Below are positions 1 to 64,000 of a stretch of DNA of 64,000 bases, piece by piece. A program made the translations under genes and the position numbers. Each line of letters begins with the position of its first letter. Positions within the stretch are counted from its first letter, which is position 1. Location of the stretch: the NCBI RefSeq assembly GCF_002119525.1, contig NZ_CP017917.1, positions 620,001 through 684,000 of the forward strand. Direction: 5' to 3'. This DNA is from Vibrio syngnathi. GTDB taxonomy: Bacteria; Pseudomonadota; Gammaproteobacteria; Enterobacterales; Vibrionaceae. The notes beneath the pieces are model-generated. The model had not been told where the DNA came from. It did no database searches and saw only the letters and a list, made by a program, of their open reading frames with translations.

Positions 1-2
1 TG

Positions 3-1127
3 TATCATCCGTTTTTACAAGGGCGAAATCGCGCGCATTTAACCCATATTCAAACGCAACTGACCTCAAAGTCTGGAATGACTCAGTATTCTCATGCTAA
101 TCCACATGAAGTCGGCAAGCGTGCGAAGGTCGCGTATTCAGTGAGGCTACCGAGTGGTAATACATTGGTGGCGACCACTTATAAAGATGAACTCATGTAC
201 TTGGTCGATCTCGAAGCGCTTAAAGATAAACTAAGAAAGTATTCATATGGCGATAGTGGTTATGTATATATCGTTGATTTGCAAGGCGAGCTAGTCCTCC
301 GACCCAATTTTGAACACGAACACTTGAAAGCCTTAATTGGTTATTCATCAGAGTTGCTCATCGATAAGGTCGTTGCTGAGCCTGAAGGGCATTTTAGTTA
401 CTCAATTTCAGATGACAACGGTACGACAAACAAAAACATTTTCTATAAGTTCTACCCATATCTAAATTGGATCATTTCTGCTGGAGTTTTGGAGCAAGAG
501 CTCAATAAGAACCACAGTTTATTGCTAGTTAGTTTGATGACCTTGGTTATAAGTTTGCTTAGCATCATCGCCGTTTTGGTGCTTTACCTGCGGCACCGTC
601 ATTTAAAGATCTTAGATGTAGCTAGCTTAGATTATCTTACGGGGTTGAGTAATCGGCGGGACTTTATTTCTCAGGTTAAGATGAGAATTTTAGAGTGTTC
701 GCCTTATCCGTTAAAAGGTGTTGGTATCATTCTTCTAGATATTGACCATTTTAAATCGGTAAACGATCTACACGGGCATAATGAAGGCGATAGAGTGATC
801 TGTGCCGTTGCAAAAGTATTGAAGCAATTTGCAAATAAAAATCGTCTAATTGCTCGCTATGGCGGTGAGGAATTTATCTTTGTGACTTTTGATTGCAATG
901 AATATCAATTGTACGAGTTGTCGGAAGAGTTGAGGCGTAGCGTCGAAAAAATTGAGGGGTTAGTGTTACCTGTAACGGTCAGTGTTGGGTGTCGCTATGC
1001 AAATGCACTGTTCCACATAGAAGGCACGATAGACCAAGCTGACAAAGCACTTTATCAAGCGAAAAAGAATGGACGCAATAACACACAGGTATACAGAGAG
1101 AGTCAATATCGTATTGTCTGTCATTGA
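3..1127 (+). CDS. GGDEF diguanylate cyclase with periplasmic Cache-type sensor, 5' end outside the window
   Basis: The reading frame is already open at the first bases, so the true start lies upstream and the ATG at 78 is internal. The visible N-terminal part looks like the second half of a dCache sensor (YHP, GDSGYVYIVD). One membrane segment follows at about nt 510-580, then a GGDEF domain whose signature GGEEF is at nt 861-875, as in active cyclases making c-di-GMP from two GTP. The residues preceding it lack the RxxD inhibitory site, so product feedback is probably absent. The protein ends shortly after the domain and is followed by a strong terminator. Ligand unknown. Confidence 0.93.
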   Translation, partial: YHPFLQGRNRAHLTHIQTQLTSKSGMTQYSHANPHEVGKRAKVAYSVRLPSGNTLVATTYKDELMYLVDLEALKDKLRKYSYGDSGYVYIVDLQGELVLRPNFEHEHLKALIGYSSELLIDKVVAEPEGHFSYSISDDNGTTNKNIFYKFYPYLNWIISAGVLEQELNKNHSLLLVSLMTLVISLLSIIAVLVLYLRHRHLKILDVASLDYLTGLSNRRDFISQVKMRILECSPYPLKGVGIILLDIDHFKSVNDLHGHNEGDRVICAVAKVLKQFANKNRLIARYGGEEFIFVTFDCNEYQLYELSEELRRSVEKIEGLVLPVTVSVGCRYANALFHIEGTIDQADKALYQAKKNGRNNTQVYRESQYRIVCH

Positions 1128-1151
1128 AGTTTTCTAAAACTAATAAGCATG

Positions 1152-1188
1152 AAAAAGCCCAAATAGAACGTTCTATTTGGGCTTTTTT
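1152..1188. terminator. bidirectional terminator
   Basis: A near-perfect stem (AAAAAGCCCAAATAGAAC and its complement) with A- and T-runs on both sides separates two convergent genes. Confidence 0.9.
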
Positions 1189-1217
1189 AGAATTGTTTGA
1201 AAGTGCTAGCCGTTAAT

Positions 1218-1472
1218 CTAAGCTTTTGCTGCTTTCATCGCTTCATTTTTTTTTTCCTTTTGCATTTTTGCAAGGAAGTAGATGTTCACACAAGCGATGA
1301 AACCGTTGGTTGCAACCACTGGCCATGCATCAATCATAACGCCGTATGCTGTGAATAGAGTACAGCCAACAAAGTTAAGGACACGCAGACGCACGATATC
1401 TTTCATTGTTAATGAAATTGCGACCATAATAGATGCCGCGTAACCTAAAATTTCAACCATATTGAATTCCAT
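1218..1472 (-). CDS. small inner-membrane protein, YgjV family-like
   Basis: An 84-residue protein with two or three hydrophobic segments (about residues 6-24, 32-50 and 52-68) and a short lysine-rich, probably cytoplasmic tail. Size and layout fit the YgjV-type (Imp-YgjV) small membrane proteins; I see no catalytic motif. The start ATG at 1472 has a good ribosome-binding site (GAGGG) before it; the ATG four codons later is less well placed. The gene is alone, convergent with the cyclase gene. Function unknown. Confidence 0.7.
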   Translation of the reverse strand: MEFNMVEILGYAASIMVAISLTMKDIVRLRVLNFVGCTLFTAYGVMIDAWPVVATNGFIACVNIYFLAKMQKEKKNEAMKAAKA

Positions 1473-1726
1473 TGTGTGACCCTCTTAAATTTGCCGATGC
1501 TTTATCGGTACCAATTCTTCTCTTCATGAGATGATTGAGGAAGCTCCGTGCCCCGAATGGTTTGGTTATGTTTAACTAAGTTTACTATACCGAGTCTATT
1601 TCTGTGGTTAAACCCCCAAAATGAGTAGAAGTGAAGGTTAGCGATTACGCAAACGTTTAATGATCTTTCTATTAATATAATTACTGTTTATGTTGAAGGT
1701 CAAATTGATAATTATTCTTGTATAGC
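1473..1726. other. intergenic stretch before the inverted-repeat element
   Basis: AT-rich spacer that must carry the promoter of the small membrane protein gene on the minus strand. I see no further gene, RNA or clear operator. Confidence 0.4.
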
Positions 1727-1994
1727 TAGGGCGTGTTGATCTTTCGAGCTGATTTTTGCAGCGAGTTGCTGGGTATTTGTACAAGGCAGAGGCACCGATG
1801 TGTAGCTAGCCTACATGAGAAGCCGATAACGTAGTAGAAATGGCCAGCAAACGCTGCCCGAAGGGTTCGGCTAAAACCATTTTACTCTTTGTTGAGGGAG
1901 ATTTGCTTAGAATGACTAGGCTACTTCTCCCTCGCCGCGATTAAAACGCTTTTATCTCGAACAAAATTTAACTACGAAAGGTCAACACGCCCTA
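1727..1994. mobile_element. 268-bp MITE-like element with 20-bp terminal inverted repeats
   Basis: The left end (TAGGGCGTGTTGATCTTTCG, 1727-1746) is repeated inverted at the right end (1975-1994) with 19 of 20 matches. No open frame inside could encode a transposase. A TA dinucleotide at each outer edge could be target duplication or part of the repeat. The element stops directly before the ribosome-binding site of the next gene (AAGGAAG), so that gene's promoter must lie inside or beyond it. Interpretation as a non-autonomous insertion is an inference from structure. Confidence 0.75.
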
Positions 1995-2006
1995 AGGAAG
2001 CCGCGA

Positions 2007-2591
2007 ATGATAAAACGATTCATATGTGCAACAAAAGGCGTAAATAAAGTCGTATTGTTGGCTTTGATAGCGATTGGACTGACAGCGTGTACAACCAATG
2101 AAACAACTCTAACTCACAATTATGGCGTGGTGACCAGTGGTGACTTTGATTTCATGAAACATGGGGTAGTCACGTACTCATGGCATCCCGAATCAGAGCA
2201 AGTGTACCTTTCTGAAAAATATGACAAGACGGTCGTCACTGATCTTGTACGCGAAGCGATTAAAGAACAACTTTCATTGAAAGGTTATCAGTTGAAATCC
2301 GGGGCTGGTGACGTCGTAGTGGGTTTTGGATTAGCTGAAGAATCTGAACTGAACGATGAATCGATCTTTGATGCGATTCAGCTATCTACAGGTGTGCCAT
2401 TTTATAGTGATGATGGAAAGGTAAGCGAGAAAGGCTCTTTGTATATTGCTTTTTTTGTTCCTAATTCGGAAGTTATACATTGGCAAGCACTGGCGCAGTC
2501 TGGTATCCAACCTGATATAGAGCCGAGCGAAAGCAAACAACGGGTTATGGGCTTTGTTGAAATGTTATTTAGACGTATGCCTGAGAGGTAA
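2007..2591 (+). CDS. DUF4136-type lipoprotein
   Basis: A 194-residue protein with a basic N-terminus, a hydrophobic stretch and the lipobox LTAC, cysteine at residue 28, so it should be lipid-anchored in the envelope. The mature part matches the size and pattern of DUF4136 lipoproteins (alternating strands, a central VVVGFGL, a C-terminal helix ending FRRMPER). No enzymatic motif is visible. It is a single gene. Its ribosome-binding site AAGGAAG abuts a transposon-like element, so its expression may depend on that insertion. Confidence 0.75.
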   Translation: MIKRFICATKGVNKVVLLALIAIGLTACTTNETTLTHNYGVVTSGDFDFMKHGVVTYSWHPESEQVYLSEKYDKTVVTDLVREAIKEQLSLKGYQLKSGAGDVVVGFGLAEESELNDESIFDAIQLSTGVPFYSDDGKVSEKGSLYIAFFVPNSEVIHWQALAQSGIQPDIEPSESKQRVMGFVEMLFRRMPER

Positions 2592-2769
2592 AGCGAAGTG
2601 TTGAATGTATTCATTGAGTCAATCGTTCTTGTGTGAAAAATGGACAGGTCGCAGATTATACTTTTTTATTTGTAACGAACCGTACAAATACGTAAAGCAA
2701 CGTAAAGTTCGCGCTTCTTTTGCTAGCATTTGTCTATACTGAACAAAACGTTAACTTAGGTTTAATTCA

Positions 2770-3954
2770 ATGAAACGGTTCTCAAAATACTCTCTCCCTC
2801 TATTAAGTATGTTCATTGTAAGTAACGCAGCGATGGTAGCAAATACTGCTGTCGCGGCACCTTCTATAGTACCAAGCCCACCTAGCCTAGGCGCAAAAGG
2901 GTATGTGTTAATTGATTTTAACTCTGGTGATGTGCTGGTAGAAAAAAACGCACACACTAAGTTGAACCCAGCGAGTCTAACCAAGCTTATGACCAGTTAT
3001 GTGGCTGGACAAGAGATGAAACGAGGTAACATCTCTGCGGATGATCAGGTGCGAATTAGCGAAAACGCATGGGCGAAAAACTTCCCTGATTCTTCAAAAA
3101 TGTTCATCGAAGTGAACACTGATGTCGCGATGATGGATCTTTACCGCGGCTTGATTATTCAATCAGGGAACGATGCGAGTGTTGCGATTGCAGAACATGT
3201 TGCGGGTTCACAAGATGCATTTGTTGACTTGATGAACTCTTGGGCGGCTTCGCTAAAACTGGAAAATACCCATTTTGCGAATGCACATGGCTTAGATGCG
3301 GACGATCTCTATTCAACGCCTTATGATATCGCTCTATTAGGCCGTGCAATTATTCGCGATTTACCGGATGTGTATGGTTTATACAGCGAACGCTCGTTTA
3401 GCTACAACAAGATAACCCAACACAACCGCAATGGCTTATTACGTGATAGAAGCTTAACGGTCGATGGCATGAAAACAGGCTACACCTCTGGTGCAGGCTA
3501 CAGTTTAGCGAGTTCGGCGACGCAAGGTGAGATGAGACTTATCGCGGTTGTGATGGGCGCATCAAGCGTTAAGAGCCGTGAGTCAGACAGCAAACAATTG
3601 TTGAGCTATGGTTTTCGTTTCTTCGATACGCTAAATCCTCACCAAGGCGGTGACCAAGTCGCTGAAGAGAAGGTGTGGTTTGGTGCCCAAGATACGTTGA
3701 AGCTAGGCGTTGCAGAAGATACGTTTATTACGCTGCCTAAGTCAGACAGTAAAAAGTTAACGGCATCGATTGAACTGATTTCTGAACTGAAAGCCCCGAT
3801 TTCAGAAGGCCAAACCTTAGGCGTTGTTCATTACACCGTTGATGGTGAAGATGTTCAAACTCAACCTTTGATCGCGTTGGAAGCGGTAGAGCAGGCTGGC
3901 TTGTTCAAACGCTTGATGGACTACGTAAAGCTATTTTTTGCTAGTTTGTTTTAA
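2770..3954 (+). CDS. dacA: D-alanyl-D-alanine carboxypeptidase, PBP5/6 type
   Basis: A 394-residue low-molecular-mass penicillin-binding protein that removes the terminal D-Ala from peptidoglycan pentapeptides in the periplasm. Signal peptide about residues 1-29 (TAVAA/PSI). All three active-site motifs are present: SLTK at 69-72 (nucleophile S69), SGN at 132-134 and KTG at 235-237. The C-terminal domain after about residue 290 and the final amphipathic segment (FKRLMDYVKLFFASLF) match the membrane-associating tail of PBP5. Length is normal for the family. Monocistronic, with its own terminator downstream. Confidence 0.96.
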   Translation: MKRFSKYSLPLLSMFIVSNAAMVANTAVAAPSIVPSPPSLGAKGYVLIDFNSGDVLVEKNAHTKLNPASLTKLMTSYVAGQEMKRGNISADDQVRISENAWAKNFPDSSKMFIEVNTDVAMMDLYRGLIIQSGNDASVAIAEHVAGSQDAFVDLMNSWAASLKLENTHFANAHGLDADDLYSTPYDIALLGRAIIRDLPDVYGLYSERSFSYNKITQHNRNGLLRDRSLTVDGMKTGYTSGAGYSLASSATQGEMRLIAVVMGASSVKSRESDSKQLLSYGFRFFDTLNPHQGGDQVAEEKVWFGAQDTLKLGVAEDTFITLPKSDSKKLTASIELISELKAPISEGQTLGVVHYTVDGEDVQTQPLIALEAVEQAGLFKRLMDYVKLFFASLF

Positions 3955-4000
3955 ATAGAGATAGTGGCGACAAGTCACGATGGAAAACCTAAACACTATG

Positions 4001-4036
4001 GGCGTTGTGAGTTAATCACAGCGCCTATTTTTATTT
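4001..4036 (+). terminator. terminator of dacA
   Basis: Ten-base-pair stem (GGCGTTGTGA with TCACAGCGCC, one G-U pair), five-base loop, followed by a T-rich tail. Confidence 0.75.
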
Positions 4037-4129
4037 CTACATCAATCAAAACACCGTGCCGCACTATCTTTATTAGCCGTAGCGGTCGGTTTCGATTACT
4101 ATACGCAAAATTTAGTAGCGTAGTTACTT

Positions 4130-4423
4130 ATGACGATTGATATAAAGAACGTAACCGAACCCGAAGTAACATGTGCCAATTGCCAGGCGTGCTGTTGCCG
4201 TTTAGAAGTTATGATCATCACAGATACGGGCGTACCTGAAGAGCATATTGCTTATGACGAATGGGGCGGCGAAACGATGTTGCGACTCGACGACGGTTGG
4301 TGTTCTGCTGTAGATAGAGAAACACTGATGTGTACTATTTACGAAAACCGACCTTGGATCTGTCGTGAATTCGAAATGGCCTCTTTTGAATGTGTTGATC
4401 AGCGAAAGGATGTAATGGGTTAA
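4130..4423 (+). CDS. YkgJ-type cysteine-cluster protein
   Basis: A 97-residue protein with an N-terminal CANCQACCC cluster and further cysteines in WC (about residue 63), MC, IC and FEC, the pattern of the YkgJ/CxxCxxCC family thought to bind zinc or iron. The RPWICREF stretch is typical of these proteins. It is somewhat short and ends soon after the last cysteine. No Shine-Dalgarno is obvious before the ATG. Its biological role is not established. Confidence 0.82.
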   Translation: MTIDIKNVTEPEVTCANCQACCCRLEVMIITDTGVPEEHIAYDEWGGETMLRLDDGWCSAVDRETLMCTIYENRPWICREFEMASFECVDQRKDVMG

Positions 4424-4496
4424 GTGTTTGCAACATTGACGTTAGTAACGAAAGTACGCTACCGAGCTGTGATAAGGACATTAAAAAATTAAATTT

Positions 4497-4531
4497 CAGG
4501 GTTCTATATCTCAAGCAGATTTAGAACCCTG
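4497..4531. terminator. hairpin between convergent genes, probable terminator
   Basis: Perfect 10-bp stem (CAGGGTTCTA/TAGAACCCTG), 15-base loop. On the minus strand it is followed by a T-rich run, so it best serves the pseudouridine synthase gene. Confidence 0.65.
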
Positions 4532-4607
4532 ATGCGTTTAACGAGACAAGAACTTTTATGGGACAAAAATTTTAGTGCGGTAATAGTTTTAGCAGGATAA
4601 GAACAGC

Positions 4608-6290
4608 TTAAAACTCAGAAGGCACTTCAAACTCGATCCACTTGCCTGTTGTTGGGTGAATCAGTTTTAGGTAGCCCGCATGAAGGTGCAGACGTTCGCG
4701 TTTGTAACCATAGAGATCATCACCACGAATCGGTACACCAAGCCCTAATGGATGAGCACAATGCACACGCAGCTGATGTGTGCGTCCTGTTTTAGGATAC
4801 AAGTGAACCTTGGTTTTACCATTATGAGTGCTAACAGTCTGCCAATGGGTCTCTGCGTTTCGTCCGTGATCATGGCAAACCAGTTGTCTTGGTCTATCAG
4901 TAATGTCGCCGCGCAAGGGAAGGCTGATATCGCCAGATTCGCCCGTTATTTCACCATCAAGCAGAGCGGTGTAGCGCTTCTCGACGGTTCTGTCGATGAA
5001 TTGCTTTTGGATGTGTTTATTAGACTCTGCGGTCAGCGCCAAAATCAATAATCCAGACGTCGACATATCTAATCTATGGATTATCAAAGGCCCTGTTGCA
5101 TTCGGATAACGCGCTTTAATGCGGGTATAAACCGAGTCTTCGATAAACTTACCAGGAACCGACAAGAACTCCTCGGGTTTATTCACCACCACGATCTCGT
5201 CGTCTTCATAAACAATATCAAACGACTTACCAACCGCAGGATTCACGATAAGCGGGTTATCTTCTAATTCGATGCCGTTTAGCTGGTGGTCGAGGATCTC
5301 GAAGCTTTTACTTTGGCAAACCGGGTACAGATTTGAGTGCTGGCGAATGACAGCCGTTGGAGGCAATCCCCACCAAAACTCAGACAAAGCTAATGGTTTA
5401 AATCCGTGTTCAAACGCAAAGTTAAGTAACTTAGGTAGGCAGCAGTCGCCAGAGCCTTCAAGAGCGTCTTTGCCATCTAACAATTCAAGCAGGTTCTTTG
5501 ATTCGAGTGCTTGGTTGATAAAGCGATAATGAGACAAACGTTGCGCTTCTAATTCGCCGGAAATCGCTTGGTATTCTTGCTTGCGGCTTTTGAGTTCGCT
5601 TTCGATTGCATCAACTTGCGACTGGCGTTCTGCGATCTTTTGTTTCCACTGGATACGGAGCGCTTTTAGGTCGCGCTTCTCTTGGCTGCTTAGATTGCCT
5701 AATTGTTTAAGCAGGTCAGCGGCTGAATCAAGATTCCCCAATGCCTTTTCTTGATTGGCTTGTTCTCTGAGTTCGTTACGCTGAGATTTGTTTGCTGCCA
5801 TGGCTAATTGAAAGGCTTCGATAGATTGTGCTGATTCGATTTTTAACTCTTCAAATTCAGCCAATAATGCGTCTAGGTTGTGCGACTGTTGTAGTTTTTC
5901 AATGTCATCCGCTAGTTGCGATTGGCGAGCAAGGTTTGCACTGTTGTGAGATTGAAACTGTTCTGAATCGAAGGCTGATGGAACAAAGTTAATGTTGTTT
6001 AACTGAGAGGCCAAAGACGGATATAACTGCAAACCTGAAAATGCAGAAAGGTAGCCTAGCTCTTGAGTTGTTGGATCCTGAACAAGAAGTACGGCATAGA
6101 GGTTGCCTTGCGATGTTTCATTCACACCGCAGTCGAGTAATGACTGCTGAAGTTGCTGCATGGCAAACTCACACGTTGGATGTGGTGTGTAGTAGTACGG
6201 AAACGTAAAACGAGTCGGTAGCGGTAAGTCTACATTCGTATTGTCGTTTTTTAGGTGCAGTGGCGTGTATTGAGCAAGGTTTGCTGACAT
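4608..6290 (-). CDS. RluA-family RNA pseudouridine synthase with long coiled-coil N-terminus
   Basis: A 560-residue protein whose last third is an RluA-type catalytic domain converting uridine to pseudouridine in RNA. Motifs: YEDDEIVVVNKP, the catalytic HRLDMSTSG (about 405-413, Asp408), and YPKTGRTHQLRVH. The first 370 residues are unusual for RluA enzymes: a possible globular start, then a glutamine/glutamate-rich stretch (about 110-260) that should form a coiled coil. The RNA target (rRNA or tRNA) cannot be read from the sequence. I start at the ATG at 6290; a TTG three codons upstream is also possible. Single gene. Confidence 0.9.
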   Translation of the reverse strand: MSANLAQYTPLHLKNDNTNVDLPLPTRFTFPYYYTPHPTCEFAMQQLQQSLLDCGVNETSQGNLYAVLLVQDPTTQELGYLSAFSGLQLYPSLASQLNNINFVPSAFDSEQFQSHNSANLARQSQLADDIEKLQQSHNLDALLAEFEELKIESAQSIEAFQLAMAANKSQRNELREQANQEKALGNLDSAADLLKQLGNLSSQEKRDLKALRIQWKQKIAERQSQVDAIESELKSRKQEYQAISGELEAQRLSHYRFINQALESKNLLELLDGKDALEGSGDCCLPKLLNFAFEHGFKPLALSEFWWGLPPTAVIRQHSNLYPVCQSKSFEILDHQLNGIELEDNPLIVNPAVGKSFDIVYEDDEIVVVNKPEEFLSVPGKFIEDSVYTRIKARYPNATGPLIIHRLDMSTSGLLILALTAESNKHIQKQFIDRTVEKRYTALLDGEITGESGDISLPLRGDITDRPRQLVCHDHGRNAETHWQTVSTHNGKTKVHLYPKTGRTHQLRVHCAHPLGLGVPIRGDDLYGYKRERLHLHAGYLKLIHPTTGKWIEFEVPSEF

Positions 6291-6354
6291 GAAGATCAAA
6301 CTCTATGGCTGTTCAGTTAGAGTTCGGTATTGTTGTCGAAATGAAGGCAAATGA

Positions 6355-6389
6355 GAAGCCAAAGCGAAAGATAAATCGGCTTTGGCTTC
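6355..6389. terminator. probable terminator of the GST operon
   Basis: Perfect 11-bp stem (GAAGCCAAAGC/GCTTTGGCTTC) just downstream of the GST gene; the T-tract is weak on either strand. Confidence 0.5.
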
Positions 6390-6441
6390 ATTTAGTTGCT
6401 TGTACTTATTCTAAGAACGCACGAGCTTGAGTAAAACTCGA

Positions 6442-7062
6442 TCAGTTCGAGTGTTCTAGCTCTACTTGCTCGGCTTTTTGGTAAGCAGGGTGGCTGGTTA
6501 AAAGCTCACCGTATTTAGCGATGTTCGGGTAGAGCGCAGTTGCACCGAAGTTACCCACGATTTCTACGATGAACGACATCATGAAATCGGCACCCGTTAG
6601 TGTGTCTGCGACCAAGTAGGTTTTACCTTCAAGTGCATTATTCACGTAAGTTAAGATCTTTTGGTTTTCATCGTCAGCATAACCGCCTAGGAAGTTAGTC
6701 TCACAACCGTCTTTCATTACAAAGATCTTAAGTAGCATTGGTAAAATGCCTGAGCTCTCAGCAAAATGTAGCCACTGTGAATATTCTACGTAGTCAGATG
6801 TACCGCGTGTTGGTGCGAACTTACCTTGACCGTATTTGTCGATTAGGTATTCCGTGATAGCGCCAGATTCAGTGATCACCATTCCATCGTCTTCAATGAC
6901 CGGAGACTTACCAAGAGGGTGAACGGACTTCAATTCTGGTGGCGCTAAAAACGTTACACTGTCTCGTTGATATGGTTTGACTTGGTAATCAACACCAAGC
7001 TCTTCTAACAGCCAGATGATGCGTTTTGAACGTGACTTATTCAGGTGATGTAAAGTAATCAT
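6442..7062 (-). CDS. glutathione S-transferase family protein
   Basis: A 206-residue soluble protein with an N-terminal thioredoxin fold (YQVKPYQRD, HPLGKSPVIEDDG, ESGAITEYL) that binds glutathione and a helical C-terminal domain (TLTGADFMMSF). Length is standard for bacterial GSTs. The likely job is conjugation or reduction of reactive electrophiles. It is the second gene of an operon 35 bases behind an NADPH-type oxidoreductase, downstream of a TetR operator, which supports a role in an electrophile-response unit. The actual substrate is unknown. Confidence 0.92.
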   Translation of the reverse strand: MITLHHLNKSRSKRIIWLLEELGVDYQVKPYQRDSVTFLAPPELKSVHPLGKSPVIEDDGMVITESGAITEYLIDKYGQGKFAPTRGTSDYVEYSQWLHFAESSGILPMLLKIFVMKDGCETNFLGGYADDENQKILTYVNNALEGKTYLVADTLTGADFMMSFIVEIVGNFGATALYPNIAKYGELLTSHPAYQKAEQVELEHSN

Positions 7063-7097
7063 GATTCTACCTAGTTAACGGGTTCAGTTTTTTGAAT

Positions 7098-8129
7098 TTA
7101 TTTAGCTTCGTTTGTTTTGATAACAAGCTTACCGAAGTTTTGGCCTTCCAATAGACCCATGAATGCTTGTGGCGCTTCGTCTAGACCTTCAATTAGGTGC
7201 TCACGATAGTGCATCTTGCCTTGAGACAACCATTCCGTCATTTGAACAGCAAACTCGTTATAACGGTGCGCGTAGTCATCAAAGATAATGAAGCCTTGCA
7301 TCTTAATACGCTTAACCAATAGGGTACCAACAAGGCTAGACATGCGATCTGGGCCTTCTGGAAGTGATGTCGCGTTGTATTGTGAAATTAGGCCACACAC
7401 AGGAATACGAGCACCTGTGTTAAGCAATGGCATTACCGCGTCGAACACCTTGCCGCCAACGTTTTCGAAATAAATGTCGATGCCGTTGCTACATGCTTTA
7501 GCCAATTGCTCCGCGAAGTCGTCGGCTTTGTGGTCGATACATTCATCAAAACCAAGCACGTCTTTCGCGTACTGACACTTCTCTTGACCACCAGCAACGC
7601 CGATAACACGACAGCCTTTTAGTTTGCCGATTTGTCCAACGGTTGCGCCTACTGCACCTGTTGCCGCCGCAACGACTAGAGTGTCGCCTTGTTTAGGTTG
7701 GCCGATATCAAGCAAACCCATGTAAGCCGTAAAGCCAGGCATACCCATGATGCCCAGTGCGTAAGAAGGGTGTGTTGGCTCTTTACCTAGTTTGATTAGG
7801 CCTTCACCGTTAGACACACCAAGATCTTGCCAACCAGTGTAAGCCAGTACCCATTCGCCAACTTCAAAATCGCTGTTGTTTGACTCTTCAACCTGACATA
7901 CGGTTGCACCAACCATCACTTCATCAACCGTAACAGGGTCTGCGTAAGATTTAGCATCGCTCATACGGCCACGCATGTATGGGTCTAGAGAAAGGTAAAC
8001 TGAACGAAGTAACATCTCGCCGTCTTTAATTGTAGGTGCGGCTACTGTTTCTAAACGGAAGTTGTTTTGAGTCGGTGCGCCAACTGGGCGAGAAGCCAAT
8101 ACGATGCGGCGATTGTCTTGTTGAGTCAT
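7098..8129 (-). CDS. NADP-dependent medium-chain oxidoreductase, CurA/YncB-like
   Basis: A 343-residue zinc-free medium-chain dehydrogenase/reductase that probably reduces the C=C bond of reactive enones with NADPH. Seen: LDPYMRGRM near residue 50, typical of the 2-alkenal/prostaglandin reductase and CurA group; a nucleotide-binding loop AATGAVGATVGQIGKLKG (about 153-170); VFENVGG-type motif as YFENVGGKVFD. Length fits the family. It is the first gene after a TetR-type operator and is followed by a GST, so both are probably derepressed by the same toxic electrophile. Substrate unknown. Confidence 0.92.
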   Translation of the reverse strand: MTQQDNRRIVLASRPVGAPTQNNFRLETVAAPTIKDGEMLLRSVYLSLDPYMRGRMSDAKSYADPVTVDEVMVGATVCQVEESNNSDFEVGEWVLAYTGWQDLGVSNGEGLIKLGKEPTHPSYALGIMGMPGFTAYMGLLDIGQPKQGDTLVVAAATGAVGATVGQIGKLKGCRVIGVAGGQEKCQYAKDVLGFDECIDHKADDFAEQLAKACSNGIDIYFENVGGKVFDAVMPLLNTGARIPVCGLISQYNATSLPEGPDRMSSLVGTLLVKRIKMQGFIIFDDYAHRYNEFAVQMTEWLSQGKMHYREHLIEGLDEAPQAFMGLLEGQNFGKLVIKTNEAK

Positions 8130-8163
8130 TGGATATCCTTAATTTAATGTTTATATATTTAGA

Positions 8164-8182
8164 ATTAGACCAGTCGTCTAGT
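8164..8182 (-). promoter_or_regulatory. TetR-type operator of the oxidoreductase-GST operon
   Basis: ATTAGACCAGTCGTCTAGT contains inverted half-sites TAGAC and GTCTA around a 5-base spacer. It lies 35 bases before the oxidoreductase start and is identical over 19 bases to the site in front of the tetR gene. Confidence 0.85.
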
Positions 8183-8265
8183 CTTGCTGTCTAAAAATCC
8201 CGCCGTCATCTAAATATAAGAGGGCGGGTTATCTGTTGTTAATAAAGACTAAACACAGTACGTGG

Positions 8266-8856
8266 TTAGTTTTTACCTTTTAAAATCTGTTGGGTTAGGT
8301 TTAAAGCTGATTCTAAGCTGTGTGAACTCTGGCTTAGTTTGCTTAATAAGCTTGCACCCAACCACATTGAGTAAAGGTTCTGAGCTGCTTCTTGGCTGTC
8401 TTCAACCTTTATCGAGCTATCTTCAACACCACCGACAATGCACTGCTCGATGGTGTTCGTCACTTTCTGTGCACCTTTTAATAGCGCTTGGCGCATAGGA
8501 TCCGAAAGATCAGAAACTTCAGCGCTAAGCTTAACCACTAAGCATTTATGAGCGTTACAGGTACCGTTTTCAATCTGTGACCATCGAGTGAAATAACTGA
8601 TAATTCTTTGGTAATGGTTGCCTTCACCATGAATCAAAAGAGTTTCAACTCTGCTGATGTAGGTCTCAAAATAGTGCTGGATCAGAGCCTCGCCAAATTG
8701 CTCTTTCGATTTAAAGTAGTGGTAAAACGATCCTTTTGGAACATCCGCTTCTTTAAGCAATTGCGATAAGCCAACGCCCGTAAAGCCGTTGTTCACTATT
8801 AATTGGTAGCCAACATCTAAAACATGCAGGCGTGTGTCATTCGTTTTATCGTTCAT
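8266..8856 (-). CDS. TetR/AcrR-family repressor
   Basis: A 196-residue regulator. N-terminal helix-turn-helix typical of TetR proteins (GFTGVGLSQLLKEADVPKG, then SFYHYFKSKEQF), and a C-terminal ligand-binding domain with cysteines (CNAHKC near residues 100-105, another near 143) that might sense thiol-reactive compounds; this last point is a guess. I start at the ATG at 8856; an upstream GTG at 8865 is possible. Its own promoter and that of the next operon carry the same 19-base operator, so it most likely represses both itself and the oxidoreductase-GST pair. Confidence 0.93.
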   Translation of the reverse strand: MNDKTNDTRLHVLDVGYQLIVNNGFTGVGLSQLLKEADVPKGSFYHYFKSKEQFGEALIQHYFETYISRVETLLIHGEGNHYQRIISYFTRWSQIENGTCNAHKCLVVKLSAEVSDLSDPMRQALLKGAQKVTNTIEQCIVGGVEDSSIKVEDSQEAAQNLYSMWLGASLLSKLSQSSHSLESALNLTQQILKGKN

Positions 8857-8875
8857 GGGCAGCACTATAAATAAA

Positions 8876-8894
8876 ATTAGACCAGTCGTCTAGT
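8876..8894 (-). promoter_or_regulatory. TetR-type operator, autoregulatory copy
   Basis: Exact 19-base copy of the site at 8164-8182 (TAGAC-N5-GTCTA core), 19 bases upstream of the tetR start codon, placing it over or next to its promoter. Confidence 0.85.
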
Positions 8895-8968
8895 GGTTAA
8901 TTTAGAAAGTAAAATCTTGGCGTGCTAAATGGGATTTAACCGTTTCCCCGTTTAACCGTTTAGATATA

Positions 8969-9002
8969 AAAAAGCCCCAACATAGCTCGTATGTTGAGGC
9001 TT
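8969..9002 (-). terminator. terminator of the DsbA-FKBP unit
   Basis: Stem AGCCTCAACATA/TATGTTGGGGCT (one mismatch or G-U) followed on the minus strand by a run of T, just after the FKBP gene. Confidence 0.85.
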
Positions 9003-9018
9003 AAATCAGTCTCTTCGA

Positions 9019-9492
9019 TTATTTGATAGAGATTAACTCAACATCAAAAATTAAAGTAGCTGATGGTGGGATAGGGCCTGAACCACCTTTACCGTAAGCC
9101 AATTGGCTTGGGATAAACAGGCGAACTTTTTGGCCTTCAACCATGTAAGTCAAACCTTCTTGCCAGCCTTTGATCACTTGTTTAAGAGCAAATGAGATTG
9201 GCTCACCACGATCAACAGAGCTGTCGAAAACAGTGCCGTCGATAAGTGTACCGTGGTAATGAACCGTTATTTTGCTGTTCTTAGTTGGGTGCTCTGTACC
9301 AATACCTTCTTCAAGAACTAGGTATTGAAGACCACTTTCAGTCGTAACAACCCCTTCTTTAGTGCCGTTTTCGATAAGGAATTGTTGGCCTTGTTCGATA
9401 TTTTCTTCGCCAGATTTATGGTTCATCCAAGTGCGGTAGATCATGAAGCCAGCCAAAATAAAGACAATGACCGGGATGATAAATTTAGACAT
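9019..9492 (-). CDS. membrane-anchored FKBP-type peptidyl-prolyl isomerase
   Basis: A 157-residue protein with one N-terminal membrane segment (about residues 3-20) that probably anchors it with the catalytic part in the periplasm, and a C-terminal FKBP domain that isomerises X-proline bonds. FKBP signatures are complete: VHYHGTLIDGTVFDSS, QVIKGWQEGL, VEGQKVRLFIPSQLAYG and a final IPPSATLIFDVEL. It lacks the long dimerisation region of FkpA, so it is closer to the short FklB-type domain. It follows a DsbA-like gene by 42 bases on the same strand, forming an envelope protein-folding pair. Confidence 0.93.
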   Translation of the reverse strand: MSKFIIPVIVFILAGFMIYRTWMNHKSGEENIEQGQQFLIENGTKEGVVTTESGLQYLVLEEGIGTEHPTKNSKITVHYHGTLIDGTVFDSSVDRGEPISFALKQVIKGWQEGLTYMVEGQKVRLFIPSQLAYGKGGSGPIPPSATLIFDVELISIK

Positions 9493-9534
9493 AGTAAAAC
9501 CTATTTATTGTTGATTCTTTATAGAGAAAAGCCG

Positions 9535-10161
9535 TTACGGCTGAGTCAAAAGGTAGTTGATCGTTTTTGCGATGCCAGCAACGTCTTGGTGACCTGCAGT
9601 GAGTACTTGGTATTTACCGTTGATGATAAAGGTTGGTACTGAGTTGATTTGACCTTTTACTGAGATCTCTTCTGCTTTCTTAACGTAGTCAAATAGAGCA
9701 ACTTGCTGTTCTTTGTTCAGTTGGTATGGGCTAACCAGACCACGAGAAGTGAACGCAGACTCTAGAGCTTGTTGACGTTGTTCCGGAGTCGCATCTGCAC
9801 CCATTTGAACCGCACCAAATAGGTCGTCCATGAACGCGTGGTCAGGTGTCGCGTCAAGTTGCATCACTGCTGTGTAGTAGATCATTGCGCTGATTTGAGC
9901 ACTTTCATTGAACGTAACGTGCATTTTGCCAATAGTTTGGCTAGTTAGCGACTCAATTTCTGGAATTGCACTTTCCATTTGACGACAGTGACCACAGTTT
10001 AGAGAGAAGATTTCAGTGATCGGAGACAGGTTAAATTCAGTTAGAGCAGTAGGTAGCGCTTCGTATTGAACGCCTTTCTGTGGCTCGTTGGTTTCACTAC
10101 AACCTGCGATAATTAGTACGGCAGCGAGTGCTGTGATGAATTTAGTAAATGGTTTAAACAT
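9535..10161 (-). CDS. DsbA-family thiol:disulfide interchange lipoprotein
   Basis: A 208-residue protein with lipobox IAGC (lipidated Cys21), so it is tethered to the envelope rather than soluble like classical DsbA. The thioredoxin-fold active site CGHC is at 56-59 and the cis-proline loop reads SVPTFIING near the C-terminus; a helical insert lies between. These show disulfide oxidation or isomerisation activity on exported proteins. First gene of a two-gene unit with an FKBP isomerase. A second DsbA-like protein normally exists elsewhere; this is an additional anchored one. Confidence 0.92.
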   Translation of the reverse strand: MFKPFTKFITALAAVLIIAGCSETNEPQKGVQYEALPTALTEFNLSPITEIFSLNCGHCRQMESAIPEIESLTSQTIGKMHVTFNESAQISAMIYYTAVMQLDATPDHAFMDDLFGAVQMGADATPEQRQQALESAFTSRGLVSPYQLNKEQQVALFDYVKKAEEISVKGQINSVPTFIINGKYQVLTAGHQDVAGIAKTINYLLTQP

Positions 10162-10297
10162 AATGTTTGCTCTAGCGTTGAGATATCGTGAGATTCTAAC
10201 TATTTAGTACGAATTGGAAAACAATTATAAGGTAAATAAATGCAAACAGTTGGAACTCGCGGGCGATGACAGGCGAGTTGACGGTTAACTGTGATCA

Positions 10298-10323
10298 AAA
10301 GCACTTTTTTTGGATGTGCTTTC
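10298..10323. other. hairpin in the divergent promoter region
   Basis: AAAGCAC and GTGCTTT flank an 11-base T-rich loop between two divergent genes. Terminator-like but misplaced for one; could be a leader structure or chance. Confidence 0.3.
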
Positions 10324-10414
10324 TTTTCGTATAAAGTTTTTATCTAAAGTTTTTCTCTCAGTGCCGATATAGACATTAGTGAATGGTTTATCTGCATAAG
10401 TGGTTGGTGAAGTA

Positions 10415-11026
10415 ATGAGATATTTAGCGATAATGTTAAGCATAGCTTTGGCTGGGTGCGAAACTACGTTACCAACAGGGTTATTCGGTGAGAATATGTT
10501 ACAAACTGCACCGAAAACTGATTATGACATTATGTACCCTGAATGGGGGGTGGTTCAAACCACTCATCAGCAAGGAACTATTACCACTAACTACGGACGT
10601 GGTGTTTCGACCAATGATCCACTGGAAGTCTTTTTAAGACAAAACCGTATCGATTTTGAAGTTTTACCTGGCAACCATGTGATGGTAAAGCTTGTACAGC
10701 ATGTGAACTTTAAAACAGGTTCGACATCTCCAGAACCCGCTTACAACCATTGGTTGGACACGTTAGGCAGCTATCTTTCTCGACGCCAAGACATTGATGT
10801 CGTCATTGAAGGGCACACGGATAATTCGGGCAGTGATCGTGTTAATGATCCGCTTTCTGAGCAGCGCGCAAAAGAAGTGAAAGCTCGATTAGAAAGTAAC
10901 TATGTTTCGAGTCGTGCTATTTACACCCGCGGTTTTGGCGAGTACGTTCCCGCGTGTACTAACGCTTCGCCGCAAGGTAAAGCTTGTAACCGCCGTGTAG
11001 AGTTGATGCTGATTGTGGCGAAATAG
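10415..11026 (+). CDS. OmpA-family peptidoglycan-binding lipoprotein
   Basis: A 203-residue protein with lipobox LAGC (Cys15) and a C-terminal OmpA domain: NFKTGS, IEGHTDNSGS, LSEQRAKEVKARL, TRGFGE and NRRVEL, the pattern that binds diaminopimelate of peptidoglycan. It should link the outer membrane to the wall. The middle region (about 20-85) is not recognisable. I start at the ATG at 10415, preceded by GGTGA; a GTG at 10400 would add five residues. Compared with Pal it has a longer N-terminal region and no Tol neighbours. Single gene with its own terminator. Confidence 0.9.
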   Translation: MRYLAIMLSIALAGCETTLPTGLFGENMLQTAPKTDYDIMYPEWGVVQTTHQQGTITTNYGRGVSTNDPLEVFLRQNRIDFEVLPGNHVMVKLVQHVNFKTGSTSPEPAYNHWLDTLGSYLSRRQDIDVVIEGHTDNSGSDRVNDPLSEQRAKEVKARLESNYVSSRAIYTRGFGEYVPACTNASPQGKACNRRVELMLIVAK

Positions 11027-11075
11027 AGACGAGAAGCTTGATTCATTGAATCGAAAGAGCGTATTGATAACAGAC

Positions 11076-11106
11076 ATAAAAAATCCCTCATGAAGAGGGA
11101 TTTTTT
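11076..11106. terminator. bidirectional terminator
   Basis: Stem AAAAAATCCCTC/GAGGGATTTTTT between the convergent OmpA-type and glutaredoxin genes. Confidence 0.88.
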
Positions 11107-11132
11107 GTATTTGGGTTGTATTGCTTTTTCGC

Positions 11133-11492
11133 TTATGCGAATTGTTTCTCTAAGTAAGATACGATATCCGAAGATTCGTACATCCACTCAGTTTTGCCGT
11201 CTTTTTCGATACGTAGACAAGGCACTTTCACACGACCGCCGCCAGCTTCAAGCTCTGCACGGTGTTGCTCGTTGTTTTTTGCATCACGAAGTTCAAATTG
11301 AACCGACTGACGTTTCATCGCGCGGCGCACTTTCACACAAAATGGGCACGCTTCGAATTGGTATAACGTGTGCGTTTTTGCCTGTTCGTTCACTTTGCTT
11401 TGTTCTTCTTGAGAACGCTTGACACCGCGTGGGCTGAAAACAAAATTCAATAACAAGATGACGCGACCTAAAAACCAACGAATAAACTTCAT
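11133..11492 (-). CDS. membrane-tethered glutaredoxin-like protein
   Basis: A 119-residue protein: a short hydrophobic N-terminus (FLGRVILLLNFVF, residues 7-19), a charged linker, then a glutaredoxin/GST-N fold with the dithiol site CPFC, the conserved KVPCL loop (cis-proline) and a glutathione-binding ESSDIVSYL. It probably reduces disulfides or mixed disulfides with glutathione at the inner membrane. I start at the ATG at 11492, preceded by AGAGAG; a longer frame to 11570 lacks a good start. The CPFC site predicts cytoplasmic reducing activity. Confidence 0.88.
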   Translation of the reverse strand: MKFIRWFLGRVILLLNFVFSPRGVKRSQEEQSKVNEQAKTHTLYQFEACPFCVKVRRAMKRQSVQFELRDAKNNEQHRAELEAGGGRVKVPCLRIEKDGKTEWMYESSDIVSYLEKQFA

Positions 11493-11581
11493 AACTCTCT
11501 CTACATATTTAAAATTAGCGTTACAATTTGCAGCATTATATACACAAGTTTTGCTAGATGCTCGCAACAAACCGCTAATAT

Positions 11582-13174
11582 CTATTTTGTCCGTTCGATC
11601 GTGTGAGACTTCGCCACATTTAGCCCTAAACGTTTAGACAGTCGAGTCAAATTGGCTCTGTCTGTTTTCAGAATTCGTCCTGCTTGCGCCCAGTTAAAGT
11701 TGGCGTCTTCCAATACTTCAGTAATGATACTGCGCTGAAAATCATCGGTAGCACCACGCAAACCTGCAGAAAGGTCGATCGTTGGTGTTGATAACGGTGT
11801 GTTTTTTACCTGTGTCGTCGCTATCGGCTGATCTTGGTCGAGTGGGCCACAATCTTCTTTAGTGATTGTCACGAGGTTTTTGTTGGTGCTACGAGCTAAT
11901 GCTTTTAGTGCTGAACGGCTGATAACGTGTTCAAGCTCACGCACGTTACCTGGCCAACCGTAACGGTTTAGAAATACCAGTACATCAGAGCGGAATTTAA
12001 CTTGGTTGATACCAAGTTTACGACGTGCCTGTTCTAGAAAGAAGCCTGCTAGCAAGCTAATGTCGTCACCACGGTCTTTCAGAGCGGGTACTGCGATAGG
12101 GTATACACTCAGTCGGTGGTATAAATCGGCTCTGAATCGACCGTCTTCAACTTCTTGCTTTAAGTCTCGGTTGGTTGCTGCCAAAACACGAACATCAATG
12201 GTTTGAATGTTGTCTTGGCCTACCGGTTGGATTTCGTTGTTTTGCAGCGCACGCAGTAACTTACTTTGTGCTGCCAAAGGCAATTCACCAATTTCATCTA
12301 AGAACAGTGTGCCGCCGTCGGCTAGAGCAAACTTACCTAAGCGGTTTTTGTCTGCGCCAGTAAATGCGCCACGAACGTGACCAAATAGTTCACTCTCTAC
12401 CAAGTTTTCAGGAATCGCCGCACAGTTAACATACACAAGCGGGTTACGCTTACGCTGTGATTGATGATGCAGAGTACGAGCCACTAACTCTTTACCAACA
12501 CCAGTATCACCATGAATCAGAATATTAAATTCAGAGGGTGCGACAACCGCGATATCGTTTTTAAGCGCGACCATGGTGTCACTATTACCAATCAATTCGC
12601 CGCCGTCACGTTCCCACGCTTCAACATTCAGCTCTTCCAGTAATTGCTTTGACTGTTTTGCTTGATGTTCAAGTTGCGAGAAAGTCATCGCCATTTGCAT
12701 CGTAGAGGCAGCAATAGCAGCGAGAACTTCTAGGTTCCGAGCAGGAATATTCGCGAAGACATCAGGTTTTAGGCTGTCGAGGGTTAGTACCCCTAACAAT
12801 TTGTCACCAAAAAGAAGAGGCAAACCCATACAGGCATGCATGGGCAAATCGCCGTCGTGGTCGATCAGTAAGCCATCGAAAGGATCAGGCAATGAGCTAT
12901 CCGCATCAAAACGAACTGGAGAACGCGATGCACAAATCGCATCAAAACGTGGATGTTCTGAAATAATAAAGCGGCGACCGAATGTATCTCGACTGAGCCC
13001 TTGCATTGCGATGGGTACTAGCGTGTCGCCTTGAAGGCTTAAAAGTGCGACACAATCACACGTTATGGTTTTACGAATGGCATCGATTAAGCGATTGAAA
13101 CGGTCTTGATCGTTCACACCGCTGGCTAAACCAATGGTCATTTCCATGAGAGTGGATGCTGAGATATCTTGCAT
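11582..13174 (-). CDS. norR: NorR, nitric-oxide-responsive sigma-54 activator
   Basis: A 530-residue enhancer-binding protein. N-terminal GAF domain (about 20-165) that in NorR holds a mononuclear iron sensing NO; residues matching known NorR positions are kept (HPR at 74-76, DPFD at 97-100, HAC at 113-115, LTLD at 130-133). Central AAA+ domain with Walker A GDTGVGKE (222-229), the sigma-54 contact loop GAFTGA (269-274) and FLDEIGE (291-297); C-terminal helix-turn-helix ([19 protein letters not shown]). Divergent from hmp, whose promoter has sigma-54 and NorR sites, so hmp is its evident target. Confidence 0.96.
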
Positions 13175-13212
13175 AAAGGGCTCATACTGTTTGTATTTTT
13201 ATACATGGTAGA

Positions 13213-13245
13213 GTCTTTATGACATAAAAAAAAGGTCTTTTTGAC
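13213..13245 (+). promoter_or_regulatory. two NorR-like enhancer sites
   Basis: GTCTTTATGAC (13213-13223) and GTCTTTTTGAC (13235-13245) both fit GT-N7-AC, the NorR core. They are 22 bases apart, two helical turns, and lie 55-90 bases upstream of the sigma-54 promoter, as enhancers should. Similar matches at 13335-13345 and 13477-13487 sit downstream of the promoter and are less certain. Confidence 0.75.
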
Positions 13246-13300
13246 TAAAGTTTGAAGAGGGTTTTTGAAGGGATGCTAGGCACAACAAGCTTTCGCATGT

Positions 13301-13316
13301 TGGCACCGTTTGTGCA
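13301..13316 (+). promoter_or_regulatory. sigma-54 promoter of hmp
   Basis: TGGCACCGTTTGTGCA has the -24 GG and -12 GC separated by exactly ten bases, close to consensus TGGCAC-N5-TTGCA. It points at hmp and implies a leader of about 200 bases. Confidence 0.85.
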
Positions 13317-13523
13317 ATGTGTCCATTGCGTGTTGTCTATATGACTGAATATCTGACCCATCATTGATTTGAATCAATGAATGCGAATTTATCAGCCCAC
13401 GTAATTCTCATAAAAATAGTAGCCACAGAGCTCATTGAGAAAGAATTAATATAAAGTCATCTTTAAATAAAATTAGTCAATTTGACACGAAAGGTCAAAA
13501 GGCTAAGTGTTCGGAGTAAATCA

Positions 13524-14720
13524 ATGCTAAACAATCTACATATCAACATCATCAAATCGACGATTCCTCTTTTAGAAAGCGCAGGCCCTGCTTTAACTCA
13601 ACACTTCTATCAACGTATGTTCATGCATAACCCTGAATTGAAAGATATCTTCAATATGACTCACCAAAGAACCGGTCGCCAAGGCGTGGCACTGTTTGAA
13701 GCTATCGCGGCTTATGCTAAAAACATTGAAAACCTAGCAGCGTTAACCTCAGCGGTTGAGCGTATTGCACAGAAACATACAAGCTTTAACATTCAGCCTG
13801 AGCATTACCAAATCGTTGGCCTTCACCTAATTGAAACACTGCGTGAATTAGCTGCTGATGCATTCACACCAGAAGTAGAAGAAGCATGGACAGCAGCTTA
13901 CCTATTCTTAGCTCAAGTATTTATCGACCGTGAAGCGGAACTTTACCTACAGCGCAAGCAAGCTGTTGGTGGGTGGGAAGCTGCACGCGCATTTGTAATT
14001 GCGGACAAAATTGAAGAATCAGCATTAGTAACAAGTTTCATCCTTCAACCAAAAGATGGCGGTGAGGTTCTGGATTACACACCAGGACAGTACATTGGTA
14101 TCGAAGTGAAACCTGAAGGCGCTCAGTACAGCGAGATCCGTCAATACTCACTATCTGACAAACCAAACGGCAAGCAGTACCGAATTTCTGTGAAACGTGA
14201 AGGCCAAGGTCAAGAAACTCAAGGAGTAGTATCGAATCACATGCACGATACTGTTGCTATCGGCGATGAAGTTAGCCTATACGCGCCAGCGGGTGATTTT
14301 ATGTACCAAGAGCGCAGTAAACCGGTAACGCTTATCTCAGCAGGTGTGGGTGTTACACCAATGCAATCAATGCTTGAGTTCTTAAACAACCAGCAGAAAA
14401 ACGAACCTGTGCTGTACCTTCACGCTTGTGAAAACGTAGGTCAGCACTCTTTCACGACTCGTGTTAAAGACATTGTTGCCGATAAAGGTTGGGAAGCGAA
14501 AACGTGGTACATGAACAAAGGCGACTCTGTATGTGAGAACACACATCAAGGTCAAATGGATCTAGCATCTATCTCTGACACTAACGGCTTTGAAGAGAGT
14601 GATTTCTATATTTGTGGCCCTGTTGGTTTTATGAAGAACATCGTAGAACAGCTAGATGCACTTAAAGTTGACCGTTCTCGCGTCCATTACGAAGTCTTTG
14701 GCCCTCACGCTAACTTCTAA
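13524..14720 (+). CDS. hmp: flavohemoprotein, nitric oxide dioxygenase
   Basis: A 398-residue cytoplasmic enzyme that oxidises NO to nitrate with O2 and NAD(P)H. N-terminal globin domain with Tyr29, Gln53 and the proximal haem ligand His85, all at the positions of the E. coli enzyme; FAD-binding RQYSLSDKPN (about 197-206); NAD-binding SAGVGVTPMQSM and a final YICGPVGFM. I start at the ATG at 13524 after CGGAG, which aligns with known Hmp proteins; upstream in-frame codons would add a non-homologous leader. Divergent from norR, with sigma-54 and NorR sites between. A terminator follows. Confidence 0.97.
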   Translation: MLNNLHINIIKSTIPLLESAGPALTQHFYQRMFMHNPELKDIFNMTHQRTGRQGVALFEAIAAYAKNIENLAALTSAVERIAQKHTSFNIQPEHYQIVGLHLIETLRELAADAFTPEVEEAWTAAYLFLAQVFIDREAELYLQRKQAVGGWEAARAFVIADKIEESALVTSFILQPKDGGEVLDYTPGQYIGIEVKPEGAQYSEIRQYSLSDKPNGKQYRISVKREGQGQETQGVVSNHMHDTVAIGDEVSLYAPAGDFMYQERSKPVTLISAGVGVTPMQSMLEFLNNQQKNEPVLYLHACENVGQHSFTTRVKDIVADKGWEAKTWYMNKGDSVCENTHQGQMDLASISDTNGFEESDFYICGPVGFMKNIVEQLDALKVDRSRVHYEVFGPHANF

Positions 14721-14774
14721 TAGCTCTCGACAGTTCAATTGACACTCGCCTGAACTGTTACACCTTGCCTATAC

Positions 14775-14802
14775 AAAGACCTCATATTGTGAGGTCTTTT
14801 TT
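14775..14802 (+). terminator. terminator of hmp
   Basis: Stem AAAGACCTCA/TGAGGTCTTT with a T-run. Confidence 0.88.
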
Positions 14803-14879
14803 CGCTTGGTTTATCCAGCGAGAGGTAATTGGTTATTGGAGTAGGGGTGGGAACCAAGGTGAGATCTTCTACCTTAGGT

Positions 14880-15860
14880 TTAAGACCGTTTGATCTTCTT
14901 AGACATATAATCTGTATCAAAAAACTCAGGCCAGTACATTTTCACATAGCCGCCCGCAACCCAAATCACCAAGATAGTCGCGATGGTTAATTCAAAGAAG
15001 CCGAATTTATGCAGCCAATACCATTGTGGGTATTCCGCGCCGAAAAACGTGGTTAGGCGGTGCATAGCAATGGCGCTGATCACGGATGGGAAGGTGACGG
15101 CAGCAATCGAAGGTTGGAATTTCAGACGCATTAATCGGATGTAACACAAGTAGATCAACAGTGTCATGGTGATGGCAATGCCAGCCAAAGCTCCTGTCAG
15201 AATCGGATCTGGGTTGTCGAAGTTCACCAAGTAAGCGGCTAAAGATAAGTTAACCGGAGCCGCCATGATTGCGAGTGTTGGTCTTGCTCGACGTGGCAGG
15301 TTTCCTTCGAACACCAAGCGATACAACACCACTGGCAGCATGAGGAAATAGATACCGATACAAGTGGCCGCCAGTGTCTCTGAAAAAACGGTGTGTCCAA
15401 ACTGTGTACCTGCTAAGGAACTGCTGATTAACCCCACGGGATACAGGAACCAACTCGGCACAATGTTCGACATTTTGAAATTGAGGATCTGAAAACTAAA
15501 GAACAACACCATCATGGTAAAGTGTAATAACAACGCACAGAACCAAACTGGGTAAGCAATGACTGGAGATATTTCGGCTAAGTAGTCACATAGAATCAAT
15601 AACGCCATGCTCATTGGCGCCATTAAGCTTCCAACTAACGGGTGACGTATATCATTGAGGAAAGCACTAAAGTTCGTTAGATAACGGAGTAAAACGGGTA
15701 GCAATAATAGAGCACCAAACGCAGCAAGGTAGGGGCGAATGATTTCACCAATGCCCGGGACATACAAAGCCCAAGCTTGCCCTAGCCCAATAACACCAAG
15801 TGCCAAAGACGCCTGAGATGGCGGAACATTTTTTACTTGGGTTAATCTTCTCCAGTTCAA
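14880..15860 (-). CDS. TehA/TDT-family (SLAC1-like) transporter
   Basis: A 326-residue inner-membrane protein with about ten hydrophobic helices, matching the tellurite-resistance/dicarboxylate transporter (TDT, SLAC1/TehA) family; the start SQASLALGVIGLGQAW resembles the first TehA helix. Members are anion channels or carriers; the ion moved here is unknown. The start is a TTG at 15860 with GGAG seven bases before it; no better ATG lies upstream, so the non-standard start is likely real. It sits on the opposite strand beyond the hmp terminator and on the same strand as clcA. Confidence 0.85.
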   Translation of the reverse strand: MNWRRLTQVKNVPPSQASLALGVIGLGQAWALYVPGIGEIIRPYLAAFGALLLLPVLLRYLTNFSAFLNDIRHPLVGSLMAPMSMALLILCDYLAEISPVIAYPVWFCALLLHFTMMVLFFSFQILNFKMSNIVPSWFLYPVGLISSSLAGTQFGHTVFSETLAATCIGIYFLMLPVVLYRLVFEGNLPRRARPTLAIMAAPVNLSLAAYLVNFDNPDPILTGALAGIAITMTLLIYLCYIRLMRLKFQPSIAAVTFPSVISAIAMHRLTTFFGAEYPQWYWLHKFGFFELTIATILVIWVAGGYVKMYWPEFFDTDYMSKKIKRS

Positions 15861-16023
15861 CGACTTGCTCCGACTTAGTTAATTACAGAATATTAGATTC
15901 TTTGTATTAGTTAGAGCGTGTAGGTGTTTGGTCAATAGATTTTGAGAGCACTCAACTAATTTTGAGTGGATAATAGCAAGTTTAACGTTTGCTTTTTTGA
16001 TTTTGATACGGAATCGGGATATT

Positions 16024-16048
16024 AAGCACGTTGAATGTGTGCTTTTTT
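16024..16048. terminator. hairpin between clcA and the TehA-type gene
   Basis: AAGCAC and GTGCTT stem with a T-run on the plus strand; on the minus strand, the direction of both genes, the tract is poor. Weak support. Confidence 0.4.
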
Positions 16049-16065
16049 TCATTAGTCATTTGTGA

Positions 16066-17472
16066 TTAACGAACTTCCTCTTGCTGAGGAAGATCTTGCT
16101 GTCTTAGTTTCTCGTTTTTAAGCGTGCGGTTCAGCAGTTGGCTGTAAATTGGCTGACCACCTAACATCTGGGCAATGATTACCGCGCCTAAGCAGGTGAT
16201 GATCAACGGCAAGATGAGGTAGTAGTTATTGGTCATTTCAATAACCAACAGTATGCCAGTGATAGGCGCTCGCACGGTAGCGGCAAATAAGGCGCCCATG
16301 CCAGCAATTGCAAACATACCCGGTTCAATATTCAGTTCAGGAAAGAATACCGCCGCGATAAGCCCGAACGCATAACCAAAGAGGGTTCCTAGCGCAAGCA
16401 TTGGTGCAAAGATACCGCCAGGCGCACCAGAGCCGAAACAAAGCAGAGTAGTAATGACTCGCCCTAAGAAGATCAAGAGCAATATGTTGGCGCTGTAGTT
16501 GCCATTAGTGATGTTCGGGATGATACCAATACCACCGCCAGTCAATTCGGGGATATAGAGCAGTAATAATCCGAAGCAACCGCCCAGCAGGGTACCTGTC
16601 ATCAAGTAGCGTTTACGGTCATTTTTATGTATTGCCACAAATAGCTCTTGGGAAAGCGTAATCAGCTTATTGAAAATGACACCAAACAGGCCGAACAACA
16701 CGCCTAACAACAAGAACAACCACAGAGCGTCCAGTTCAGGCGGTTGGTATTGCGGCATTGTGATAACGGCAGATTGACCATTGATCGAACGAAACACAAT
16801 ATTGGCTGAAACCGCCGATATGATGACGGCTTTGATCGAAATGAGTGAGTAACGAAACTGTGGTCTCATTTCCTCGACTACAAACATGATTCCGGCGAGT
16901 GGTGCGTTGAATGCCGCGGCCAAACCACCTGCTGCACCCGAAGCCAGCAGTGAATGTCGGGCGTCGTCATCTTTGACTCGAAATATATCTGTGACCATGC
17001 GGCCGATACTACCGCCCATTTGAACGGTTGGTCCTTCACGGCCTAACACCATCCCAGAACCTAATGCGCCCATACCGCCAAAGAATTTTACGGGCAATAC
17101 TCTCCACCATCGAACTGGGCGCATGCCGTCCATCGCGCCTTCGATTTCAGGTATACCTGATCCAGCAGCTTCTGGCGCAAAGCGGTGCACGAGGAAATAA
17201 CCAATAAAGGCAAATGCTGCACTAATTAGGAAAGCGGCGAGCCAAAGGGGTAAATGACTACCGATTTCATCTTTTAGCCAATCGGTACGAGTCTCTGTGA
17301 TGAAATGAACCGCGACTTCGAAATAGGTACCTACCACACCAGCAAGTACACCAACAATACAAGAAAGAAAGAGAACAGAAGCGGGTGTCTTATCTCTTGA
17401 GAGAAATTGATTAATAGCATCCCTTGGCATTTTTGCTAGCAAGGACTGCTTAATTTTCTCTCTTCTGGTCAT
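16066..17472 (-). CDS. clcA: H+/Cl- exchange transporter ClcA
   Basis: A 468-residue inner-membrane CLC antiporter exchanging two chloride ions for one proton; in enteric bacteria it supports extreme acid resistance. The selectivity motifs are all readable: GSGIPEIE (104-111), GREGP (144-148) with the gating glutamate 146, FNAPLAG, and GGIFAP near the C-terminus. The glutamate pair at 200-201 matches the internal proton glutamate of exchangers, so this is an exchanger and not a channel. Length close to E. coli ClcA. Start ATG at 17472. Confidence 0.95.
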
Positions 17473-18044
17473 TGAGGCTAGGTTCCTGAGTCGTTAAAGG
17501 AGGGCTGTACTGAATTATACGCCTCCTATACATATCCTATAGCAATAAAGATGAAAAGTTGATTTTCATTTATGGAATATACTCATTTCATAAATGGAAT
17601 CTATGGACAATAGTGGAATCATTGTCACAATTTTGATCGAATATCTGGGGGCAGCTTGAATATCCCCAAAAATGAACCATAGTTAAATCGTAAAGCAACA
17701 TAACAAACCGCAAGGAGAAGTGAGGTTTTACACACAATTTGGATGGATTCAGAAACAAAGTTTTTAGTTCCTCGTTAATTGTTCAGGTCGATATTTAAGG
17801 CTTCCTGATTCGCGAACTCACGATTGAGTAACGAGGGTGAGGCGTACTGAGTAAGTACGCCTTTAGTTCGTCTGGAGCGTCCAAACTTCGCATCTACCTA
17901 TCTATTTACCCTCTATTTATTTCTACTCTTATCTATTCTGATTATATTTTCGCAATGTCTCTATTAATGAATCTCAGTATAAACAATCGATTGGGGTCAA
18001 CTTTTCGGTGATTGAGTTATACTCCCTGAAAAAGGAGAACTGAT
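17473..18044. other. 572-base intergenic region with inverted repeats
   Basis: Divergent promoter region of clcA and the COG0523 gene. It contains CCTCGTTA (17770-17777) and its complement TAACGAGG (17829-17836), and a 9-bp-stem hairpin AGGCGTACT-N5-AGTACGCCT (17840-17862). No coding frame with a start signal was found. The inverted repeats suggest a dispersed repeat or a structured RNA; neither can be shown here. Confidence 0.45.
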
Positions 18045-19028
18045 ATGACCAAAAAAGTTCCTACAAACATAATTACGGGTTTTCTGGGTGTCGGTAAAAC
18101 GACCGCTATTTTGAACCTACTAAAAAACAAACCTGAGAATGAAAACTGGGCTGTTCTGGTTAATGAGTTCGGAGAAATCGGCATTGATGGCGCATTGATG
18201 ACAGATCAAGGCGCTTTGATTAAAGAAGTGCCGGGTGGTTGCATGTGTTGTACTGCAGGCGTCCCTATGTCGGTGGGCATTAATGCTTTGCTGCGCCAAA
18301 AACCAGATCGTTTATTGATTGAGCCTACAGGGCTTGGTCACCCTAAACAGGTTATTGCGACACTAACTTCAGAACAGTACACACCTTATGTTGATTTAAA
18401 AGCGACGCTTGGCTTGGTTGACCCACGAAACCTATCCAATGAAAAGTACACCTCGAATCAGAATTTCAATGATCAACTGGGCAGTGCAGATGTGATTCTT
18501 GGTACTAAAGTTGACCTTGTTCATTCTGAAGACATCGATGTGTTCAATGATTGGGTGACGGATCAAACGCCAGCAAAAGTATTCCATAAGCTAATTCACG
18601 ATGGTGAAGTGCCATTGGAAGTGTTGGATATTGAAAGAGTATATGGCAGTGCTTCCTCTCATATTGAAGCTCACCATCACGATCACGCTGAACAAGAGCC
18701 ACAATTCCAACTTCCTCCCGGTGAAGCTTTCATCCGCAAAGAGAATAAAGGGCAGGGCTACTTTAGCTGTGGCTGGTTGTTTGGCGCTGAACACAAATTT
18801 GATTTTGATGCGCTATTCTCAATGTTGTCTGATTTGACGGCTGAGCGTGTGAAAGCGGTGGTGAATACTGACCAAGGTTGCTACGCGTTCAACGTGGCGA
18901 ATCAAGTTGTATCTGTGAATGAAATTACACTGGACGGCTTTGAGTCTCGTCTTGAAGTGATTGACTCGCAGCTCATGCCGTGGAGCGATCTCGAGCAGAT
19001 TCTACTCAAGCTGTGTGGCATCAAATAG
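18045..19028 (+). CDS. COG0523 (CobW-family) GTPase, probable metallochaperone
   Basis: A 327-residue G3E-family GTPase. Walker A GFLGVGKTT (12-20), the metal-binding signature GGCMCC (64-69, Cys66/68/69), a Walker B-like LIEPTGLGHP and the base-recognition TKVD. A short histidine stretch (HIEAHHHDH, about 206-214) adds metal affinity. Relatives deliver zinc, cobalt or other metals to client proteins. No Zur box or client gene is seen nearby, so the metal is unknown. Strong ribosome-binding site AAGGAG. TATACT at about 18018 may be its -10 box. Confidence 0.9.
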   Translation: MTKKVPTNIITGFLGVGKTTAILNLLKNKPENENWAVLVNEFGEIGIDGALMTDQGALIKEVPGGCMCCTAGVPMSVGINALLRQKPDRLLIEPTGLGHPKQVIATLTSEQYTPYVDLKATLGLVDPRNLSNEKYTSNQNFNDQLGSADVILGTKVDLVHSEDIDVFNDWVTDQTPAKVFHKLIHDGEVPLEVLDIERVYGSASSHIEAHHHDHAEQEPQFQLPPGEAFIRKENKGQGYFSCGWLFGAEHKFDFDALFSMLSDLTAERVKAVVNTDQGCYAFNVANQVVSVNEITLDGFESRLEVIDSQLMPWSDLEQILLKLCGIK

Positions 19029-19210
19029 CCCTGTTTTTGCTGTTTGAACCAAGGATCTTGGTGTTTACCTCGTTGAAGGCGGGATAAACACCAGATTAAA
19101 TGAGAAAGTTTGCGTTATATCACGATAAATGTGAGATAAATCACTCTAATTACTTTATAGTGCTCGGCTGAAATAAGAATGTAGGCTGTCTGCTTAAGGA
19201 ACCCGTAACA

Positions 19211-20497
19211 ATGTCATTTTCCTCTCAAGGTTTTGCTCCTGAATTAGTCAAAGCGTTGACTGAGTGTGGTTATGAAAAACTCACTCCAATTCAACAAAAA
19301 GCGATTCCAATGGCTCGTAAAGGCCATGATATTTTTGCTACTGCTCAAACCGGTACGGGTAAAACAGCGGCATTCTCATTGCCTGTTATCCAACATCTTT
19401 TGAACAGCGGTAAAAAGGCGTCTAGAGGAACGGCTCGCGGCCTTATTCTTGCTCCAACTCGTGAGCTTGCTGCGCAGATCGCTCAAAACATTAAAGACTA
19501 CGTTAAATACACTGAACTAAGCGTTTCAGCGGTTTACGGTGGTAACAAAATGTCTTCACAAGTTCGTCAATTAGAACTGGGTGTGGATATTTTGGTTGCA
19601 ACACCTGGCCGTTTAGAAGAGCACTTAGAAGCGGGTAACGTGTCTATCGCAAACCTAGAGTTTCTAGTATTTGATGAAGCTGACCGTATCCTTGATATGG
19701 GCTTTATCAATGCCGTTCGTAAGATCATGTTGGATGTAGAGACATCACCGCAAATCATGATGTTCTCGGCAACGACTTCTACTCAGTTGAACCAACTGTC
19801 TGTTGATATTCTACGTAAACCAAAACGTATCAGTGTTGAGCGTGAAAACTCAACGGCTGCTACTGTCGGTCACGTGGTTTACCCTGTGGACCAAGAACGC
19901 AAAACAGAACTGCTTTCTGAGCTGATTGGCCGTAAAAACTGGCGCCAAGTTCTTGTGTTTGTGAACTACAAAGAAACAGCGAATGATGTAGTTAAAGAAC
20001 TTAAGCTAGACGGCATTAAAGCGGTACTTTGTCACGGTGATAAAGCGCAAAGCGCTCGTCGTCGTGCTTTGGATGATTTCAAAGAAGGCCGAGCACGTGT
20101 GATGGTTGCAACCGATGTTGCGGCTCGTGGTCTTGATATCGAAGACTTACCACACGTAATTAACTACGACATGCCTTTCCTAGCGGAAGATTATGTTCAC
20201 CGTATTGGCCGTACAGGTCGTGCTGGTAAACAAGGTCACGCAATCTCTTTTGTCAACCGCGAAGAAGAGCTGACTGTTGTCCAAGTTGAAAAACTGATTC
20301 AACAGCGTATTCGCCGTGTTGAACAGCCGGGTTATGAACCGAAAAAACGTGATGCTTACATCGAGAAGCTGAACACTAAATCGGCTTACAAAAACCGTCA
20401 GGGTCGCAAGAACAACGCGAACGAAGAGCCACAAGATCAAGCAAGCGCTGAACGTCGTTTGACTATGATGAAGCGAATTAAAAACCGTCGTAAGTAA
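19211..20497 (+). CDS. DEAD-box ATP-dependent RNA helicase, RhlE type
   Basis: A 428-residue helicase that unwinds short RNA duplexes with ATP. All canonical motifs are visible in order: the Q motif (GYEKLTPIQQ), AQTGTGKT (Walker A), PTRELAAQI, ATPGRL, DEAD (about residues 156-159), SAT, then RGLDI and HRIGRTGRAG in the second RecA domain. The basic tail (about 380-428, RQGRKNN and KRIKNRRK) should bind RNA without sequence preference. It resembles RhlE more than SrmB, DbpA or DeaD; the exact paralogue in vibrios cannot be settled here. Monocistronic with a terminator. Confidence 0.94.
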   Translation: MSFSSQGFAPELVKALTECGYEKLTPIQQKAIPMARKGHDIFATAQTGTGKTAAFSLPVIQHLLNSGKKASRGTARGLILAPTRELAAQIAQNIKDYVKYTELSVSAVYGGNKMSSQVRQLELGVDILVATPGRLEEHLEAGNVSIANLEFLVFDEADRILDMGFINAVRKIMLDVETSPQIMMFSATTSTQLNQLSVDILRKPKRISVERENSTAATVGHVVYPVDQERKTELLSELIGRKNWRQVLVFVNYKETANDVVKELKLDGIKAVLCHGDKAQSARRRALDDFKEGRARVMVATDVAARGLDIEDLPHVINYDMPFLAEDYVHRIGRTGRAGKQGHAISFVNREEELTVVQVEKLIQQRIRRVEQPGYEPKKRDAYIEKLNTKSAYKNRQGRKNNANEEPQDQASAERRLTMMKRIKNRRK

Positions 20498-20514
20498 TTA
20501 CGGTTGGTGATTGA

Positions 20515-20542
20515 AAAGAGCCACTGTTATGTGGCTCTTTTT
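20515..20542 (+). terminator. terminator of the DEAD-box helicase gene
   Basis: Stem AAAGAGCCAC/GTGGCTCTTT and T-run directly after the stop codon. Confidence 0.9.
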
Positions 20543-20661
20543 GTTTGTATTGTTCGCAATATTGGTTATTGTCATCACTACTTCGTTTCAATATCGCTTC
20601 GTTTCAAGTCCGATCAAGAAGCAAAAGCTACTAAATAAAAATAAGCCAGTAAGGTAATAAT

Positions 20662-21282
20662 ATGGATAGCGCACTACTTTGGGCTTTTATTCCCACGTTT
20701 TTCTTTGTCTCAATCACGCCCGGTATGTGTATGACCTTGGCTTTGACACTGGGAATGAGTGTTGGATACAAACGTACATTATGGATGATGATCGGTGAAC
20801 TGGCCGGTGTCGCTGTGGTTTCTATTGCTGCGGTATTGGGTATTGCATCGATCATGTTGAACTACCCATGGTTATTTACGGGTTTCAAATTTGTTGGTGC
20901 CGCATATTTGTTCTATTTAGGCGTTCAGATGTGGCGTTCAAGAGGCAAGTTGGCGATCAGCACTGACAACCAAACAACAAAAGTCAGCAATGATTGGGAT
21001 TTGGTGGTGCAAGGCTTTGTAACGGCAATCGCGAATCCTAAAGGCTGGGCATTCATGATTTCGTTATTGCCTCCTTTCATTAACAGTAATAAAGACTTAG
21101 CGCCGCAGTTGTTAATTTTAGTGTCTATTATTCTGGTTTCTGAATTTGTTTGCATGACTTTATACGCGACAGGCGGAAAGAGCTTAAAGCACATGCTGGG
21201 TAAAGCCGATAACGTTAAGTTGATGAACCGTATTGCTGGTACATTGATGATGGGCGTTGGTGTGTGGTTGTTCGTGAGTTAA
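20662..21282 (+). CDS. LysE/RhtB-family amino acid exporter
   Basis: A 206-residue inner-membrane protein with about six helices. The N-terminal TPGMCMTLALTLGMSVGYK region is the conserved LysE/RhtB signature, and ANPKGWAFM near residue 130 is also typical. Family members export amino acids or homoserine derivatives; substrate unknown. Single gene with the ATG at 20662. Confidence 0.92.
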   Translation: MDSALLWAFIPTFFFVSITPGMCMTLALTLGMSVGYKRTLWMMIGELAGVAVVSIAAVLGIASIMLNYPWLFTGFKFVGAAYLFYLGVQMWRSRGKLAISTDNQTTKVSNDWDLVVQGFVTAIANPKGWAFMISLLPPFINSNKDLAPQLLILVSIILVSEFVCMTLYATGGKSLKHMLGKADNVKLMNRIAGTLMMGVGVWLFVS

Positions 21283-21317
21283 CTGTGATTAACGGCATTG
21301 CGATCAGTGATAACGGT

Positions 21318-21400
21318 TAGAGATCCCCGACTCAGTCGTTCCTCCTTCTCGAGGATGACGCGTACTCGGGATGATGAGTACTTAGGATGACGATGAATTT
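21318..21400. repeat. probable dispersed intergenic repeat
   Basis: Non-coding stretch containing CCCGACTCAGTCGTTCCTCC, reiterated GGATGACG/GGATGATG units, and an inverted pair GTACTC/GAGTAC. It resembles the short palindromic intergenic repeats common in Vibrio; only one copy is in this window, so repetitiveness is assumed from memory of related genomes. Confidence 0.45.
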
Positions 21401-21445
21401 TGAAGATTCGGATTCTTACTCAAGCCGAAGAATGCATCGAATATA

Positions 21446-21483
21446 AAAAGAGCGATAGGACATTTGGCCTTATCGCTCTTTTT
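21446..21483 (-). terminator. terminator, probably of phoX
   Basis: Perfect stem AAAAAGAGCGATA/TATCGCTCTTTTT with long loop, symmetrical A/T runs. Confidence 0.85.
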
Positions 21484-21551
21484 GATTTTACTTAGCTAGC
21501 GAACAGAAACTAGATAACAGGAAGGTTGCTGATCTTAGCTAGATTTGCTTA

Positions 21552-23579
21552 TTAAACCGCGATTTCTCCGCCGTCTTCACGACGAATCACTACGGTAGAT
21601 GCTCTTGGGCGAACATTGCCTTGAGTCTGTGCGGTCGCATCTTCTGACGATGGCCAGTTAGCTGGATGTTGAATGTTCACAAACAGTGATTTGTAATCTG
21701 GGCTAATGGTAAAGCCAGTCACTTCACAACCGTTTGGACCAACAAAGAAGCGTTTGAGCTGTGCTTGGTTGTTTGCATCAATCACCGCGCTGTTGCCGTT
21801 GTCATCCGTTAACTGGGACGGAACCACTGCCAGCATTTGGTCATTGGTGTAGCCCGTTACTTCATCTGCGCCGTTATCAGTCTGAATCCACAAGATGCCA
21901 CGAGCATCAAACGCTAAGCCGTCAGGGCTCGCGAACTGGTTCATGTCTGTTAGACCCGAGCGGTTAATAGACTTGTCTTCCACTGCTGGAGAACCGAAGA
22001 CAAAGATATCCCAATCGAATTCACCTGCGGTTTTGCCTTCATCCCAACGAATAACATGACCGAATTTGTTGTTTACGCGAGGGTTTGCTGAGTTCGCTTC
22101 TTTACGCTTGTTGTTATTCGTCAACGTTAGGTAAGCCGTACCTGTCATCGGGTCAACAGAGCACCATTCAGGGCGATCCATTGGCGTTGCACCAACAAGG
22201 TCGGCTGCGCCTGCTGTATTGATGATAAGCGCTGCTTGAGAGTCAAATGCATCACCTAGCTTGCCGCCGTTTGTAGTCTTGCTGCTCAGAGTCAGTGGTA
22301 GCCAAGTACCTGAACCATCATCATTGAACTTAGCCACATACAGCGTGCCTTTATCCATGTACTTGTCACCCGCACTTAGGCGATTGCTCGGCTCTGTATC
22401 ACGCGGGTCCCATTTCTCTTCAGAAACGAATTTGTACAGGTATTCAAAGCGAGAATCGTGACCAGAGTAGAACACGATTGGCTCGCCTTCGGCCAACTTA
22501 CCAAACGTACAGCCTTCATGGCGGAAACAACCCAGTGCAGAACGTTTTTTAGCGCGAGAGTTAGCTGTGTATGGGTCGATTTCAACAATGTAGCCGTGAC
22601 CATGTGCTTCGTTACGGTAGTCATCCATTGCTGACTCACCTGTTGGTGTCACGTCAAAGCGTGCAAACTCGTCTAAGCGTTCTTGTTTGTTACCTGAAAG
22701 CGTATCCCAACCGTAACGTGTTTTGTCGGTTGCGATACCAATACGTTCTTGAGCTGGCGTTGTCTCGCCTTTGTTCACGAAATAACCCGGCCAGTTCTCT
22801 TCACACGTTAGGTAAGTGCCCCATGGCGTGTAGCCGTTACCACAGTTGTTCAGTGTGCCACGAGCTTGGCTGCCGTCTTGCGAGAACTTGGTCTTGGTAA
22901 ATTCACTGTGAGCAACAGGACCAGACAGATCCATTACTGTAGCGCCCGTGTAGCGGCGATTCAGTGGATCGTTATCGACCATCACCCATTGATTATCTTC
23001 AAGCCTAACGCGAACCACACTCACGCCGTGCGCGTTGATCTCTTTACGTACTTCATCAAGGCTAGGGCGGTTGCCTTCATCGTATGTTGGACCATTAGCG
23101 TGCAGCGCTTTTTGGTCGATGTATTCGTGGTTGATCACCAACAAGCCATCATTGCTGTTGCCATTAAGTGGGAAGAAGTGCATGCCATCGTGATGCATGC
23201 CTAATGCGTTGGCTTGATCTTGTGCATTGTTGGCGCCGTCTTTTAACCAAGCATTGCCTTGCTTGTTAAGCGGAGTCCCCCAAGGAACCAGAACTTGTGC
23301 CGTGTAACCTTTTGGTACGACTACGCTGTCTGTCAATGAGCCTTTAACCGATTCGAAGGCAAGTGTTGCAGTGCTTTTTTGTGCGCCTGTTGCTTGCATT
23401 GTCGCAGCGTTAGCGGTGCTGTGGCCTGCTAAACCAAACGCGCCAAATGCGGTCATTGCACTGATGCCTAAACCGCCTTTCAGAACGTTTCTTCTTGAAA
23501 GGTTCGCATCTAGAACTTCTTCGAAGGGCTTGTTGTTACTCTTGTTAAAACGAGTGCTATCAAATGTTTCCTTGCTCAT
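21552..23579 (-). CDS. phoX: PhoX-family alkaline phosphatase, Tat-exported
   Basis: A 675-residue secreted phosphomonoesterase of the PhoX (DUF839) family, iron-calcium enzymes that release phosphate from organic phosphates. The N-terminus has a twin-arginine signal (SRRNVLKGG, residues 28-36, then a hydrophobic run ending ANA), as expected for a cofactor-loaded exported enzyme. The body shows family stretches such as NNCGNGYTPWGTYLTCEEN, GHGYIVEIDP and DNGADEVTG. Length is normal. A Pho-box-like sequence lies about 100-120 bases upstream. Its metal ligands were not individually assigned. Confidence 0.92.
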   Translation of the reverse strand: MSKETFDSTRFNKSNNKPFEEVLDANLSRRNVLKGGLGISAMTAFGAFGLAGHSTANAATMQATGAQKSTATLAFESVKGSLTDSVVVPKGYTAQVLVPWGTPLNKQGNAWLKDGANNAQDQANALGMHHDGMHFFPLNGNSNDGLLVINHEYIDQKALHANGPTYDEGNRPSLDEVRKEINAHGVSVVRVRLEDNQWVMVDNDPLNRRYTGATVMDLSGPVAHSEFTKTKFSQDGSQARGTLNNCGNGYTPWGTYLTCEENWPGYFVNKGETTPAQERIGIATDKTRYGWDTLSGNKQERLDEFARFDVTPTGESAMDDYRNEAHGHGYIVEIDPYTANSRAKKRSALGCFRHEGCTFGKLAEGEPIVFYSGHDSRFEYLYKFVSEEKWDPRDTEPSNRLSAGDKYMDKGTLYVAKFNDDGSGTWLPLTLSSKTTNGGKLGDAFDSQAALIINTAGAADLVGATPMDRPEWCSVDPMTGTAYLTLTNNNKRKEANSANPRVNNKFGHVIRWDEGKTAGEFDWDIFVFGSPAVEDKSINRSGLTDMNQFASPDGLAFDARGILWIQTDNGADEVTGYTNDQMLAVVPSQLTDDNGNSAVIDANNQAQLKRFFVGPNGCEVTGFTISPDYKSLFVNIQHPANWPSSEDATAQTQGNVRPRASTVVIRREDGGEIAV

Positions 23580-23680
23580 CGGGACTGCTTCCTATTGGCT
23601 GACTTTATTATTCGTTATTCATGATTCGCCCAGTTATCAACTAATGAGTTAATAAGTTGGGTCAATGTGTGACCAATCGT

Positions 23681-23698
23681 GAAGCAGTTAAGTGACAG
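23681..23698 (-). promoter_or_regulatory. Pho-box-like site upstream of phoX
   Basis: Read on the minus strand: CTGTCAC-TTAA-CTGCTTC, two 7-base direct repeats in the 11-base period of PhoB boxes. The first repeat matches CTGTCAT in six of seven positions, the second only partly. Confidence 0.5.
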
Positions 23699-23833
23699 AT
23701 TTTTATAGTTTTGATTAAGGTTTTGTTTCTGTAGCACGACTTTTGCCATTAAGCGTCTCGTGTAATACAAAACTCTTGGGGATCAGCAAGGAACTGTGTA
23801 TAAATGCTTTATCAAACGAAAAGAGAGACAGTT

Positions 23834-24175
23834 ATGAAATTAGATAAAATCGAAAACAAAAATCGCCGCCTACGCAAGAAGTTATACCTAGGTGAATTCG
23901 CTATTTTAGGTTTTGAAGTAAGCTGCACGACTTCGATTGCTGATTTTGACCAATACGATGTGTTCATCGATGAATTTATCGATTTTATCGACAGCATCGG
24001 CCTGTGTTTTGGCGGCGGTGGTTTAGAGCTGTTCGAAGGTTTCTTATGTTCTATTGAGCGCTACCGTTCAGTGACAGAAGCAGAGCAACTGCAAGTAGCG
24101 CAGTGGCTTGAAGCTCGCGCAGAAGTAAGCAAAGTTGAAGTAAGCGAACTTGTTGACGCAAACTACGCATTCTAA
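23834..24175 (+). CDS. yggL: YggL-family ribosome-associated protein
   Basis: A 113-residue acidic protein of the YggL (DUF469) family, reported to bind the 50S ribosomal subunit. Typical features: the basic start ENKNRRLRKKLYLGEF, the central FDQYDVFIDEFIDFIDSIGL and the glycine-rich GLCFGGGG. I start at the ATG at 23834, preceded by AGAGAGA; an upstream frame to 23804 would add ten unrelated residues. Single gene, followed by a strong terminator about 70 bases on. Confidence 0.9.
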   Translation: MKLDKIENKNRRLRKKLYLGEFAILGFEVSCTTSIADFDQYDVFIDEFIDFIDSIGLCFGGGGLELFEGFLCSIERYRSVTEAEQLQVAQWLEARAEVSKVEVSELVDANYAF

Positions 24176-24246
24176 ATTGGTGTTGTTCGGCTAGCTCAGT
24201 TGGAAGCGAATAGAGTCTTCCTGAGAGAAGCTTTATACATCAGTGA

Positions 24247-24279
24247 AAGGCCCAGTCGGTATATCGATTGGGCCTTTTT
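24247..24279 (+). terminator. terminator of yggL
   Basis: Stem AAAGGCCCAGTCG/CGATTGGGCCTTT (one G-U) with T-run. Confidence 0.85.
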
Positions 24280-24430
24280 GCGTTTGGTCTACGCTATTCT
24301 AGAACCATGGTTCCTTGTGTAACTCTCATTTTTATAACGAGAGTTTCTAATTATGTATCAGTCTTTTATGTCTGTTTTTTCTGGATGGTAAGAAGTTTGA
24401 ATAAACTTGTGAGAGTTTTATGAGAATTCA

Positions 24431-24571
24431 ATGAAGTTGCTGATAGATTTGATCGCCATTCTTAGAGTCAACAACACCACAATTCGTTCTGGTAAAGGTA
24501 ACGGTATATCGCTGTTACTCGTTTTGTTGGCAACGATAGGACTCGATAAAGGATGGAATCAAAATGAATAA
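24431..24571 (+). CDS. possible 46-residue peptide overlapping the first spondin gene
   Basis: An ATG-started frame encodes 46 residues with two hydrophobic patches (LLIDLIAIL and ISLLLVLLATIGL) and ends in a TAA that overlaps the start of the spondin gene by eight bases in another frame. Such an overlap would allow translational coupling. The ribosome-binding site is weak and I know no homologue, so it may be chance. Confidence 0.25.
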   Translation: MKLLIDLIAILRVNNTTIRSGKGNGISLLLVLLATIGLDKGWNQNE

Positions 24572-25247
24572 ACGTACTCAAATCAGCTTAGTGATCAGCT
24601 CGGCTATGTTGGCCTTCGGAGCGGCTCAAGTTCAGGCTGCTGAGCTTGAAGTCACTGTCACTAATGCAACGAAAGGGATCTACTTTACGCCTATCTTGGC
24701 AGCCGCTCATGACTCCAGCTTGTTCATGTTTAGAACGGGTGAGAGTGCTTCTGCGGAATTGGAATCGATGGCCGAAGGTGGCGATATTTCAGGTCTATCG
24801 AGTTTGATTGCAAACGCGGGTGGTGTGGTGGTTGAAAACCCAGCTACCGGTATTCTCAATCCGGGCATCGCAACTACGTTTGATATCGACACTGGTGATT
24901 TAGCTTACTTGTCATTGGGTGCAATGCTGCTGCCAACCAACGACGGTTTTGTTGGCTTAGACAGTTGGAAAATCCCAACTCAAGCGGGCACCTACAAAGC
25001 GACCCTCAATGGCTATGACGCAGGCACTGAAGCGAATGATGAGTTGGCTGGCAGCATGCCAAACCCGCCATTTATTACCTTTGGTGCTAGTGGTACGGGA
25101 GTTGAAACTGCAGTGTCAAACGCTAAGGTTCATATTCATCCGGGTAACATCGGTGATAGTAACGCGGCTGGCGGAATCAGCGACCTTGATAGTAGCAGTC
25201 ATCGTTGGTTAAACCCTGTGGCTACTATCACTATTGTTGTGAAGTAA
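24564..25247 (+). CDS. secreted spondin-domain protein
   Basis: A 227-residue protein with a signal peptide (cleavage probably after AQVQA, residue 25) and a single spondin-like domain: it begins with LEVTVTNATKGIYFTPI, has HDSSLFMFRTGESAS and LAEGG-like MAEGGD, and ends in HRWLNPVATITI. Spondin domains in bacteria are secreted folds of unclear function, sometimes binding metal or surface partners. The next gene, ten bases on, encodes a diverged copy, and a two-component system follows on the same strand. Function unknown. Confidence 0.82.
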   Translation: MNKRTQISLVISSAMLAFGAAQVQAAELEVTVTNATKGIYFTPILAAAHDSSLFMFRTGESASAELESMAEGGDISGLSSLIANAGGVVVENPATGILNPGIATTFDIDTGDLAYLSLGAMLLPTNDGFVGLDSWKIPTQAGTYKATLNGYDAGTEANDELAGSMPNPPFITFGASGTGVETAVSNAKVHIHPGNIGDSNAAGGISDLDSSSHRWLNPVATITIVVK

Positions 25248-25256
25248 GGGGGATGT

Positions 25257-25937
25257 ATGAAAGCTAGAATTCTATTTATCGCTGCATCAGTAGCTGTGTT
25301 AGCAGGTTGTCCGGACGATGACGACGATTACTATCGCTATGATGTGAGTGTGACTAACCTCACCCCCAATCAACCTATGTCGCCCCTCGCGGTATTGACT
25401 CACAATAATACCTTCAACTTGTTTGAAGTCGGGCAAAGTGCCTCGGTCGATCTTGAATACTTAGCGGAAGGTGGCAGTAATGCACAATTGCTTGCACTCA
25501 GTGGCAGTGACGCCAATGTTTATCAAGGCATCTCTGGCAATGGACTGATTCTTTCTGGTGAAAGCGACACTGTTTCAATCCGTGTCAATCCTAACCAAGA
25601 AGACTACCTCTCCGTCGCTTCCATGTTGGTGAACACTAATGATGCGTTTGTTGGTGAATCCGGTTTGTCGCTCAAGTCATTAGCGGTGGGTGACACCTTC
25701 GTCATGAAAATGAATGTTTGGGATTCAGGAACGGAATTGAACGTCGAGCTTGCTGCAACGATTCCGGGGCCTGCCGGTGGTGGTGAAGGCTTTAACACTG
25801 CAAGAAATGACACGGATGTAGTGAGTTTCCATGCAGGCGTAATAAGCCAAGATGATGGCCTGACGACGTCGACACTAAGTGGCAACCACCGCTTCCTTAA
25901 CCCAGGCGCAAGAATCACTATTACTCGAACTGAATAA
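25257..25937 (+). CDS. spondin-domain lipoprotein, paralogue of its neighbour
   Basis: A 226-residue protein with lipobox LAGC (Cys18) followed by an acidic run PDDDDD, then a spondin-like domain. It aligns with the upstream protein along its length: VTNLTPNQPMSPL, HNNTFNLFEVGQSAS, YLAEGG, NDAFVG, HRFLNPGARITI. The pair therefore arose by tandem duplication and then split into a soluble and a lipid-anchored form. Aspartates after the lipidated cysteine may affect sorting. Operon with the upstream gene (GGGGGA ribosome-binding site). Confidence 0.82.
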   Translation: MKARILFIAASVAVLAGCPDDDDDYYRYDVSVTNLTPNQPMSPLAVLTHNNTFNLFEVGQSASVDLEYLAEGGSNAQLLALSGSDANVYQGISGNGLILSGESDTVSIRVNPNQEDYLSVASMLVNTNDAFVGESGLSLKSLAVGDTFVMKMNVWDSGTELNVELAATIPGPAGGGEGFNTARNDTDVVSFHAGVISQDDGLTTSTLSGNHRFLNPGARITITRTE

Positions 25938-26019
25938 TAGGGTTGAAAGCACGATGAAATAATTCCTGTTCTGTTCCGGTCAATTGAAAGGTGGGTAGAC
26001 TCCGAATAGAGCAGGGATC

Positions 26020-26751
26020 ATGAATAATGCTGCGGTAAATTTGATGGCAAACATATTGTTGATTGAAGACGATGATGACTTAGCTGAACTGGTGAAGATG
26101 CATCTTAAGTTCCAAGGCCATGACGTAATCAGGACCAATGTGATTGAAAAGGCTCAGGCGCTCTATGAAGATGGTCATTTCGATTTGATCGTACTGGATC
26201 GTGGCTTACCAGACGGTGATGGACTCGATTTTTGTCGAATGTTACGTCAGCAAGAGGACTGGACACCTGTATTGATGCTGACGGCAAGAGATGCGGAGCT
26301 AGATAAGGTGTCAGGTTTAGAAGCTGGTGTTGATGACTACATAACGAAACCTTTCAGCGTTCTTGAATTTCAAGCAAGAGTGAGGAACGTACTTCGCCGT
26401 TTAAGCCATGTTGAATCAGCGACTCAAGAGGTTGTGACAGCAGAATCAACTATGAATTTTGGCGGGCTCATTATTCAACCTGAACGCCATCAGGTGTCAC
26501 TCAATAATCAAGACGTACCGCTGACTGCTACCGAGTTTACCTTGCTTCATTTCTTAGCAACCCGCCCGGGACGTGTGTATAGCAAAGACGAGCTGCTCGA
26601 TCATGTTTGGAATACTCATCACTCTGGCTATCACCATACCGTCTGTAGCACAGTCAACCGCTTAAGAACCAAGCTTGCGATGCCGAATAGCGATGATGAT
26701 TTTATCAAAACCGTTTGGGGTGTTGGCTATAAGTTTGAGTCAAAAGCTTAG
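26020..26751 (+). CDS. OmpR-family response regulator
   Basis: A 243-residue two-component regulator: receiver domain with acidic cluster EDDDD, phosphoacceptor in VLDRGLPDGDG, TARD and the KPF lysine; then a winged-helix DNA-binding domain (TATEFTLLHFLATRPGRVYSKDELLDHVW). Two starts are possible, the ATG at 26020 after GCAGGG and the ATG at 26044; the first has the better ribosome-binding site. It lies 82 bases after the spondin pair and directly before its kinase, so the spondin genes are plausible targets or inputs. Confidence 0.95.
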   Translation: MNNAAVNLMANILLIEDDDDLAELVKMHLKFQGHDVIRTNVIEKAQALYEDGHFDLIVLDRGLPDGDGLDFCRMLRQQEDWTPVLMLTARDAELDKVSGLEAGVDDYITKPFSVLEFQARVRNVLRRLSHVESATQEVVTAESTMNFGGLIIQPERHQVSLNNQDVPLTATEFTLLHFLATRPGRVYSKDELLDHVWNTHHSGYHHTVCSTVNRLRTKLAMPNSDDDFIKTVWGVGYKFESKA

Positions 26752-26817
26752 GTCTATGTGTCGCGTCCTAAGTTAACTAAAAGGCCAGTAAGGCCTACGA
26801 GTCATCGAGGAGAAAAC

Positions 26818-28191
26818 ATGAGTTTCAAATCGCATTTAGTGCTGTTCACAAGCTTGTGGTTTCTACTCGTGAGTGTGGTGATTGCTTACACCTATCATTG
26901 GCAAAAAGAGACCATAGAACAAAGAACCAAGCAGAGCTTACATAAAGAGCTCGCGGTGCATATGCGTGATGATAATCCTCTCATGATTGGGACCGACTAC
27001 AACCCCAAAGCACTCAAATCTATATTCCATACCTTGATGTTGATAGGGCCAGATTTCGATATCTATTTTCTTGATAGTCAGGGCAATATTACGACTCATG
27101 CTGCACCGGAAGGCACTGTGTTAGCGAATCAGATAGACCTAGCACCCATTCAACAGTTCTTAAACGACGAGCCATATCCCATTTTGGGCGAAGACCCGAT
27201 CAACCCAGGCTATCCTAAAGTATTTTCTGTGGCGGCGATTGCAGAGTTAGGTTCAACCGTGGGGTATTTGTATGTGGTGATTGGCAGTAATCGCCATACT
27301 GTAATCACCAACTCTCAGGTTGATACGCCATATATTGCGCTAGCAGGGCTTGTTCTGGTTTCTATCTTGGGCTTTGCAATTGGTGCGTATCTGTTAGTGA
27401 AACGCAGTTTGTTGAACCCAATAGAGGCGGTAACCAATAAATTGCAGCAACAAGCTGAACAAGACTTTCGATTGGAACCTAACTTTGTCCATCAAGTCCC
27501 AGAATTAGTGCCTATTGCGCGTTCTTATCAATTGATGGCGAAACACATTCAACAACAATTCTTGCAGCTTGAGTATCAGTCATCACACCGTAGACAAAGC
27601 TTATTACAGCTCAGTCATGATTTGAAAACGCCACTGTCGAGTGTGTTGGGTTATCTAGAAACGTGGAAGATTAAAAATCCGAAGTCAGACCCGCTGATTG
27701 ACGTCGCTTACCGTAATGGCAACAAGTTGTCTGAACAGCTCCATTCACTACTCGATAGCGCCAAGAATGATAATCCTGTGCCTACATATCAATACGCTTC
27801 AATCGATTTCAATATGTTGATGAACGAATGCTTGGAAACGATACAAAGCCAGTATCGCCACAAGAATGTTGAGTTGAACGTCAATATGCCTCAAGGAATC
27901 AAGGCTGTAGGTGATGGTGATTTGCTTGAGAGGCTGATCTTGAATCTGCTAGATAATGCGTTGAGGCATAGCCCGAGCGGAACAATGGTGTCGTTAGATG
28001 TAGGTTTAGAATCGGATTCAAAACGGGTGAAGGTCGTTATCCATAATGAAGTTGAACTAGAAGCACCTAATGGTTCGTTAGGTATTGGCACCAAAATCGC
28101 TCAGTCGATACTGATGTTGCATCATAGCGTGTTAGAAACAACAAAGGCAGAGAACTCATTTCAGCAAAGTTTCTACTTGCCTTCGGTATAG
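26818..28191 (+). CDS. sensor histidine kinase
   Basis: A 457-residue inner-membrane kinase: membrane segment 1 (about 7-25), a 145-residue periplasmic sensor region with no family I recognise, membrane segment 2 (about 172-194), a HAMP-like linker, the phosphoacceptor His267 in LSHDLKTPLSS, and an ATP-binding domain (LNLLDNALRHS). The glycine boxes are weakly conserved (NGSLGIGTKIAQSI). I start at the ATG at 26818 after GAGGAGAA; the frame is open to a GTG at 26758. Cognate to the regulator just upstream. Confidence 0.93.
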   Translation: MSFKSHLVLFTSLWFLLVSVVIAYTYHWQKETIEQRTKQSLHKELAVHMRDDNPLMIGTDYNPKALKSIFHTLMLIGPDFDIYFLDSQGNITTHAAPEGTVLANQIDLAPIQQFLNDEPYPILGEDPINPGYPKVFSVAAIAELGSTVGYLYVVIGSNRHTVITNSQVDTPYIALAGLVLVSILGFAIGAYLLVKRSLLNPIEAVTNKLQQQAEQDFRLEPNFVHQVPELVPIARSYQLMAKHIQQQFLQLEYQSSHRRQSLLQLSHDLKTPLSSVLGYLETWKIKNPKSDPLIDVAYRNGNKLSEQLHSLLDSAKNDNPVPTYQYASIDFNMLMNECLETIQSQYRHKNVELNVNMPQGIKAVGDGDLLERLILNLLDNALRHSPSGTMVSLDVGLESDSKRVKVVIHNEVELEAPNGSLGIGTKIAQSILMLHHSVLETTKAENSFQQSFYLPSV

Positions 28192-28224
28192 TTCTGTCTG
28201 CCTTCGATTCGGAGATATTCGAGT

Positions 28225-28680
28225 CTAACCGTTTTCTTTACCTTCATTTACCTCAGCATAGAAGTGCAGCAACTCTGTGAGCTCTTTTACCCAACCAAAT
28301 GCTTCTGTGGGTGCTTTCAACAAAATCTTCTCGACTTTGTCACAGTGAATTTCAAGGCTGATCGCTTGCTCAAGGTTGAACGACATTGCATAAAAGTGCC
28401 AAAGCAATAGCCGAGTCATGCGTTCGATGTTTTGTTGTGAGTTATCCGACTCACTAAACGCAAGATTCACTTCACTCAGCGCGATTGCAGTCATTCGAAG
28501 CATCGCATCAAACTTCGCTGATTGCATACGCTCTTCATTGGTCACTTCTTCCTGTTCGAACGTAAACAGTTCCGTCATTGCATCTTCAGGGACAAGGCGA
28601 TGAATCATTCTTAAACTAAATTCTTCTAGTTCTTCACGAGGCATGTTGTTTAAGCAAGTTAAAGTGTAATCGCGTTGCAT
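28225..28680 (-). CDS. hypothetical helical protein
   Basis: A 151-residue, acidic, apparently all-helical soluble protein with no signal peptide, membrane segment or motif I recognise. Leucine- and methionine-rich helices (IERMTRLLLWHFYAMSF, ELTELLHFYAEV) suggest an oligomer or binding partner. The ATG at 28680 follows AAGAGA and is preferred to an upstream TTG. It converges with the histidine kinase gene and stands alone. Probably a Vibrio-specific gene. Confidence 0.65.
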   Translation of the reverse strand: MQRDYTLTCLNNMPREELEEFSLRMIHRLVPEDAMTELFTFEQEEVTNEERMQSAKFDAMLRMTAIALSEVNLAFSESDNSQQNIERMTRLLLWHFYAMSFNLEQAISLEIHCDKVEKILLKAPTEAFGWVKELTELLHFYAEVNEGKENG

Positions 28681-28750
28681 GGTGTTCTCTTGGATCTGCA
28701 AAAAGGTCGGACAGTTTAATGGAGAAGCGAGTTCAGAAAAAGCAGATTTT

Positions 28751-28812
28751 AGATAAGCCTACGTTTGTGGGCTTATCTGTGTACTACAAGCCCTAAGATC
28801 GATGCTTAGGGC
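28751..28812. other. two consecutive hairpins downstream of the EamA gene
   Basis: AGATAAGCC/GGCTTATCT (28751-28778) and GCCCTAAG/CTTAGGGC (28790-28812). Neither has a proper T-tract. They may protect the 3' end of the transporter mRNA. Confidence 0.45.
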
Positions 28813-28836
28813 AACGGTACGTTGTTCAAACGCAGC

Positions 28837-29796
28837 TCAGGCTTTGCTATGGCTTGGCGGTTGATACTGCATAGACTTGTCATGCTTCATGAAAATGTTG
28901 CTCGCGACCAAGCTGCCGATGCAAATCGAACCAAGCGCTAACCAAGTTATCGTATCCGGAATTTCGTTGAACAGTGGGATCGCCAACAAGGTTGCAACAG
29001 CGGGTGTTGCACTGCCAAAAGCAGCAGAGCGCTCAGCCCCTAAAGTATTAACAGCATATAAATATGTGAATGCCGCGATTAAGCCGGCGCCCACACCTTG
29101 CACAGCTGAATGCACTGCAAGCTCAGTAACTGGCCATTGAGAAATTGGTGTGACCATCAAATGGCTAGGGAGGGTTCCTGTCATGATGAGGACCAGCAAT
29201 AGTAAAGTGGATCCGAATGAAATGAAACCTGCACTCACAAGTGCATTAAGATTGGCAACACGTGCTGAGATGGTAAAAGTCGCCCACATTAGGCTGCCAC
29301 ACAAAAACAACAAGTGACCTTTGGTGTATTCAAAGTTGAAGCTGGTTAGGCTACTTCCCAGAAACAAAAATATCCCAAGCAAAACCAGACCTAAACCAAC
29401 GACACGGTGTCGGCTGAGTGGCTGCTTAAAAAAGAGTACAGCGATCCCTGTTACGAACAGAGGAAGCGTTCCCGGAACCAAGGCGCTCCCGTGTGATACC
29501 GGAACAAACTGCATGGCTGTCCCTGCAACGAGTAAATAAGGCAACCCGCACCCAATGAACATACCGACCAAGTATCGACTTGGGACAGCTGCGATTGTAC
29601 TGCGTGCTTTCCACACCAAAGGCAATAGCACCAATGCAGGTATGAGGAATCGAGTCAGTGCGATGTCTGCAGGTGTTAAATCTGAGTTTGCGCCGCCTTT
29701 AAGAGAAAGGAAAAAGCTCGCCCAGATGAGCAGAGTGACAGTAATAGATAAATAGCCAAGCTTCATAATAAACAAGGAAAGTGGATGATGACTCAT
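28837..29796 (-). CDS. DMT-superfamily (EamA) transporter
   Basis: A membrane protein of about 319 residues with ten hydrophobic helices arranged as two EamA repeats (LTRFLIPALVLLPL in the first, AALGS-like AAFGSATPAVATLLAIPLFNE in the second). Members export amino acids, nucleotides or metabolites. The start is uncertain: ATG at 29796 or 29766, neither with a clear ribosome-binding site. It is divergent from an Lrp/AsnC regulator about 120 bases away, an arrangement typical of amino-acid exporters controlled by that regulator. Confidence 0.9.
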   Translation of the reverse strand: MSHHPLSLFIMKLGYLSITVTLLIWASFFLSLKGGANSDLTPADIALTRFLIPALVLLPLVWKARSTIAAVPSRYLVGMFIGCGLPYLLVAGTAMQFVPVSHGSALVPGTLPLFVTGIAVLFFKQPLSRHRVVGLGLVLLGIFLFLGSSLTSFNFEYTKGHLLFLCGSLMWATFTISARVANLNALVSAGFISFGSTLLLLVLIMTGTLPSHLMVTPISQWPVTELAVHSAVQGVGAGLIAAFTYLYAVNTLGAERSAAFGSATPAVATLLAIPLFNEIPDTITWLALGSICIGSLVASNIFMKHDKSMQYQPPSHSKA

Positions 29797-29915
29797 TATG
29801 GGGCACTTGGTGTGCCACAAGTTGGCAAGTTTTGTTCTAACTTAAGTTATGGTTGATGATTTCTGCTAATATTTCTCTAATTATTAACGAATTTAACCAA
29901 TAATCGGTATTTGCT

Positions 29916-30374
29916 ATGGATAGGATTGATAGACATCTTCTTGAGTTGCTTCAGAAAGACGGCAGGCTAACCACGGCTGAGTTAGCAGATGAAGTTGGCT
30001 TATCGGCTTCACCATGCGCAAGGCGAATCAAAAGACTGGAAGAAAAAGGGATTATTGATGGCTATCGTGTAAGCCTGTCACGAGAACAGGTCGGTATCGC
30101 AATGAGTGTGTTTGTTGAGGTGAGCTTAAACAACCACCAAGAAGTGTCGATTGATAAATTTGAAAGTGCCGTTGTCGAGATGGAAGAGGTCATCAGCTGC
30201 CACGTTGTATCCGGGGCTTATGATTACTTGTTAGAAGTTGTCAGTCCTAACTTGATGGCTTACGAAGCATTTACCAGAAAGCTCCAGCGACTCTCCAACG
30301 TAAAAGACATACATACCCATCTTGCGATTAGGCAAGTGAAAGGCAATGCGCCACTTCCGGTTTATACTGACTAA
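29916..30374 (+). CDS. Lrp/AsnC-family regulator
   Basis: A 152-residue regulator. N-terminal winged helix-turn-helix (LTTAELADEVGLSASPCARRIKRLEEKGII) and a C-terminal RAM/AsnC ligand domain (SCHVVSGAYDYLLEVVSPNL) that binds amino acids and drives oligomerisation. Length normal. Divergent from the EamA transporter gene, which is its likely target; the amino acid sensed is unknown. Confidence 0.94.
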   Translation: MDRIDRHLLELLQKDGRLTTAELADEVGLSASPCARRIKRLEEKGIIDGYRVSLSREQVGIAMSVFVEVSLNNHQEVSIDKFESAVVEMEEVISCHVVSGAYDYLLEVVSPNLMAYEAFTRKLQRLSNVKDIHTHLAIRQVKGNAPLPVYTD

Positions 30375-30491
30375 GTATAGGTAGGGGAGACGTCTTTGGG
30401 GCTAATGAGCTGAAAACGAAATGACTTTCGTTGTTAAACTAGAGTGCCGCTGCTCCTAAAGACTATCGTCAAATACCAGATGCGCAACAAT

Positions 30492-30523
30492 AAAAAACGG
30501 AGCACCTCGTGAAAGGTACTCCG
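30492..30523 (-). terminator. terminator of the 80-residue gene
   Basis: On the minus strand CGGAGTACC/AGGTGCTCCG (one mismatch) followed by TTTTTTA. Its placement supports the small gene upstream being real. Confidence 0.85.
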
Positions 30524-30542
30524 TATATGATAGGTGCAAAAC

Positions 30543-30785
30543 TTAGTGATACTTAAAGTTAGAGATTGAACAATCCCCGGTTTGAGCGTTAATTCTGAAT
30601 GAAAAAGCATGTGAATGATAATCCACACCGTCATTCCAAATCGTCTCTCCAAATATCTTACATAGCTCTAGCTCACTTACTGAACCGAACTCTTCCATGT
30701 GTTTAGCGACAGATAAAAGTTTACCTCTTATCTCTGCAGTCCCTTCCGTGTTACTCAAGCAGTTGAAAGCCATAGTTTTTTGCAT
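30543..30785 (-). CDS. small hypothetical protein
   Basis: An 80-residue soluble protein without recognisable motif; a second ATG four codons in is possible. The middle (MEEFGSVSELELCKIFGETIW) looks helical and the end (HAFSFRINAQTGDCSISNF) like a beta hairpin. A rho-independent terminator sits 20 bases after the stop, which argues for a genuine transcript. Isolated gene in an AT-rich neighbourhood. Confidence 0.6.
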   Translation of the reverse strand: MQKTMAFNCLSNTEGTAEIRGKLLSVAKHMEEFGSVSELELCKIFGETIWNDGVDYHSHAFSFRINAQTGDCSISNFKYH

Positions 30786-31045
30786 ATTACCTAGCCAAAA
30801 TGTTTCTTGTTATTAAGTTATATGAATAATCATGATAACAATTTTCTGGCGTTTGTAAATCTATTTTGTGATGAATATCTCACATAGTCGCTTGCATTGG
30901 TCGGAAAGTGAACGTCATTGTTGATAGTTACCACATTAGTTTTACAACTTATAGATAAAGCTTTGATTGATGCTTTTACTTAATGTGTTGGTTTGTTCGA
31001 CCTATGATTATTGGGATAATCAAGTTGAGCAAGTGAGTAATCATT

Positions 31046-31621
31046 TTAGTTTTGTACATCGTTTATTGGTTGGTTTGTGTGGCGAGCTTCGTCAATCATC
31101 GTCGCTTCTTTACGGTATTTTGAAGAGAGCTGACGAAATTTTTTACTGAGTGTATGAAGATCTTGCGAGAGTGATAGTGAGCTTTGTACGTGTACCTGTG
31201 CACTTTCTGTTTGACGCGGTAGTTTTGCTTTAGCGCAGTGTTTAGCTATGGTTTGCCACGAATGCGTTAGAGACTCCGCCCCATCTAGTTCTGTAGACAC
31301 AATGTATGCCTGTTTTAATAGAACCTCAGAGACATCATAAGCGGTATTCATATGACTATTGAGCTGCACATTAAATCTTTGCTCGTACTTTGCCCAAAGT
31401 CCAATGATCTGCTTTTCGTTGAAGTGTTTAGATAGCAGCGTTTGTGATTCATAGGTCGAGAGAACTTGGTTAAATTCTTCAGTGTATTGATTATAGCGTC
31501 CTTCAAAAGAGAGTTGGCGATCTAACAGTGTTTGCCAGTTTTCACGGTCACAATGGCCTGCTAACGCGATATCGGCACTCAGAGGTACACTAATAATGAC
31601 AACCTTCACCAAAAAATTCAT
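31046..31621 (-). CDS. hypothetical periplasmic protein
   Basis: A 191-residue protein with a signal peptide (about 1-21, ADIALA/GHC), two cysteines in the mature part (Cys at about 24 and 129) that could form a disulfide, and long glutamine-rich helices (TLLDRQLSFEGRYNQYTEEF, LHTLSKKFRQLSSKYRKE) suggesting a coiled coil. No family is recognised. It is divergent from another envelope gene. The role is unknown. Confidence 0.65.
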   Translation of the reverse strand: MNFLVKVVIISVPLSADIALAGHCDRENWQTLLDRQLSFEGRYNQYTEEFNQVLSTYESQTLLSKHFNEKQIIGLWAKYEQRFNVQLNSHMNTAYDVSEVLLKQAYIVSTELDGAESLTHSWQTIAKHCAKAKLPRQTESAQVHVQSSLSLSQDLHTLSKKFRQLSSKYRKEATMIDEARHTNQPINDVQN

Positions 31622-31726
31622 GATTTACCTCTACTTAACTCGCTCTCTATTAAGAGTATAGATGAGCAGCAACATGAGTTGATGTACACTTGAAACATAC
31701 CTAAAACGGAAGAGCTGGTGGATTTG

Positions 31727-32398
31727 ATGAAAAAAGCGCTGATCGCTTTAATTGTGTTATTAATATTGGGAGGAGGAGGGGCAGCATACTACTTCTTCGT
31801 CATGAAAAAAGACCCCACTCCGCCAGAGAAAACGGAAGAGCCGGCTGTTGAAGTCGCGGCGCAGTCTGAATCTGACCTTGCATCCCTCACTACTCGTCAG
31901 CCTGAGCCAGAACAGACTGAGTTCTACGTTTTAGATAGAAAACTTAAAGTAGTCGAGCAGCCCGAAATTGATGGTTTGATAACCGACTATCTTTATAAGG
32001 GGGAAAAGGTCGAACTACTAGAGAAGCAAGGCGAATGGGCTCGTATCTCTGACTATATTGTTTTAAAGGAAGGCGGACCACAGACGGCGGAATGGATTTC
32101 AATGTCTGGGCTATCTAGTGATGAAGTGATTATCTCTGAGCAAGAAAACAGAGAGATATTAGATTCATACTTGGCTAAATCTGATGATCTTAAAGTCTAT
32201 CAAGAGAAGTTCCGCAACACGGTTTCAGAGCTGATCTCTGATGGTGAATGTGACCCAAGTGACTTCGAGGAGTTAGGTGGTTGGGTTAAATCAGTCAAAT
32301 ACAGTAACCGAGACGTTTATTTCATTTATTGTGGTGGGTTGTCTCTTAAAAACAAAATTTATCTAGATGTAAATACTAATGAAGTATTCATTAAGTAG
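31727..32398 (+). CDS. membrane-anchored SH3-like protein
   Basis: A 223-residue protein with one N-terminal membrane anchor (about residues 4-25, glycine-rich LLILGGGGAAYYFFV), a proline/glutamate-rich linker, then a bacterial SH3-like fold (YLYKGEKVELLEKQGEWARISDY) of the kind found in envelope and cell-wall proteins. The C-terminal 80 residues (two cysteines, DGECDPSDF and FIYCGG) are unfamiliar. The ATG at 31727 follows GGTGG; a GTG three codons earlier is an alternative. Confidence 0.7.
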   Translation: MKKALIALIVLLILGGGGAAYYFFVMKKDPTPPEKTEEPAVEVAAQSESDLASLTTRQPEPEQTEFYVLDRKLKVVEQPEIDGLITDYLYKGEKVELLEKQGEWARISDYIVLKEGGPQTAEWISMSGLSSDEVIISEQENREILDSYLAKSDDLKVYQEKFRNTVSELISDGECDPSDFEELGGWVKSVKYSNRDVYFIYCGGLSLKNKIYLDVNTNEVFIK

Positions 32399-32490
32399 AG
32401 AACTGCTGTTTTATTGATTCGTTAATACCACCGTCTAGAGCTGTGGTGCTTGTTTCTTAAGGCTATAGCACCAAATACATTGGAGGTGAA

Positions 32491-32574
32491 ATGAGTTTTT
32501 GGTTACTGATCAAAATTGGATATGAGCTGATAACGGGCGCAGAAAAGAATGGTTTAAAAAAGAAAAGCCACTGA
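32491..32574 (+). CDS. possible 27-residue micro-protein with a consensus ribosome-binding site
   Basis: The ATG follows GGAGGTGA, an exact anti-16S match, at optimal distance. The frame gives MSFWLLIKIGYELITGAE and a lysine-rich tail ending KKKSH: a short hydrophobic helix plus positive end, as in small membrane peptides. The stop codon falls inside the stem of the following terminator. It could be a real peptide, or a translated leader. No homologue is known to me. Confidence 0.5.
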   Translation: MSFWLLIKIGYELITGAEKNGLKKKSH

Positions 32575-32588
32575 AATCAGTGGCTTTA
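32563..32588 (+). terminator. terminator overlapping the micro-ORF stop
   Basis: Stem AAAGCCACTG/CAGTGGCTTT with a four-base loop. The same GCCACTG stem recurs at 34243. Confidence 0.8.
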
Positions 32589-32663
32589 TAGACTTGTCCG
32601 TTTTATCAAATCAGGCCATACATGGAAAGCGCTGACCTCATGACCCTTGAATAGCCGGCTCTA

Positions 32664-33863
32664 TTAAAAGAAAGGGGTGACATCAACTTCAGCCCTTGCT
32701 GGAGAGATAGCTTTCACAATCGTAAGCCAGCTGTGTTTCAGATCAACATATTTGACATCAATGAAACGTTTGTTTTTTCTTGAATAAAAGCACTTAACGA
32801 CAGGCTCAACAGGAGCATCATCATTCGACGTCCACACAATTCCAAGATGGCCATTGCTCAGCTCAACGATCGCCCCAATAGGGAAAATACCAATGCAATT
32901 AATAAATTTGTATACCAATTGCCGGTCTAAGTGATTAGGCGTCATACCTAACATGATTTTAAACGCTTCCGCTGGGCTCATTCCACGTTTGTAGCAACGG
33001 TCTGCCGTTAATGCGTCATAGATATCGACGATACAAGCCATTCGGCCGTGCTGCGGGATTTGCTCGCCACTCAGCCCATTCGGGTAACCAGTACCATCTA
33101 ACTTTTCATGGTGCATTAAACATACATCACGGCTAATTTGACTTAAGCCTTCGATTTTTTTGATGATAGGTTTAGCAAATACTTGATGTTGTTTGATGTG
33201 AGCGAACTCCTCCTCGGTTAAGCGAGAAGGTTTGTGTAACACCTTATCATCGATATGTACTTTACCAACATCATGAATAATCCCACCAATCGCCAAGGGC
33301 TTTAATCGCTCTTTGCCAAAACCCAAATGCTTGCCAAATGTGACCAAAAGTGTGGCTACATTAACGGAATGTTCAAGCAAATAGGCATCTTTCTTACGTA
33401 ATGCCGAAACACATTGCAAGGCATCTGAGTTAATCAGTGCTGATTCAATGAGCTCATCCGCCCAACCATCCAGTTCATCCGTAACAAACGTATGCGAATC
33501 AAATGTTGCCGTAATAATTTTCTGAGCAAGACCGCGCGCTTCTTGGATGATTCGCTCTGCATTTTTTTGCCTGACTTCTCGAGACGCTAATTTGCTTGGA
33601 GAATTCTTACTGTTCTTTTGTGGCCCCTTTGTCGTTTCATCATCAGGAACTGGATGAAATTTACAACCTTTTGCTGAGAGTTTCTTGTCAACCCAGACAT
33701 ATTGAATGCCTTTATTAACTAATGTATCGATTCCTTTCTTTGAAGACACGCGTCCAGCGTTAGATAAATAAACACGTTCACTTTTCTGAATTGATGTAAC
33801 AAACATTCCCACAACCAATGTGTCTATGGAAATTTTTACTGAGTCTTTAATATCGAACTGCAT
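32664..33863 (-). CDS. HD-GYP cyclic-di-GMP phosphodiesterase
   Basis: A 399-residue cytoplasmic protein: an N-terminal DUF3391-type region (about 8-70, LVVGMFVTSIQKSERVYLSN) and an HD-GYP domain that degrades c-di-GMP. Catalytic landmarks are intact: HSVNVATLL, HDVGK, HHEKLDGTGYP and the IVDIYDALTADRCYK helix. The C-terminal 60 residues form a small beta domain common in this type. The ATG at 33863 is preferred to a TTG three codons upstream. It opposes the cyclase at the window's left end, and may affect the fimbrial or motility genes. Confidence 0.94.
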   Translation of the reverse strand: MQFDIKDSVKISIDTLVVGMFVTSIQKSERVYLSNAGRVSSKKGIDTLVNKGIQYVWVDKKLSAKGCKFHPVPDDETTKGPQKNSKNSPSKLASREVRQKNAERIIQEARGLAQKIITATFDSHTFVTDELDGWADELIESALINSDALQCVSALRKKDAYLLEHSVNVATLLVTFGKHLGFGKERLKPLAIGGIIHDVGKVHIDDKVLHKPSRLTEEEFAHIKQHQVFAKPIIKKIEGLSQISRDVCLMHHEKLDGTGYPNGLSGEQIPQHGRMACIVDIYDALTADRCYKRGMSPAEAFKIMLGMTPNHLDRQLVYKFINCIGIFPIGAIVELSNGHLGIVWTSNDDAPVEPVVKCFYSRKNKRFIDVKYVDLKHSWLTIVKAISPARAEVDVTPFF

Positions 33864-33957
33864 TACATCCAATCAAGTGTTGCCGAAAACAATGTGATTC
33901 TAATCCAATTTCGCGACGAATCTAGTCAAATTGTTGATTTATTTACTCAAAAAGCCT

Positions 33958-34030
33958 GGAATTAGTAGTGAAACATCTGAAATTAATAGTAAAAGACCGG
34001 AATTAATAGGAAAAGACCGAAATTTCACCG
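33958..34030. repeat. 20-bp-period tandem repeat upstream of the HD-GYP gene
   Basis: Three full units and a partial one: GAATTAGTAGTGAAACATCT, GAAATTAATAGTAAAAGACC, GGAATTAATAGGAAAAGACC, then GAAATTTCACCG. The last two full units differ at two positions. The period is two helical turns, so a protein could bind the same DNA face repeatedly. They start about 95 bases before the HD-GYP gene's ATG. Confidence 0.65.
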
Positions 34031-34242
34031 ACTTATGCTTCGATCTTAGCGACATTGTTTACAACGGTTAAGTGGCAGTGTCGTAGTTAAGCAAATTAGC
34101 TGTTCGTTACTAACAGTTCTCTTCTAATCGAAGTGTCTATCTAAAGGGTTCTGTAGAAAGGGACTTTGTATTGTGGATGTGACAAAAGAAGTGAGGTAGG
34201 AAGGTTGCCATTAATTAATAAAAAGACAAAACGTCAGGTATT

Positions 34243-34271
34243 AAAAAAGCCACTGATTTCAGTGGCTTTTT
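34243..34271 (-). terminator. terminator of the nap operon
   Basis: Stem AAAAAAGCCACTGA/TCAGTGGCTTTTT on both strands, about 60 bases after the last nap-linked gene. Confidence 0.85.
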
Positions 34272-34333
34272 AGAGTCAACCCATATCCGAGTGGATTAAA
34301 ACTTGCTGATAAAAGTTGACGAACTCTCGATTT

Positions 34334-34471
34334 CTAATCGATCTTTTTGTCTTTACCCATAGATAAAATCCAAAGAGATACGGCTGCAACACCTGCGAAG
34401 CCACCAAGAATGATCACTGGCATGGCACTGTAACCTAGGATGTGCCAAATTACGTTTTCTAAAGTACTCAT
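34334..34471 (-). CDS. 45-residue membrane protein of the nap operon (TIGR02808-like)
   Basis: A small ORF begins at the ATG at 34471, preceded by AAGGAGCGA (strong ribosome-binding site), and encodes 45 residues with one membrane helix (about 16-38, MPVIILGGFAGVAAVSLWIL) and a charged end KDKKID. Its place, size and composition match the short TIGR02808-type proteins linked to Vibrio nap operons. It follows napC by 11 bases. Function unknown; it may help the quinol-nitrate electron path or assembly. Confidence 0.82.
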   Translation of the reverse strand: MSTLENVIWHILGYSAMPVIILGGFAGVAAVSLWILSMGKDKKID

Positions 34472-34482
34472 TCAATCGCTCC

Positions 34483-35064
34483 TTATTGCCAGCCTTCAAC
34501 GCCGTGCATATCTGGTAGTTTGTGTGCAATACCTTTGTGGCAGTCTACACACGTTTTTTCACCAGAAGCTAACGCTGTCGAGTGTTGCTTCGCACTACGA
34601 GGGCTCTGTTCTGAGAAGTCCATGTAATCGAATTGGTGACAGTTACGACACTCAAGTGAATCGTTCTTTTTCAATCGGGCCCATTCGCGTTCTGCTAGGT
34701 GAGCACGACGTGCTTTGAACTTTTCTTCAGTATTGATGGTTTTCGCAATAAAGTGTGCGTATAGCTCTTTAGAAGCCTGAACCTTACGAACAATTTTATC
34801 TGTCCACTCATGAGGTACGTGGCAGTCTGAACAGATAGCACGAACACCAGAACGGTTAGAGTAGTGAATTGTTTCTTGGATTTCAGCAACGATAGGTGCG
34901 TGACAACCAGAACAGAACTCTTCCGTATTGGTTGCTTCCATACCCGTGTTGAATGCACCCCAGAACAAAAGACCACCCGAGAAACCCAAGAACAAAACAA
35001 CGCCTACCGCTGCTTTACTTGGTGTCGCGAGTCTTTTCCAAAACGCTTTAAGTAATTTTATCAT
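34483..35064 (-). CDS. napC: NapC, membrane tetrahaem cytochrome c
   Basis: A 193-residue quinol dehydrogenase of the NapC/NirT family. One N-terminal membrane segment (about 18-37) and four CXXCH haem sites in the periplasmic part (CSGCH, CSDCH, CRNCH, CVDCH). It takes electrons from the quinol pool and passes them to NapB. Length is standard. It lies between napB and a 45-residue membrane protein in the same operon. Confidence 0.96.
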   Translation of the reverse strand: MIKLLKAFWKRLATPSKAAVGVVLFLGFSGGLLFWGAFNTGMEATNTEEFCSGCHAPIVAEIQETIHYSNRSGVRAICSDCHVPHEWTDKIVRKVQASKELYAHFIAKTINTEEKFKARRAHLAEREWARLKKNDSLECRNCHQFDYMDFSEQSPRSAKQHSTALASGEKTCVDCHKGIAHKLPDMHGVEGWQ

Positions 35065-35093
35065 ATATAGCCTCTCTTACAGTCCGGCTACGA

Positions 35094-35555
35094 TTAACGC
35101 AGTGAATCTACAGGTTTGAACTCGTTCTCAACTAGCGGTTTAGCATTCGCTTGAGGAACGTGACACTGTAGACAGAAGTAACGACGAGGTGAAACATCAG
35201 CAAGTACCGCGTCTTCACGGTTCATGTAGTGAGTTACACTCACTTTAGTTGCACCCATTTCTTTTGCGTTTTTCCAGCTGTGACAAGCAAGACACTTGTT
35301 CGCGTTAAGAGACACTTCATAGCTACGAATAGTATGAGGTACTAAAGGTGGTTGGTATACGTAGTCACTCTCAAGTACTTGGTCACGAGGAAACTTTTTG
35401 AAGTCATCTGCTGCGCGAGTTGCTTCAAGTTCACTTGCACCACGTAGAGATTCTACGCCACCAATGCCGCCTGGGTTATCCAGCTCAGCTTGAGCTTGAA
35501 CTGTACCAGCTAGCAAAAGACCAGCTGATAGTAGGGCAGTAATCAGTTTTTTCAT
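35094..35555 (-). CDS. napB: NapB, dihaem small subunit of periplasmic nitrate reductase
   Basis: A 153-residue periplasmic cytochrome with a signal peptide (about 1-22, VQAQA) and two haem sites (CLACH, CLQCH), plus the distal histidines in VPHTI and VTHYMNRE expected for bis-His haems. It relays electrons from NapC to NapA. The gap from napA (125 bases) is longer than other gaps in the operon but holds no promoter I can see. Confidence 0.96.
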   Translation of the reverse strand: MKKLITALLSAGLLLAGTVQAQAELDNPGGIGGVESLRGASELEATRAADDFKKFPRDQVLESDYVYQPPLVPHTIRSYEVSLNANKCLACHSWKNAKEMGATKVSVTHYMNREDAVLADVSPRRYFCLQCHVPQANAKPLVENEFKPVDSLR

Positions 35556-35680
35556 GGTTAATTTCTCCGCCTAAAGGCTAATTCTTTGAGTGGACTACTT
35601 CCTTCAAAAAGTGATGAAAAAAGTAGTCGCAATATTAAATACGTTAGATCTTGTATCTAGGTTTGAAAAGCGCTTGGCTC

Positions 35681-38170
35681 TTAAGAAACCTTAGTGATCT
35701 TAACTGGACACTTCTTGTAATCCGTCTGCTTAGACAGAGGATCCGTTGCATCCAAGATCAACTTGTTGATCAGAATTCTTGCATCAAAGAATGGTACGAA
35801 TACCAAGCCTTGTGGTGGACGGTTACGACCACGAGTTTCAACACGAACGCGTACTTCACCACGTTTGTTTTCGATAAGAACTTCATCACCACGGCGAAGG
35901 CCACGAGCTTTAGCGTCAGCAGGGTGAATGTAACAAAGTGCATCCGGTACTGCTTTGTAAAGTTCTGGTACACGACGAGTCATAGTACCTGTATGCCAGT
36001 GCTCAAGAACACGACCTGTACATAGCCACATATCGTACTCATCGTTTGGTACTTCTGGTGGCGCTTCGTATGGAGCATTGATGATCAGTGCTTTACCGTC
36101 TGGTTTACCGTAGAAGTCCCAGCCAGAACCTTTCTTAGCGTATGGATCTGAACCTTCTTTAAAGCGCCATAGTGTCTCTTTACCATCAACAACAGGCCAA
36201 CGTAGGCCACGTACTTTGTGGTAAGTGTCGTATGGTGCTAAATCGTGACCGTGACCTCGACCAAAGGCAGCGTACTCTTCGAATAGACCTTTTTGTACGT
36301 AGAAACCTTGTGCTTGTGCATCGTCGTTAAGCTCTTGAGCTTCTGACAATGGGAATGCATCAACGTTACCGTTTTTGTAAAGCACGTCGTACATGGTTTT
36401 ACCACGGTACTCTGGCGCTTTAGCAAGAAGCTCTTCGCCCCAAACTTCTTCAACAGTGAAGCGTTTAGAGAACTCCATGATTTGCCATAGGTCAGACTTA
36501 GCATCACCAACGGTTTTAACCTGCTGGTACCAAGCTTGTGTACGACGCTCAGCATTACCGTATGCGCCTTCTTTTTCAATCCACATTGCTGTTGGAAGGA
36601 TAAGGTCTGCCGCTTGTGCAGTTGCTGTAGGGTATGGGTCCGAAACAACAATGAAGTTATCTGGGTTACGGTAACCTGGCAGACGTTCAGTGTTGATGTT
36701 TGGACCAGCTTGCATGTTGTTGTTACACATCACCCAGTAAGCGTTGATCTTACCGTCTTTAAGCATACGGTCTTGAACAACGGCGTGAGCACCAGGCTTG
36801 CCATTTAGAGTGCCTTCTGGAAGCTTCCAGATTTTTTCTGAAATTTGACGGTGTTTAGGGTTAGCAACCACCATATCTGCAGGAAGACGGTGAGAGAACG
36901 TACCAACTTCACGAGCTGTACCACACGCAGATGGTTGGCCAGTAAGTGAGAATGGGCTGTTACCTGGAGTAGAAATCTTACCTGTAAGAAGGTGGATGTT
37001 GTACACAAGGCTGTTCATCCATACACCACGAGTATGTTGGTTCATACCCATAGTCCAAAGTGACATGACTTTGATGTTTGGATCCGCGTATTGCTTAGCC
37101 AGCTTGATCAGGTCATCTTGAGGTACACCTGACATTTCAGATGCTTTCTCAACGGTGTATTCAGCAACAGAAGCTTTGTAGTTCTCGAAGCTGATATCAG
37201 TCATTTTGCCTGAGTTAGGGTTCGCAGCTGCTTGTTGTAGCGGATCATCATCACGAAGGCCGTAACCGATGTCTGTTGTTGCTTGCTTGAAGTTCGTGTG
37301 TTTGTTCACGAAATCCCAGTTAACCGCATCGTTTTGAATGATGTAGTTAGCGATGAAGTTCGCAATCGCAAGATCTGATTGAGGCTCAAAGATGTAACCC
37401 GTGTCTGCAAGCTCGAAAGAACGGTGGTAGTAAGTAGACAGTACGTTTACTTTAACGTGTGGGTGGCTTAGACGACGGTCTGTAATACGAGTCCATAGTA
37501 CTGGGTGCATTTCTGCCATGTTTGAACCCCACAGCACGAATGCATCTGCGTGTTCAAAGTCATCGTAACAACCCATCGGCTCATCGATACCGAAGGTACG
37601 CATGAATGCACCTACCGCAGAAGCCATACAGTGACGAGCGTTTGGATCGATGTTGTTTGAACGGAAGCCCGCTTTCATCAGCTTAACTGCTGCGTAGCCT
37701 TCCATTACTGTCCACTGGCCTGAACCGAACATACCAACGCCTGTTGGACCATTCTTCTTCAGAGCGGCTTTCCATTTTTCAGCCATTACGTCGAATGCTT
37801 TGTCCCAAGATACTGGTGTGAAATCACCATCTTTATGGAACTCACCATCTTTCATACGAAGAAGAGGCGTCTCAAGACGGTCTTTACCGTACATGATTTT
37901 TGAAAGGAAGTAGCCTTTGATACAGTTAAGGCCTTTGTTTACAGGCGCTTCAGGGTCGCCTTGAGTCGCGACCACTTTACCGTTTTGAGTACCAACGAGT
38001 ACCGAACAGCCCGTACCACAAAAACGACAAGGCGCTTTATCCCACTTAATTTTTGTTTGATCTGAGCTAGCAATCAGGTTGGTTGCTGTTGCTGGTAGAG
38101 TTACACCTGCAACGGCTGCCGCTGATGCAGCTGCGTTTGCTTTCACAAACGCGCGTCTTGTCATTTTCAT
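35681..38170 (-). CDS. napA: NapA, catalytic subunit of periplasmic nitrate reductase
   Basis: An 829-residue Mo-bisMGD enzyme that reduces nitrate to nitrite. Twin-arginine signal TRRAFVK at 4-10; [4Fe-4S] cysteines in CRFCGTGC (48, 51, 55) and Cys83; the molybdenum cysteine should be Cys181 in [12 protein letters not shown]. Length equals that of E. coli NapA (828). It overlaps the 3' end of napD by four bases, as usual when NapD chaperones the nascent Tat signal. Nothing is missing. Confidence 0.97.
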
Positions 38171-38472
38171 ACTTCACCCTCAAGTTGAGAATTGTTGCTT
38201 CCAGTTTCTAAATCCGTTTCGTCTAGTCCAGTCTCGATTTGGTGGTAAACCAAAGCTGTCCCTAAAACGTTCGTAATATTATTAATTTCTTCGATGGTGT
38301 CCGTAACAAAACCTTGGTTCTCGGTTTCTAGGACCACGATGATTTTACCTTCAGGGCTACTGCCGTAGATTTCCGCATTATCGTATTGCTCGATTTGTGC
38401 TTTGATCTCGTCTAGATGCTCTGGGCTCACATGCACGACTAAACTTGATATATGCACTTCATTTAGTGCCAT
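38167..38472 (-). CDS. napD: NapD, Tat-signal chaperone of NapA
   Basis: A 101-residue cytoplasmic ferredoxin-fold protein ([22 protein letters not shown], then [16 protein letters not shown]) that binds the NapA twin-arginine signal during cofactor insertion. The last 25 residues are acidic and extend slightly beyond the core family. Overlaps the start of napA. Confidence 0.94.
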
Positions 38473-38495
38473 AAATTGCTCTCGTTATTTTTGTT

Positions 38496-38975
38496 TTATG
38501 CATTACTCACAAGAATAGCCGAATTAGGGCAAACTGCTACGCAGGCTCCACATCCGCTACACTCATCTAACTCGATTTTTGGTAGAGCAACACTGCCTGC
38601 TCTAAGTTGAAATTGAATCGCCATAGGTTCACACATGTCACCACAGCTTCGGCATTCAACATTTTGTTGTGCTAAGCATTTATCAGAGATAGCTGCTTTT
38701 GCCAACCAAGGCGTTTCTTCCTTGGGTTTAAAAATTGGTTCAGGACAAACGTCTGCACATTGATAGCAGAATGTACATTCGTCTTTTGAGAAGTCGACAG
38801 TAGGAAAACCACCGTCGCCAACAATGATGATGTGTGTCTCGCAACTTTCGATGCACTTGCCACAACGTGTACAATCATCTGCAAAGCTTTCTAGGCTGTT
38901 AATCCAAGGCAATCGAATCTGGCTTGAATCTACTTTTCGCCTAGAAAATAGGCGTCGTCTCGATAGGTCTACCAC
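38496..38975 (-). CDS. napF: NapF, cytoplasmic ferredoxin-type protein
   Basis: A 159-residue protein carrying four cysteine-rich [4Fe-4S] clusters: CTRCGKCIESC, CTFCYQCADVC, CRSCGDMC and CSGCGACVAVC, the third spaced unusually. NapF takes part in NapA maturation in the cytoplasm. It is the first gene of the operon; napG, napH and napE are absent. Promoter region upstream carries NarP-like and FNR-like sites. Confidence 0.95.
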   Translation of the reverse strand: MVDLSRRRLFSRRKVDSSQIRLPWINSLESFADDCTRCGKCIESCETHIIIVGDGGFPTVDFSKDECTFCYQCADVCPEPIFKPKEETPWLAKAAISDKCLAQQNVECRSCGDMCEPMAIQFQLRAGSVALPKIELDECSGCGACVAVCPNSAILVSNA

Positions 38976-39083
38976 TAAATGCCCACTAATGTTGCTAAGA
39001 TGTTGTAATTGTAGATCATTGTTTCGTTAATATCTTGTCATTTATCCTCACAAGTAGTGTAGTTTTAGAAATATTTGTATAAA

Positions 39084-39099
39084 TACCCCTTAAGGGCTA
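39084..39099. promoter_or_regulatory. NarP-type 7-2-7 binding site between nap and nar genes
   Basis: TACCCCT-TA-AGGGCTA: inverted heptamers with a two-base gap, matching the NarL/NarP consensus TACYYMT closely (one deviation in the right half). About 110 bases before napF. Confidence 0.7.
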
Positions 39100-39113
39100 A
39101 ATAGGATCCTATA

Positions 39114-39127
39114 TTGTCTTAGATCAA
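39114..39127. promoter_or_regulatory. FNR-like site in the napF-narQ spacer
   Basis: TTGTC-TTAG-ATCAA matches TTGAT-N4-ATCAA in eight of ten positions with a perfect right half. Its centre is 29 bases upstream, in the nap direction, of the NarP-like site. Thirteen of its bases recur upstream of dcuC. Confidence 0.5.
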
Positions 39128-39228
39128 TAAATTATGAAGCGTTTGATCACATATTGAATGGAGCTCTGTTTTTTGATGTGTGACAATGGGTTTCAGATAG
39201 CCACTTATATACCTTCAGGATATTAACA

Positions 39229-40959
39229 TTGCTTATTAAACCTGTTTCATCTGTGACGAGTACAATAGCGAAATCATTATTACTAATATTGCTCCTTTCA
39301 GTTGCCACCACTGGTTTTGCTATTTTTACATTGGCGTCTAGCCTTAACGATGCCGAAGCCGTTAACGTGGCAGGCTCAATGCGTATGCAAAGCTACCGCT
39401 TAGCGCATGATATTCAAATAGAATCAGTCGATTATGATTCACATATTCGTGAATTTGAAAGTTCGCTTTATTCCACATCAATGACTAATTTAGTGAGTTG
39501 GGAAGTACCAACTGATATTACAAATGATTATTATTTAATAATTGGCCGTTGGCATGAATTGAAGCAGGTCTTAAATAGCGAAGATCGAAAACATTACCTT
39601 GTGTTGGTTAAAAACTTTGTTATTGAAATCGACCGCTTTGTTTTTAAGTTACAAGAATTTTCAGAAAATAAATTAATTAAATTGGCATGGACTGGTGGTA
39701 TAGGTCTAGGTGGAATACTCGTCATATCTCTTTTTGTTGTTCATTTTGTACGTAAACAAGTTGTTAAGCCCCTACACGCTCTCGTTAGAGCTAGCCAGAG
39801 AATCAAAAATAGTGATTTTGAGGTTAAGTTAGAGGTTACCAACAATAATGAACTGGGCATTTTGACCAAAACATTTAACTCGATGGCGAAAGATTTAGGG
39901 GTGCTGTATAGAAACCTTGAAGATGTAGTCGATGCCAAGACGGTTGAGTTACAAAATGCTAACCAATCATTGCAAGCACTCTACTATTCTTCTCAAGAAC
40001 TCACGGTAACGCGTGTTGCACCAGAAAATTTCCGAGCTATTTTGCAACACTTGGTCAGCCTAGAAGGGATTGAATCGTTAAGGTTAGAAATCGTCGATAA
40101 TTCTGGACGTTCTTTGATTATGGATGAAGGGTACGACCCGACTTGCGACTATGAAAAGTTTGAAATGAAACTGGATGATAACGAACTTGTTTTGGGCTAT
40201 CTGTATTGCTCATATCATCATGGTCATTCGACTAAGACGTTAATTGAGAGTTTTATCCAACTGTTATCGAGAGCTATCTACTATAATCGCGCTCAAAAGA
40301 AAGCTGAGCAGCTTATTATTATGGAAGAGCGAGCGACGATTGCGCGTGAATTGCATGATTCATTGGCCCAATCGCTGTCGTATTTAAAAATCCAAGTGAC
40401 ATTGTTGAAGCGTGTTATTGGTAAACTTCCGGAACACAAACATCGAGAGCAGTCAGAGCAGATAGCATCTGAGCTCGGGAATGGATTAGCGGGTGCCTAT
40501 ACTCAATTGAGAGAGCTACTCACCACATTTAGGTTATCCATCAAAGAGGGTAGCTTTGGAGATGCTTTGAGCACCATGCTAGAGCAACTCAGTGAAAGAA
40601 CCGATGCGAAGATTAAATTAACTAATAACCTTTCATCGTTAGAGCTTGATGCACACAGTCAGGTTCACTTGCTTCAATTGATTCGTGAAGCAACAATAAA
40701 CGCAATAAAACACGCCAATGCCGACTTGATAGATGTATGCTGTATCGATGAGGACGGACAAGTATTAGTCGTGATAAAAGATAATGGAGATGGCTTTGAC
40801 CCAAGTAGTTCTAAGATGAACCACTACGGAATGAGTATTATGCAGGAGCGTGCGGCAAGACTGAATGGTGACTTAACGATTGAAGCGGCTCAAGGTGAAG
40901 GCTGTACAGTCATATTGAAATATAAAAGTTTGAAGGAAGTTAAAGTTGACGATTTGTAA
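39229..40959 (+). CDS. narQ: NarQ-type nitrate/nitrite sensor kinase
   Basis: A 576-residue membrane kinase. Two membrane segments (about 14-36 and 147-167) flank a periplasmic domain that starts with the nitrate-binding P-box (DAEAVNVAGSMRMQSYRL); then HAMP, a coiled linker, and a HisKA_3/HATPase core with the phosphoacceptor in IARELHDSLAQSL. The start is a TTG after AGGA; it aligns with NarQ and no ATG is suitable. The response regulator overlaps its end by 14 bases. Confidence 0.94.
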   Translation: MLIKPVSSVTSTIAKSLLLILLLSVATTGFAIFTLASSLNDAEAVNVAGSMRMQSYRLAHDIQIESVDYDSHIREFESSLYSTSMTNLVSWEVPTDITNDYYLIIGRWHELKQVLNSEDRKHYLVLVKNFVIEIDRFVFKLQEFSENKLIKLAWTGGIGLGGILVISLFVVHFVRKQVVKPLHALVRASQRIKNSDFEVKLEVTNNNELGILTKTFNSMAKDLGVLYRNLEDVVDAKTVELQNANQSLQALYYSSQELTVTRVAPENFRAILQHLVSLEGIESLRLEIVDNSGRSLIMDEGYDPTCDYEKFEMKLDDNELVLGYLYCSYHHGHSTKTLIESFIQLLSRAIYYNRAQKKAEQLIIMEERATIARELHDSLAQSLSYLKIQVTLLKRVIGKLPEHKHREQSEQIASELGNGLAGAYTQLRELLTTFRLSIKEGSFGDALSTMLEQLSERTDAKIKLTNNLSSLELDAHSQVHLLQLIREATINAIKHANADLIDVCCIDEDGQVLVVIKDNGDGFDPSSSKMNHYGMSIMQERAARLNGDLTIEAAQGEGCTVILKYKSLKEVKVDDL

Positions 40960-41578
40960 AGTAATGCTGGTTGATGATCATCCATTGATGCGCAGAGGCA
41001 TAAGCCAATTACTGAGCTTTGAAGATGAATTTGAAGTGATTGCAGAAGCTAGTAACGGTACTGAAGCGGTCGCTCTTGCCCATGAAGAAGAACCTGATTT
41101 GATCCTGTTGGATCTTAATATGAAAGGCATGTCTGGCCTAGATACCTTGAAAGCACTTCGCACTGATGGTTCAAGCGCTAACATCGTTATTTTAACGGTT
41201 TCTGATAGCCCTGCGGATATCGAAGCGATTGTTAAAGCGGGCGCCGATGGTTATCTATTGAAAGATACTGAACCCGATGAGCTGATTGAACTGCTTAAGC
41301 AAGCACATAGCGGTGATAAGGCTTACAGCAGTGTCGTCGCTCGTTACTTGAATGATGCTGATAGTCGCAACGACATCTTCGACCAATTGACTGAACGTGA
41401 AATGCAAATTCTTCAAGAAGTCGCGAAAGGTTACCGTAACAAGCAGATCGCCGATCATCTGTTTATTTCTGAATCGACAGTTAAGGTACATATGAAGAGT
41501 TTGTTGAAAAAGCTGCAAGTGCCTTCTCGTACCGCTGCAACCGTTCTTTATCTTGAACGCTATGGTGACATGAAGTAG
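40946..41578 (+). CDS. narP: NarP-type response regulator
   Basis: A 210-residue regulator: receiver domain with DDH, the phosphoacceptor in ILLDLNMKGMSGLDTL and the KD at the end of GADGYLLKD, then a LuxR-type helix-turn-helix (LTEREMQILQEVAKGYRNKQIADHLFISESTVKVH). The LNMKGMSGLDTL stretch is characteristic of NarP/NarL. The start is a TTG after AAGGAAG, inside narQ, giving translational coupling. It should control the nap operon through the TACCCCT site. Confidence 0.94.
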   Translation: MTICKVMLVDDHPLMRRGISQLLSFEDEFEVIAEASNGTEAVALAHEEEPDLILLDLNMKGMSGLDTLKALRTDGSSANIVILTVSDSPADIEAIVKAGADGYLLKDTEPDELIELLKQAHSGDKAYSSVVARYLNDADSRNDIFDQLTEREMQILQEVAKGYRNKQIADHLFISESTVKVHMKSLLKKLQVPSRTAATVLYLERYGDMK

Positions 41579-41694
41579 GGCTTGGTCCTTTGAATAACAC
41601 TATTTAAAGTCGTGTTGTTTAAAGTTCTTGTGAGACATTTCTAGTGTCATACTCAAATAGATAGAGTTTTGAATCTTCTAAAATAAGATGACAT

Positions 41695-41732
41695 AAAAAA
41701 GGCGCTGAACTCATTAAGTTCAGCGCCTTTTT
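41695..41732. terminator. bidirectional terminator of narP and dcuC
   Basis: Stem AAAAAAGGCGCTGAACT/AGTTCAGCGCCTTTTT between the convergent genes. Confidence 0.9.
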
Positions 41733-41787
41733 GTTAGGGCATTTTATATCTGTATCTCAGTTTTTCTCTGTCTAGATAGTTTGTTTC

Positions 41788-43155
41788 TTAAGCCGCCATT
41801 GGAACTAATACTAACGTACCAAAGATAACCGTGATAAGACCACAGATTACTGGAACAGAAGTACGTTTTACAACTTCAAACGGGCTGATTTTACCCATAC
41901 CAGATGTCGCAACAATTACGCCAGATACTGGAGAAATAGTACGGCCTAAGTTAGATGCTTGAAGCATTGGGATGATTAGGAACGCTGGGTTCAAGCCCAT
42001 TTTCGCCGCTAGTGATGGAGCTAGTTCTACGAATGCATAGAAAGGCGCGTTACCAGAACCTGTCGCGATAGCTGCAGCAACCGTTAAACCTGTTAGGATA
42101 AGCATCAATGCGATACCGCCAGCACCTGCCGATTCAGCAAGACCGATTAGGTTATCAATCGCACCGATAGACATTAGACCTTGTGCAAATACGCCCGCCG
42201 CAACCAACAGCATTACCACGCCTTTGAACGCTTCAGCCATGCCTTGGTAGCAAGAATCTAAGTCTTCTAATGTTTTCTCGCCGTCAAACTTCTTAACAAC
42301 GTAATCGATAACTGCGCCCACGAAGATTGAACCTACCACAATGGTGTAGATATCAAGTGAAAGCCCTGGAATCGTACGACCGTTGAATAGGAAAACGCCG
42401 ATGATAGGTAGGAATGGCAGTGCCGCGTAGAAAGCCGGTGCTGTTGTTTCGATTTCAGAAACGTCTACTTTTTCCATTGGTGTGTTTTCTTTCTTATCCA
42501 GATACTTGTTCCAGAAGAAAGCGGCTGCAGCCATCACGATGATTGCACAAATAGAAACAGGAAGTACTGTTTGAACGGCAAATACATCAAGAGACATTCC
42601 TGATTTTTCTGCTGCGATAACCACATCACCAGAGGTTGGAGAAAGAATGATTGCTGCAGGAGATGCACAAACTGCAACTGCTGCTGGGCGAGAAATACCC
42701 ATTGCCGTCATCATTGGGAATAGGGTCGCCATCAATAGAACACCAAGGCCTGTTGCAGAACTTACTGCTAGAGACATTAGACACGCTACGATGTAAGCCG
42801 CAACAAGAAGTACGTATGGAGATTTGATAGCAGCAAGCGGTTTAGAGAATTGTTTCACTACCACGTTGTTTGCGCCGATGTGCGTCATATAAGAAGCAAA
42901 GCCACAAAGAAGCATGATTTGCATGCCTAGGCCGCCTCCACGGTACTGAAGCATGTACTTAACAAATTCTAGTGAGTCGGTAACCATGTTACCTGTTGAA
43001 GCGACCTTAACTGGTAAGACGGTGTGACCAATAAGGCCAGTAATAAGAAGTAGGGCAAGGCCAGCAGTCAGTAACACGCCTGCCGCTTTATAGCCTTTCA
43101 CAATAAAGTAACCAACAGCGATGGTAATCACTAATCCGATCAAGAGCTCTAACAT
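41788..43155 (-). CDS. dcuC: anaerobic C4-dicarboxylate transporter, DcuC type
   Basis: A 455-residue inner-membrane carrier with about twelve helices. It matches the DcuC family (SATGLGVLLMATLFPMM, SPTSGDVVIAAEKSGM, ATGSGNAPFYAF, SNLGRTISPVSGVI), which exports succinate or exchanges it for fumarate or malate during anaerobic growth. The ATG at 43155 follows GGAG at seven bases. It converges with the narQ-narP genes, and an FNR-like site lies upstream. Confidence 0.93.
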   Translation of the reverse strand: MLELLIGLVITIAVGYFIVKGYKAAGVLLTAGLALLLITGLIGHTVLPVKVASTGNMVTDSLEFVKYMLQYRGGGLGMQIMLLCGFASYMTHIGANNVVVKQFSKPLAAIKSPYVLLVAAYIVACLMSLAVSSATGLGVLLMATLFPMMTAMGISRPAAVAVCASPAAIILSPTSGDVVIAAEKSGMSLDVFAVQTVLPVSICAIIVMAAAAFFWNKYLDKKENTPMEKVDVSEIETTAPAFYAALPFLPIIGVFLFNGRTIPGLSLDIYTIVVGSIFVGAVIDYVVKKFDGEKTLEDLDSCYQGMAEAFKGVVMLLVAAGVFAQGLMSIGAIDNLIGLAESAGAGGIALMLILTGLTVAAAIATGSGNAPFYAFVELAPSLAAKMGLNPAFLIIPMLQASNLGRTISPVSGVIVATSGMGKISPFEVVKRTSVPVICGLITVIFGTLVLVPMAA

Positions 43156-43257
43156 AGAAATCTCCACAAAGTTTAAAAAATATAAGAAAGTGTTTCAGAA
43201 TATGACAATGAATGTACAGAAAACTGCACTGTGGCACGAGACATACTTGAGGTTGCT

Positions 43258-43271
43258 ATGATCTAAGACAA
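43258..43271 (-). promoter_or_regulatory. FNR-like site upstream of dcuC
   Basis: On the minus strand TTGTC-TTAG-ATCAT; thirteen of fourteen bases equal the site in the nap-nar spacer. Centre about 110 bases before the dcuC start. Confidence 0.5.
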
Positions 43272-43541
43272 ACATTTTTTTTGATGTTAATTGTGGTTGT
43301 AAATCGTGATTAACTACTGTTGTTTGGATGTTAATAAACAAATTTTGTAGCTCATCAGAATATAACTTGGATCACTTTTGCTTGTTTTAGTTTCATATGG
43401 TGGAGTTGTTTTATAAGGCGTGGGTGTTTGTTGTGTGTTGAAAAGAAACGTGTGACGAAATGGGTGTTTATCTGAGAAAGGCGGTGAAAGTGGCGGTTTT
43501 TTCATTATTAGAATGAGCAGATACAAGCTTGTAGAAATGAC

Positions 43542-43569
43542 AAACCCTGCGATCAGAGCAGGGTTTTTT
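43542..43569. terminator. terminator next to the ABM monooxygenase gene
   Basis: Stem AAACCCTGC/GCAGGGTTT with a long T-run on the plus strand and a shorter one on the minus strand, where the gene ends. Confidence 0.7.
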
Positions 43570-43593
43570 ATTGAATCAGTACTGAGTGACTGG

Positions 43594-43884
43594 TTAGTCA
43601 ATGTGCGTCATTTTATTAAGCACAAAGGTTTCGATACAGTCTTCAGTCGCAGCCATGTACTCAGCGATGTGTTGGCTCGCTAAGTGTTTCTCTAGGTGAG
43701 CTTCAGACTCCCAGTTTTCATGAAAAACGAAGTGAGCAGGGTTACTGTTATCTTGGTGTAAGTCGTAGTTAATACAGCCGTCTTCAACACGGGTTTTATC
43801 GATCAATTTAATCATCTCTGATTTAACAAGCTCAGTTTTGTCTTCTTTAGAGACGATCGTTGCAATAATAGTCAGTTTGCTCAT
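43594..43884 (-). CDS. antibiotic-biosynthesis-monooxygenase (YgiN-like) protein
   Basis: A 96-residue ferredoxin-like alpha/beta protein of the ABM family (LTIIATIVSKEDKTELVKSEM, CINYDLHQDN, FVFHENWESEAHLEKHLAS). Relatives such as YgiN are quinol monooxygenases acting without a cofactor. Substrate unknown. Single gene. Confidence 0.9.
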   Translation of the reverse strand: MSKLTIIATIVSKEDKTELVKSEMIKLIDKTRVEDGCINYDLHQDNSNPAHFVFHENWESEAHLEKHLASQHIAEYMAATEDCIETFVLNKMTHID

Positions 43885-44035
43885 TTTTATTTCCTTAGCT
43901 CCAAACTCAGTAAGTTAAAGTAATATAAGTATAAATTAAGATTGAAGAAAGAGTTCTGGAATCCAATAACTATGGTGCTTAGCGTCCACAATTTAAATCA
44001 GAGAGCATAACGTTGGGGTGATCGGTTGCGCTTAT

Positions 44036-44068
44036 TAAAAAAGCCCTCATAGTAATATGAGGGCTTCA
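44036..44068 (-). terminator. terminator of the desaturase gene
   Basis: Stem AAGCCCTCATA/TATGAGGGCTT with T-run on the minus strand. Confidence 0.85.
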
Positions 44069-44138
44069 AATAAGAGTTAAGCAGTGTCGTTACTGGTACA
44101 TTAAGCGGACTACCCAGCCTTAAGTATATTGTTCTACC

Positions 44139-45281
44139 TTAAGCATACTGTTCCACTGTCATTGCCCAATTTTTTTTCTGTTGCTCAAAATTCATTTTGA
44201 TTTGTTGATAACGAACTTTAAGTAGAGAGTGTTCGTACTTCTTCACAACATCTTCGCGCTTACTTTCAAGTAACTGCTTTTTCACTTCATAGTATTCATT
44301 CATGTTTGATACAAGCGCATCGAACTCTTGCTGAAGTTTGTCCGCGATTTGTTGCTTGTCGGCGCGGTGCATGATTTTTTGCTGTGTGCGTTTGAGTAGC
44401 ATTGACGCTTCGGCTTTCTCAATACGAGCTTGAGGGGTTTTCTTAAGCTTACTTGCCAGTCCCATCAAAGAAGCACTCTGGATCAACCATTTTGTTGGAT
44501 CGTATTGCCACCAGTAGATGCCGTTACGGTAGTCGTTTTCAAAGATGTGGTGGAAGTTGTGGTAGCCTTCGCCAAACGTAAGAACCGCTAACACACCGTT
44601 ATCACGGGCCGTGTTTTTGTCGGTAAAAGGTTGGCTACCCCAGATGTGAGCGAGAGAGTTAATGAAGAATGTCGTGTGATGGTTAAGCACCAAACGAACA
44701 GCACCTACGATTAACAACATGCCAATCACGTCACCGTAAATCACGCCCAATGCAATAGGAACACCGAAGTTCATTAGTAATGCCAACAGAACGTAGTGCT
44801 TGTGCTGCCACATAACAACTTTGTCTTTTTTAAGGTCACGGCAATTTTCATAGTTTTCATACATTGAGGTGTTGTAGTTGCGAATCATCCACCCGATGTG
44901 AGAATACCAAAAACCACGTTTTGCAGAGTATGGGTCTTTGTCGTTGTTATCGACATGCTTGTGGTGCACACGGTGATCAGAAGACCAGTGTAGCGCGCTG
45001 TTCTGAAGGGCAAATGCGCCACCTAATGCAAATAAAAATCTTAGGCTCGAATGCGCTTCAAACGCTTTATGTGACCATAAGCGGTGATAACCCGTCGTGA
45101 TTGAAAGGTTACAGAACGTAAAGCAGATCGCTAGCCATATCCAGTGCTCCATACCATAGCCAAAAAAGTAGCCATAAACGGGAGCCGCAACAACAGCAAG
45201 CAGCATACTAAAAGAGAATACAAAAATATTGAGCCAGATTAATGGCGGCTTTTTTGTAGATTGTTTGTCGGCACTATTCAT
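44139..45281 (-). CDS. membrane fatty acid desaturase with coiled-coil tail
   Basis: A 380-residue di-iron desaturase of the acyl-CoA (delta-9) type that puts a double bond in saturated acyl chains. Three histidine boxes: HRLWSH (66-71), HRVHHKH (103-109) and GEGYHNFHH (about 240-248). Four membrane segments in the first 215 residues. After about residue 285 comes a 90-residue charged tail predicted as coiled coil (QQKIMHRADKQQIADKLQQE). I start at the ATG at 45281; the upstream open frame overlaps a FabR-like operator. Confidence 0.9.
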   Translation of the reverse strand: MNSADKQSTKKPPLIWLNIFVFSFSMLLAVVAAPVYGYFFGYGMEHWIWLAICFTFCNLSITTGYHRLWSHKAFEAHSSLRFLFALGGAFALQNSALHWSSDHRVHHKHVDNNDKDPYSAKRGFWYSHIGWMIRNYNTSMYENYENCRDLKKDKVVMWQHKHYVLLALLMNFGVPIALGVIYGDVIGMLLIVGAVRLVLNHHTTFFINSLAHIWGSQPFTDKNTARDNGVLAVLTFGEGYHNFHHIFENDYRNGIYWWQYDPTKWLIQSASLMGLASKLKKTPQARIEKAEASMLLKRTQQKIMHRADKQQIADKLQQEFDALVSNMNEYYEVKKQLLESKREDVVKKYEHSLLKVRYQQIKMNFEQQKKNWAMTVEQYA

Positions 45282-45323
45282 TAGCAAATTTCCATTGAGC
45301 TTACATCTGTGCGCTAGAATATC

Positions 45324-45340
45324 AGCGTACACGTGTAAGT
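45324..45340. promoter_or_regulatory. FabR-like operator of the desaturase gene
   Basis: AGCGTACACGTGTAAGT contains the perfect palindrome TACACGTGTA and the AGCGTACA half-site remembered from FabR operators. About 45-60 bases before the desaturase ATG. Confidence 0.6.
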
Positions 45341-45447
45341 CAAGATTGAAAGTGTAAACGTGCATTAGTATGTTTTGCTTAAATATTGTATAAAGGTAGT
45401 GTGAAATGTAGTAGCAAGTCATAAATGGAAGTACTAAGGGCTAATAA

Positions 45448-45993
45448 ATGGAAATTAAGGTAGCTGAATATAAAGATTATGAGCGGATTGCCCAATTACA
45501 CGCGGATAGCTGGAAGCTATATTACCGTGGCATTCTTGCTGATGATTACTTAGAAAATGATGTTTTGGAGGACAGATCTGTTATTTGGCAGACTCGTTTG
45601 ATTAATCCTCCTTTTAACCAACATGTTTTATTGCTTGAAGAGGGTGGTTTACTGGTTGGTTTTGTCTGTGCGTTTGGTAATCACAACTTTGAACGTGGTA
45701 CGTTCATTGATGCGTTACATGTAGACAATAATTACCGCGGTCGTGGTGTTGGTAAGCGTTTGTTGTCTGAATTATCAAAGTGGTTACAGCAATACTATTC
45801 GGACTCAGGACTGTACTTAGAGGTGATGTCTGAAAATCACCAAGCCATTGCGTTTTACCAAGCGATTGGTGGTAAAGAAGAGCTAGAGCAAGTTTGGAAT
45901 GCACCATGTGGTAGTCAAGTTAACGAAAAAGTGATTTCTTGGGGTTCACCTGTTGAACTTGAACAGAAGACAGCAAGCGTTGTGTATTCTTAA
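45448..45993 (+). CDS. GNAT-family acetyltransferase
   Basis: A 181-residue N-acetyltransferase. The acetyl-CoA loop RGRGVGKRLL (about 95-104) and the following DSGLYLEVMSENHQAIAFYQAIG pattern are diagnostic for GNAT. Substrate unknown. Single gene divergent from the desaturase gene. Confidence 0.92.
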   Translation: MEIKVAEYKDYERIAQLHADSWKLYYRGILADDYLENDVLEDRSVIWQTRLINPPFNQHVLLLEEGGLLVGFVCAFGNHNFERGTFIDALHVDNNYRGRGVGKRLLSELSKWLQQYYSDSGLYLEVMSENHQAIAFYQAIGGKEELEQVWNAPCGSQVNEKVISWGSPVELEQKTASVVYS

Positions 45994-46071
45994 TCGCTTC
46001 ACGTTGACTAATCGTTCCTTTTTCAACAGTAGCTTCTTAGTAAAGTTGCTTTAAACCTGAAGAACAAAGAC

Positions 46072-46107
46072 AAAAGCCCCGAGAATTAAAGTGCTCGGGG
46101 CTTTTTT
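46072..46107. terminator. bidirectional terminator
   Basis: Stem AAAAGCCCCGAG/CTCGGGGCTTTT between the GNAT and ylqF genes. Confidence 0.9.
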
Positions 46108-46177
46108 GATTCGAGTAGACGCTTCAATTATTTGGCGTTTAGTCGCACCATGTGGTTTTTCTTTAAACGAATAGATC

Positions 46178-47113
46178 TTAACGTTTGTTCTTCAAGTAAC
46201 GCTTGCGTCGCTCTTCTTTCTTCTTAATTTGTTGTTCTGCTTTCAGCGCAGCCGCTTCTTCAACTTCGATCAACTCTTGTGTGATCATTTCTGGTAGCTC
46301 TAACGTTACTTTACCTAAAGTACCATTACGCAGTTCATGAAGTAGGATTTCAGAACATTTGTGAATGTCTATATGACCACCAGCACGAAGTGCACCACGC
46401 TTACGACCAATCGCTTCCATCAATTCGATATCAGACTCTGGAAGCTCTTCAATTTGGTAGCGTTCTTGCAAAAGATTAGGGTATTGCTTTGCAAGGTACT
46501 CGACTGTGTAGAATGCCACTTCATCGTATTCCATTGCCGTATCTTTTACAGCGCCTGTTGCAGCCAAGCGGAAGCCACTGTGTGGGTTTTCTACTTTAGG
46601 CCATAGGATTCCAGGAGTATCTGAAAGGATCACGCCATTTTGCAGATTGATGCGTTGCTGGCGACGAGTTACCGCTGGTTGGTTACCAGTAACCGCAATG
46701 GTACGTCCAGCTAAACAGTTGATGATGGTCGATTTACCCACGTTCGGAATACCCATGATCATAGTGCGAATGTTCTTGCCCATTTGCTCACGGTGTGGTG
46801 CCAGTTTACGCACTAACTCCATAACGTGGTTAACTTCTTCTTTTACGCTAGTCGTAATCGCAATCGCTTTAACGCCTTGCTCTTTCTCGAAGTGCTCGAT
46901 CCAACGTTGAGTCAGTTCAGGATCCGCAAGGTCACGCTTGTTCAACACTTTTACACAAGGCTTATCGCCGCGCAGTGAAGAGATCATTGGATTTTCACTA
47001 CTGAACGGGATACGAGCGTCCAGTACTTCGATGATCACATCAACCTGTGGGATAACTTCTTCGATTTCTTTACGGGCTTTATGCATGTGACCCGGAAACC
47101 ATTGAATAGACAT
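46178..47113 (-). CDS. ylqF: ribosome-biogenesis GTPase YlqF/RbgA
   Basis: A 311-residue circularly permuted GTPase: the G4 motif NKRD comes before the P-loop GIPNVGKST, then DTPG. In Bacillus, YlqF helps assemble the 50S subunit. The start MSIQWFPGHMHKARKEI is the conserved N-terminus, at the ATG at 47113, so a longer frame to 47197 is wrong. The lysine/arginine-rich tail (QQIKKKEERRKRYLKNKR) probably binds rRNA. Single gene. Confidence 0.94.
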   Translation of the reverse strand: MSIQWFPGHMHKARKEIEEVIPQVDVIIEVLDARIPFSSENPMISSLRGDKPCVKVLNKRDLADPELTQRWIEHFEKEQGVKAIAITTSVKEEVNHVMELVRKLAPHREQMGKNIRTMIMGIPNVGKSTIINCLAGRTIAVTGNQPAVTRRQQRINLQNGVILSDTPGILWPKVENPHSGFRLAATGAVKDTAMEYDEVAFYTVEYLAKQYPNLLQERYQIEELPESDIELMEAIGRKRGALRAGGHIDIHKCSEILLHELRNGTLGKVTLELPEMITQELIEVEEAAALKAEQQIKKKEERRKRYLKNKR

Positions 47114-47279
47114 AGAGATAAACCTTGATAAATATATTTGCTGCACATTGTAAGGGTTGGATGATACGTGTAAAGGTATATCTATCGCGACCTTCAATGA
47201 GTTCAGTGACTTTGCTTGAAGTATAGGAGAATTAGTGATGTTTATTTAGCTTAGATTGACCTAATGAAGGTGAGCTCCG

Positions 47280-47594
47280 TTACTGTTGTGAAGCATAAAA
47301 AGCCGCAATATCTTTCAAGTCTTGATCATTGAGCTTACTCAGTTGTGTTTGCATCATCTCAGCGTAAGCGCCTTGTCTATCACCGTTTTGGTAAGCTTTC
47401 ATTGTGTTATAGAGGTAAGTTGAATCTTGGCCAGAAAGTTTTGGGTAAGCAGTGTTACTTGTTTCACCCGTGGGGTTATGACAGAAAATGCAACTTGGTG
47501 ACTTCATTTTACCCAGTTCAGGATCGCCAAAATTAGAGGCATGAAGGCTAGGGGAAAGAGTGAGTAATAGTAAAGTGAAGGAACGGTAAGTCAT
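47280..47594 (-). CDS. small periplasmic c-type cytochrome
   Basis: A 104-residue protein with a signal peptide (about 1-19, SLHA/SN) and one haem site CIFCH near residue 35. The C-terminus (LNDQDLKDIAAFYASQQ) is the usual end of class I cytochromes c. The axial methionine would be in EMMQ. I start at the ATG at 47594 after GGAG. The redox partner is unknown. Confidence 0.9.
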   Translation of the reverse strand: MTYRSFTLLLLTLSPSLHASNFGDPELGKMKSPSCIFCHNPTGETSNTAYPKLSGQDSTYLYNTMKAYQNGDRQGAYAEMMQTQLSKLNDQDLKDIAAFYASQQ

Positions 47595-47933
47595 GCTTTT
47601 GCTCCGGTAAAAACATAACAATAAAGCTTACCCTAAGGGGAAGCTCAAGTCTGAATTGCTAAAAAGCCAAATATTGTTAAGCACTCAGCGTACTTTTTGC
47701 TCTGCTAGGGAAATCGAGGGTTTCAGACGTGATGTTTTGTGAGTTTACAAACTCTACTCGTTTCTTAGAGGGCAGAATGTAATTAAGTCACTGGTGATAT
47801 GATTTAAACTTCGTTGTTCAGTCTAACTGTGATTCTATGATGGAGGGGGATAATAGAAGCGCCTAAATTATAATGCGGTATGTTGTAAAACAACTGTAAT
47901 CCGGTGTCTCTATATTCGTGACTCAAATATTAA
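47595..47933. other. 339-base intergenic region
   Basis: Contains a hairpin GCTTACCC/GGGGAAGC near 47625-47644 that, read on the minus strand, has a weak T-tract and might end the LuxR-type transcript. Otherwise nothing seen. Confidence 0.35.
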
Positions 47934-48617
47934 CTACATGCCTGGTTGTATAATAGTCTCTAAACTATTGATAAAATTTGCTTTTCTTATCGCTTCTTTT
48001 CGATTGGTTACGTTTATTTTTTTATATATGTTATATACATGCGTTTTTACTGTACTTTCTGAAATAAATAGTTCATTTGATATCTCTAAGTTTGTTTCTC
48101 CTCTGATAAGTCGTTTAAATATTTGAGCTTCTCTTTTCGTAAGGCTAGATAATATTACCTGTGACTTGAATGTATGAGAGCGCGCATTGGATAAAATATG
48201 CGACATTAACTTCCTCGGTAACCATAGGTCATCATCACAGACTGTTTTCAAACAACGTGTAAGGTGTTCGATAGGAGCATCCTGATAGATTATGCCTTTT
48301 ATATTAAACATGTTGAATAACTGCATTACAGTAATACTCTGTCCGGTAATATCAGAGGGGACGTCATAGATTACCCATTTATTTGACTCAACTTTTGATA
48401 AGGTGAGGTAGATATCTTTGATGTCAGCTAAGAGTAAGTAACTAATGAGAATGACATCAAACGTCTTACGATGATTTGAACGTTCAATACCCAAAATACA
48501 TTCGCGACTAAAAGAAAAGTCACTGTATTTCTCTATTTCTCGTTGAATAAACTGGTTATTTATACCGTTGTCGCCAATTAGGAGCATGTGCTTTAAATTA
48601 TTTTTTTGGTTATGCAT
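47934..48617 (-). CDS. LuxR-type regulator of the VpsT/CsgD group
   Basis: A 227-residue regulator with a receiver-like N-terminal domain and a LuxR helix-turn-helix (LTKREAQIFKRLIRGETNLEISNELFISESTVKTH). The usual phosphoacceptor aspartate is replaced: FDVILIS puts Ser59 there, so it should not be phosphorylated. Residues 132-135 read WLPR at the place of the c-di-GMP-binding W[FLM][TS]R of VpsT. The ATG at 48617 follows GGAG. It lies 95 bases downstream of the pilus operon on the same strand and is its probable regulator. Confidence 0.88.
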   Translation of the reverse strand: MHNQKNNLKHMLLIGDNGINNQFIQREIEKYSDFSFSRECILGIERSNHRKTFDVILISYLLLADIKDIYLTLSKVESNKWVIYDVPSDITGQSITVMQLFNMFNIKGIIYQDAPIEHLTRCLKTVCDDDLWLPRKLMSHILSNARSHTFKSQVILSSLTKREAQIFKRLIRGETNLEISNELFISESTVKTHVYNIYKKINVTNRKEAIRKANFINSLETIIQPGM

Positions 48618-48712
48618 AACGTACTCCGAAACTGACAAACTAAGTTTTGATTATATGATGTGTCGTTTTATATAATTTCGTTGCATATCTCAGGATTTAT
48701 ATAATTACATAT

Positions 48713-49594
48713 TTACGGCTGCTGTGAAAGGAGAGGTTCTATAGAAATTTGTAATGTGTCGTCATATATTCCTCCCGGTTTGTTCTCTGTTTCCCCAATA
48801 ACAAAACTCAAAGGAATAGGTTGACCAATCGTAGCTGAAAGACGCTGAATTTTTGCATCAAGTTGATTGAGGTTTACTCTATCGTTATCTAGGGAAAGTT
48901 CGTATGGAATATCCCATTTTGTCTCATCAGATTCATGACGTAGCATCCCTTGATGGGATGATTCCAATACGATGGTATACGCTGTATTACTTTGCACCCA
49001 TAGGTTCGGTGCAGAACTAATAATCTTGTTTGAATATAATGTTCCTAGATCAAGGTCATAATGCTGTTGAGTTAACCCATAAAAGTGAACTTTTGCAGCT
49101 GGTGGCACGGTAACGGATACTGGGAGTGAGCTAGGGCTGATCTCTATTTGTTGGTTGTCTGAGGTATAAGAGGGCGACACTTCTAAAAGCCCCCGGTAGG
49201 TTCCAGACGCTAGCCACTGTTTGCTTGGGAAACGCATTTGTATGGTTGTCGAAGGTTGACTGTCGGTTAATGATAAATGCCACTGATTAGCGATTGGCGT
49301 ACCAACTTGCCCACTCCACTCGAAGTTGAGTTTGTCTTGGTTTACCCCTTTTAACGTCCGACTAGTATCATTAAGTTGTAGAACCAAACTCAATTTGCAG
49401 TCTTCGCCAATTATATTCGCATCGATCCTATAAGTATTAATTGTTGCGTAAGTACCAGTGTTGAAAACGTCGTATTGCGACTGGGATGAGACGGGTTGAA
49501 TCGTCAATGCACTAGTTTCACATGCTAATACAGAGGATACAGAATTTATGGCGATGAGGAACCATCCTCCCCACAGAAGTTGTTTAATCCACAT
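48713..49594 (-). CDS. two-domain tip protein of a chaperone-usher pilus
   Basis: A 293-residue exported protein (signal peptide ending near VLA/CE). The N-terminal half (to about 155) would be a receptor or tip domain; the C-terminal half has the spore-coat-U-like pilin fold ending in GGIYDDTLQISIEP, the donor-strand type end that a pilus chaperone recognises. Last gene of the operon, overlapping the usher's end. The ATG at 49594 follows GGAG at suitable distance, better than the ATG two codons upstream. Ligand unknown. Confidence 0.75.
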   Translation of the reverse strand: MWIKQLLWGGWFLIAINSVSSVLACETSALTIQPVSSQSQYDVFNTGTYATINTYRIDANIIGEDCKLSLVLQLNDTSRTLKGVNQDKLNFEWSGQVGTPIANQWHLSLTDSQPSTTIQMRFPSKQWLASGTYRGLLEVSPSYTSDNQQIEISPSSLPVSVTVPPAAKVHFYGLTQQHYDLDLGTLYSNKIISSAPNLWVQSNTAYTIVLESSHQGMLRHESDETKWDIPYELSLDNDRVNLNQLDAKIQRLSATIGQPIPLSFVIGETENKPGGIYDDTLQISIEPLLSQQP

Positions 49595-52076
49595 ACACAT
49601 CTCCTAGTCTGATCAAGTTGTCACTGCGCTCGCTGAGAGTAATGATGGCTGACTCTTGTCCTTTCGTGTCAAGGATCAGCTGATATTTACCTGGCTTTAA
49701 TCCAGATATCGCAAATATGCCGTTCCGATTGGTAAAGAAGTCAATCGGTAACTGTTTAGCGTCGCCAAGGTAATGTGCAACACCTGCGACAAGTGAAATT
49801 GGATTGTTACTTTGACGATCGTATAGTTTGCCAATCACGGTTAAGACAGCATCGGAGCCAATTTGTAGTTGGTAACCCCGCTTATAGTCAGGCTTAACCC
49901 AAAAAGCACCATCACCCAAGTCATATCCCGGTGGTAAGTTATCGACCTCATAACCGATGACTTGGCCATTATAAGCAACGAGATCAGGGACCATAGCCTT
50001 TGCATCTCCTTTAAGGTAAACGCGCGCGTACTGTCCGTCTTTTGTTGGGTCCAATGCTACGTCATTCTCTGTCAGGCTTTCATGTTTGCTGACAATGGCA
50101 AATGCTTCTCGGACTGGTCTGCCGATCGTCACCGATGAACCTGCAAACGCAAGCGCACTACTGATGGTCACGTCGGTACTGTGGTTTCTTGTGTCACCAC
50201 TAATGTCTTCAAGTCGCGAGGCATGTGTCGCACTCAATTCGTAACGGTTTGCCGTATAATTAACTCCAGCGTCCATATCGACGTCCGTTTCTTCATTCGT
50301 AATGACACTCGCAAACCCCGATATCCCTCCGGTGTTACCTATATTATTCTGATAGCTATAATCTAAGGCGGCTTCTTTGAGCTCTGTACTGTAACGACCG
50401 ACGACACGAGTTTGTCGGCTGAGAGGCCAACTTATGGTGACCGTGGTGCTGATGTCATCGTCTTTACTGGCGTGATCTTGATAGCTAACACGCGCACTCC
50501 AAGTCGCGGGAGTATCAAACAGTCCGTCTGATAAACTCGGGCTAATTCGCCAATAGTCATTCTCTTTGTCTATTCCTGAACGGTAATTGACTGTCATGGC
50601 GGCACGTAAAGATCGACCTAGATAAATCGAACCGAATGCAGAAGCATAGTGAGTGGTTAAGTTGATGTCTTTATCGGAAGCGTCAAACCCAGTAACACCG
50701 GTAAAATTGTTGCTCAGATACTCATAACTAACACTCAGTTGTGGAGCAAGTGTATTCTTACTGGAAAATTCCGCATCGAACGCAACTTTATAAGCATCGC
50801 CAGTTCCAAATGCAGGGTGTTCGCTACGTGAAGCATTGAGTTCAGTGACTCCCCATCTAGAAGCAATCAGTGCGGTGGTACCATACTGGTATAGATCTTC
50901 ACGGGTTTGAAAGTTCGTACCCAACGTTAACCAAGGGTTAATACCCACATCGATATAACCATGGAAAATACGCTCGTCGGTTAGGTATTCTAATTGTCCA
51001 TTTTGGAGTTCAGAGGGTGCGCCGTACATAATGCTATATTCAAACTCACCGCTATTGAGTAAGTCGTTACCTGTCGCAATAGAAAACTCGATACGCTCTT
51101 CATTCCCAGAACGATCGGTAATAACGAGTACAATGTCGTTACTACCTTGCGCGAGAGGTATATCACTCAGGTTATAGCTACCAGCGCCTAAGGTTAATCG
51201 TTGGACTGCAATCCCATCTATATAGACATCGACATTCGAGGCTCTTTGCAGTGTGAATGATTGATTAGCTCGTGGTCGTGCATTTCTGGTTGGAATGAGT
51301 GTGAAATCTCGAGTTAAGCCAATCCCCAGTATGTCGGTACTGTCCTGAAAAGATTGACCACTGTTATACATATCACCGAACACAAGCCGTGTACCTTGCT
51401 GAGCAAAGTCAATATTAAGACGAGATCCTTCTCTTACGTATCGCGAATCTTGTGATGAACTGTTTTCTAAATAGGATTCATATTCAAAGTTTAGAAAACC
51501 AATGTTAAGTGCTGAGTCGAATTGACTGCGATAGAGATCCTGCCTAGACGATTTTTGATCGACATATTGGCTCTCATTGGCGGAAAGGGCGACGTTAACG
51601 TATCCGCTTAACAGACTTGGCTCAGCATAGTTATAAAAATCATCTTCGCCGTTCATCGAGAGTTGTTGGGTTAAGCTAAATTCTGGCGGAACCGTCACGA
51701 TACATTCCAACGAAGAAAAGTCGAAATTAAGTCCCAGCCCTACGTTTTCAAAGTGGTGCTGAGAAAGCATCTCATCGTTTGTTGTGTCATTGAGCTTCCC
51801 AATACCTTCTTTAGTGACGACAGACGAAAGGAGAGACAACGTACTTTCCTTTGGCAAAAGAATCTCGTTGTTCGCGGTAATGATAATATCCGCTTCCCCC
51901 AGTATGGTGTCGCTTATCCTTAGTAAAGAGGTTAGTTGAATATCGCGTCCTGTCGGGTTCAAGACCATTTCCTGGCCCCAAGCAGCAGGGCTTAAGGCAG
52001 CACAATAAAACAGTGCTAATCCCAAGACATAGAAAACTTGCCACATCTTGTGAGAGGTTTCAGTTTTCATATCCAT
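49584..52076 (-). CDS. outer-membrane usher of a chaperone-usher pilus
   Basis: An 830-residue usher that secretes and assembles pilins across the outer membrane. Signal peptide about 1-34; N-terminal chaperone-binding domain; a long beta-barrel with the plug region (VDVYIDGIAVQRLTLGAGSYNLSDIPLAQG); and C-terminal domains (YQLQIGSDAVLTVIGKLYD, LKPGKYQLIL). Size is typical. It overlaps the upstream chaperone gene by 17 bases and the tip-protein gene at the other end, so the genes are translationally coupled. Confidence 0.93.
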   Translation of the reverse strand: MDMKTETSHKMWQVFYVLGLALFYCAALSPAAWGQEMVLNPTGRDIQLTSLLRISDTILGEADIIITANNEILLPKESTLSLLSSVVTKEGIGKLNDTTNDEMLSQHHFENVGLGLNFDFSSLECIVTVPPEFSLTQQLSMNGEDDFYNYAEPSLLSGYVNVALSANESQYVDQKSSRQDLYRSQFDSALNIGFLNFEYESYLENSSSQDSRYVREGSRLNIDFAQQGTRLVFGDMYNSGQSFQDSTDILGIGLTRDFTLIPTRNARPRANQSFTLQRASNVDVYIDGIAVQRLTLGAGSYNLSDIPLAQGSNDIVLVITDRSGNEERIEFSIATGNDLLNSGEFEYSIMYGAPSELQNGQLEYLTDERIFHGYIDVGINPWLTLGTNFQTREDLYQYGTTALIASRWGVTELNASRSEHPAFGTGDAYKVAFDAEFSSKNTLAPQLSVSYEYLSNNFTGVTGFDASDKDINLTTHYASAFGSIYLGRSLRAAMTVNYRSGIDKENDYWRISPSLSDGLFDTPATWSARVSYQDHASKDDDISTTVTISWPLSRQTRVVGRYSTELKEAALDYSYQNNIGNTGGISGFASVITNEETDVDMDAGVNYTANRYELSATHASRLEDISGDTRNHSTDVTISSALAFAGSSVTIGRPVREAFAIVSKHESLTENDVALDPTKDGQYARVYLKGDAKAMVPDLVAYNGQVIGYEVDNLPPGYDLGDGAFWVKPDYKRGYQLQIGSDAVLTVIGKLYDRQSNNPISLVAGVAHYLGDAKQLPIDFFTNRNGIFAISGLKPGKYQLILDTKGQESAIITLSERSDNLIRLGDVYVD

Positions 52077-52746
52077 GGTAAGTGCCTACTGGTAAGTAAT
52101 TTAAAGAAGAAGGCAAAGTAATAGTCGAGCGTGGTGGAATAAACTGTTCACCTAAAGCCTCATGTACCTTTTGGTTCTGAGATTCGAGCCCCTTAAAATG
52201 AAGTAACGATGTATAGGTAAATCGCGACCCTGAATTAGTGAGTGTTAGTTTTCCTTGTTCATCTATGTGTAATTTCACGTCAGGCTCTAATGAGGATGAG
52301 TGAATGTGCAACAACGCATTATAGTGAACTTGCAAATTGATACCGGTTGTTAAACTTGTGGGCTTATCTATTTTTGCGTTGTTTTGACCAATGTTTACGG
52401 TACTGAAGCGAACAAAGTAACTTTGGGAAGTTTCGAGTGAGCGTTTTCCCAGCCATTGGATACGGAATACTTGACGTTCACCGGGTGCCAACATTGCGGC
52501 TGGTGGAAATACAAACATCATCTCACTCGATAGATCTGATGTTTGGAACGTGCCATCAGGTAAGAATTTCAAACGACGAACGTTAGCTTCAAGTGGGAGA
52601 TCCCGCGTTGAGTTGTTAGTTACAACCAGTTGCGATGTTGCCCTGTGATCGGTGTTGAGCTCAATGACGGTTGGAAACAGTGTTATGCCAAACGTTTGTG
52701 CACACAGAACGCAGTAAATGAACCCACCCAAGATATAACGTCTCAT
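52060..52746 (-). CDS. second periplasmic pilus chaperone
   Basis: A 228-residue PapD-like chaperone: signal peptide (about 1-19), an immunoglobulin-like first domain (VIELNTDHRATSQLVVTNNSTRDLPLEANV, then PPAAMLAPGERQVFRIQWLG, the conserved strand that donates to pilins) and a second domain. It starts two bases after the end of the first chaperone gene. Only about a quarter of its residues look shared with the first chaperone, so this is a separate branch, not a recent copy. Confidence 0.88.
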   Translation of the reverse strand: MRRYILGGFIYCVLCAQTFGITLFPTVIELNTDHRATSQLVVTNNSTRDLPLEANVRRLKFLPDGTFQTSDLSSEMMFVFPPAAMLAPGERQVFRIQWLGKRSLETSQSYFVRFSTVNIGQNNAKIDKPTSLTTGINLQVHYNALLHIHSSSLEPDVKLHIDEQGKLTLTNSGSRFTYTSLLHFKGLESQNQKVHEALGEQFIPPRSTITLPSSLNYLPVGTYHGYEN

Positions 52747-52748
52747 TG

Positions 52749-53474
52749 CTACTGATCCTGCTCGATTTCAATCGATAGCGTGTCTACATTGTAATCTTCA
52801 AGTGGCTGCATTTCGAAAAAACGAGTGGAATAGGGAAGAACCAAAGTTCCTGGAATACGTTTGGCAATTTCTACGCCTTTCAAATATGTTGAATTTGTAC
52901 CGTCAGAAATTTTCCATGTCGTATTGGTTAACCGACCATAACTATTGCCACTATTCAGTACTTCAAGGACCCATTTGTTATTTTTGTCATTTGCTTCGAT
53001 ACTTTTTATTTCTAATTGAGAGGCTGTGTTCTGAGGTCGCACGTTGATCAGCGTATTAAACTGAAGTAACAAACTCACTTGTCCTTGGTTACTGCTTGCT
53101 CTTTGAACTTTCACTTGCTTAACCGCAATACGAAAAGCTTTTGACTCTGTGATGGAAGGGTCACCTAAATATCGCACCATAATGGATTGGGAACGTCCAG
53201 GCTCTATGATTGCGGTTACCGGAATCACTAATAGCTCGTCATCTGCAGGCGTCGTGGTCTCTTTTCCATATTTGTCCATTGTCATGTATACCGGAGACAA
53301 CTCAACCGTGAGTGGTTCTTGAGACGAATTCTCAACCCTCATCGTCATTTGGGCTCTTTTACCAAGTGGCGTCATCTCCATAGACATCGGCTCTACTTTG
53401 AACGCATGAGCAGACAAACAAGTGAGTGACAATATTAAGAGAACAGTCCATTTATGCATGATCCATTTATACAT
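52749..53474 (-). CDS. first periplasmic pilus chaperone
   Basis: A 241-residue PapD-like chaperone with signal peptide (ending SAHA/FK) and the family's first domain (EPMSMEMTPLGKRAQMTMRVENSSQEPLTVELSP, VIPVTAIIEPGRSQSIMVRYLG). It should bind pilin subunits by donor-strand complementation. I start at the ATG at 53474, preceded at nine bases by GGAG; an ATG five codons later is possible. Next to its distinct partner chaperone. Confidence 0.88.
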   Translation of the reverse strand: MYKWIMHKWTVLLILSLTCLSAHAFKVEPMSMEMTPLGKRAQMTMRVENSSQEPLTVELSPVYMTMDKYGKETTTPADDELLVIPVTAIIEPGRSQSIMVRYLGDPSITESKAFRIAVKQVKVQRASSNQGQVSLLLQFNTLINVRPQNTASQLEIKSIEANDKNNKWVLEVLNSGNSYGRLTNTTWKISDGTNSTYLKGVEIAKRIPGTLVLPYSTRFFEMQPLEDYNVDTLSIEIEQDQ

Positions 53475-53589
53475 CGCGATGAGCTCCAAATTAAACTAGA
53501 GACGGTAATACAACTGAGGTTAAGTTTTAATACAACTAAGGCTTGGATGAAGTCGGAGGCCAAAAAATAGCCCCCGACTTATTTAACCT

Positions 53590-54090
53590 CTAATTTGAGG
53601 TGATATTGACGGTTAATGTATCTGAGTAGCCACCTGCCCAAGGGGAGGTTTCTGTTGTCACAATATCAATGGACGCGGCAACACCAGTCGCCAATGTTCC
53701 AGAACCACCATAAGAGTTACTTACAGAAACATCGTTTTGACCAGGTCCACCAGGAGCATTAAGTGTGAAAGGAGCTAGGCCGCCCGCAGGGTTAAATGTT
53801 GCATCGTAGGTAAGAGCGTAGTCTTCGCTATCGTCTGACTCTAAACCACCTTCTGCACTCGTTAGTGTCACCGTTGCACCATCGACGTCATTACACTTCA
53901 TGTTAAGACCACTAACAGAAAGGTTTTGAATTTGAGATACGTTACCGAAGTCCATCAATTGTGTTGAAAGACCAGTAACTTCACATACAGGTGAAACAAA
54001 ACCAACTAACTGGACATCACCAGGAGCGGCTTGAACTTGAGCACCAAAAATAGCAGTGACTGTTGCTGCGTAGAGTGTTAGCTTTTTCAT
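53590..54090 (-). CDS. major pilin-like subunit
   Basis: A 166-residue exported protein (signal peptide ending VQA/AP) with two cysteines (PVCEV and MKCND) and a final GGYSDTLTVNITSN typical of the spore-coat-U pilin fold. Glycine-rich loops (GGPGQND, NSYGGSGT) resemble archaic pilins such as CsuA/B. Strong ribosome-binding site AAGGA suggests high expression. The long gap (about 100 bases) to the chaperone gene may hold an internal processing or attenuation site. Confidence 0.8.
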   Translation of the reverse strand: MKKLTLYAATVTAIFGAQVQAAPGDVQLVGFVSPVCEVTGLSTQLMDFGNVSQIQNLSVSGLNMKCNDVDGATVTLTSAEGGLESDDSEDYALTYDATFNPAGGLAPFTLNAPGGPGQNDVSVSNSYGGSGTLATGVAASIDIVTTETSPWAGGYSDTLTVNITSN

Positions 54091-54168
54091 TAGAAATTCC
54101 TTTATCTTAAATGATTGGCTCGAATACTGCTGAGCGTATTTTGTATCTGCAGATACATTGCAGAGTTT

Positions 54169-54678
54169 TTACTTTGTCACGCTATGAATCGAAGGGTAAA
54201 CTTCGATCTCAATAACGTCTTGATAATAACCTGCGTAACGCAAGCTATTTTCGAGTGCTACCCTAAGGCTCCCTTGTTGAGAGAAAGGAATAACACCAGA
54301 ACTGTTTATCATTACTGGTGAAATAAGTTGGCTGCTGTGCCTGTTTTCATAAAGACGAAGCTCGTCTATTTGTAATGACAGATTATAACTTTCAACAATA
54401 TCAACACCTTGGTGCTGATATTTTAAGCCTCCATATTTTGAATTGATCGTTATACCCAACGGACGGTTACAATACATATTAAAAGGCAACAATTGCACAT
54501 CATGGTTTTCCGTGAACTTCATGATGTTGCCAGAGAAGAAATTTATTTCGCATCGATCTTTGATCTGACCGTTAATTCCTAACGTTAAGGTGTTAGCACT
54601 GGCATAGAATGAAAGTGACAAACTAAAAATTAACGTTGAGATGATGAAATTATGAAGAATCCTGAATGCTCTAGTCAT
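54169..54678 (-). CDS. minor pilin-like subunit, first gene of the pilus operon
   Basis: A 169-residue exported protein (signal peptide ending SFYASA/N) with two cysteines (DRCEIN and MYCNR) and a C-terminal YYQDVIEIEVYPS, the pilin fold ending. Related in layout to the next pilin but clearly diverged. Two adjacent ATGs (54681, 54678) follow the ribosome-binding site AGAGGGGA; the second has the better spacing. Possibly a base or adaptor pilin. Confidence 0.7.
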   Translation of the reverse strand: MTRAFRILHNFIISTLIFSLSLSFYASANTLTLGINGQIKDRCEINFFSGNIMKFTENHDVQLLPFNMYCNRPLGITINSKYGGLKYQHQGVDIVESYNLSLQIDELRLYENRHSSQLISPVMINSSGVIPFSQQGSLRVALENSLRYAGYYQDVIEIEVYPSIHSVTK

Positions 54679-55478
54679 CATTTCCCCTCTCACTAATTGA
54701 ATGTAACTTGTTGCTTAACTTTCAAAACTATAAGTGCTTTAAAAAATAGTGAAGTAGTAAAAAAAGTTTATTATTTTCTAGAAGTATGAGTTTTAGTATG
54801 AGTTTTATATATAAGATAAAGAGAGATTTTTTTGATAATAATTTTGTTTTCAATTAGATAGGTGATTTTCAAACAATAGCCAAATTAGCGATTGATAATT
54901 GTTTAATTGATAAAATTAAAGCTATGGTCTACGGGAAGTGATTTTAATTTATCTATGGATTATTCTGCCTGCCATCATTAATTTGACAGTGCTTTCTACT
55001 AAAAATAAACGTAGTGATTTTATTAACTTGCTGAATGTGGCATTTGTGGGTTTTCACAGTCGATAATATTTATCGAGAGTAAGTGAGATTTATTTATTGA
55101 AATTAAACGCTTACGATGATTTTTTTGAAATTGATATATTCAATATTTAAAATACCGCACGCATGGTAAATAAAACACCTGAAACTCTAATTATTAAATT
55201 ATTTATCTTTAGTGGGTATGTATGTTCCGCCTAACTCCTGTAACTCGAACTTAAACGATAATTGGGTACTAAAATGTAGGGGCAATGGATGGAAGGTATT
55301 GAGATAGGCCAAAACGAGATTGCGTACTATTACATTTAATCTACTGGGGTTTATTAGAAAAATTAGCGGATGTAGATGGCTATTTTTCGGTGGAATAGAT
55401 GAACGGTCTTTCTGAAAGACTAAAGCTTCGTAAGGGAAGCTCTAGTCTTAAATGCTTTAATGGGAATCTTGTTCAGCG
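54679..55478. other. AT-rich region upstream of the pilus operon
   Basis: About 800 bases, very AT-rich between 54760 and 55200, without a credible gene. It must contain the pilus promoter. Such tracts attract H-NS-type silencers, but that is inference. Near 55416-55449 is a hairpin (AAGACTAAAGCTTC/GAAGCTCTAGTCTT, one mismatch) 30 bases past the end of the threonine aldolase gene, probably its 3'-end structure. Confidence 0.5.
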
Positions 55479-56483
55479 TTAAAGCGCATTTTCCAATTTA
55501 GTTAGGAAAGTAGCGATGTCTTCTGAACTGATATCTCTATGAGTAACAAAACGTACCGGGTTACCTGGCGACATCGTAATACCTTGTTCACCTAACTCTC
55601 GCGCGATGCGGTTAATATCAACCGACTCATCTAACTTCGCAAACACGATGTTAGTTTGAATGAAATCAGGATTAACCGAGAAGCCTTCCAGTTTACTTAG
55701 GCCAATGGCTAGGTTTTTCGCGTTCTCGTGGTCAACTTTTAGTTGAGCCACGTTCTCTGTCAGCGCCATTTTACCTGCTGCAGCAAGAATGCCAGCCTGA
55801 CGCATACCGCCACCGACCATTTTACGCAGTCGACGAGCTTTAGCGATGTACGCTTTGCTACCAAGAAGTAGAGAGCCAATCGGAGCACCCAAACCTTTTG
55901 ATAAACAAATTGTCATCGAATCGAAGTATTGCGCGATCTCTTTGATGTGTACATCCAATGCCGCAGCAGCGTTATAGACGCGCGCGCCATCTAGGTGCAT
56001 TTGCAAGCCGTGTTGGTTTACGAACTCACGAGCTTCCGCTAGATAAGAGATTGGCAGCACTTTACCATTAATGGTGTTTTCTAAACTAAGAAGCTTGGTG
56101 CGAGCGAAATGGCTATCGTCTGGCTTAATTGCAGAAGCAAGCTTTTTAAAATCTAACGTGCCGTCTGGGTTGTTTTCAATTGGCTGAGGTTGAATAGAGC
56201 CAAGTACAGCGGCGCCGCCGGCTTCGTACTTGTAGTTGTGTGCTTGTTGGCCACAAAGATATTCGTCACCACGCTCACAGTGCGCCATTAAACCAAGTAG
56301 GTTGGCTTGTGTGCCTGAAGAGGTGAACATCGCTGCTTCAAACCCCGTTTCATTAGCAGCCCACTGCTCCAATTCATTGACGGTTGGGTCGTCGCCATAT
56401 ACATCATCGCCCACTTCTGCATTTGCCATTATATCGCGCATAGCTTGTGAAGGTTTAGTTACGGTATCAGAACGAAAGTCCAT
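55479..56483 (-). CDS. ltaE: low-specificity L-threonine aldolase
   Basis: A 334-residue PLP enzyme that splits threonine or allo-threonine into glycine and acetaldehyde. Family features: FRSDTVTKPSQAMRDIM at the N-terminus, HLDGARVYNAA, and the PLP lysine in CLSKGLGAPIGS (about residue 200). Length matches E. coli LtaE (333). Starts at the ATG at 56483. Single gene. Confidence 0.96.
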   Translation of the reverse strand: MDFRSDTVTKPSQAMRDIMANAEVGDDVYGDDPTVNELEQWAANETGFEAAMFTSSGTQANLLGLMAHCERGDEYLCGQQAHNYKYEAGGAAVLGSIQPQPIENNPDGTLDFKKLASAIKPDDSHFARTKLLSLENTINGKVLPISYLAEAREFVNQHGLQMHLDGARVYNAAAALDVHIKEIAQYFDSMTICLSKGLGAPIGSLLLGSKAYIAKARRLRKMVGGGMRQAGILAAAGKMALTENVAQLKVDHENAKNLAIGLSKLEGFSVNPDFIQTNIVFAKLDESVDINRIARELGEQGITMSPGNPVRFVTHRDISSEDIATFLTKLENAL

Positions 56484-56522
56484 GTTTCTCTCCTAGAGTA
56501 CTTTAGGTAGTTATATCAATGG

Positions 56523-57038
56523 CTATAGATGACCACATAGTTGGGCTTTGCTTAAACAAGCGATAGTTTTGGTATCTGTGATTTGATCGTGTCGTATTTT
56601 ATGGTGCAGTTCTTCCAGGCTAAGTTCGACCACCTCTATTACTTCATCTTCATCGCATTCAAAGCGGGTAGTGAGGCTTAAGTCTTTTGCGACAAACAAA
56701 TACTGGATTTCATCACAGAAGCCAGCTAAAGGTGTCACTTGCCCTAAGCTCTGAAAATAAGTTGCACTGTAACCAGTTTCTTCTTCCAATTCTCGTTGGG
56801 CACATTGAAGAGGTGTCTCATTAAGTTCCATCGTGCCAGCAGGTAACTCTAAAAGCCATTTTTTAAGAGAAGGGCGAAATTGGTTAATGAGGATGATTTT
56901 TCCAGACGAAGTGATAGGAAGAATAACAGCCGCGCCAGGGTGGTTTATTGTTGTATGTTTTACCACAACGTTCGTAGGGAGCGTCACGTTCTCTTCGATG
57001 AGAGAAATACTTTTCCATTGATGGATAACTTTACTCAT
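56523..57038 (-). CDS. NUDIX hydrolase, ADP-ribose pyrophosphatase-like
   Basis: A 171-residue hydrolase with a complete Nudix box (GTMELNETPLQCAQRELEEE, then TGY) that binds Mg2+ and cleaves nucleoside diphosphate-linked compounds; the surrounding FRPSLKKWLLELPAG resembles ADP-sugar pyrophosphatases. I choose the ATG at 57038; an ATG at 57095 would add 19 residues with no clear homology, and neither start has a strong ribosome-binding site. Substrate unverified. It follows no partner; ltaE lies 40 bases downstream on the same strand. Confidence 0.88.
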   Translation of the reverse strand: MSKVIHQWKSISLIEENVTLPTNVVVKHTTINHPGAAVILPITSSGKIILINQFRPSLKKWLLELPAGTMELNETPLQCAQRELEEETGYSATYFQSLGQVTPLAGFCDEIQYLFVAKDLSLTTRFECDEDEVIEVVELSLEELHHKIRHDQITDTKTIACLSKAQLCGHL

Positions 57039-57325
57039 GCAGTCTGGCCACTTTCCTTGCCAATATTTCGTATAACTGAAGACGTGTACCACCATAACGT
57101 CTATGGTGTCGAAAATAAAAGAAAAATTAGGCTTAGTAATAGATTTAATTTCACGCCGTTCGTGATGCTACTCTCATAATTGGAATCTATGATTGCGCGA
57201 AAATTGCAGCGTAACCATCTGATATAAAGGCAACTCAATAATAAAAGATACTTGTAACAAAGTGCTAACAAATGTATAAAAACGTATCTACACTCTCAAC
57301 TGTTCATAGATTTTCGGAGTAACGC

Positions 57326-58981
57326 ATGACCCCCTCTATTTCCTCACATGCTGACAAGGCGCTACTCTCTGAAAGAATCAATAAATTAGCGCATGCTCTC
57401 TCTGACGGCGTTTATGAAAGAGAAGACACGATTAAGCTCTGTCTGCTGGCGGCTCTTGCTGGTGAAAGTGTGTTCTTATTAGGTCCTCCGGGTATTGCAA
57501 AAAGCCTTATCGCCAAACGCCTCATTCAGGCTTTTGACAACAGTAGCTACTTCGAATATTTGATGACGCGCTTCTCTACTCCAGAAGAAGTGTTTGGTCC
57601 GCTAAGCATTCAAGAATTAAAAGATAACGGTCGCTATGTAAGGCTGACCGAAGGCTACCTACCAACAGCGCAAGTTGTTTTCCTTGATGAGATCTGGAAA
57701 GCAGGCCCAGCCATTCTTAATACGTTACTGACTGTGGTTAACGAAAAGACATTTAAAAATGGCGCAGACATTGAGCGCGTGCCGATGCGCTTGTTGGTTT
57801 CAGCATCCAATGAACTTCCGGATGAAGACAGCGGCTTAGAAGCACTTTATGACCGAATGTTAGTTCGCGTGTTCGTCAACCGTATTCAAAACAAACAAAA
57901 CTTCAAATCGATGCTAACAACGGGTACTTCTCAGGAAGCCGTAATCCCCAAAGGGTTAGCGATTACAGACATTGAATACCATCAATGGCAGAAAGAACTC
58001 GATAATTTGGAGCTGACGGATAACTCGTTTAACAAGCTATTTGAACTGAAAACTATGCTTGAAGAGACCGTTAAGAATCAGGGCTCATCATCAGATTCTG
58101 ACTTGTATGTATCAGACAGACGTTGGAAGAAAGCGGTCAAGCTATTGAAAGCGAGCGCCTTCTTCAGTGGCCGTGACAGCGTAAATCCGTTGGATATTAT
58201 GCTTCTTCAAGATTGTTTGTGGCATAGCCCTGAATCTCGTGATGTGGTTCGTAGCGTTGTCAAAGATTTTGCGTTGAACCGAGCGTTTGATCAGCAAGAG
58301 TCGAAAGCTCAAATCGAAATGTCTCGTGAAGAGCTAGAAGAGATTCAAGATGATGTTGAATCGACTCTGTCGGTGTCGCTCTCTGTGGAGTCAACCAGTG
58401 GCTTACGACGTAAAGACGTTTACCAACATGATATCAAGAACGCGAAAATGTACAGCGTCGGTAGCGCATACAATCTTATTAAATTGGTTATGCTGCAAAG
58501 CAATATGTCGGTGTCTGAATCTGAGAAAGGCGATAGTCGTTGGGTGTACGTAGCCAAAGATGATTTTGATCGTGTTCTTAAAGAAGGTCATGGCGACATT
58601 TACGGTTACGTAAACGAAAACAAAAATCTATGCCGCTTAAAGCTCGACTTGGATGCATCGAATCAATTAGTGATTAAAGATATTGCTAATCGCTCTGTAT
58701 TGGTGAGTGTGGTTACCACAGACGGCTTAGATCAAGAACTGTATAGCAAGTGGTTGAGCGGTGCAGAGAAAGCCCTAGAGCAGTTAACCGAAGCTGAGTT
58801 CAAGCTAAAAAGAGTACGCACCGAATTTCACGATGCGTTACCTCATAACTATATCGACCCTGATTTGCCGAAAGCGATGGAATCAAGCTTGCAAGCGGTA
58901 ACACAAGATCTCGAAACGACGAAAGCAAAGAGCAGCAAGATCGCACAGCGCATTAAGTTCATGAGTCAGTACTTTGAGTAA
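57326..58981 (+). CDS. ravA: RavA, MoxR-type AAA+ ATPase
   Basis: A 551-residue hexameric ATPase. Walker A GPPGIAKS (53-60), Walker B VVFLDEIW (117-124), arginine-rich EALYDRM, and ASNELP as sensor. RavA works with ViaA, in E. coli on respiratory complexes and the stress-inducible lysine decarboxylase. Here it is about 50 residues longer than the E. coli protein (498), mostly in the middle and C-terminal part (acidic insert near 330-360). Operon with viaA, spacing 12 bases. Confidence 0.95.
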   Translation: MTPSISSHADKALLSERINKLAHALSDGVYEREDTIKLCLLAALAGESVFLLGPPGIAKSLIAKRLIQAFDNSSYFEYLMTRFSTPEEVFGPLSIQELKDNGRYVRLTEGYLPTAQVVFLDEIWKAGPAILNTLLTVVNEKTFKNGADIERVPMRLLVSASNELPDEDSGLEALYDRMLVRVFVNRIQNKQNFKSMLTTGTSQEAVIPKGLAITDIEYHQWQKELDNLELTDNSFNKLFELKTMLEETVKNQGSSSDSDLYVSDRRWKKAVKLLKASAFFSGRDSVNPLDIMLLQDCLWHSPESRDVVRSVVKDFALNRAFDQQESKAQIEMSREELEEIQDDVESTLSVSLSVESTSGLRRKDVYQHDIKNAKMYSVGSAYNLIKLVMLQSNMSVSESEKGDSRWVYVAKDDFDRVLKEGHGDIYGYVNENKNLCRLKLDLDASNQLVIKDIANRSVLVSVVTTDGLDQELYSKWLSGAEKALEQLTEAEFKLKRVRTEFHDALPHNYIDPDLPKAMESSLQAVTQDLETTKAKSSKIAQRIKFMSQYFE

Positions 58982-58993
58982 GGGAGGGAGCAT

Positions 58994-60439
58994 ATGTTAG
59001 GAGCAGACGGCTTAAACCTTGCTTTGATGGTCGCTGATTCAGGTATCATTGATACCGCGATGAATGATCTCATCGCTCGTTCTCAAGTGATGATGGCTGC
59101 TGAGAACAAAGGTGTAAAAACATCAGTCAAAAACCATTTAGTTAAATGGCGCGGCAAAGTAAAAAAACGTGTTACCAAGGTATGCGAAACCGATCGATTC
59201 CAAGAGGAAATCGCGCTATACCAAGAAGTCATTCACTGGGATGAATCTCAGTTCTTTGACGAGATCGACAGCGTTATTAAGAAGCTGGAGTGGCACTCAG
59301 CATTTTATCTACAAGCAAGACGTTTGATGGAAAACAATAAAGGCGTTTGTAACGCGATGTTTCCACACTACTTTTGCGATCAATGGTACCAATCGCTGTC
59401 AGATGCCATTAAGCAAGCTCAAGTAATCGAACTCGAAACAAGCAAAGAAAAAGTCTTAGCCGATCTTTATCAGCGCATGGAAACCATGAAAAACATGGAC
59501 AAAGTGACGGAGTCGGGCGATGAAGGCAGTGTAGGGCGCTTGTGGGACATGGCATCAGCTAAGTTAAGTAAAACAGACCTCACCATCATGAAGCGCCATG
59601 CTGAGTTCTTGAATAAGCACAAGGGCTTGCAAGAGATCGCAGAAAAGCTCGGCCGTATGGCTGGCGAGGAAGATGATCCTTCGTTACACAAAGCCCCTGT
59701 AGAAGAACTGCAGATGGTTGAAGAGAAAAGCGATGAAGCAGTCGATGATATTGTAGGGATTCATGAAAGTGATGACCTCAACAAGATGTTGCCAAACGAG
59801 ACCATGTTCTTAGCGTACCCAGAGCTTGAGGTTATCTTTTACAAACACTTGGCCGACAAGCGTTTACTGAGCTATCGCTCGCAAGGTAAATCACGAACAT
59901 TACGTAAAGTGAAAGCGCAAAAGCCTGATAGTAAGAACATCGATATTGAAAAGGGCCCGTTTATCGTCTGTGTCGACGCCTCTGGTTCTATGAGCGGTTT
60001 CCCTGAGCAGTCAGCTAAAGCAATGGCTTATGCCTTGATGCAGATAGCTCTAGCCGAAGAGAGAGACTGTTACGTGATTCTGTTCTCTTCTGAGCAGATC
60101 ACTTACGAGTTAACAAGGCAAGATGGCCTGCGTGAAGCGAGTGATTTTTTAAGCTACTCGTTCCATGGTGGTACAGATTTAGAGCCGGTTCTGATGAAGT
60201 CGATTGATTTGATGACGGGTGATAAATACAAGAACGCAGATTTGATCGTGCTCTCTGATTTTATTGCTCCTAAGCAATCTGATGAAATGATTGCTCAGGT
60301 CGAAAAATTGAAAGAGCACAAAAACCGTTTTCATGCGGTTAGTCTTTCGAAATATGGCAACCCACAACTTATGACGATGTTCGATCATTGTTGGGCTTAC
60401 CATCCGAGCCTAGTCGGTCGTTTCATGAAGAAGTGGTAA
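58994..60439 (+). CDS. viaA: ViaA, VWA-domain partner of RavA
   Basis: A 481-residue cytoplasmic protein: a helical N-terminal domain and a C-terminal von Willebrand A domain with an intact metal site (D328-A-S330-G-S332, then GGTDL and LSDF). It stimulates RavA ATPase activity in E. coli. Strong ribosome-binding site GGAGGGAG right after the ravA stop. Length near that of the E. coli protein (483). Confidence 0.95.
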   Translation: MLGADGLNLALMVADSGIIDTAMNDLIARSQVMMAAENKGVKTSVKNHLVKWRGKVKKRVTKVCETDRFQEEIALYQEVIHWDESQFFDEIDSVIKKLEWHSAFYLQARRLMENNKGVCNAMFPHYFCDQWYQSLSDAIKQAQVIELETSKEKVLADLYQRMETMKNMDKVTESGDEGSVGRLWDMASAKLSKTDLTIMKRHAEFLNKHKGLQEIAEKLGRMAGEEDDPSLHKAPVEELQMVEEKSDEAVDDIVGIHESDDLNKMLPNETMFLAYPELEVIFYKHLADKRLLSYRSQGKSRTLRKVKAQKPDSKNIDIEKGPFIVCVDASGSMSGFPEQSAKAMAYALMQIALAEERDCYVILFSSEQITYELTRQDGLREASDFLSYSFHGGTDLEPVLMKSIDLMTGDKYKNADLIVLSDFIAPKQSDEMIAQVEKLKEHKNRFHAVSLSKYGNPQLMTMFDHCWAYHPSLVGRFMKKW

Positions 60440-60638
60440 CGTCCGAATACCTTAACTTAATTTATATTGCTGCGTGTTTATCGAGTGAAGAGATCGAACA
60501 TGCAGCAATTTGATTTAAATGTCAGCAAACGGAATTTAAATTCATTTTTTTGTTTGACTATCTCCCCTCGATCCGTAAAGTAGGCACCCGAACACAGCGG
60601 TGTGGCTTGCTTTAGTCCCTAACGTGTTGAATTAAAAA

Positions 60639-60712
60639 GGCGCCTTGGCAGAGTGGCTATGCAGCGGATTGCAAATCCGTGGACCTCGGTTCGACTCCGG
60701 GAGGCGCCTCCA
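60639..60712 (+). tRNA. tRNA-Cys (anticodon GCA)
   Basis: A 74-base cloverleaf: acceptor GGCGCCT pairs with AGGCGCC, anticodon loop ATTGCAAA with GCA at 60671-60673, T-loop GGTTCGACTCC, CCA encoded. Downstream terminator present. No integrase or direct-repeat att copy is seen beside it. Confidence 0.98.
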
Positions 60713-60724
60713 TCATTTAGAAGA

Positions 60725-60749
60725 AACCAGTCCTTGTGGCTGGTTTTTT
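60725..60749 (+). terminator. terminator of tRNA-Cys
   Basis: AACCAG/CTGGTT stem with extra CC/GG pairs and a six-T tail. Confidence 0.8.
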
Positions 60750-60993
60750 CGTTTTTGGTTTCTTCATCCTTGCCTCTTCATTTCTCCCCTTTACCTTTCA
60801 TAGACCCACTCTATTTTGATGAGATCCTAAGTTGAACCTTTATTGATAGACCGGTAAATAAATCAAAGTCACAATTAACCATAATGCTCGATTTGTTTCA
60901 TTGTTTTATGGGATAACCCTAATTAAAACATGCGTATGAGTGATAGTGTCCCTCATTATATTTCTTTAATTGTTCTATAAGAGGTTCTTAAAT

Positions 60994-62883
60994 ATGCAAT
61001 TTAGTCTAAAGAGGAAAATGGTTTTCTCTGTAGTTTTGGCGATTGCTGTTACATCTGCCATTCTTCTTTTCATGGGTTATAAGACTTTTCAAACAAACAG
61101 CTGGCAAGCAATAGAAAGTGAAAGTCGCAATACACTTCAAGCTCATGCTAAGGGCATCAGTGACTGGTTTTATGATAAGAAACAAGCAGTACACGGGCTT
61201 CAGCAACAAGTGCAGCTTAACCCTTCAATAGATATCGTTCCTCATTTACGTCAAACCTTGGTATCTGGTGGGTTTGGATTGAGTTATTACGGTAACAAAG
61301 AAGGTGAGATGTTCCGTCATGATCCTTCATTGAATAAAGCGGGCTATGACCCAAGAGTCCGAGGTTGGTATAAACAAACCTTAGCTGAGAATCGAGCGGT
61401 GACAACAAAGCCGTATGTAAGTGTGACGATGCAAACCTTGGTGGTGACACTGACAGACCCAGTGACCGAGAATGGATCGATCATCGGTGTTGTGGCATCA
61501 AACTTGGCATTGGACAAATTGATTGAAGACGTATTAGCCATTCAGGTTCCGGGGAATGGGCGTGCGATTCTGATCGATAAGCAAGGAACGGTTGTTGCTC
61601 ATCAAAATAAAGATTTCATTCTGAAACAAGTCAATGATATTGCGCCAGAGCTGAGTATGTCTGGCTTGAACAGTGCTGCGCAAAACTTGACGACGATCTT
61701 TACTCAAGTGGACGGTGCTGAGCGAGTCATCATGGCTGAGCCGATTAAAGGCACTGACTGGTTACTTGTGATTGAAATGGATAAAGACGTACTAGAGCAG
61801 CCCCTGTTCGATATGTTGATTAGCCAAATCACCACAGGTTTGATTGTATTGATCGTTATGGCTGTAGCAACCTCATGGTTTGTGGCTCGTCAATTAGTTG
61901 AACTAGGGCGAGTGAGTGAAGCATTAGCTGATATTGCGGAAGGGGAAGGCGACCTCACACAAAGACTACAAGTGTCGAGCCAAGATGAGGTGGGTCAACT
62001 TGCCGATAAGTTTAATGTCTTCGTTGATCGGCTCCATCAAATGATGCAAAACGTCACTCAAGTTTCTACCGCGATGAACAGCGGTGCCGAGCATGCTAAT
62101 ACCAGTGCGATGAAGCGCAGTGATAGTGTAAGCAGGCAACAAGATGAGATCACGATGGTGGCAACGGCTGTGACAGAAATGGCGACAGCAACAGCGGAAA
62201 TCGCCACGAATGCTGAGAGTACGGCAAAAAGTGCGACTCATTCGGTGGAGTTGAGCGAGCAAGGCTTCCAACAGATGGCTAAAAGCCAATCATCGATCAA
62301 TGATCTCGCTACTGAGCTAACAAGCGCTGTGTCTATCATCAGTGAGCTTGAAGAGCATGGTCAGCAAATCGCGTCTATCTTAGCGACGATTCGTGAAATA
62401 GCGGAGCAAACGAACTTACTCGCGCTCAATGCGGCCATTGAAGCGGCTAGGGCAGGCGAACAAGGTCGAGGCTTTGCAGTGGTTGCTGATGAGGTTCGTG
62501 TGCTTTCTCAACGTACTCATGCTTCAACAGAAGAGATCGAAGACAAGATCAAACGCTTACAACAAGCGACCAATGGTGCGGTGAAAGTGATGACGCAAAG
62601 CCATGATATGGCGAAAACAAGCGTACACGATGTGGATATGGCCGGAGAGAGCCTAGCTCAAATCCGTGAAGCGATTCAGATAATCAGTGATATGGCGACT
62701 CAGATTGCTTCTGCCGCTGAAGAGCAGTCACTGGTTACTGCCGAAATCAATGCGAATACCGAATCTGTTCGTGAAGTGAGTGATGTGATGGCAGTTGATG
62801 CGACCGATGCGGTTTCACAAGCCGATCAGCTAAGTCATTTAGCGAGTGACTTGAAACGAGAGTTGTCACGCTTCAAGCTTTAA
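60994..62883 (+). CDS. methyl-accepting chemotaxis protein with dCache sensor
   Basis: A 629-residue chemoreceptor: membrane segment 1 (about 9-27), a periplasmic dCache domain (about 40-275, with RVRGWYK at 121-127 and TKPY), membrane segment 2 (about 281-297), HAMP (about 300-350) and the signalling hairpin with tip [20 protein letters not shown]. The RxWY...PY pattern resembles amino-acid-binding dCache domains, but the usual distal aspartate (D in PYxD) is not where expected, so the ligand may differ. ATG at 60994 after AAGAGG. The tail lacks a CheR pentapeptide. Confidence 0.94.
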
Positions 62884-62918
62884 TCGATATTGCAGAAAAC
62901 AACATAGGTTTAGAAACT

Positions 62919-62954
62919 AAAGAGCACAGACAGTAATAGGCCTGTGCTCTTTCT
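62919..62954. terminator. bidirectional terminator
   Basis: Stem AAAGAGCACAG/CTGTGCTCTTT between the convergent chemoreceptor and lipase genes. Confidence 0.85.
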
Positions 62955-62974
62955 TTAATAGCTTCAAATGAGTC

Positions 62975-63778
62975 TCAGTGCTTATCAAAGAAATCCTTAT
63001 TGCGAATATATTTGCTCATTAAGTGGTAAGAGAAAGGTCTGATCAACCAACTTAAAACAGAGCGCCCAAGGCGTATAAAGGTTGGGGTGTTCTCATAGAT
63101 TCGTCCGTTATAAAGCCAAAGCACTTTACCTACATGCCAATACAACAGAGGTACGGGTGGCATGAAGGTAACGATATCGATGTCACAGCAGATACGGTAG
63201 GTTTTCTTACTCAAACGATAGTGCTTTCGAAAATTCCAATCACCAATCGCAGGTTGGCCAAAGGTCACTATTCGCCTAACACAGCCTGGATACTTTTGAT
63301 CTAGGTAATCAGCGAACACGCAACCAATTGCACCGCCAGAAGAGTGCCCGGTGATAGAAATCCTTTTCCCTTGCTCTAACAAAGGTATGAGCGTCGCTTC
63401 TAAGCGCTCGATAACGTTTAACCCGAGCTTATCTTCATTGCGGCTTGGTTGGCTTTCTTGAAACATCAAATGATAGAAACCCGCATGTATCCGGTAGTTG
63501 AGCCCAACTCTTTTGCAGCTTCTTGTCCATAGAGCAAAGGTAAGCAACCAATCTGAGATACTGTGCGATCCCTTGATAACCACAACCACTTCATCTTTGT
63601 CACTACTCCATAAAACTCGAATCATGGTTTTGCCAAACTGGTTCTTTATGATGCGCTGTCCATTAGGATCAAAACCGTAACGAGTCTGTTTAAAAACTCT
63701 CGGGTAGGCGAGGTTACAAAGAACCGCGTAGCGTTCATATTGGTATCGTTTTAGTGACTTCACGTTTTCATTTCGCAA
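62975..63778 (-). CDS. class 3 lipase-family protein
   Basis: A 267-residue alpha/beta-hydrolase of the lipase class 3 family. Nucleophile elbow GHSSGGA (about residue 144 for the serine), where most relatives have GHSLGGA; the acid is probably in CDIDIVTFMPP and the histidine in YWHVGK. No signal peptide, so the enzyme looks cytoplasmic or leaderless. The start is uncertain: TTG at 63778 or GTG five codons later, neither with a good ribosome-binding site. The substrate is unknown. Confidence 0.85.
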   Translation of the reverse strand: MRNENVKSLKRYQYERYAVLCNLAYPRVFKQTRYGFDPNGQRIIKNQFGKTMIRVLWSSDKDEVVVVIKGSHSISDWLLTFALWTRSCKRVGLNYRIHAGFYHLMFQESQPSRNEDKLGLNVIERLEATLIPLLEQGKRISITGHSSGGAIGCVFADYLDQKYPGCVRRIVTFGQPAIGDWNFRKHYRLSKKTYRICCDIDIVTFMPPVPLLYWHVGKVLWLYNGRIYENTPTFIRLGRSVLSWLIRPFSYHLMSKYIRNKDFFDKH

Positions 63779-64000
63779 TTTAAGTTACTTAAAACTCTAG
63801 CCTTTGAATGTGAAAAGCACATGAAAACGAAGGAGTGTTTCTTACATTCAACTGAATTAACAACATTTGTTGAATCTGAAAATTGTAATTCGGCCTTTTA
63901 ATCCCTGCGACAACTCAAGATCTACGTATAAGAACCGTACAAGCTGCACTAAATTCATTCTGTACAGTTCGATAATTAATCACTTGAATTAAATGATAAA
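63779..64000. other. intergenic, window end
   Basis: About 220 AT-rich bases. No gene or clear signal beyond a presumed promoter for the lipase gene. Confidence 0.4.

Follow-up and report, generated by a model that had tools for sequence, protein, structure and literature searches.

A conserved promoter box points to a spondin gene pair as the candidate output of an adjoining two-component system in Vibrio

SpdA and SpdB are bacterial proteins related to spondin, a matrix protein of animals, and no published function of bacterial spondin-domain proteins was found in the literature searched. In Vibrio syngnathi (assembly GCF_002119525.1, contig NZ_CP017917.1), their genes lie ahead of genes for an OmpR/PhoB-type regulator and a histidine kinase, within the 64,000-nt stretch of DNA analysed here (positions 620,001 to 684,000; the window), raising the question of whether the spondin proteins belong to the two-component system and, if so, in what role. 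Our analysis favours, with a probability of about 0.68, a two-component system that would have the adjoining spondin pair as its main conserved output and would serve in envelope defence against oxidants or copper.

Composition of the four-gene block

The open reading frames of the window place spdA, spdB, the regulator gene, and the kinase gene on the plus strand in that order, with the following features:

24407..24450, plus strand: candidate regulator box, four 11-bp direct repeats TTGTGAGAGTT TTATGAGAATT CAATGAAGTTG CTGATAGATTT, recognised by conservation
24457..24462, plus strand: −10-like element CATTCT, in the alignment block CATNCT
24550..24556, plus strand: SpdA ribosome-binding site AGGATGG, read from the sequence
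24564..25247, plus strand: SpdA, secreted spondin-domain protein (ORF, 227 aa; Pfam and NCBIfam match)
25257..25937, plus strand: SpdB, spondin-domain lipoprotein, lipobox LAGC with Cys18 read from the sequence (ORF, 226 aa; Pfam and NCBIfam match)
26020..26751, plus strand: OmpR/PhoB-type response regulator (ORF, 243 aa; Pfam domains)
26818..28191 (alternative start 26758), plus strand: histidine kinase, HisKA with degenerate HATPase_c (Pfam)
26893..27363, plus strand: extracytoplasmic sensor domain of the kinase with adjoining membrane-helix residues, apparently of single-Cache/PAS type
28039..28092, plus strand: site of the missing kinase G1 motif, F box, and ATP lid (alignment of 63 kinases)

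The ORFs and the Pfam and NCBIfam scores bear out the arrangement given in the preliminary description: a soluble and a lipid-anchored spondin protein in tandem, followed by an OmpR-type regulator and a kinase on one strand. With cut-offs of 24 bits for Pfam Spond_N and 40 bits for NCBIfam NF038123, SpdA reaches 37.3 and 203 bits and SpdB 41.5 and 191 bits; they are the sole two Spond_N matches in the whole genome. From sequence motifs, we take the SpdA N-terminus to be a signal peptide ending in AQA and the SpdB motif to be a lipobox. The two proteins share 67 of 208 aligned residues, and distinct A-type and B-type spondin genes are found across the class, so the duplication is old. Both have the FS fold of the F-spondin domain. 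Specifically, carboxylates D127, D152, and E156 of SpdA, kept in 137–139 of 140 sequences, align with mindin and fall at the F-spondin Ca2+ site (ligands of the PSPDW and DAGTD motifs), and SpdA and SpdB appear to keep the predicted Ca2+ site of the FS domain.

The regulator comprises a receiver (Pfam Response_reg, 82.7 bits) and a winged-helix domain (Trans_reg_C, 84.6 bits), the OmpR/PhoB-type combination, and falls under the cut-off of every NCBIfam model among the matches listed (best 25 of 94). Identity with PhoB proper (TIGR02154, 209 bits versus a cut-off of 296) was rejected, as was identity with the CpxRA, BaeSR, or OmpR systems by equivalog score (CpxR 156/341, BaeR 165/380, OmpR 165/331; score/cut-off) and identity of the kinase with BaeS (67.5/603) or Legionella-type CpxA (47/800).

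The kinase is more likely to start at ATG 26818, which has an AGGAGA ribosome site, than at GTG 26758. Its HisKA domain scores 40.6 bits (cut-off 26.9), while HATPase_c reaches 22.0 bits, below the cut-off of 26.4, and covers only profile positions 1–44; DxGxG and the G1, F, and lid elements are absent. Among the 63 aligned kinases, DxGxG[IF] is missing at 34 of 35 Vibrio loci and present at 25 of 28 non-Vibrio loci; the Vibrio kinases have lost their G1 motif and lid, yet purifying selection persists. Phosphorylation by these lid-less kinases may be absent altogether; a literature search on lid-less kinases found nothing related, and the Vibrio proteins, lid-less yet conserved, provide a natural case of two-component systems lacking normal kinase activity. 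The preliminary description had called the periplasmic sensor region unplaceable: the window's own sensor alone indeed matches no Pfam family, and a profile search of solved structures gave nothing significant (best E 0.22), but the region looks like a Cache/PAS-type domain, its modelled fold matching solved Cache/PAS sensors. A search of 72,556 plasmid records gave the kinase at E 1e-40 or better in one, a Vibrio replicon of 1.7 Mb.

Conservation of the neighbourhood and of the promoter box

The preliminary description had made its case depend on the spondin genes and the regulator-kinase pair being regular neighbours in related genomes, and they are. In a survey of 196 Vibrio genomes, kinase and spondin occur together in 57 and are adjacent in 53; in a survey of 369 gammaproteobacterial genomes, spondin occurs in 62, the sensor kinase in 68, both in 45, and both adjacently in 31. 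The presence of the kinase in 45 of the 62 spondin genomes corresponds to a Fisher p of 1e-26, with kinship ignored. Among 40 loci read, the flanks of the block vary beyond near relatives, and in one V. crassostreae genome (L096) SpdA, SpdB, the regulator, and half of the kinase are absent together; by sequence comparison, the four genes stay together as one unit. The neighbourhood is, on this comparative evidence, not accidental.

The best-conserved stretch 5′ of SpdA among 27 Vibrio sequences, including the window, is the box. Twenty-six of the 27 match a 22-base reference at 18–22 positions; in the remaining sequence (L075), no more than 12 of the 22 positions match within the range scanned, and the repeats lie just past that range. 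The window's own genome contains one box match in total at up to 3 mismatches. Downstream of the box, the second base of the CATNCT block is invariant in the 27-sequence alignment, making CATTCT a candidate −10 element, and GGATGG is present in 26 of the 27 upstream regions (counted by eye). A sigma-70 and terminator scan gave fewer matches than in shuffled sequence, and Rfam gave no match at gathering scores over 23500–28900.

Position 24431, where the preliminary description began the unit, is unlikely to be the start of a gene. From this ATG, a frame of at least 30 codons is open in 5 of the 27 aligned upstream regions (the window, L063–L065, and L098, where it continues into spdA). The 46-codon frame of the window, considered as a small membrane protein, was dropped; its ATG falls within the regulator box, ahead of the inferred transcription start near 24469.

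Across the class, the homologue of the box is GTGA-N7, with GTGA units at 11-bp spacing. It precedes 40 of 58 non-Vibrio spondin loci, a count that is not independent because the GTGA core was first spotted in the same upstream regions. Controls for spacing, strand, and kinase presence, together with sites in other loci, are more independent. In particular, spacings of 7–10 and 12–16 yield 0–1 loci and the other strand yields 0; the background is 4 matches in 1.13 million positions; and the box is present at 36 of 43 spondin loci in kinase-bearing genomes, versus 4 of 15 in kinase-less genomes. Where the kinase is present yet not adjacent, the box is found at 14 of 16 loci, two of which (G400 and G381) are possibly adjacent pairs split by contig ends, and three Vibrio genomes with an unlinked spondin have three GTGA units each. 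Of the 7 boxless loci among the 43, 5 are adjacent to the kinase. The exact four-unit box occurs in 24 genomes, 20 of them kinase-bearing (3 tandem-array genomes dropped). The spondin genes are thus probably direct targets of the adjoining regulator, and the box, including in genomes with a non-adjacent kinase, gives good support to the proposal in the preliminary description that they are the system's output. For the spondin-domain proteins of the 62 genomes, a box that follows one kinase class-wide offers a handle on their role.

Proposed role and alternative readings

Elsewhere, mostly in spondin-less genomes, the same box precedes genes for methionine-rich exported peptides, periplasmic-type MsrAB/MsrB, DUF1223 proteins, and a thioredoxin-like protein, as well as MNIO-peptide (bufferin-like) operons. 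From these partners, we infer a response to oxidant or copper damage in the envelope. MsrA/MsrB genes are the most frequent recognisable partners (8 of 20 further kinase loci, in 6 families); the box is missing at 7 of these 20 loci, including two of the 8 with Msr genes. One locus (G413, L216) lines up the box with genes for a spondin, MsrA, and, truncated at the end of the contig, a thioredoxin-like protein in a single row. Twenty-one further box sites were read: 4 have an oxidant- or metal-type gene downstream, 4 have genes for other exported proteins, and 13 have neither. The box thereby connects the spondins with genes whose established functions lie in methionine repair and metal buffering. 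For Vibrio itself, the oxidant reading draws on distant relatives, because the window's genome has a single box and the neighbouring genes in the window include no Msr or Met-rich gene, whereas such genes lie behind the box in relatives. No literature tying spondin to hypochlorous acid in bacterial operons was found.

In the reading favoured here, the 11-bp direct repeats of the spdA promoter, of the type bound by OmpR/PhoB-type regulators, would be bound by the cognate regulator, which would activate spdAB and possibly, via the operon, itself. The signal would be oxidative (hypochlorite-like, methionine-oxidising) or copper damage to the envelope, as suggested by relatives that mostly lack spondins, and SpdA and SpdB would act in envelope defence as Ca2+-binding, C2-like proteins. 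Since the Vibrio kinase lacks the ATP lid, the state of the regulator may depend chiefly on the phosphatase side of the kinase or on another phosphodonor. A broader and more tentative proposal, to which we give somewhat less than an even chance, is that the spondin pairs of bacteria make up a so far unrecognised class of proteins defending the envelope against oxidants or copper. They would swap regulatory position with Met-rich scavenger peptides and with MsrAB of the periplasm under a single ancient two-component system of gammaproteobacteria with a GTGA-N7 box, which would be run in Vibrio by a lid-stripped kinase with altered or no autophosphorylation.

That the genes are chance neighbours with no functional link has a negligible probability: the survey, the changing flanks, and the box-kinase association refute it, and nothing was found in its favour. 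The Pho box, TCAT-N7-TCAT, is likewise a direct repeat of 11 bp, and GTGA-N7 resembles it when read in reverse; phoX is present upstream of the block in the window, and one class-wide box site (L283) precedes a PhoB-like regulator gene (identified by eye). It is nevertheless very improbable that the box belongs to PhoB and the spondins to the Pho regulon, as the box is reversed in orientation relative to the gene and tracks the cognate kinase, whereas PhoB is near-universal, and phoX adjoins the block only in L063–L066, L069, and L096 of 40 loci. LuxP serves LuxQ and CpxP serves CpxA, precedents for the suggestion that the spondins are accessories of the kinase that present its ligand or provide feedback; we regard this as improbable, since 23 of 68 kinase genomes have no spondin match, so that spondins are not needed for sensing in general, and 17 of 62 spondin genomes have no kinase match, some owing to assembly gaps.

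Sensing of copper or another soft metal, with Met-rich peptides, MNIO peptides, and spondins binding or buffering the metal, would keep the same output link. Pointing to this are an MNIO operon and a gene for an EGxCG peptide accompanied by an MNIO enzyme, behind the box in G379 and G435, the copper chelation described for bufferins in the available part of PMC12452194, and a weak Foldseek match, one of several, between the sensor model and silver-bound CusS (E 6e-3); the prevalence of MsrA/MsrB among recognisable partners and the invariant sensor residues, judged to form no typical copper site, make copper as sole signal rather unlikely. A role of SpdA and SpdB in adhesion or matrix, like animal FS domains, with a system sensing surface, Ca2+, or envelope state, is in keeping with the FS fold and its conserved Ca2+ site, the F-spondin FS domain being Ca2+-binding and C2-like according to the portion of PMC3117680 available; we consider it unlikely, as it leaves the box before Msr and Met-rich genes in relatives unexplained.

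Comparison with known systems

In oprH-phoP-phoQ and ygiW-qseB-qseC, an envelope-protein gene stands first in a regulator operon; gene placement is the same here, whereas protein families, signals, and boxes differ. L-amino-acid oxidase makes H2O2, and a gene for it belongs to the cluster of Pseudoalteromonas luteoviolacea that is closest to the present block. There, two Spondin_N genes precede an OmpR-type regulator and a kinase in one putative operon with the gene order seen here, with L-amino-acid oxidase and indolepyruvate decarboxylase as its own extras, and the cluster is drawn, in the available text, without function or box (PMC6316408). The view of the preliminary description that no such pathway had been described therefore holds for function, no account of the control or function of a spondin-regulator-kinase block having been found in the literature searched, and does not hold for gene order, which the literature searched shows a single time and incidentally.

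As described in the accessible part of PMC8550376, OrhK/OrhR of uropathogenic E. coli is a two-component system that activates an operon for methionine-sulfoxide repair in the periplasm, with a peptide that is compared to MrpX; the targets of OrhK/OrhR and YedVW-MsrPQ, likened here by description, are MsrPQ-type enzymes, with no spondins mentioned in that part. BcrS/BcrXQP of Brucella, in the portion of PMC8315932 available, pairs a regulated Met-rich periplasmic peptide with an Msr system against HOCl and, unlike the present system, is under ECF sigma factor control without a kinase and without spondins; MrpX of Azospira (Melnyk 2015, via PMC8315932) is a Met-rich peptide of the same type. 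With the FS domains of F-spondin and mindin (3q13, 3d34), the Spd proteins have in common the fold and the Ca2+-site carboxylates, and differ from them in being single-domain, secreted or lipid-anchored proteins with Glu, not Asp, at the third ligand position.

Neighbourhood of the spondin and kinase genes

The preliminary description proposed that SpdA (a secreted spondin) and SpdB (a spondin lipoprotein) are either the output of the adjacent two-component system or accessory proteins of its kinase. Among 196 Vibrio genomes, 60 have a kinase match at E 1e-60 or better, 59 have a Spond_N gene, and 57 have both, with the two genes within 3.5 kb in 53 of these 57. In one of the other four (G039), kinase and spondin are divided between contigs; genomes G136, G165, and G172 have an unlinked spondin and a more distant kinase (40–41%). 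Among 40 fetched Vibrio loci, the flanking genes are phoX, yggL, eamA, and lrp in L063–L066, L069, and remnant L096, and the block has other neighbours in the rest. L096, from one V. crassostreae genome, retains the flanks and the kinase end and lacks SpdA, SpdB, the regulator, and the remaining kinase.

The class sample comprised 369 gammaproteobacterial genomes, including the window's own. Spondin matches were found in 62 genomes and matches to a sensor-domain profile, made from 38 sequences, in 68; both were present in 45, and in 31 of these 45 they were adjacent within 4.5 kb (Fisher p 1e-26, uncorrected for kinship). The sampled genomes are unevenly related, and our tests treat each genome as independent. 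The class contains the orders SpdA-SpdB-regulator-kinase, SpdA-regulator-kinase, and regulator-kinase-spondin, and therefore the association has been rearranged more than once.

Two side observations concern Vibrio loci. L090 and L091 (genomes G187 and G130) encode a different spondin type that lies nearer the general Spond_N profile, scoring 174 and 145 bits; judged by eye, a transposase-like insertion seems to part the start of the G130 spondin gene from the remainder. Behind yggL, window 24180–24215 contains a tRNA-like fragment, GGCTAGCTCAGTTGG, possibly a relic; ARAGORN called no tRNA there.

A Vibrio kinase without an ATP lid

The Vibrio kinase has intact HisKA, H box, and N box, and an alignment of 63 kinases locates a loss of motifs in its ATPase domain:

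28039–28092, between the N and G2 boxes: position of the missing G1 motif, F box, and ATP lid

In this alignment, the three elements are missing in 34 of 35 Vibrio loci (including two pieces of broken kinases and one remnant), the exception being L089. DxGxG is present in 25 of 28 non-Vibrio loci; L166 has NTGFGI and a lid, the L182 kinase sequence stops before the motif position, and a contig end cuts the L183 kinase, leaving no sequence there. Pfam HATPase_c scores are 21–25.5 bits in four lid-less kinases, 32.7 in L083, and 86–108 in five canonical kinases. In comparisons of the window with three near relatives, ATPase-domain dN is 0.021–0.094 and dS 0.19–1.77, and the degenerate domain is therefore being kept by purifying selection. 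Asn replaces the Asp of G1 in the lid-less Vibrio kinases.

At window 27199–27201 the sensor reads DPI where other kinases have DPR: the window and four near relatives carry Ile in place of an otherwise nearly invariant Arg, which perhaps points to an altered ligand.

The regulator box upstream of spondin genes

Four 11-bp repeats upstream of SpdA are common to 27 Vibrio sequences, which share little else before a −10-like element. A 22-base reference is matched at 18–22 positions in 26 of the 27 (in L075 the repeats fall just outside the scanned range), and at ≤3 mismatches it occurs once in the window's own genome. Upstream of 58 non-Vibrio spondin loci, period 11 is prominent (summed score 824 versus 629–661 for periods 9, 10, 12, and 13), reaching p 0.05 or less against own shuffles in 32 of 58.

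The core of the non-Vibrio repeat is GTGA. Three GTGA units with ≤1 mismatch, within 250 bp on the coding strand, are present at 22 of the 27 loci with an adjacent kinase and at 18 of the remaining 31; the background is 4 matches in 1,130,724 positions. The core had first been noticed in the same data. Spacing 11 gives 40 of 58 loci, spacings 7–10 and 12–16 give 0 or 1, and the opposite strand gives 0. Counted by genome, the box is present at 36 of 43 loci where a kinase is present versus 4 of 15 where it is absent (p 1e-4); one of these four (L201) lies on a contig ending just past the regulator. Where the kinase is in the genome but not adjacent, 14 of 16 spondin loci have the box, although two of the 14 (G400 and G381) may be adjacent pairs divided by contig ends. 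The three unlinked Vibrio spondins also carry it. The simplest reading of these sequence patterns is that the cognate regulator would act directly on the spondin genes, the first of the two proposed roles.

Other genes behind the box

We read 20 further kinase loci, from 18 of 23 spondin-less kinase genomes plus G437 (spondin elsewhere, without box). In 13 of the 20 there is a box with at least 11 of 12 matches. It directly precedes a methionine-rich exported peptide (19–25% Met past residue 25), then regulator and kinase, in G206, G209, G282, and G406; DUF1223, then MsrAB, in G206, G306, and G423, the DUF1223 protein having a Met-rich N-terminal part in the latter two; MsrB in G437, where the enzyme has a twin-arginine-like leader; an EGxCG peptide containing Cys, together with an MNIO enzyme, in G435; and the regulator gene itself in G548 and G556. 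Msr genes occur in 8 of 20 loci from six families, the eight including related genomes and hence not being independent; two of the eight lack the box. In L225:7970–9292 and L229:2545–3894, a long methionine-rich repeat region is fused to MsrAB, possibly combining scavenger and repair enzyme in a single chain.

Class-wide, a four-unit box with ≤1 mismatch is found in 81 of 369 genomes, and the reversed pattern, as control, in 15 of 369 (counted by eye). Exact matches occur in 24 genomes with three tandem-array genomes left out, 20 of which have the kinase (p 9e-13), or 20 of 27 with those genomes kept. Of 21 sites chosen from the listed matches, a pertinent gene follows in four, all from genomes with spondins: a Met-rich lipoprotein-like peptide (G437); a row away from the kinase comprising a Cys-rich peptide, MNIO enzyme, DUF2063-like protein, and MsrA (G379, L279:1–2650); a thioredoxin-like protein beside the kinase (G373); and MsrAB (G545). 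Four sites (G228, G238, G240, and G459) precede other exported proteins. The remaining 13, including all six from kinase-less genomes, have no pertinent or exported-type gene; one has a PhoB-like regulator gene. A small exported protein family lies behind the box in two bacterial families (L239:3595–3948 and L281:2439–2843); a Pfam search with the latter gave no match.

By guilt of regulation, we infer that the spondins may belong to an envelope oxidant or copper defence. L-amino-acid oxidase produces H2O2. Regulated Met-rich peptides, together with Msr enzymes, are a known hypochlorite or peroxide defence in other control settings (PMC8315932, PMC8550376), bufferins chelate copper (PMC12452194), and in Pseudoalteromonas the same four genes and one for an L-amino-acid oxidase make up a putative operon (PMC6316408).
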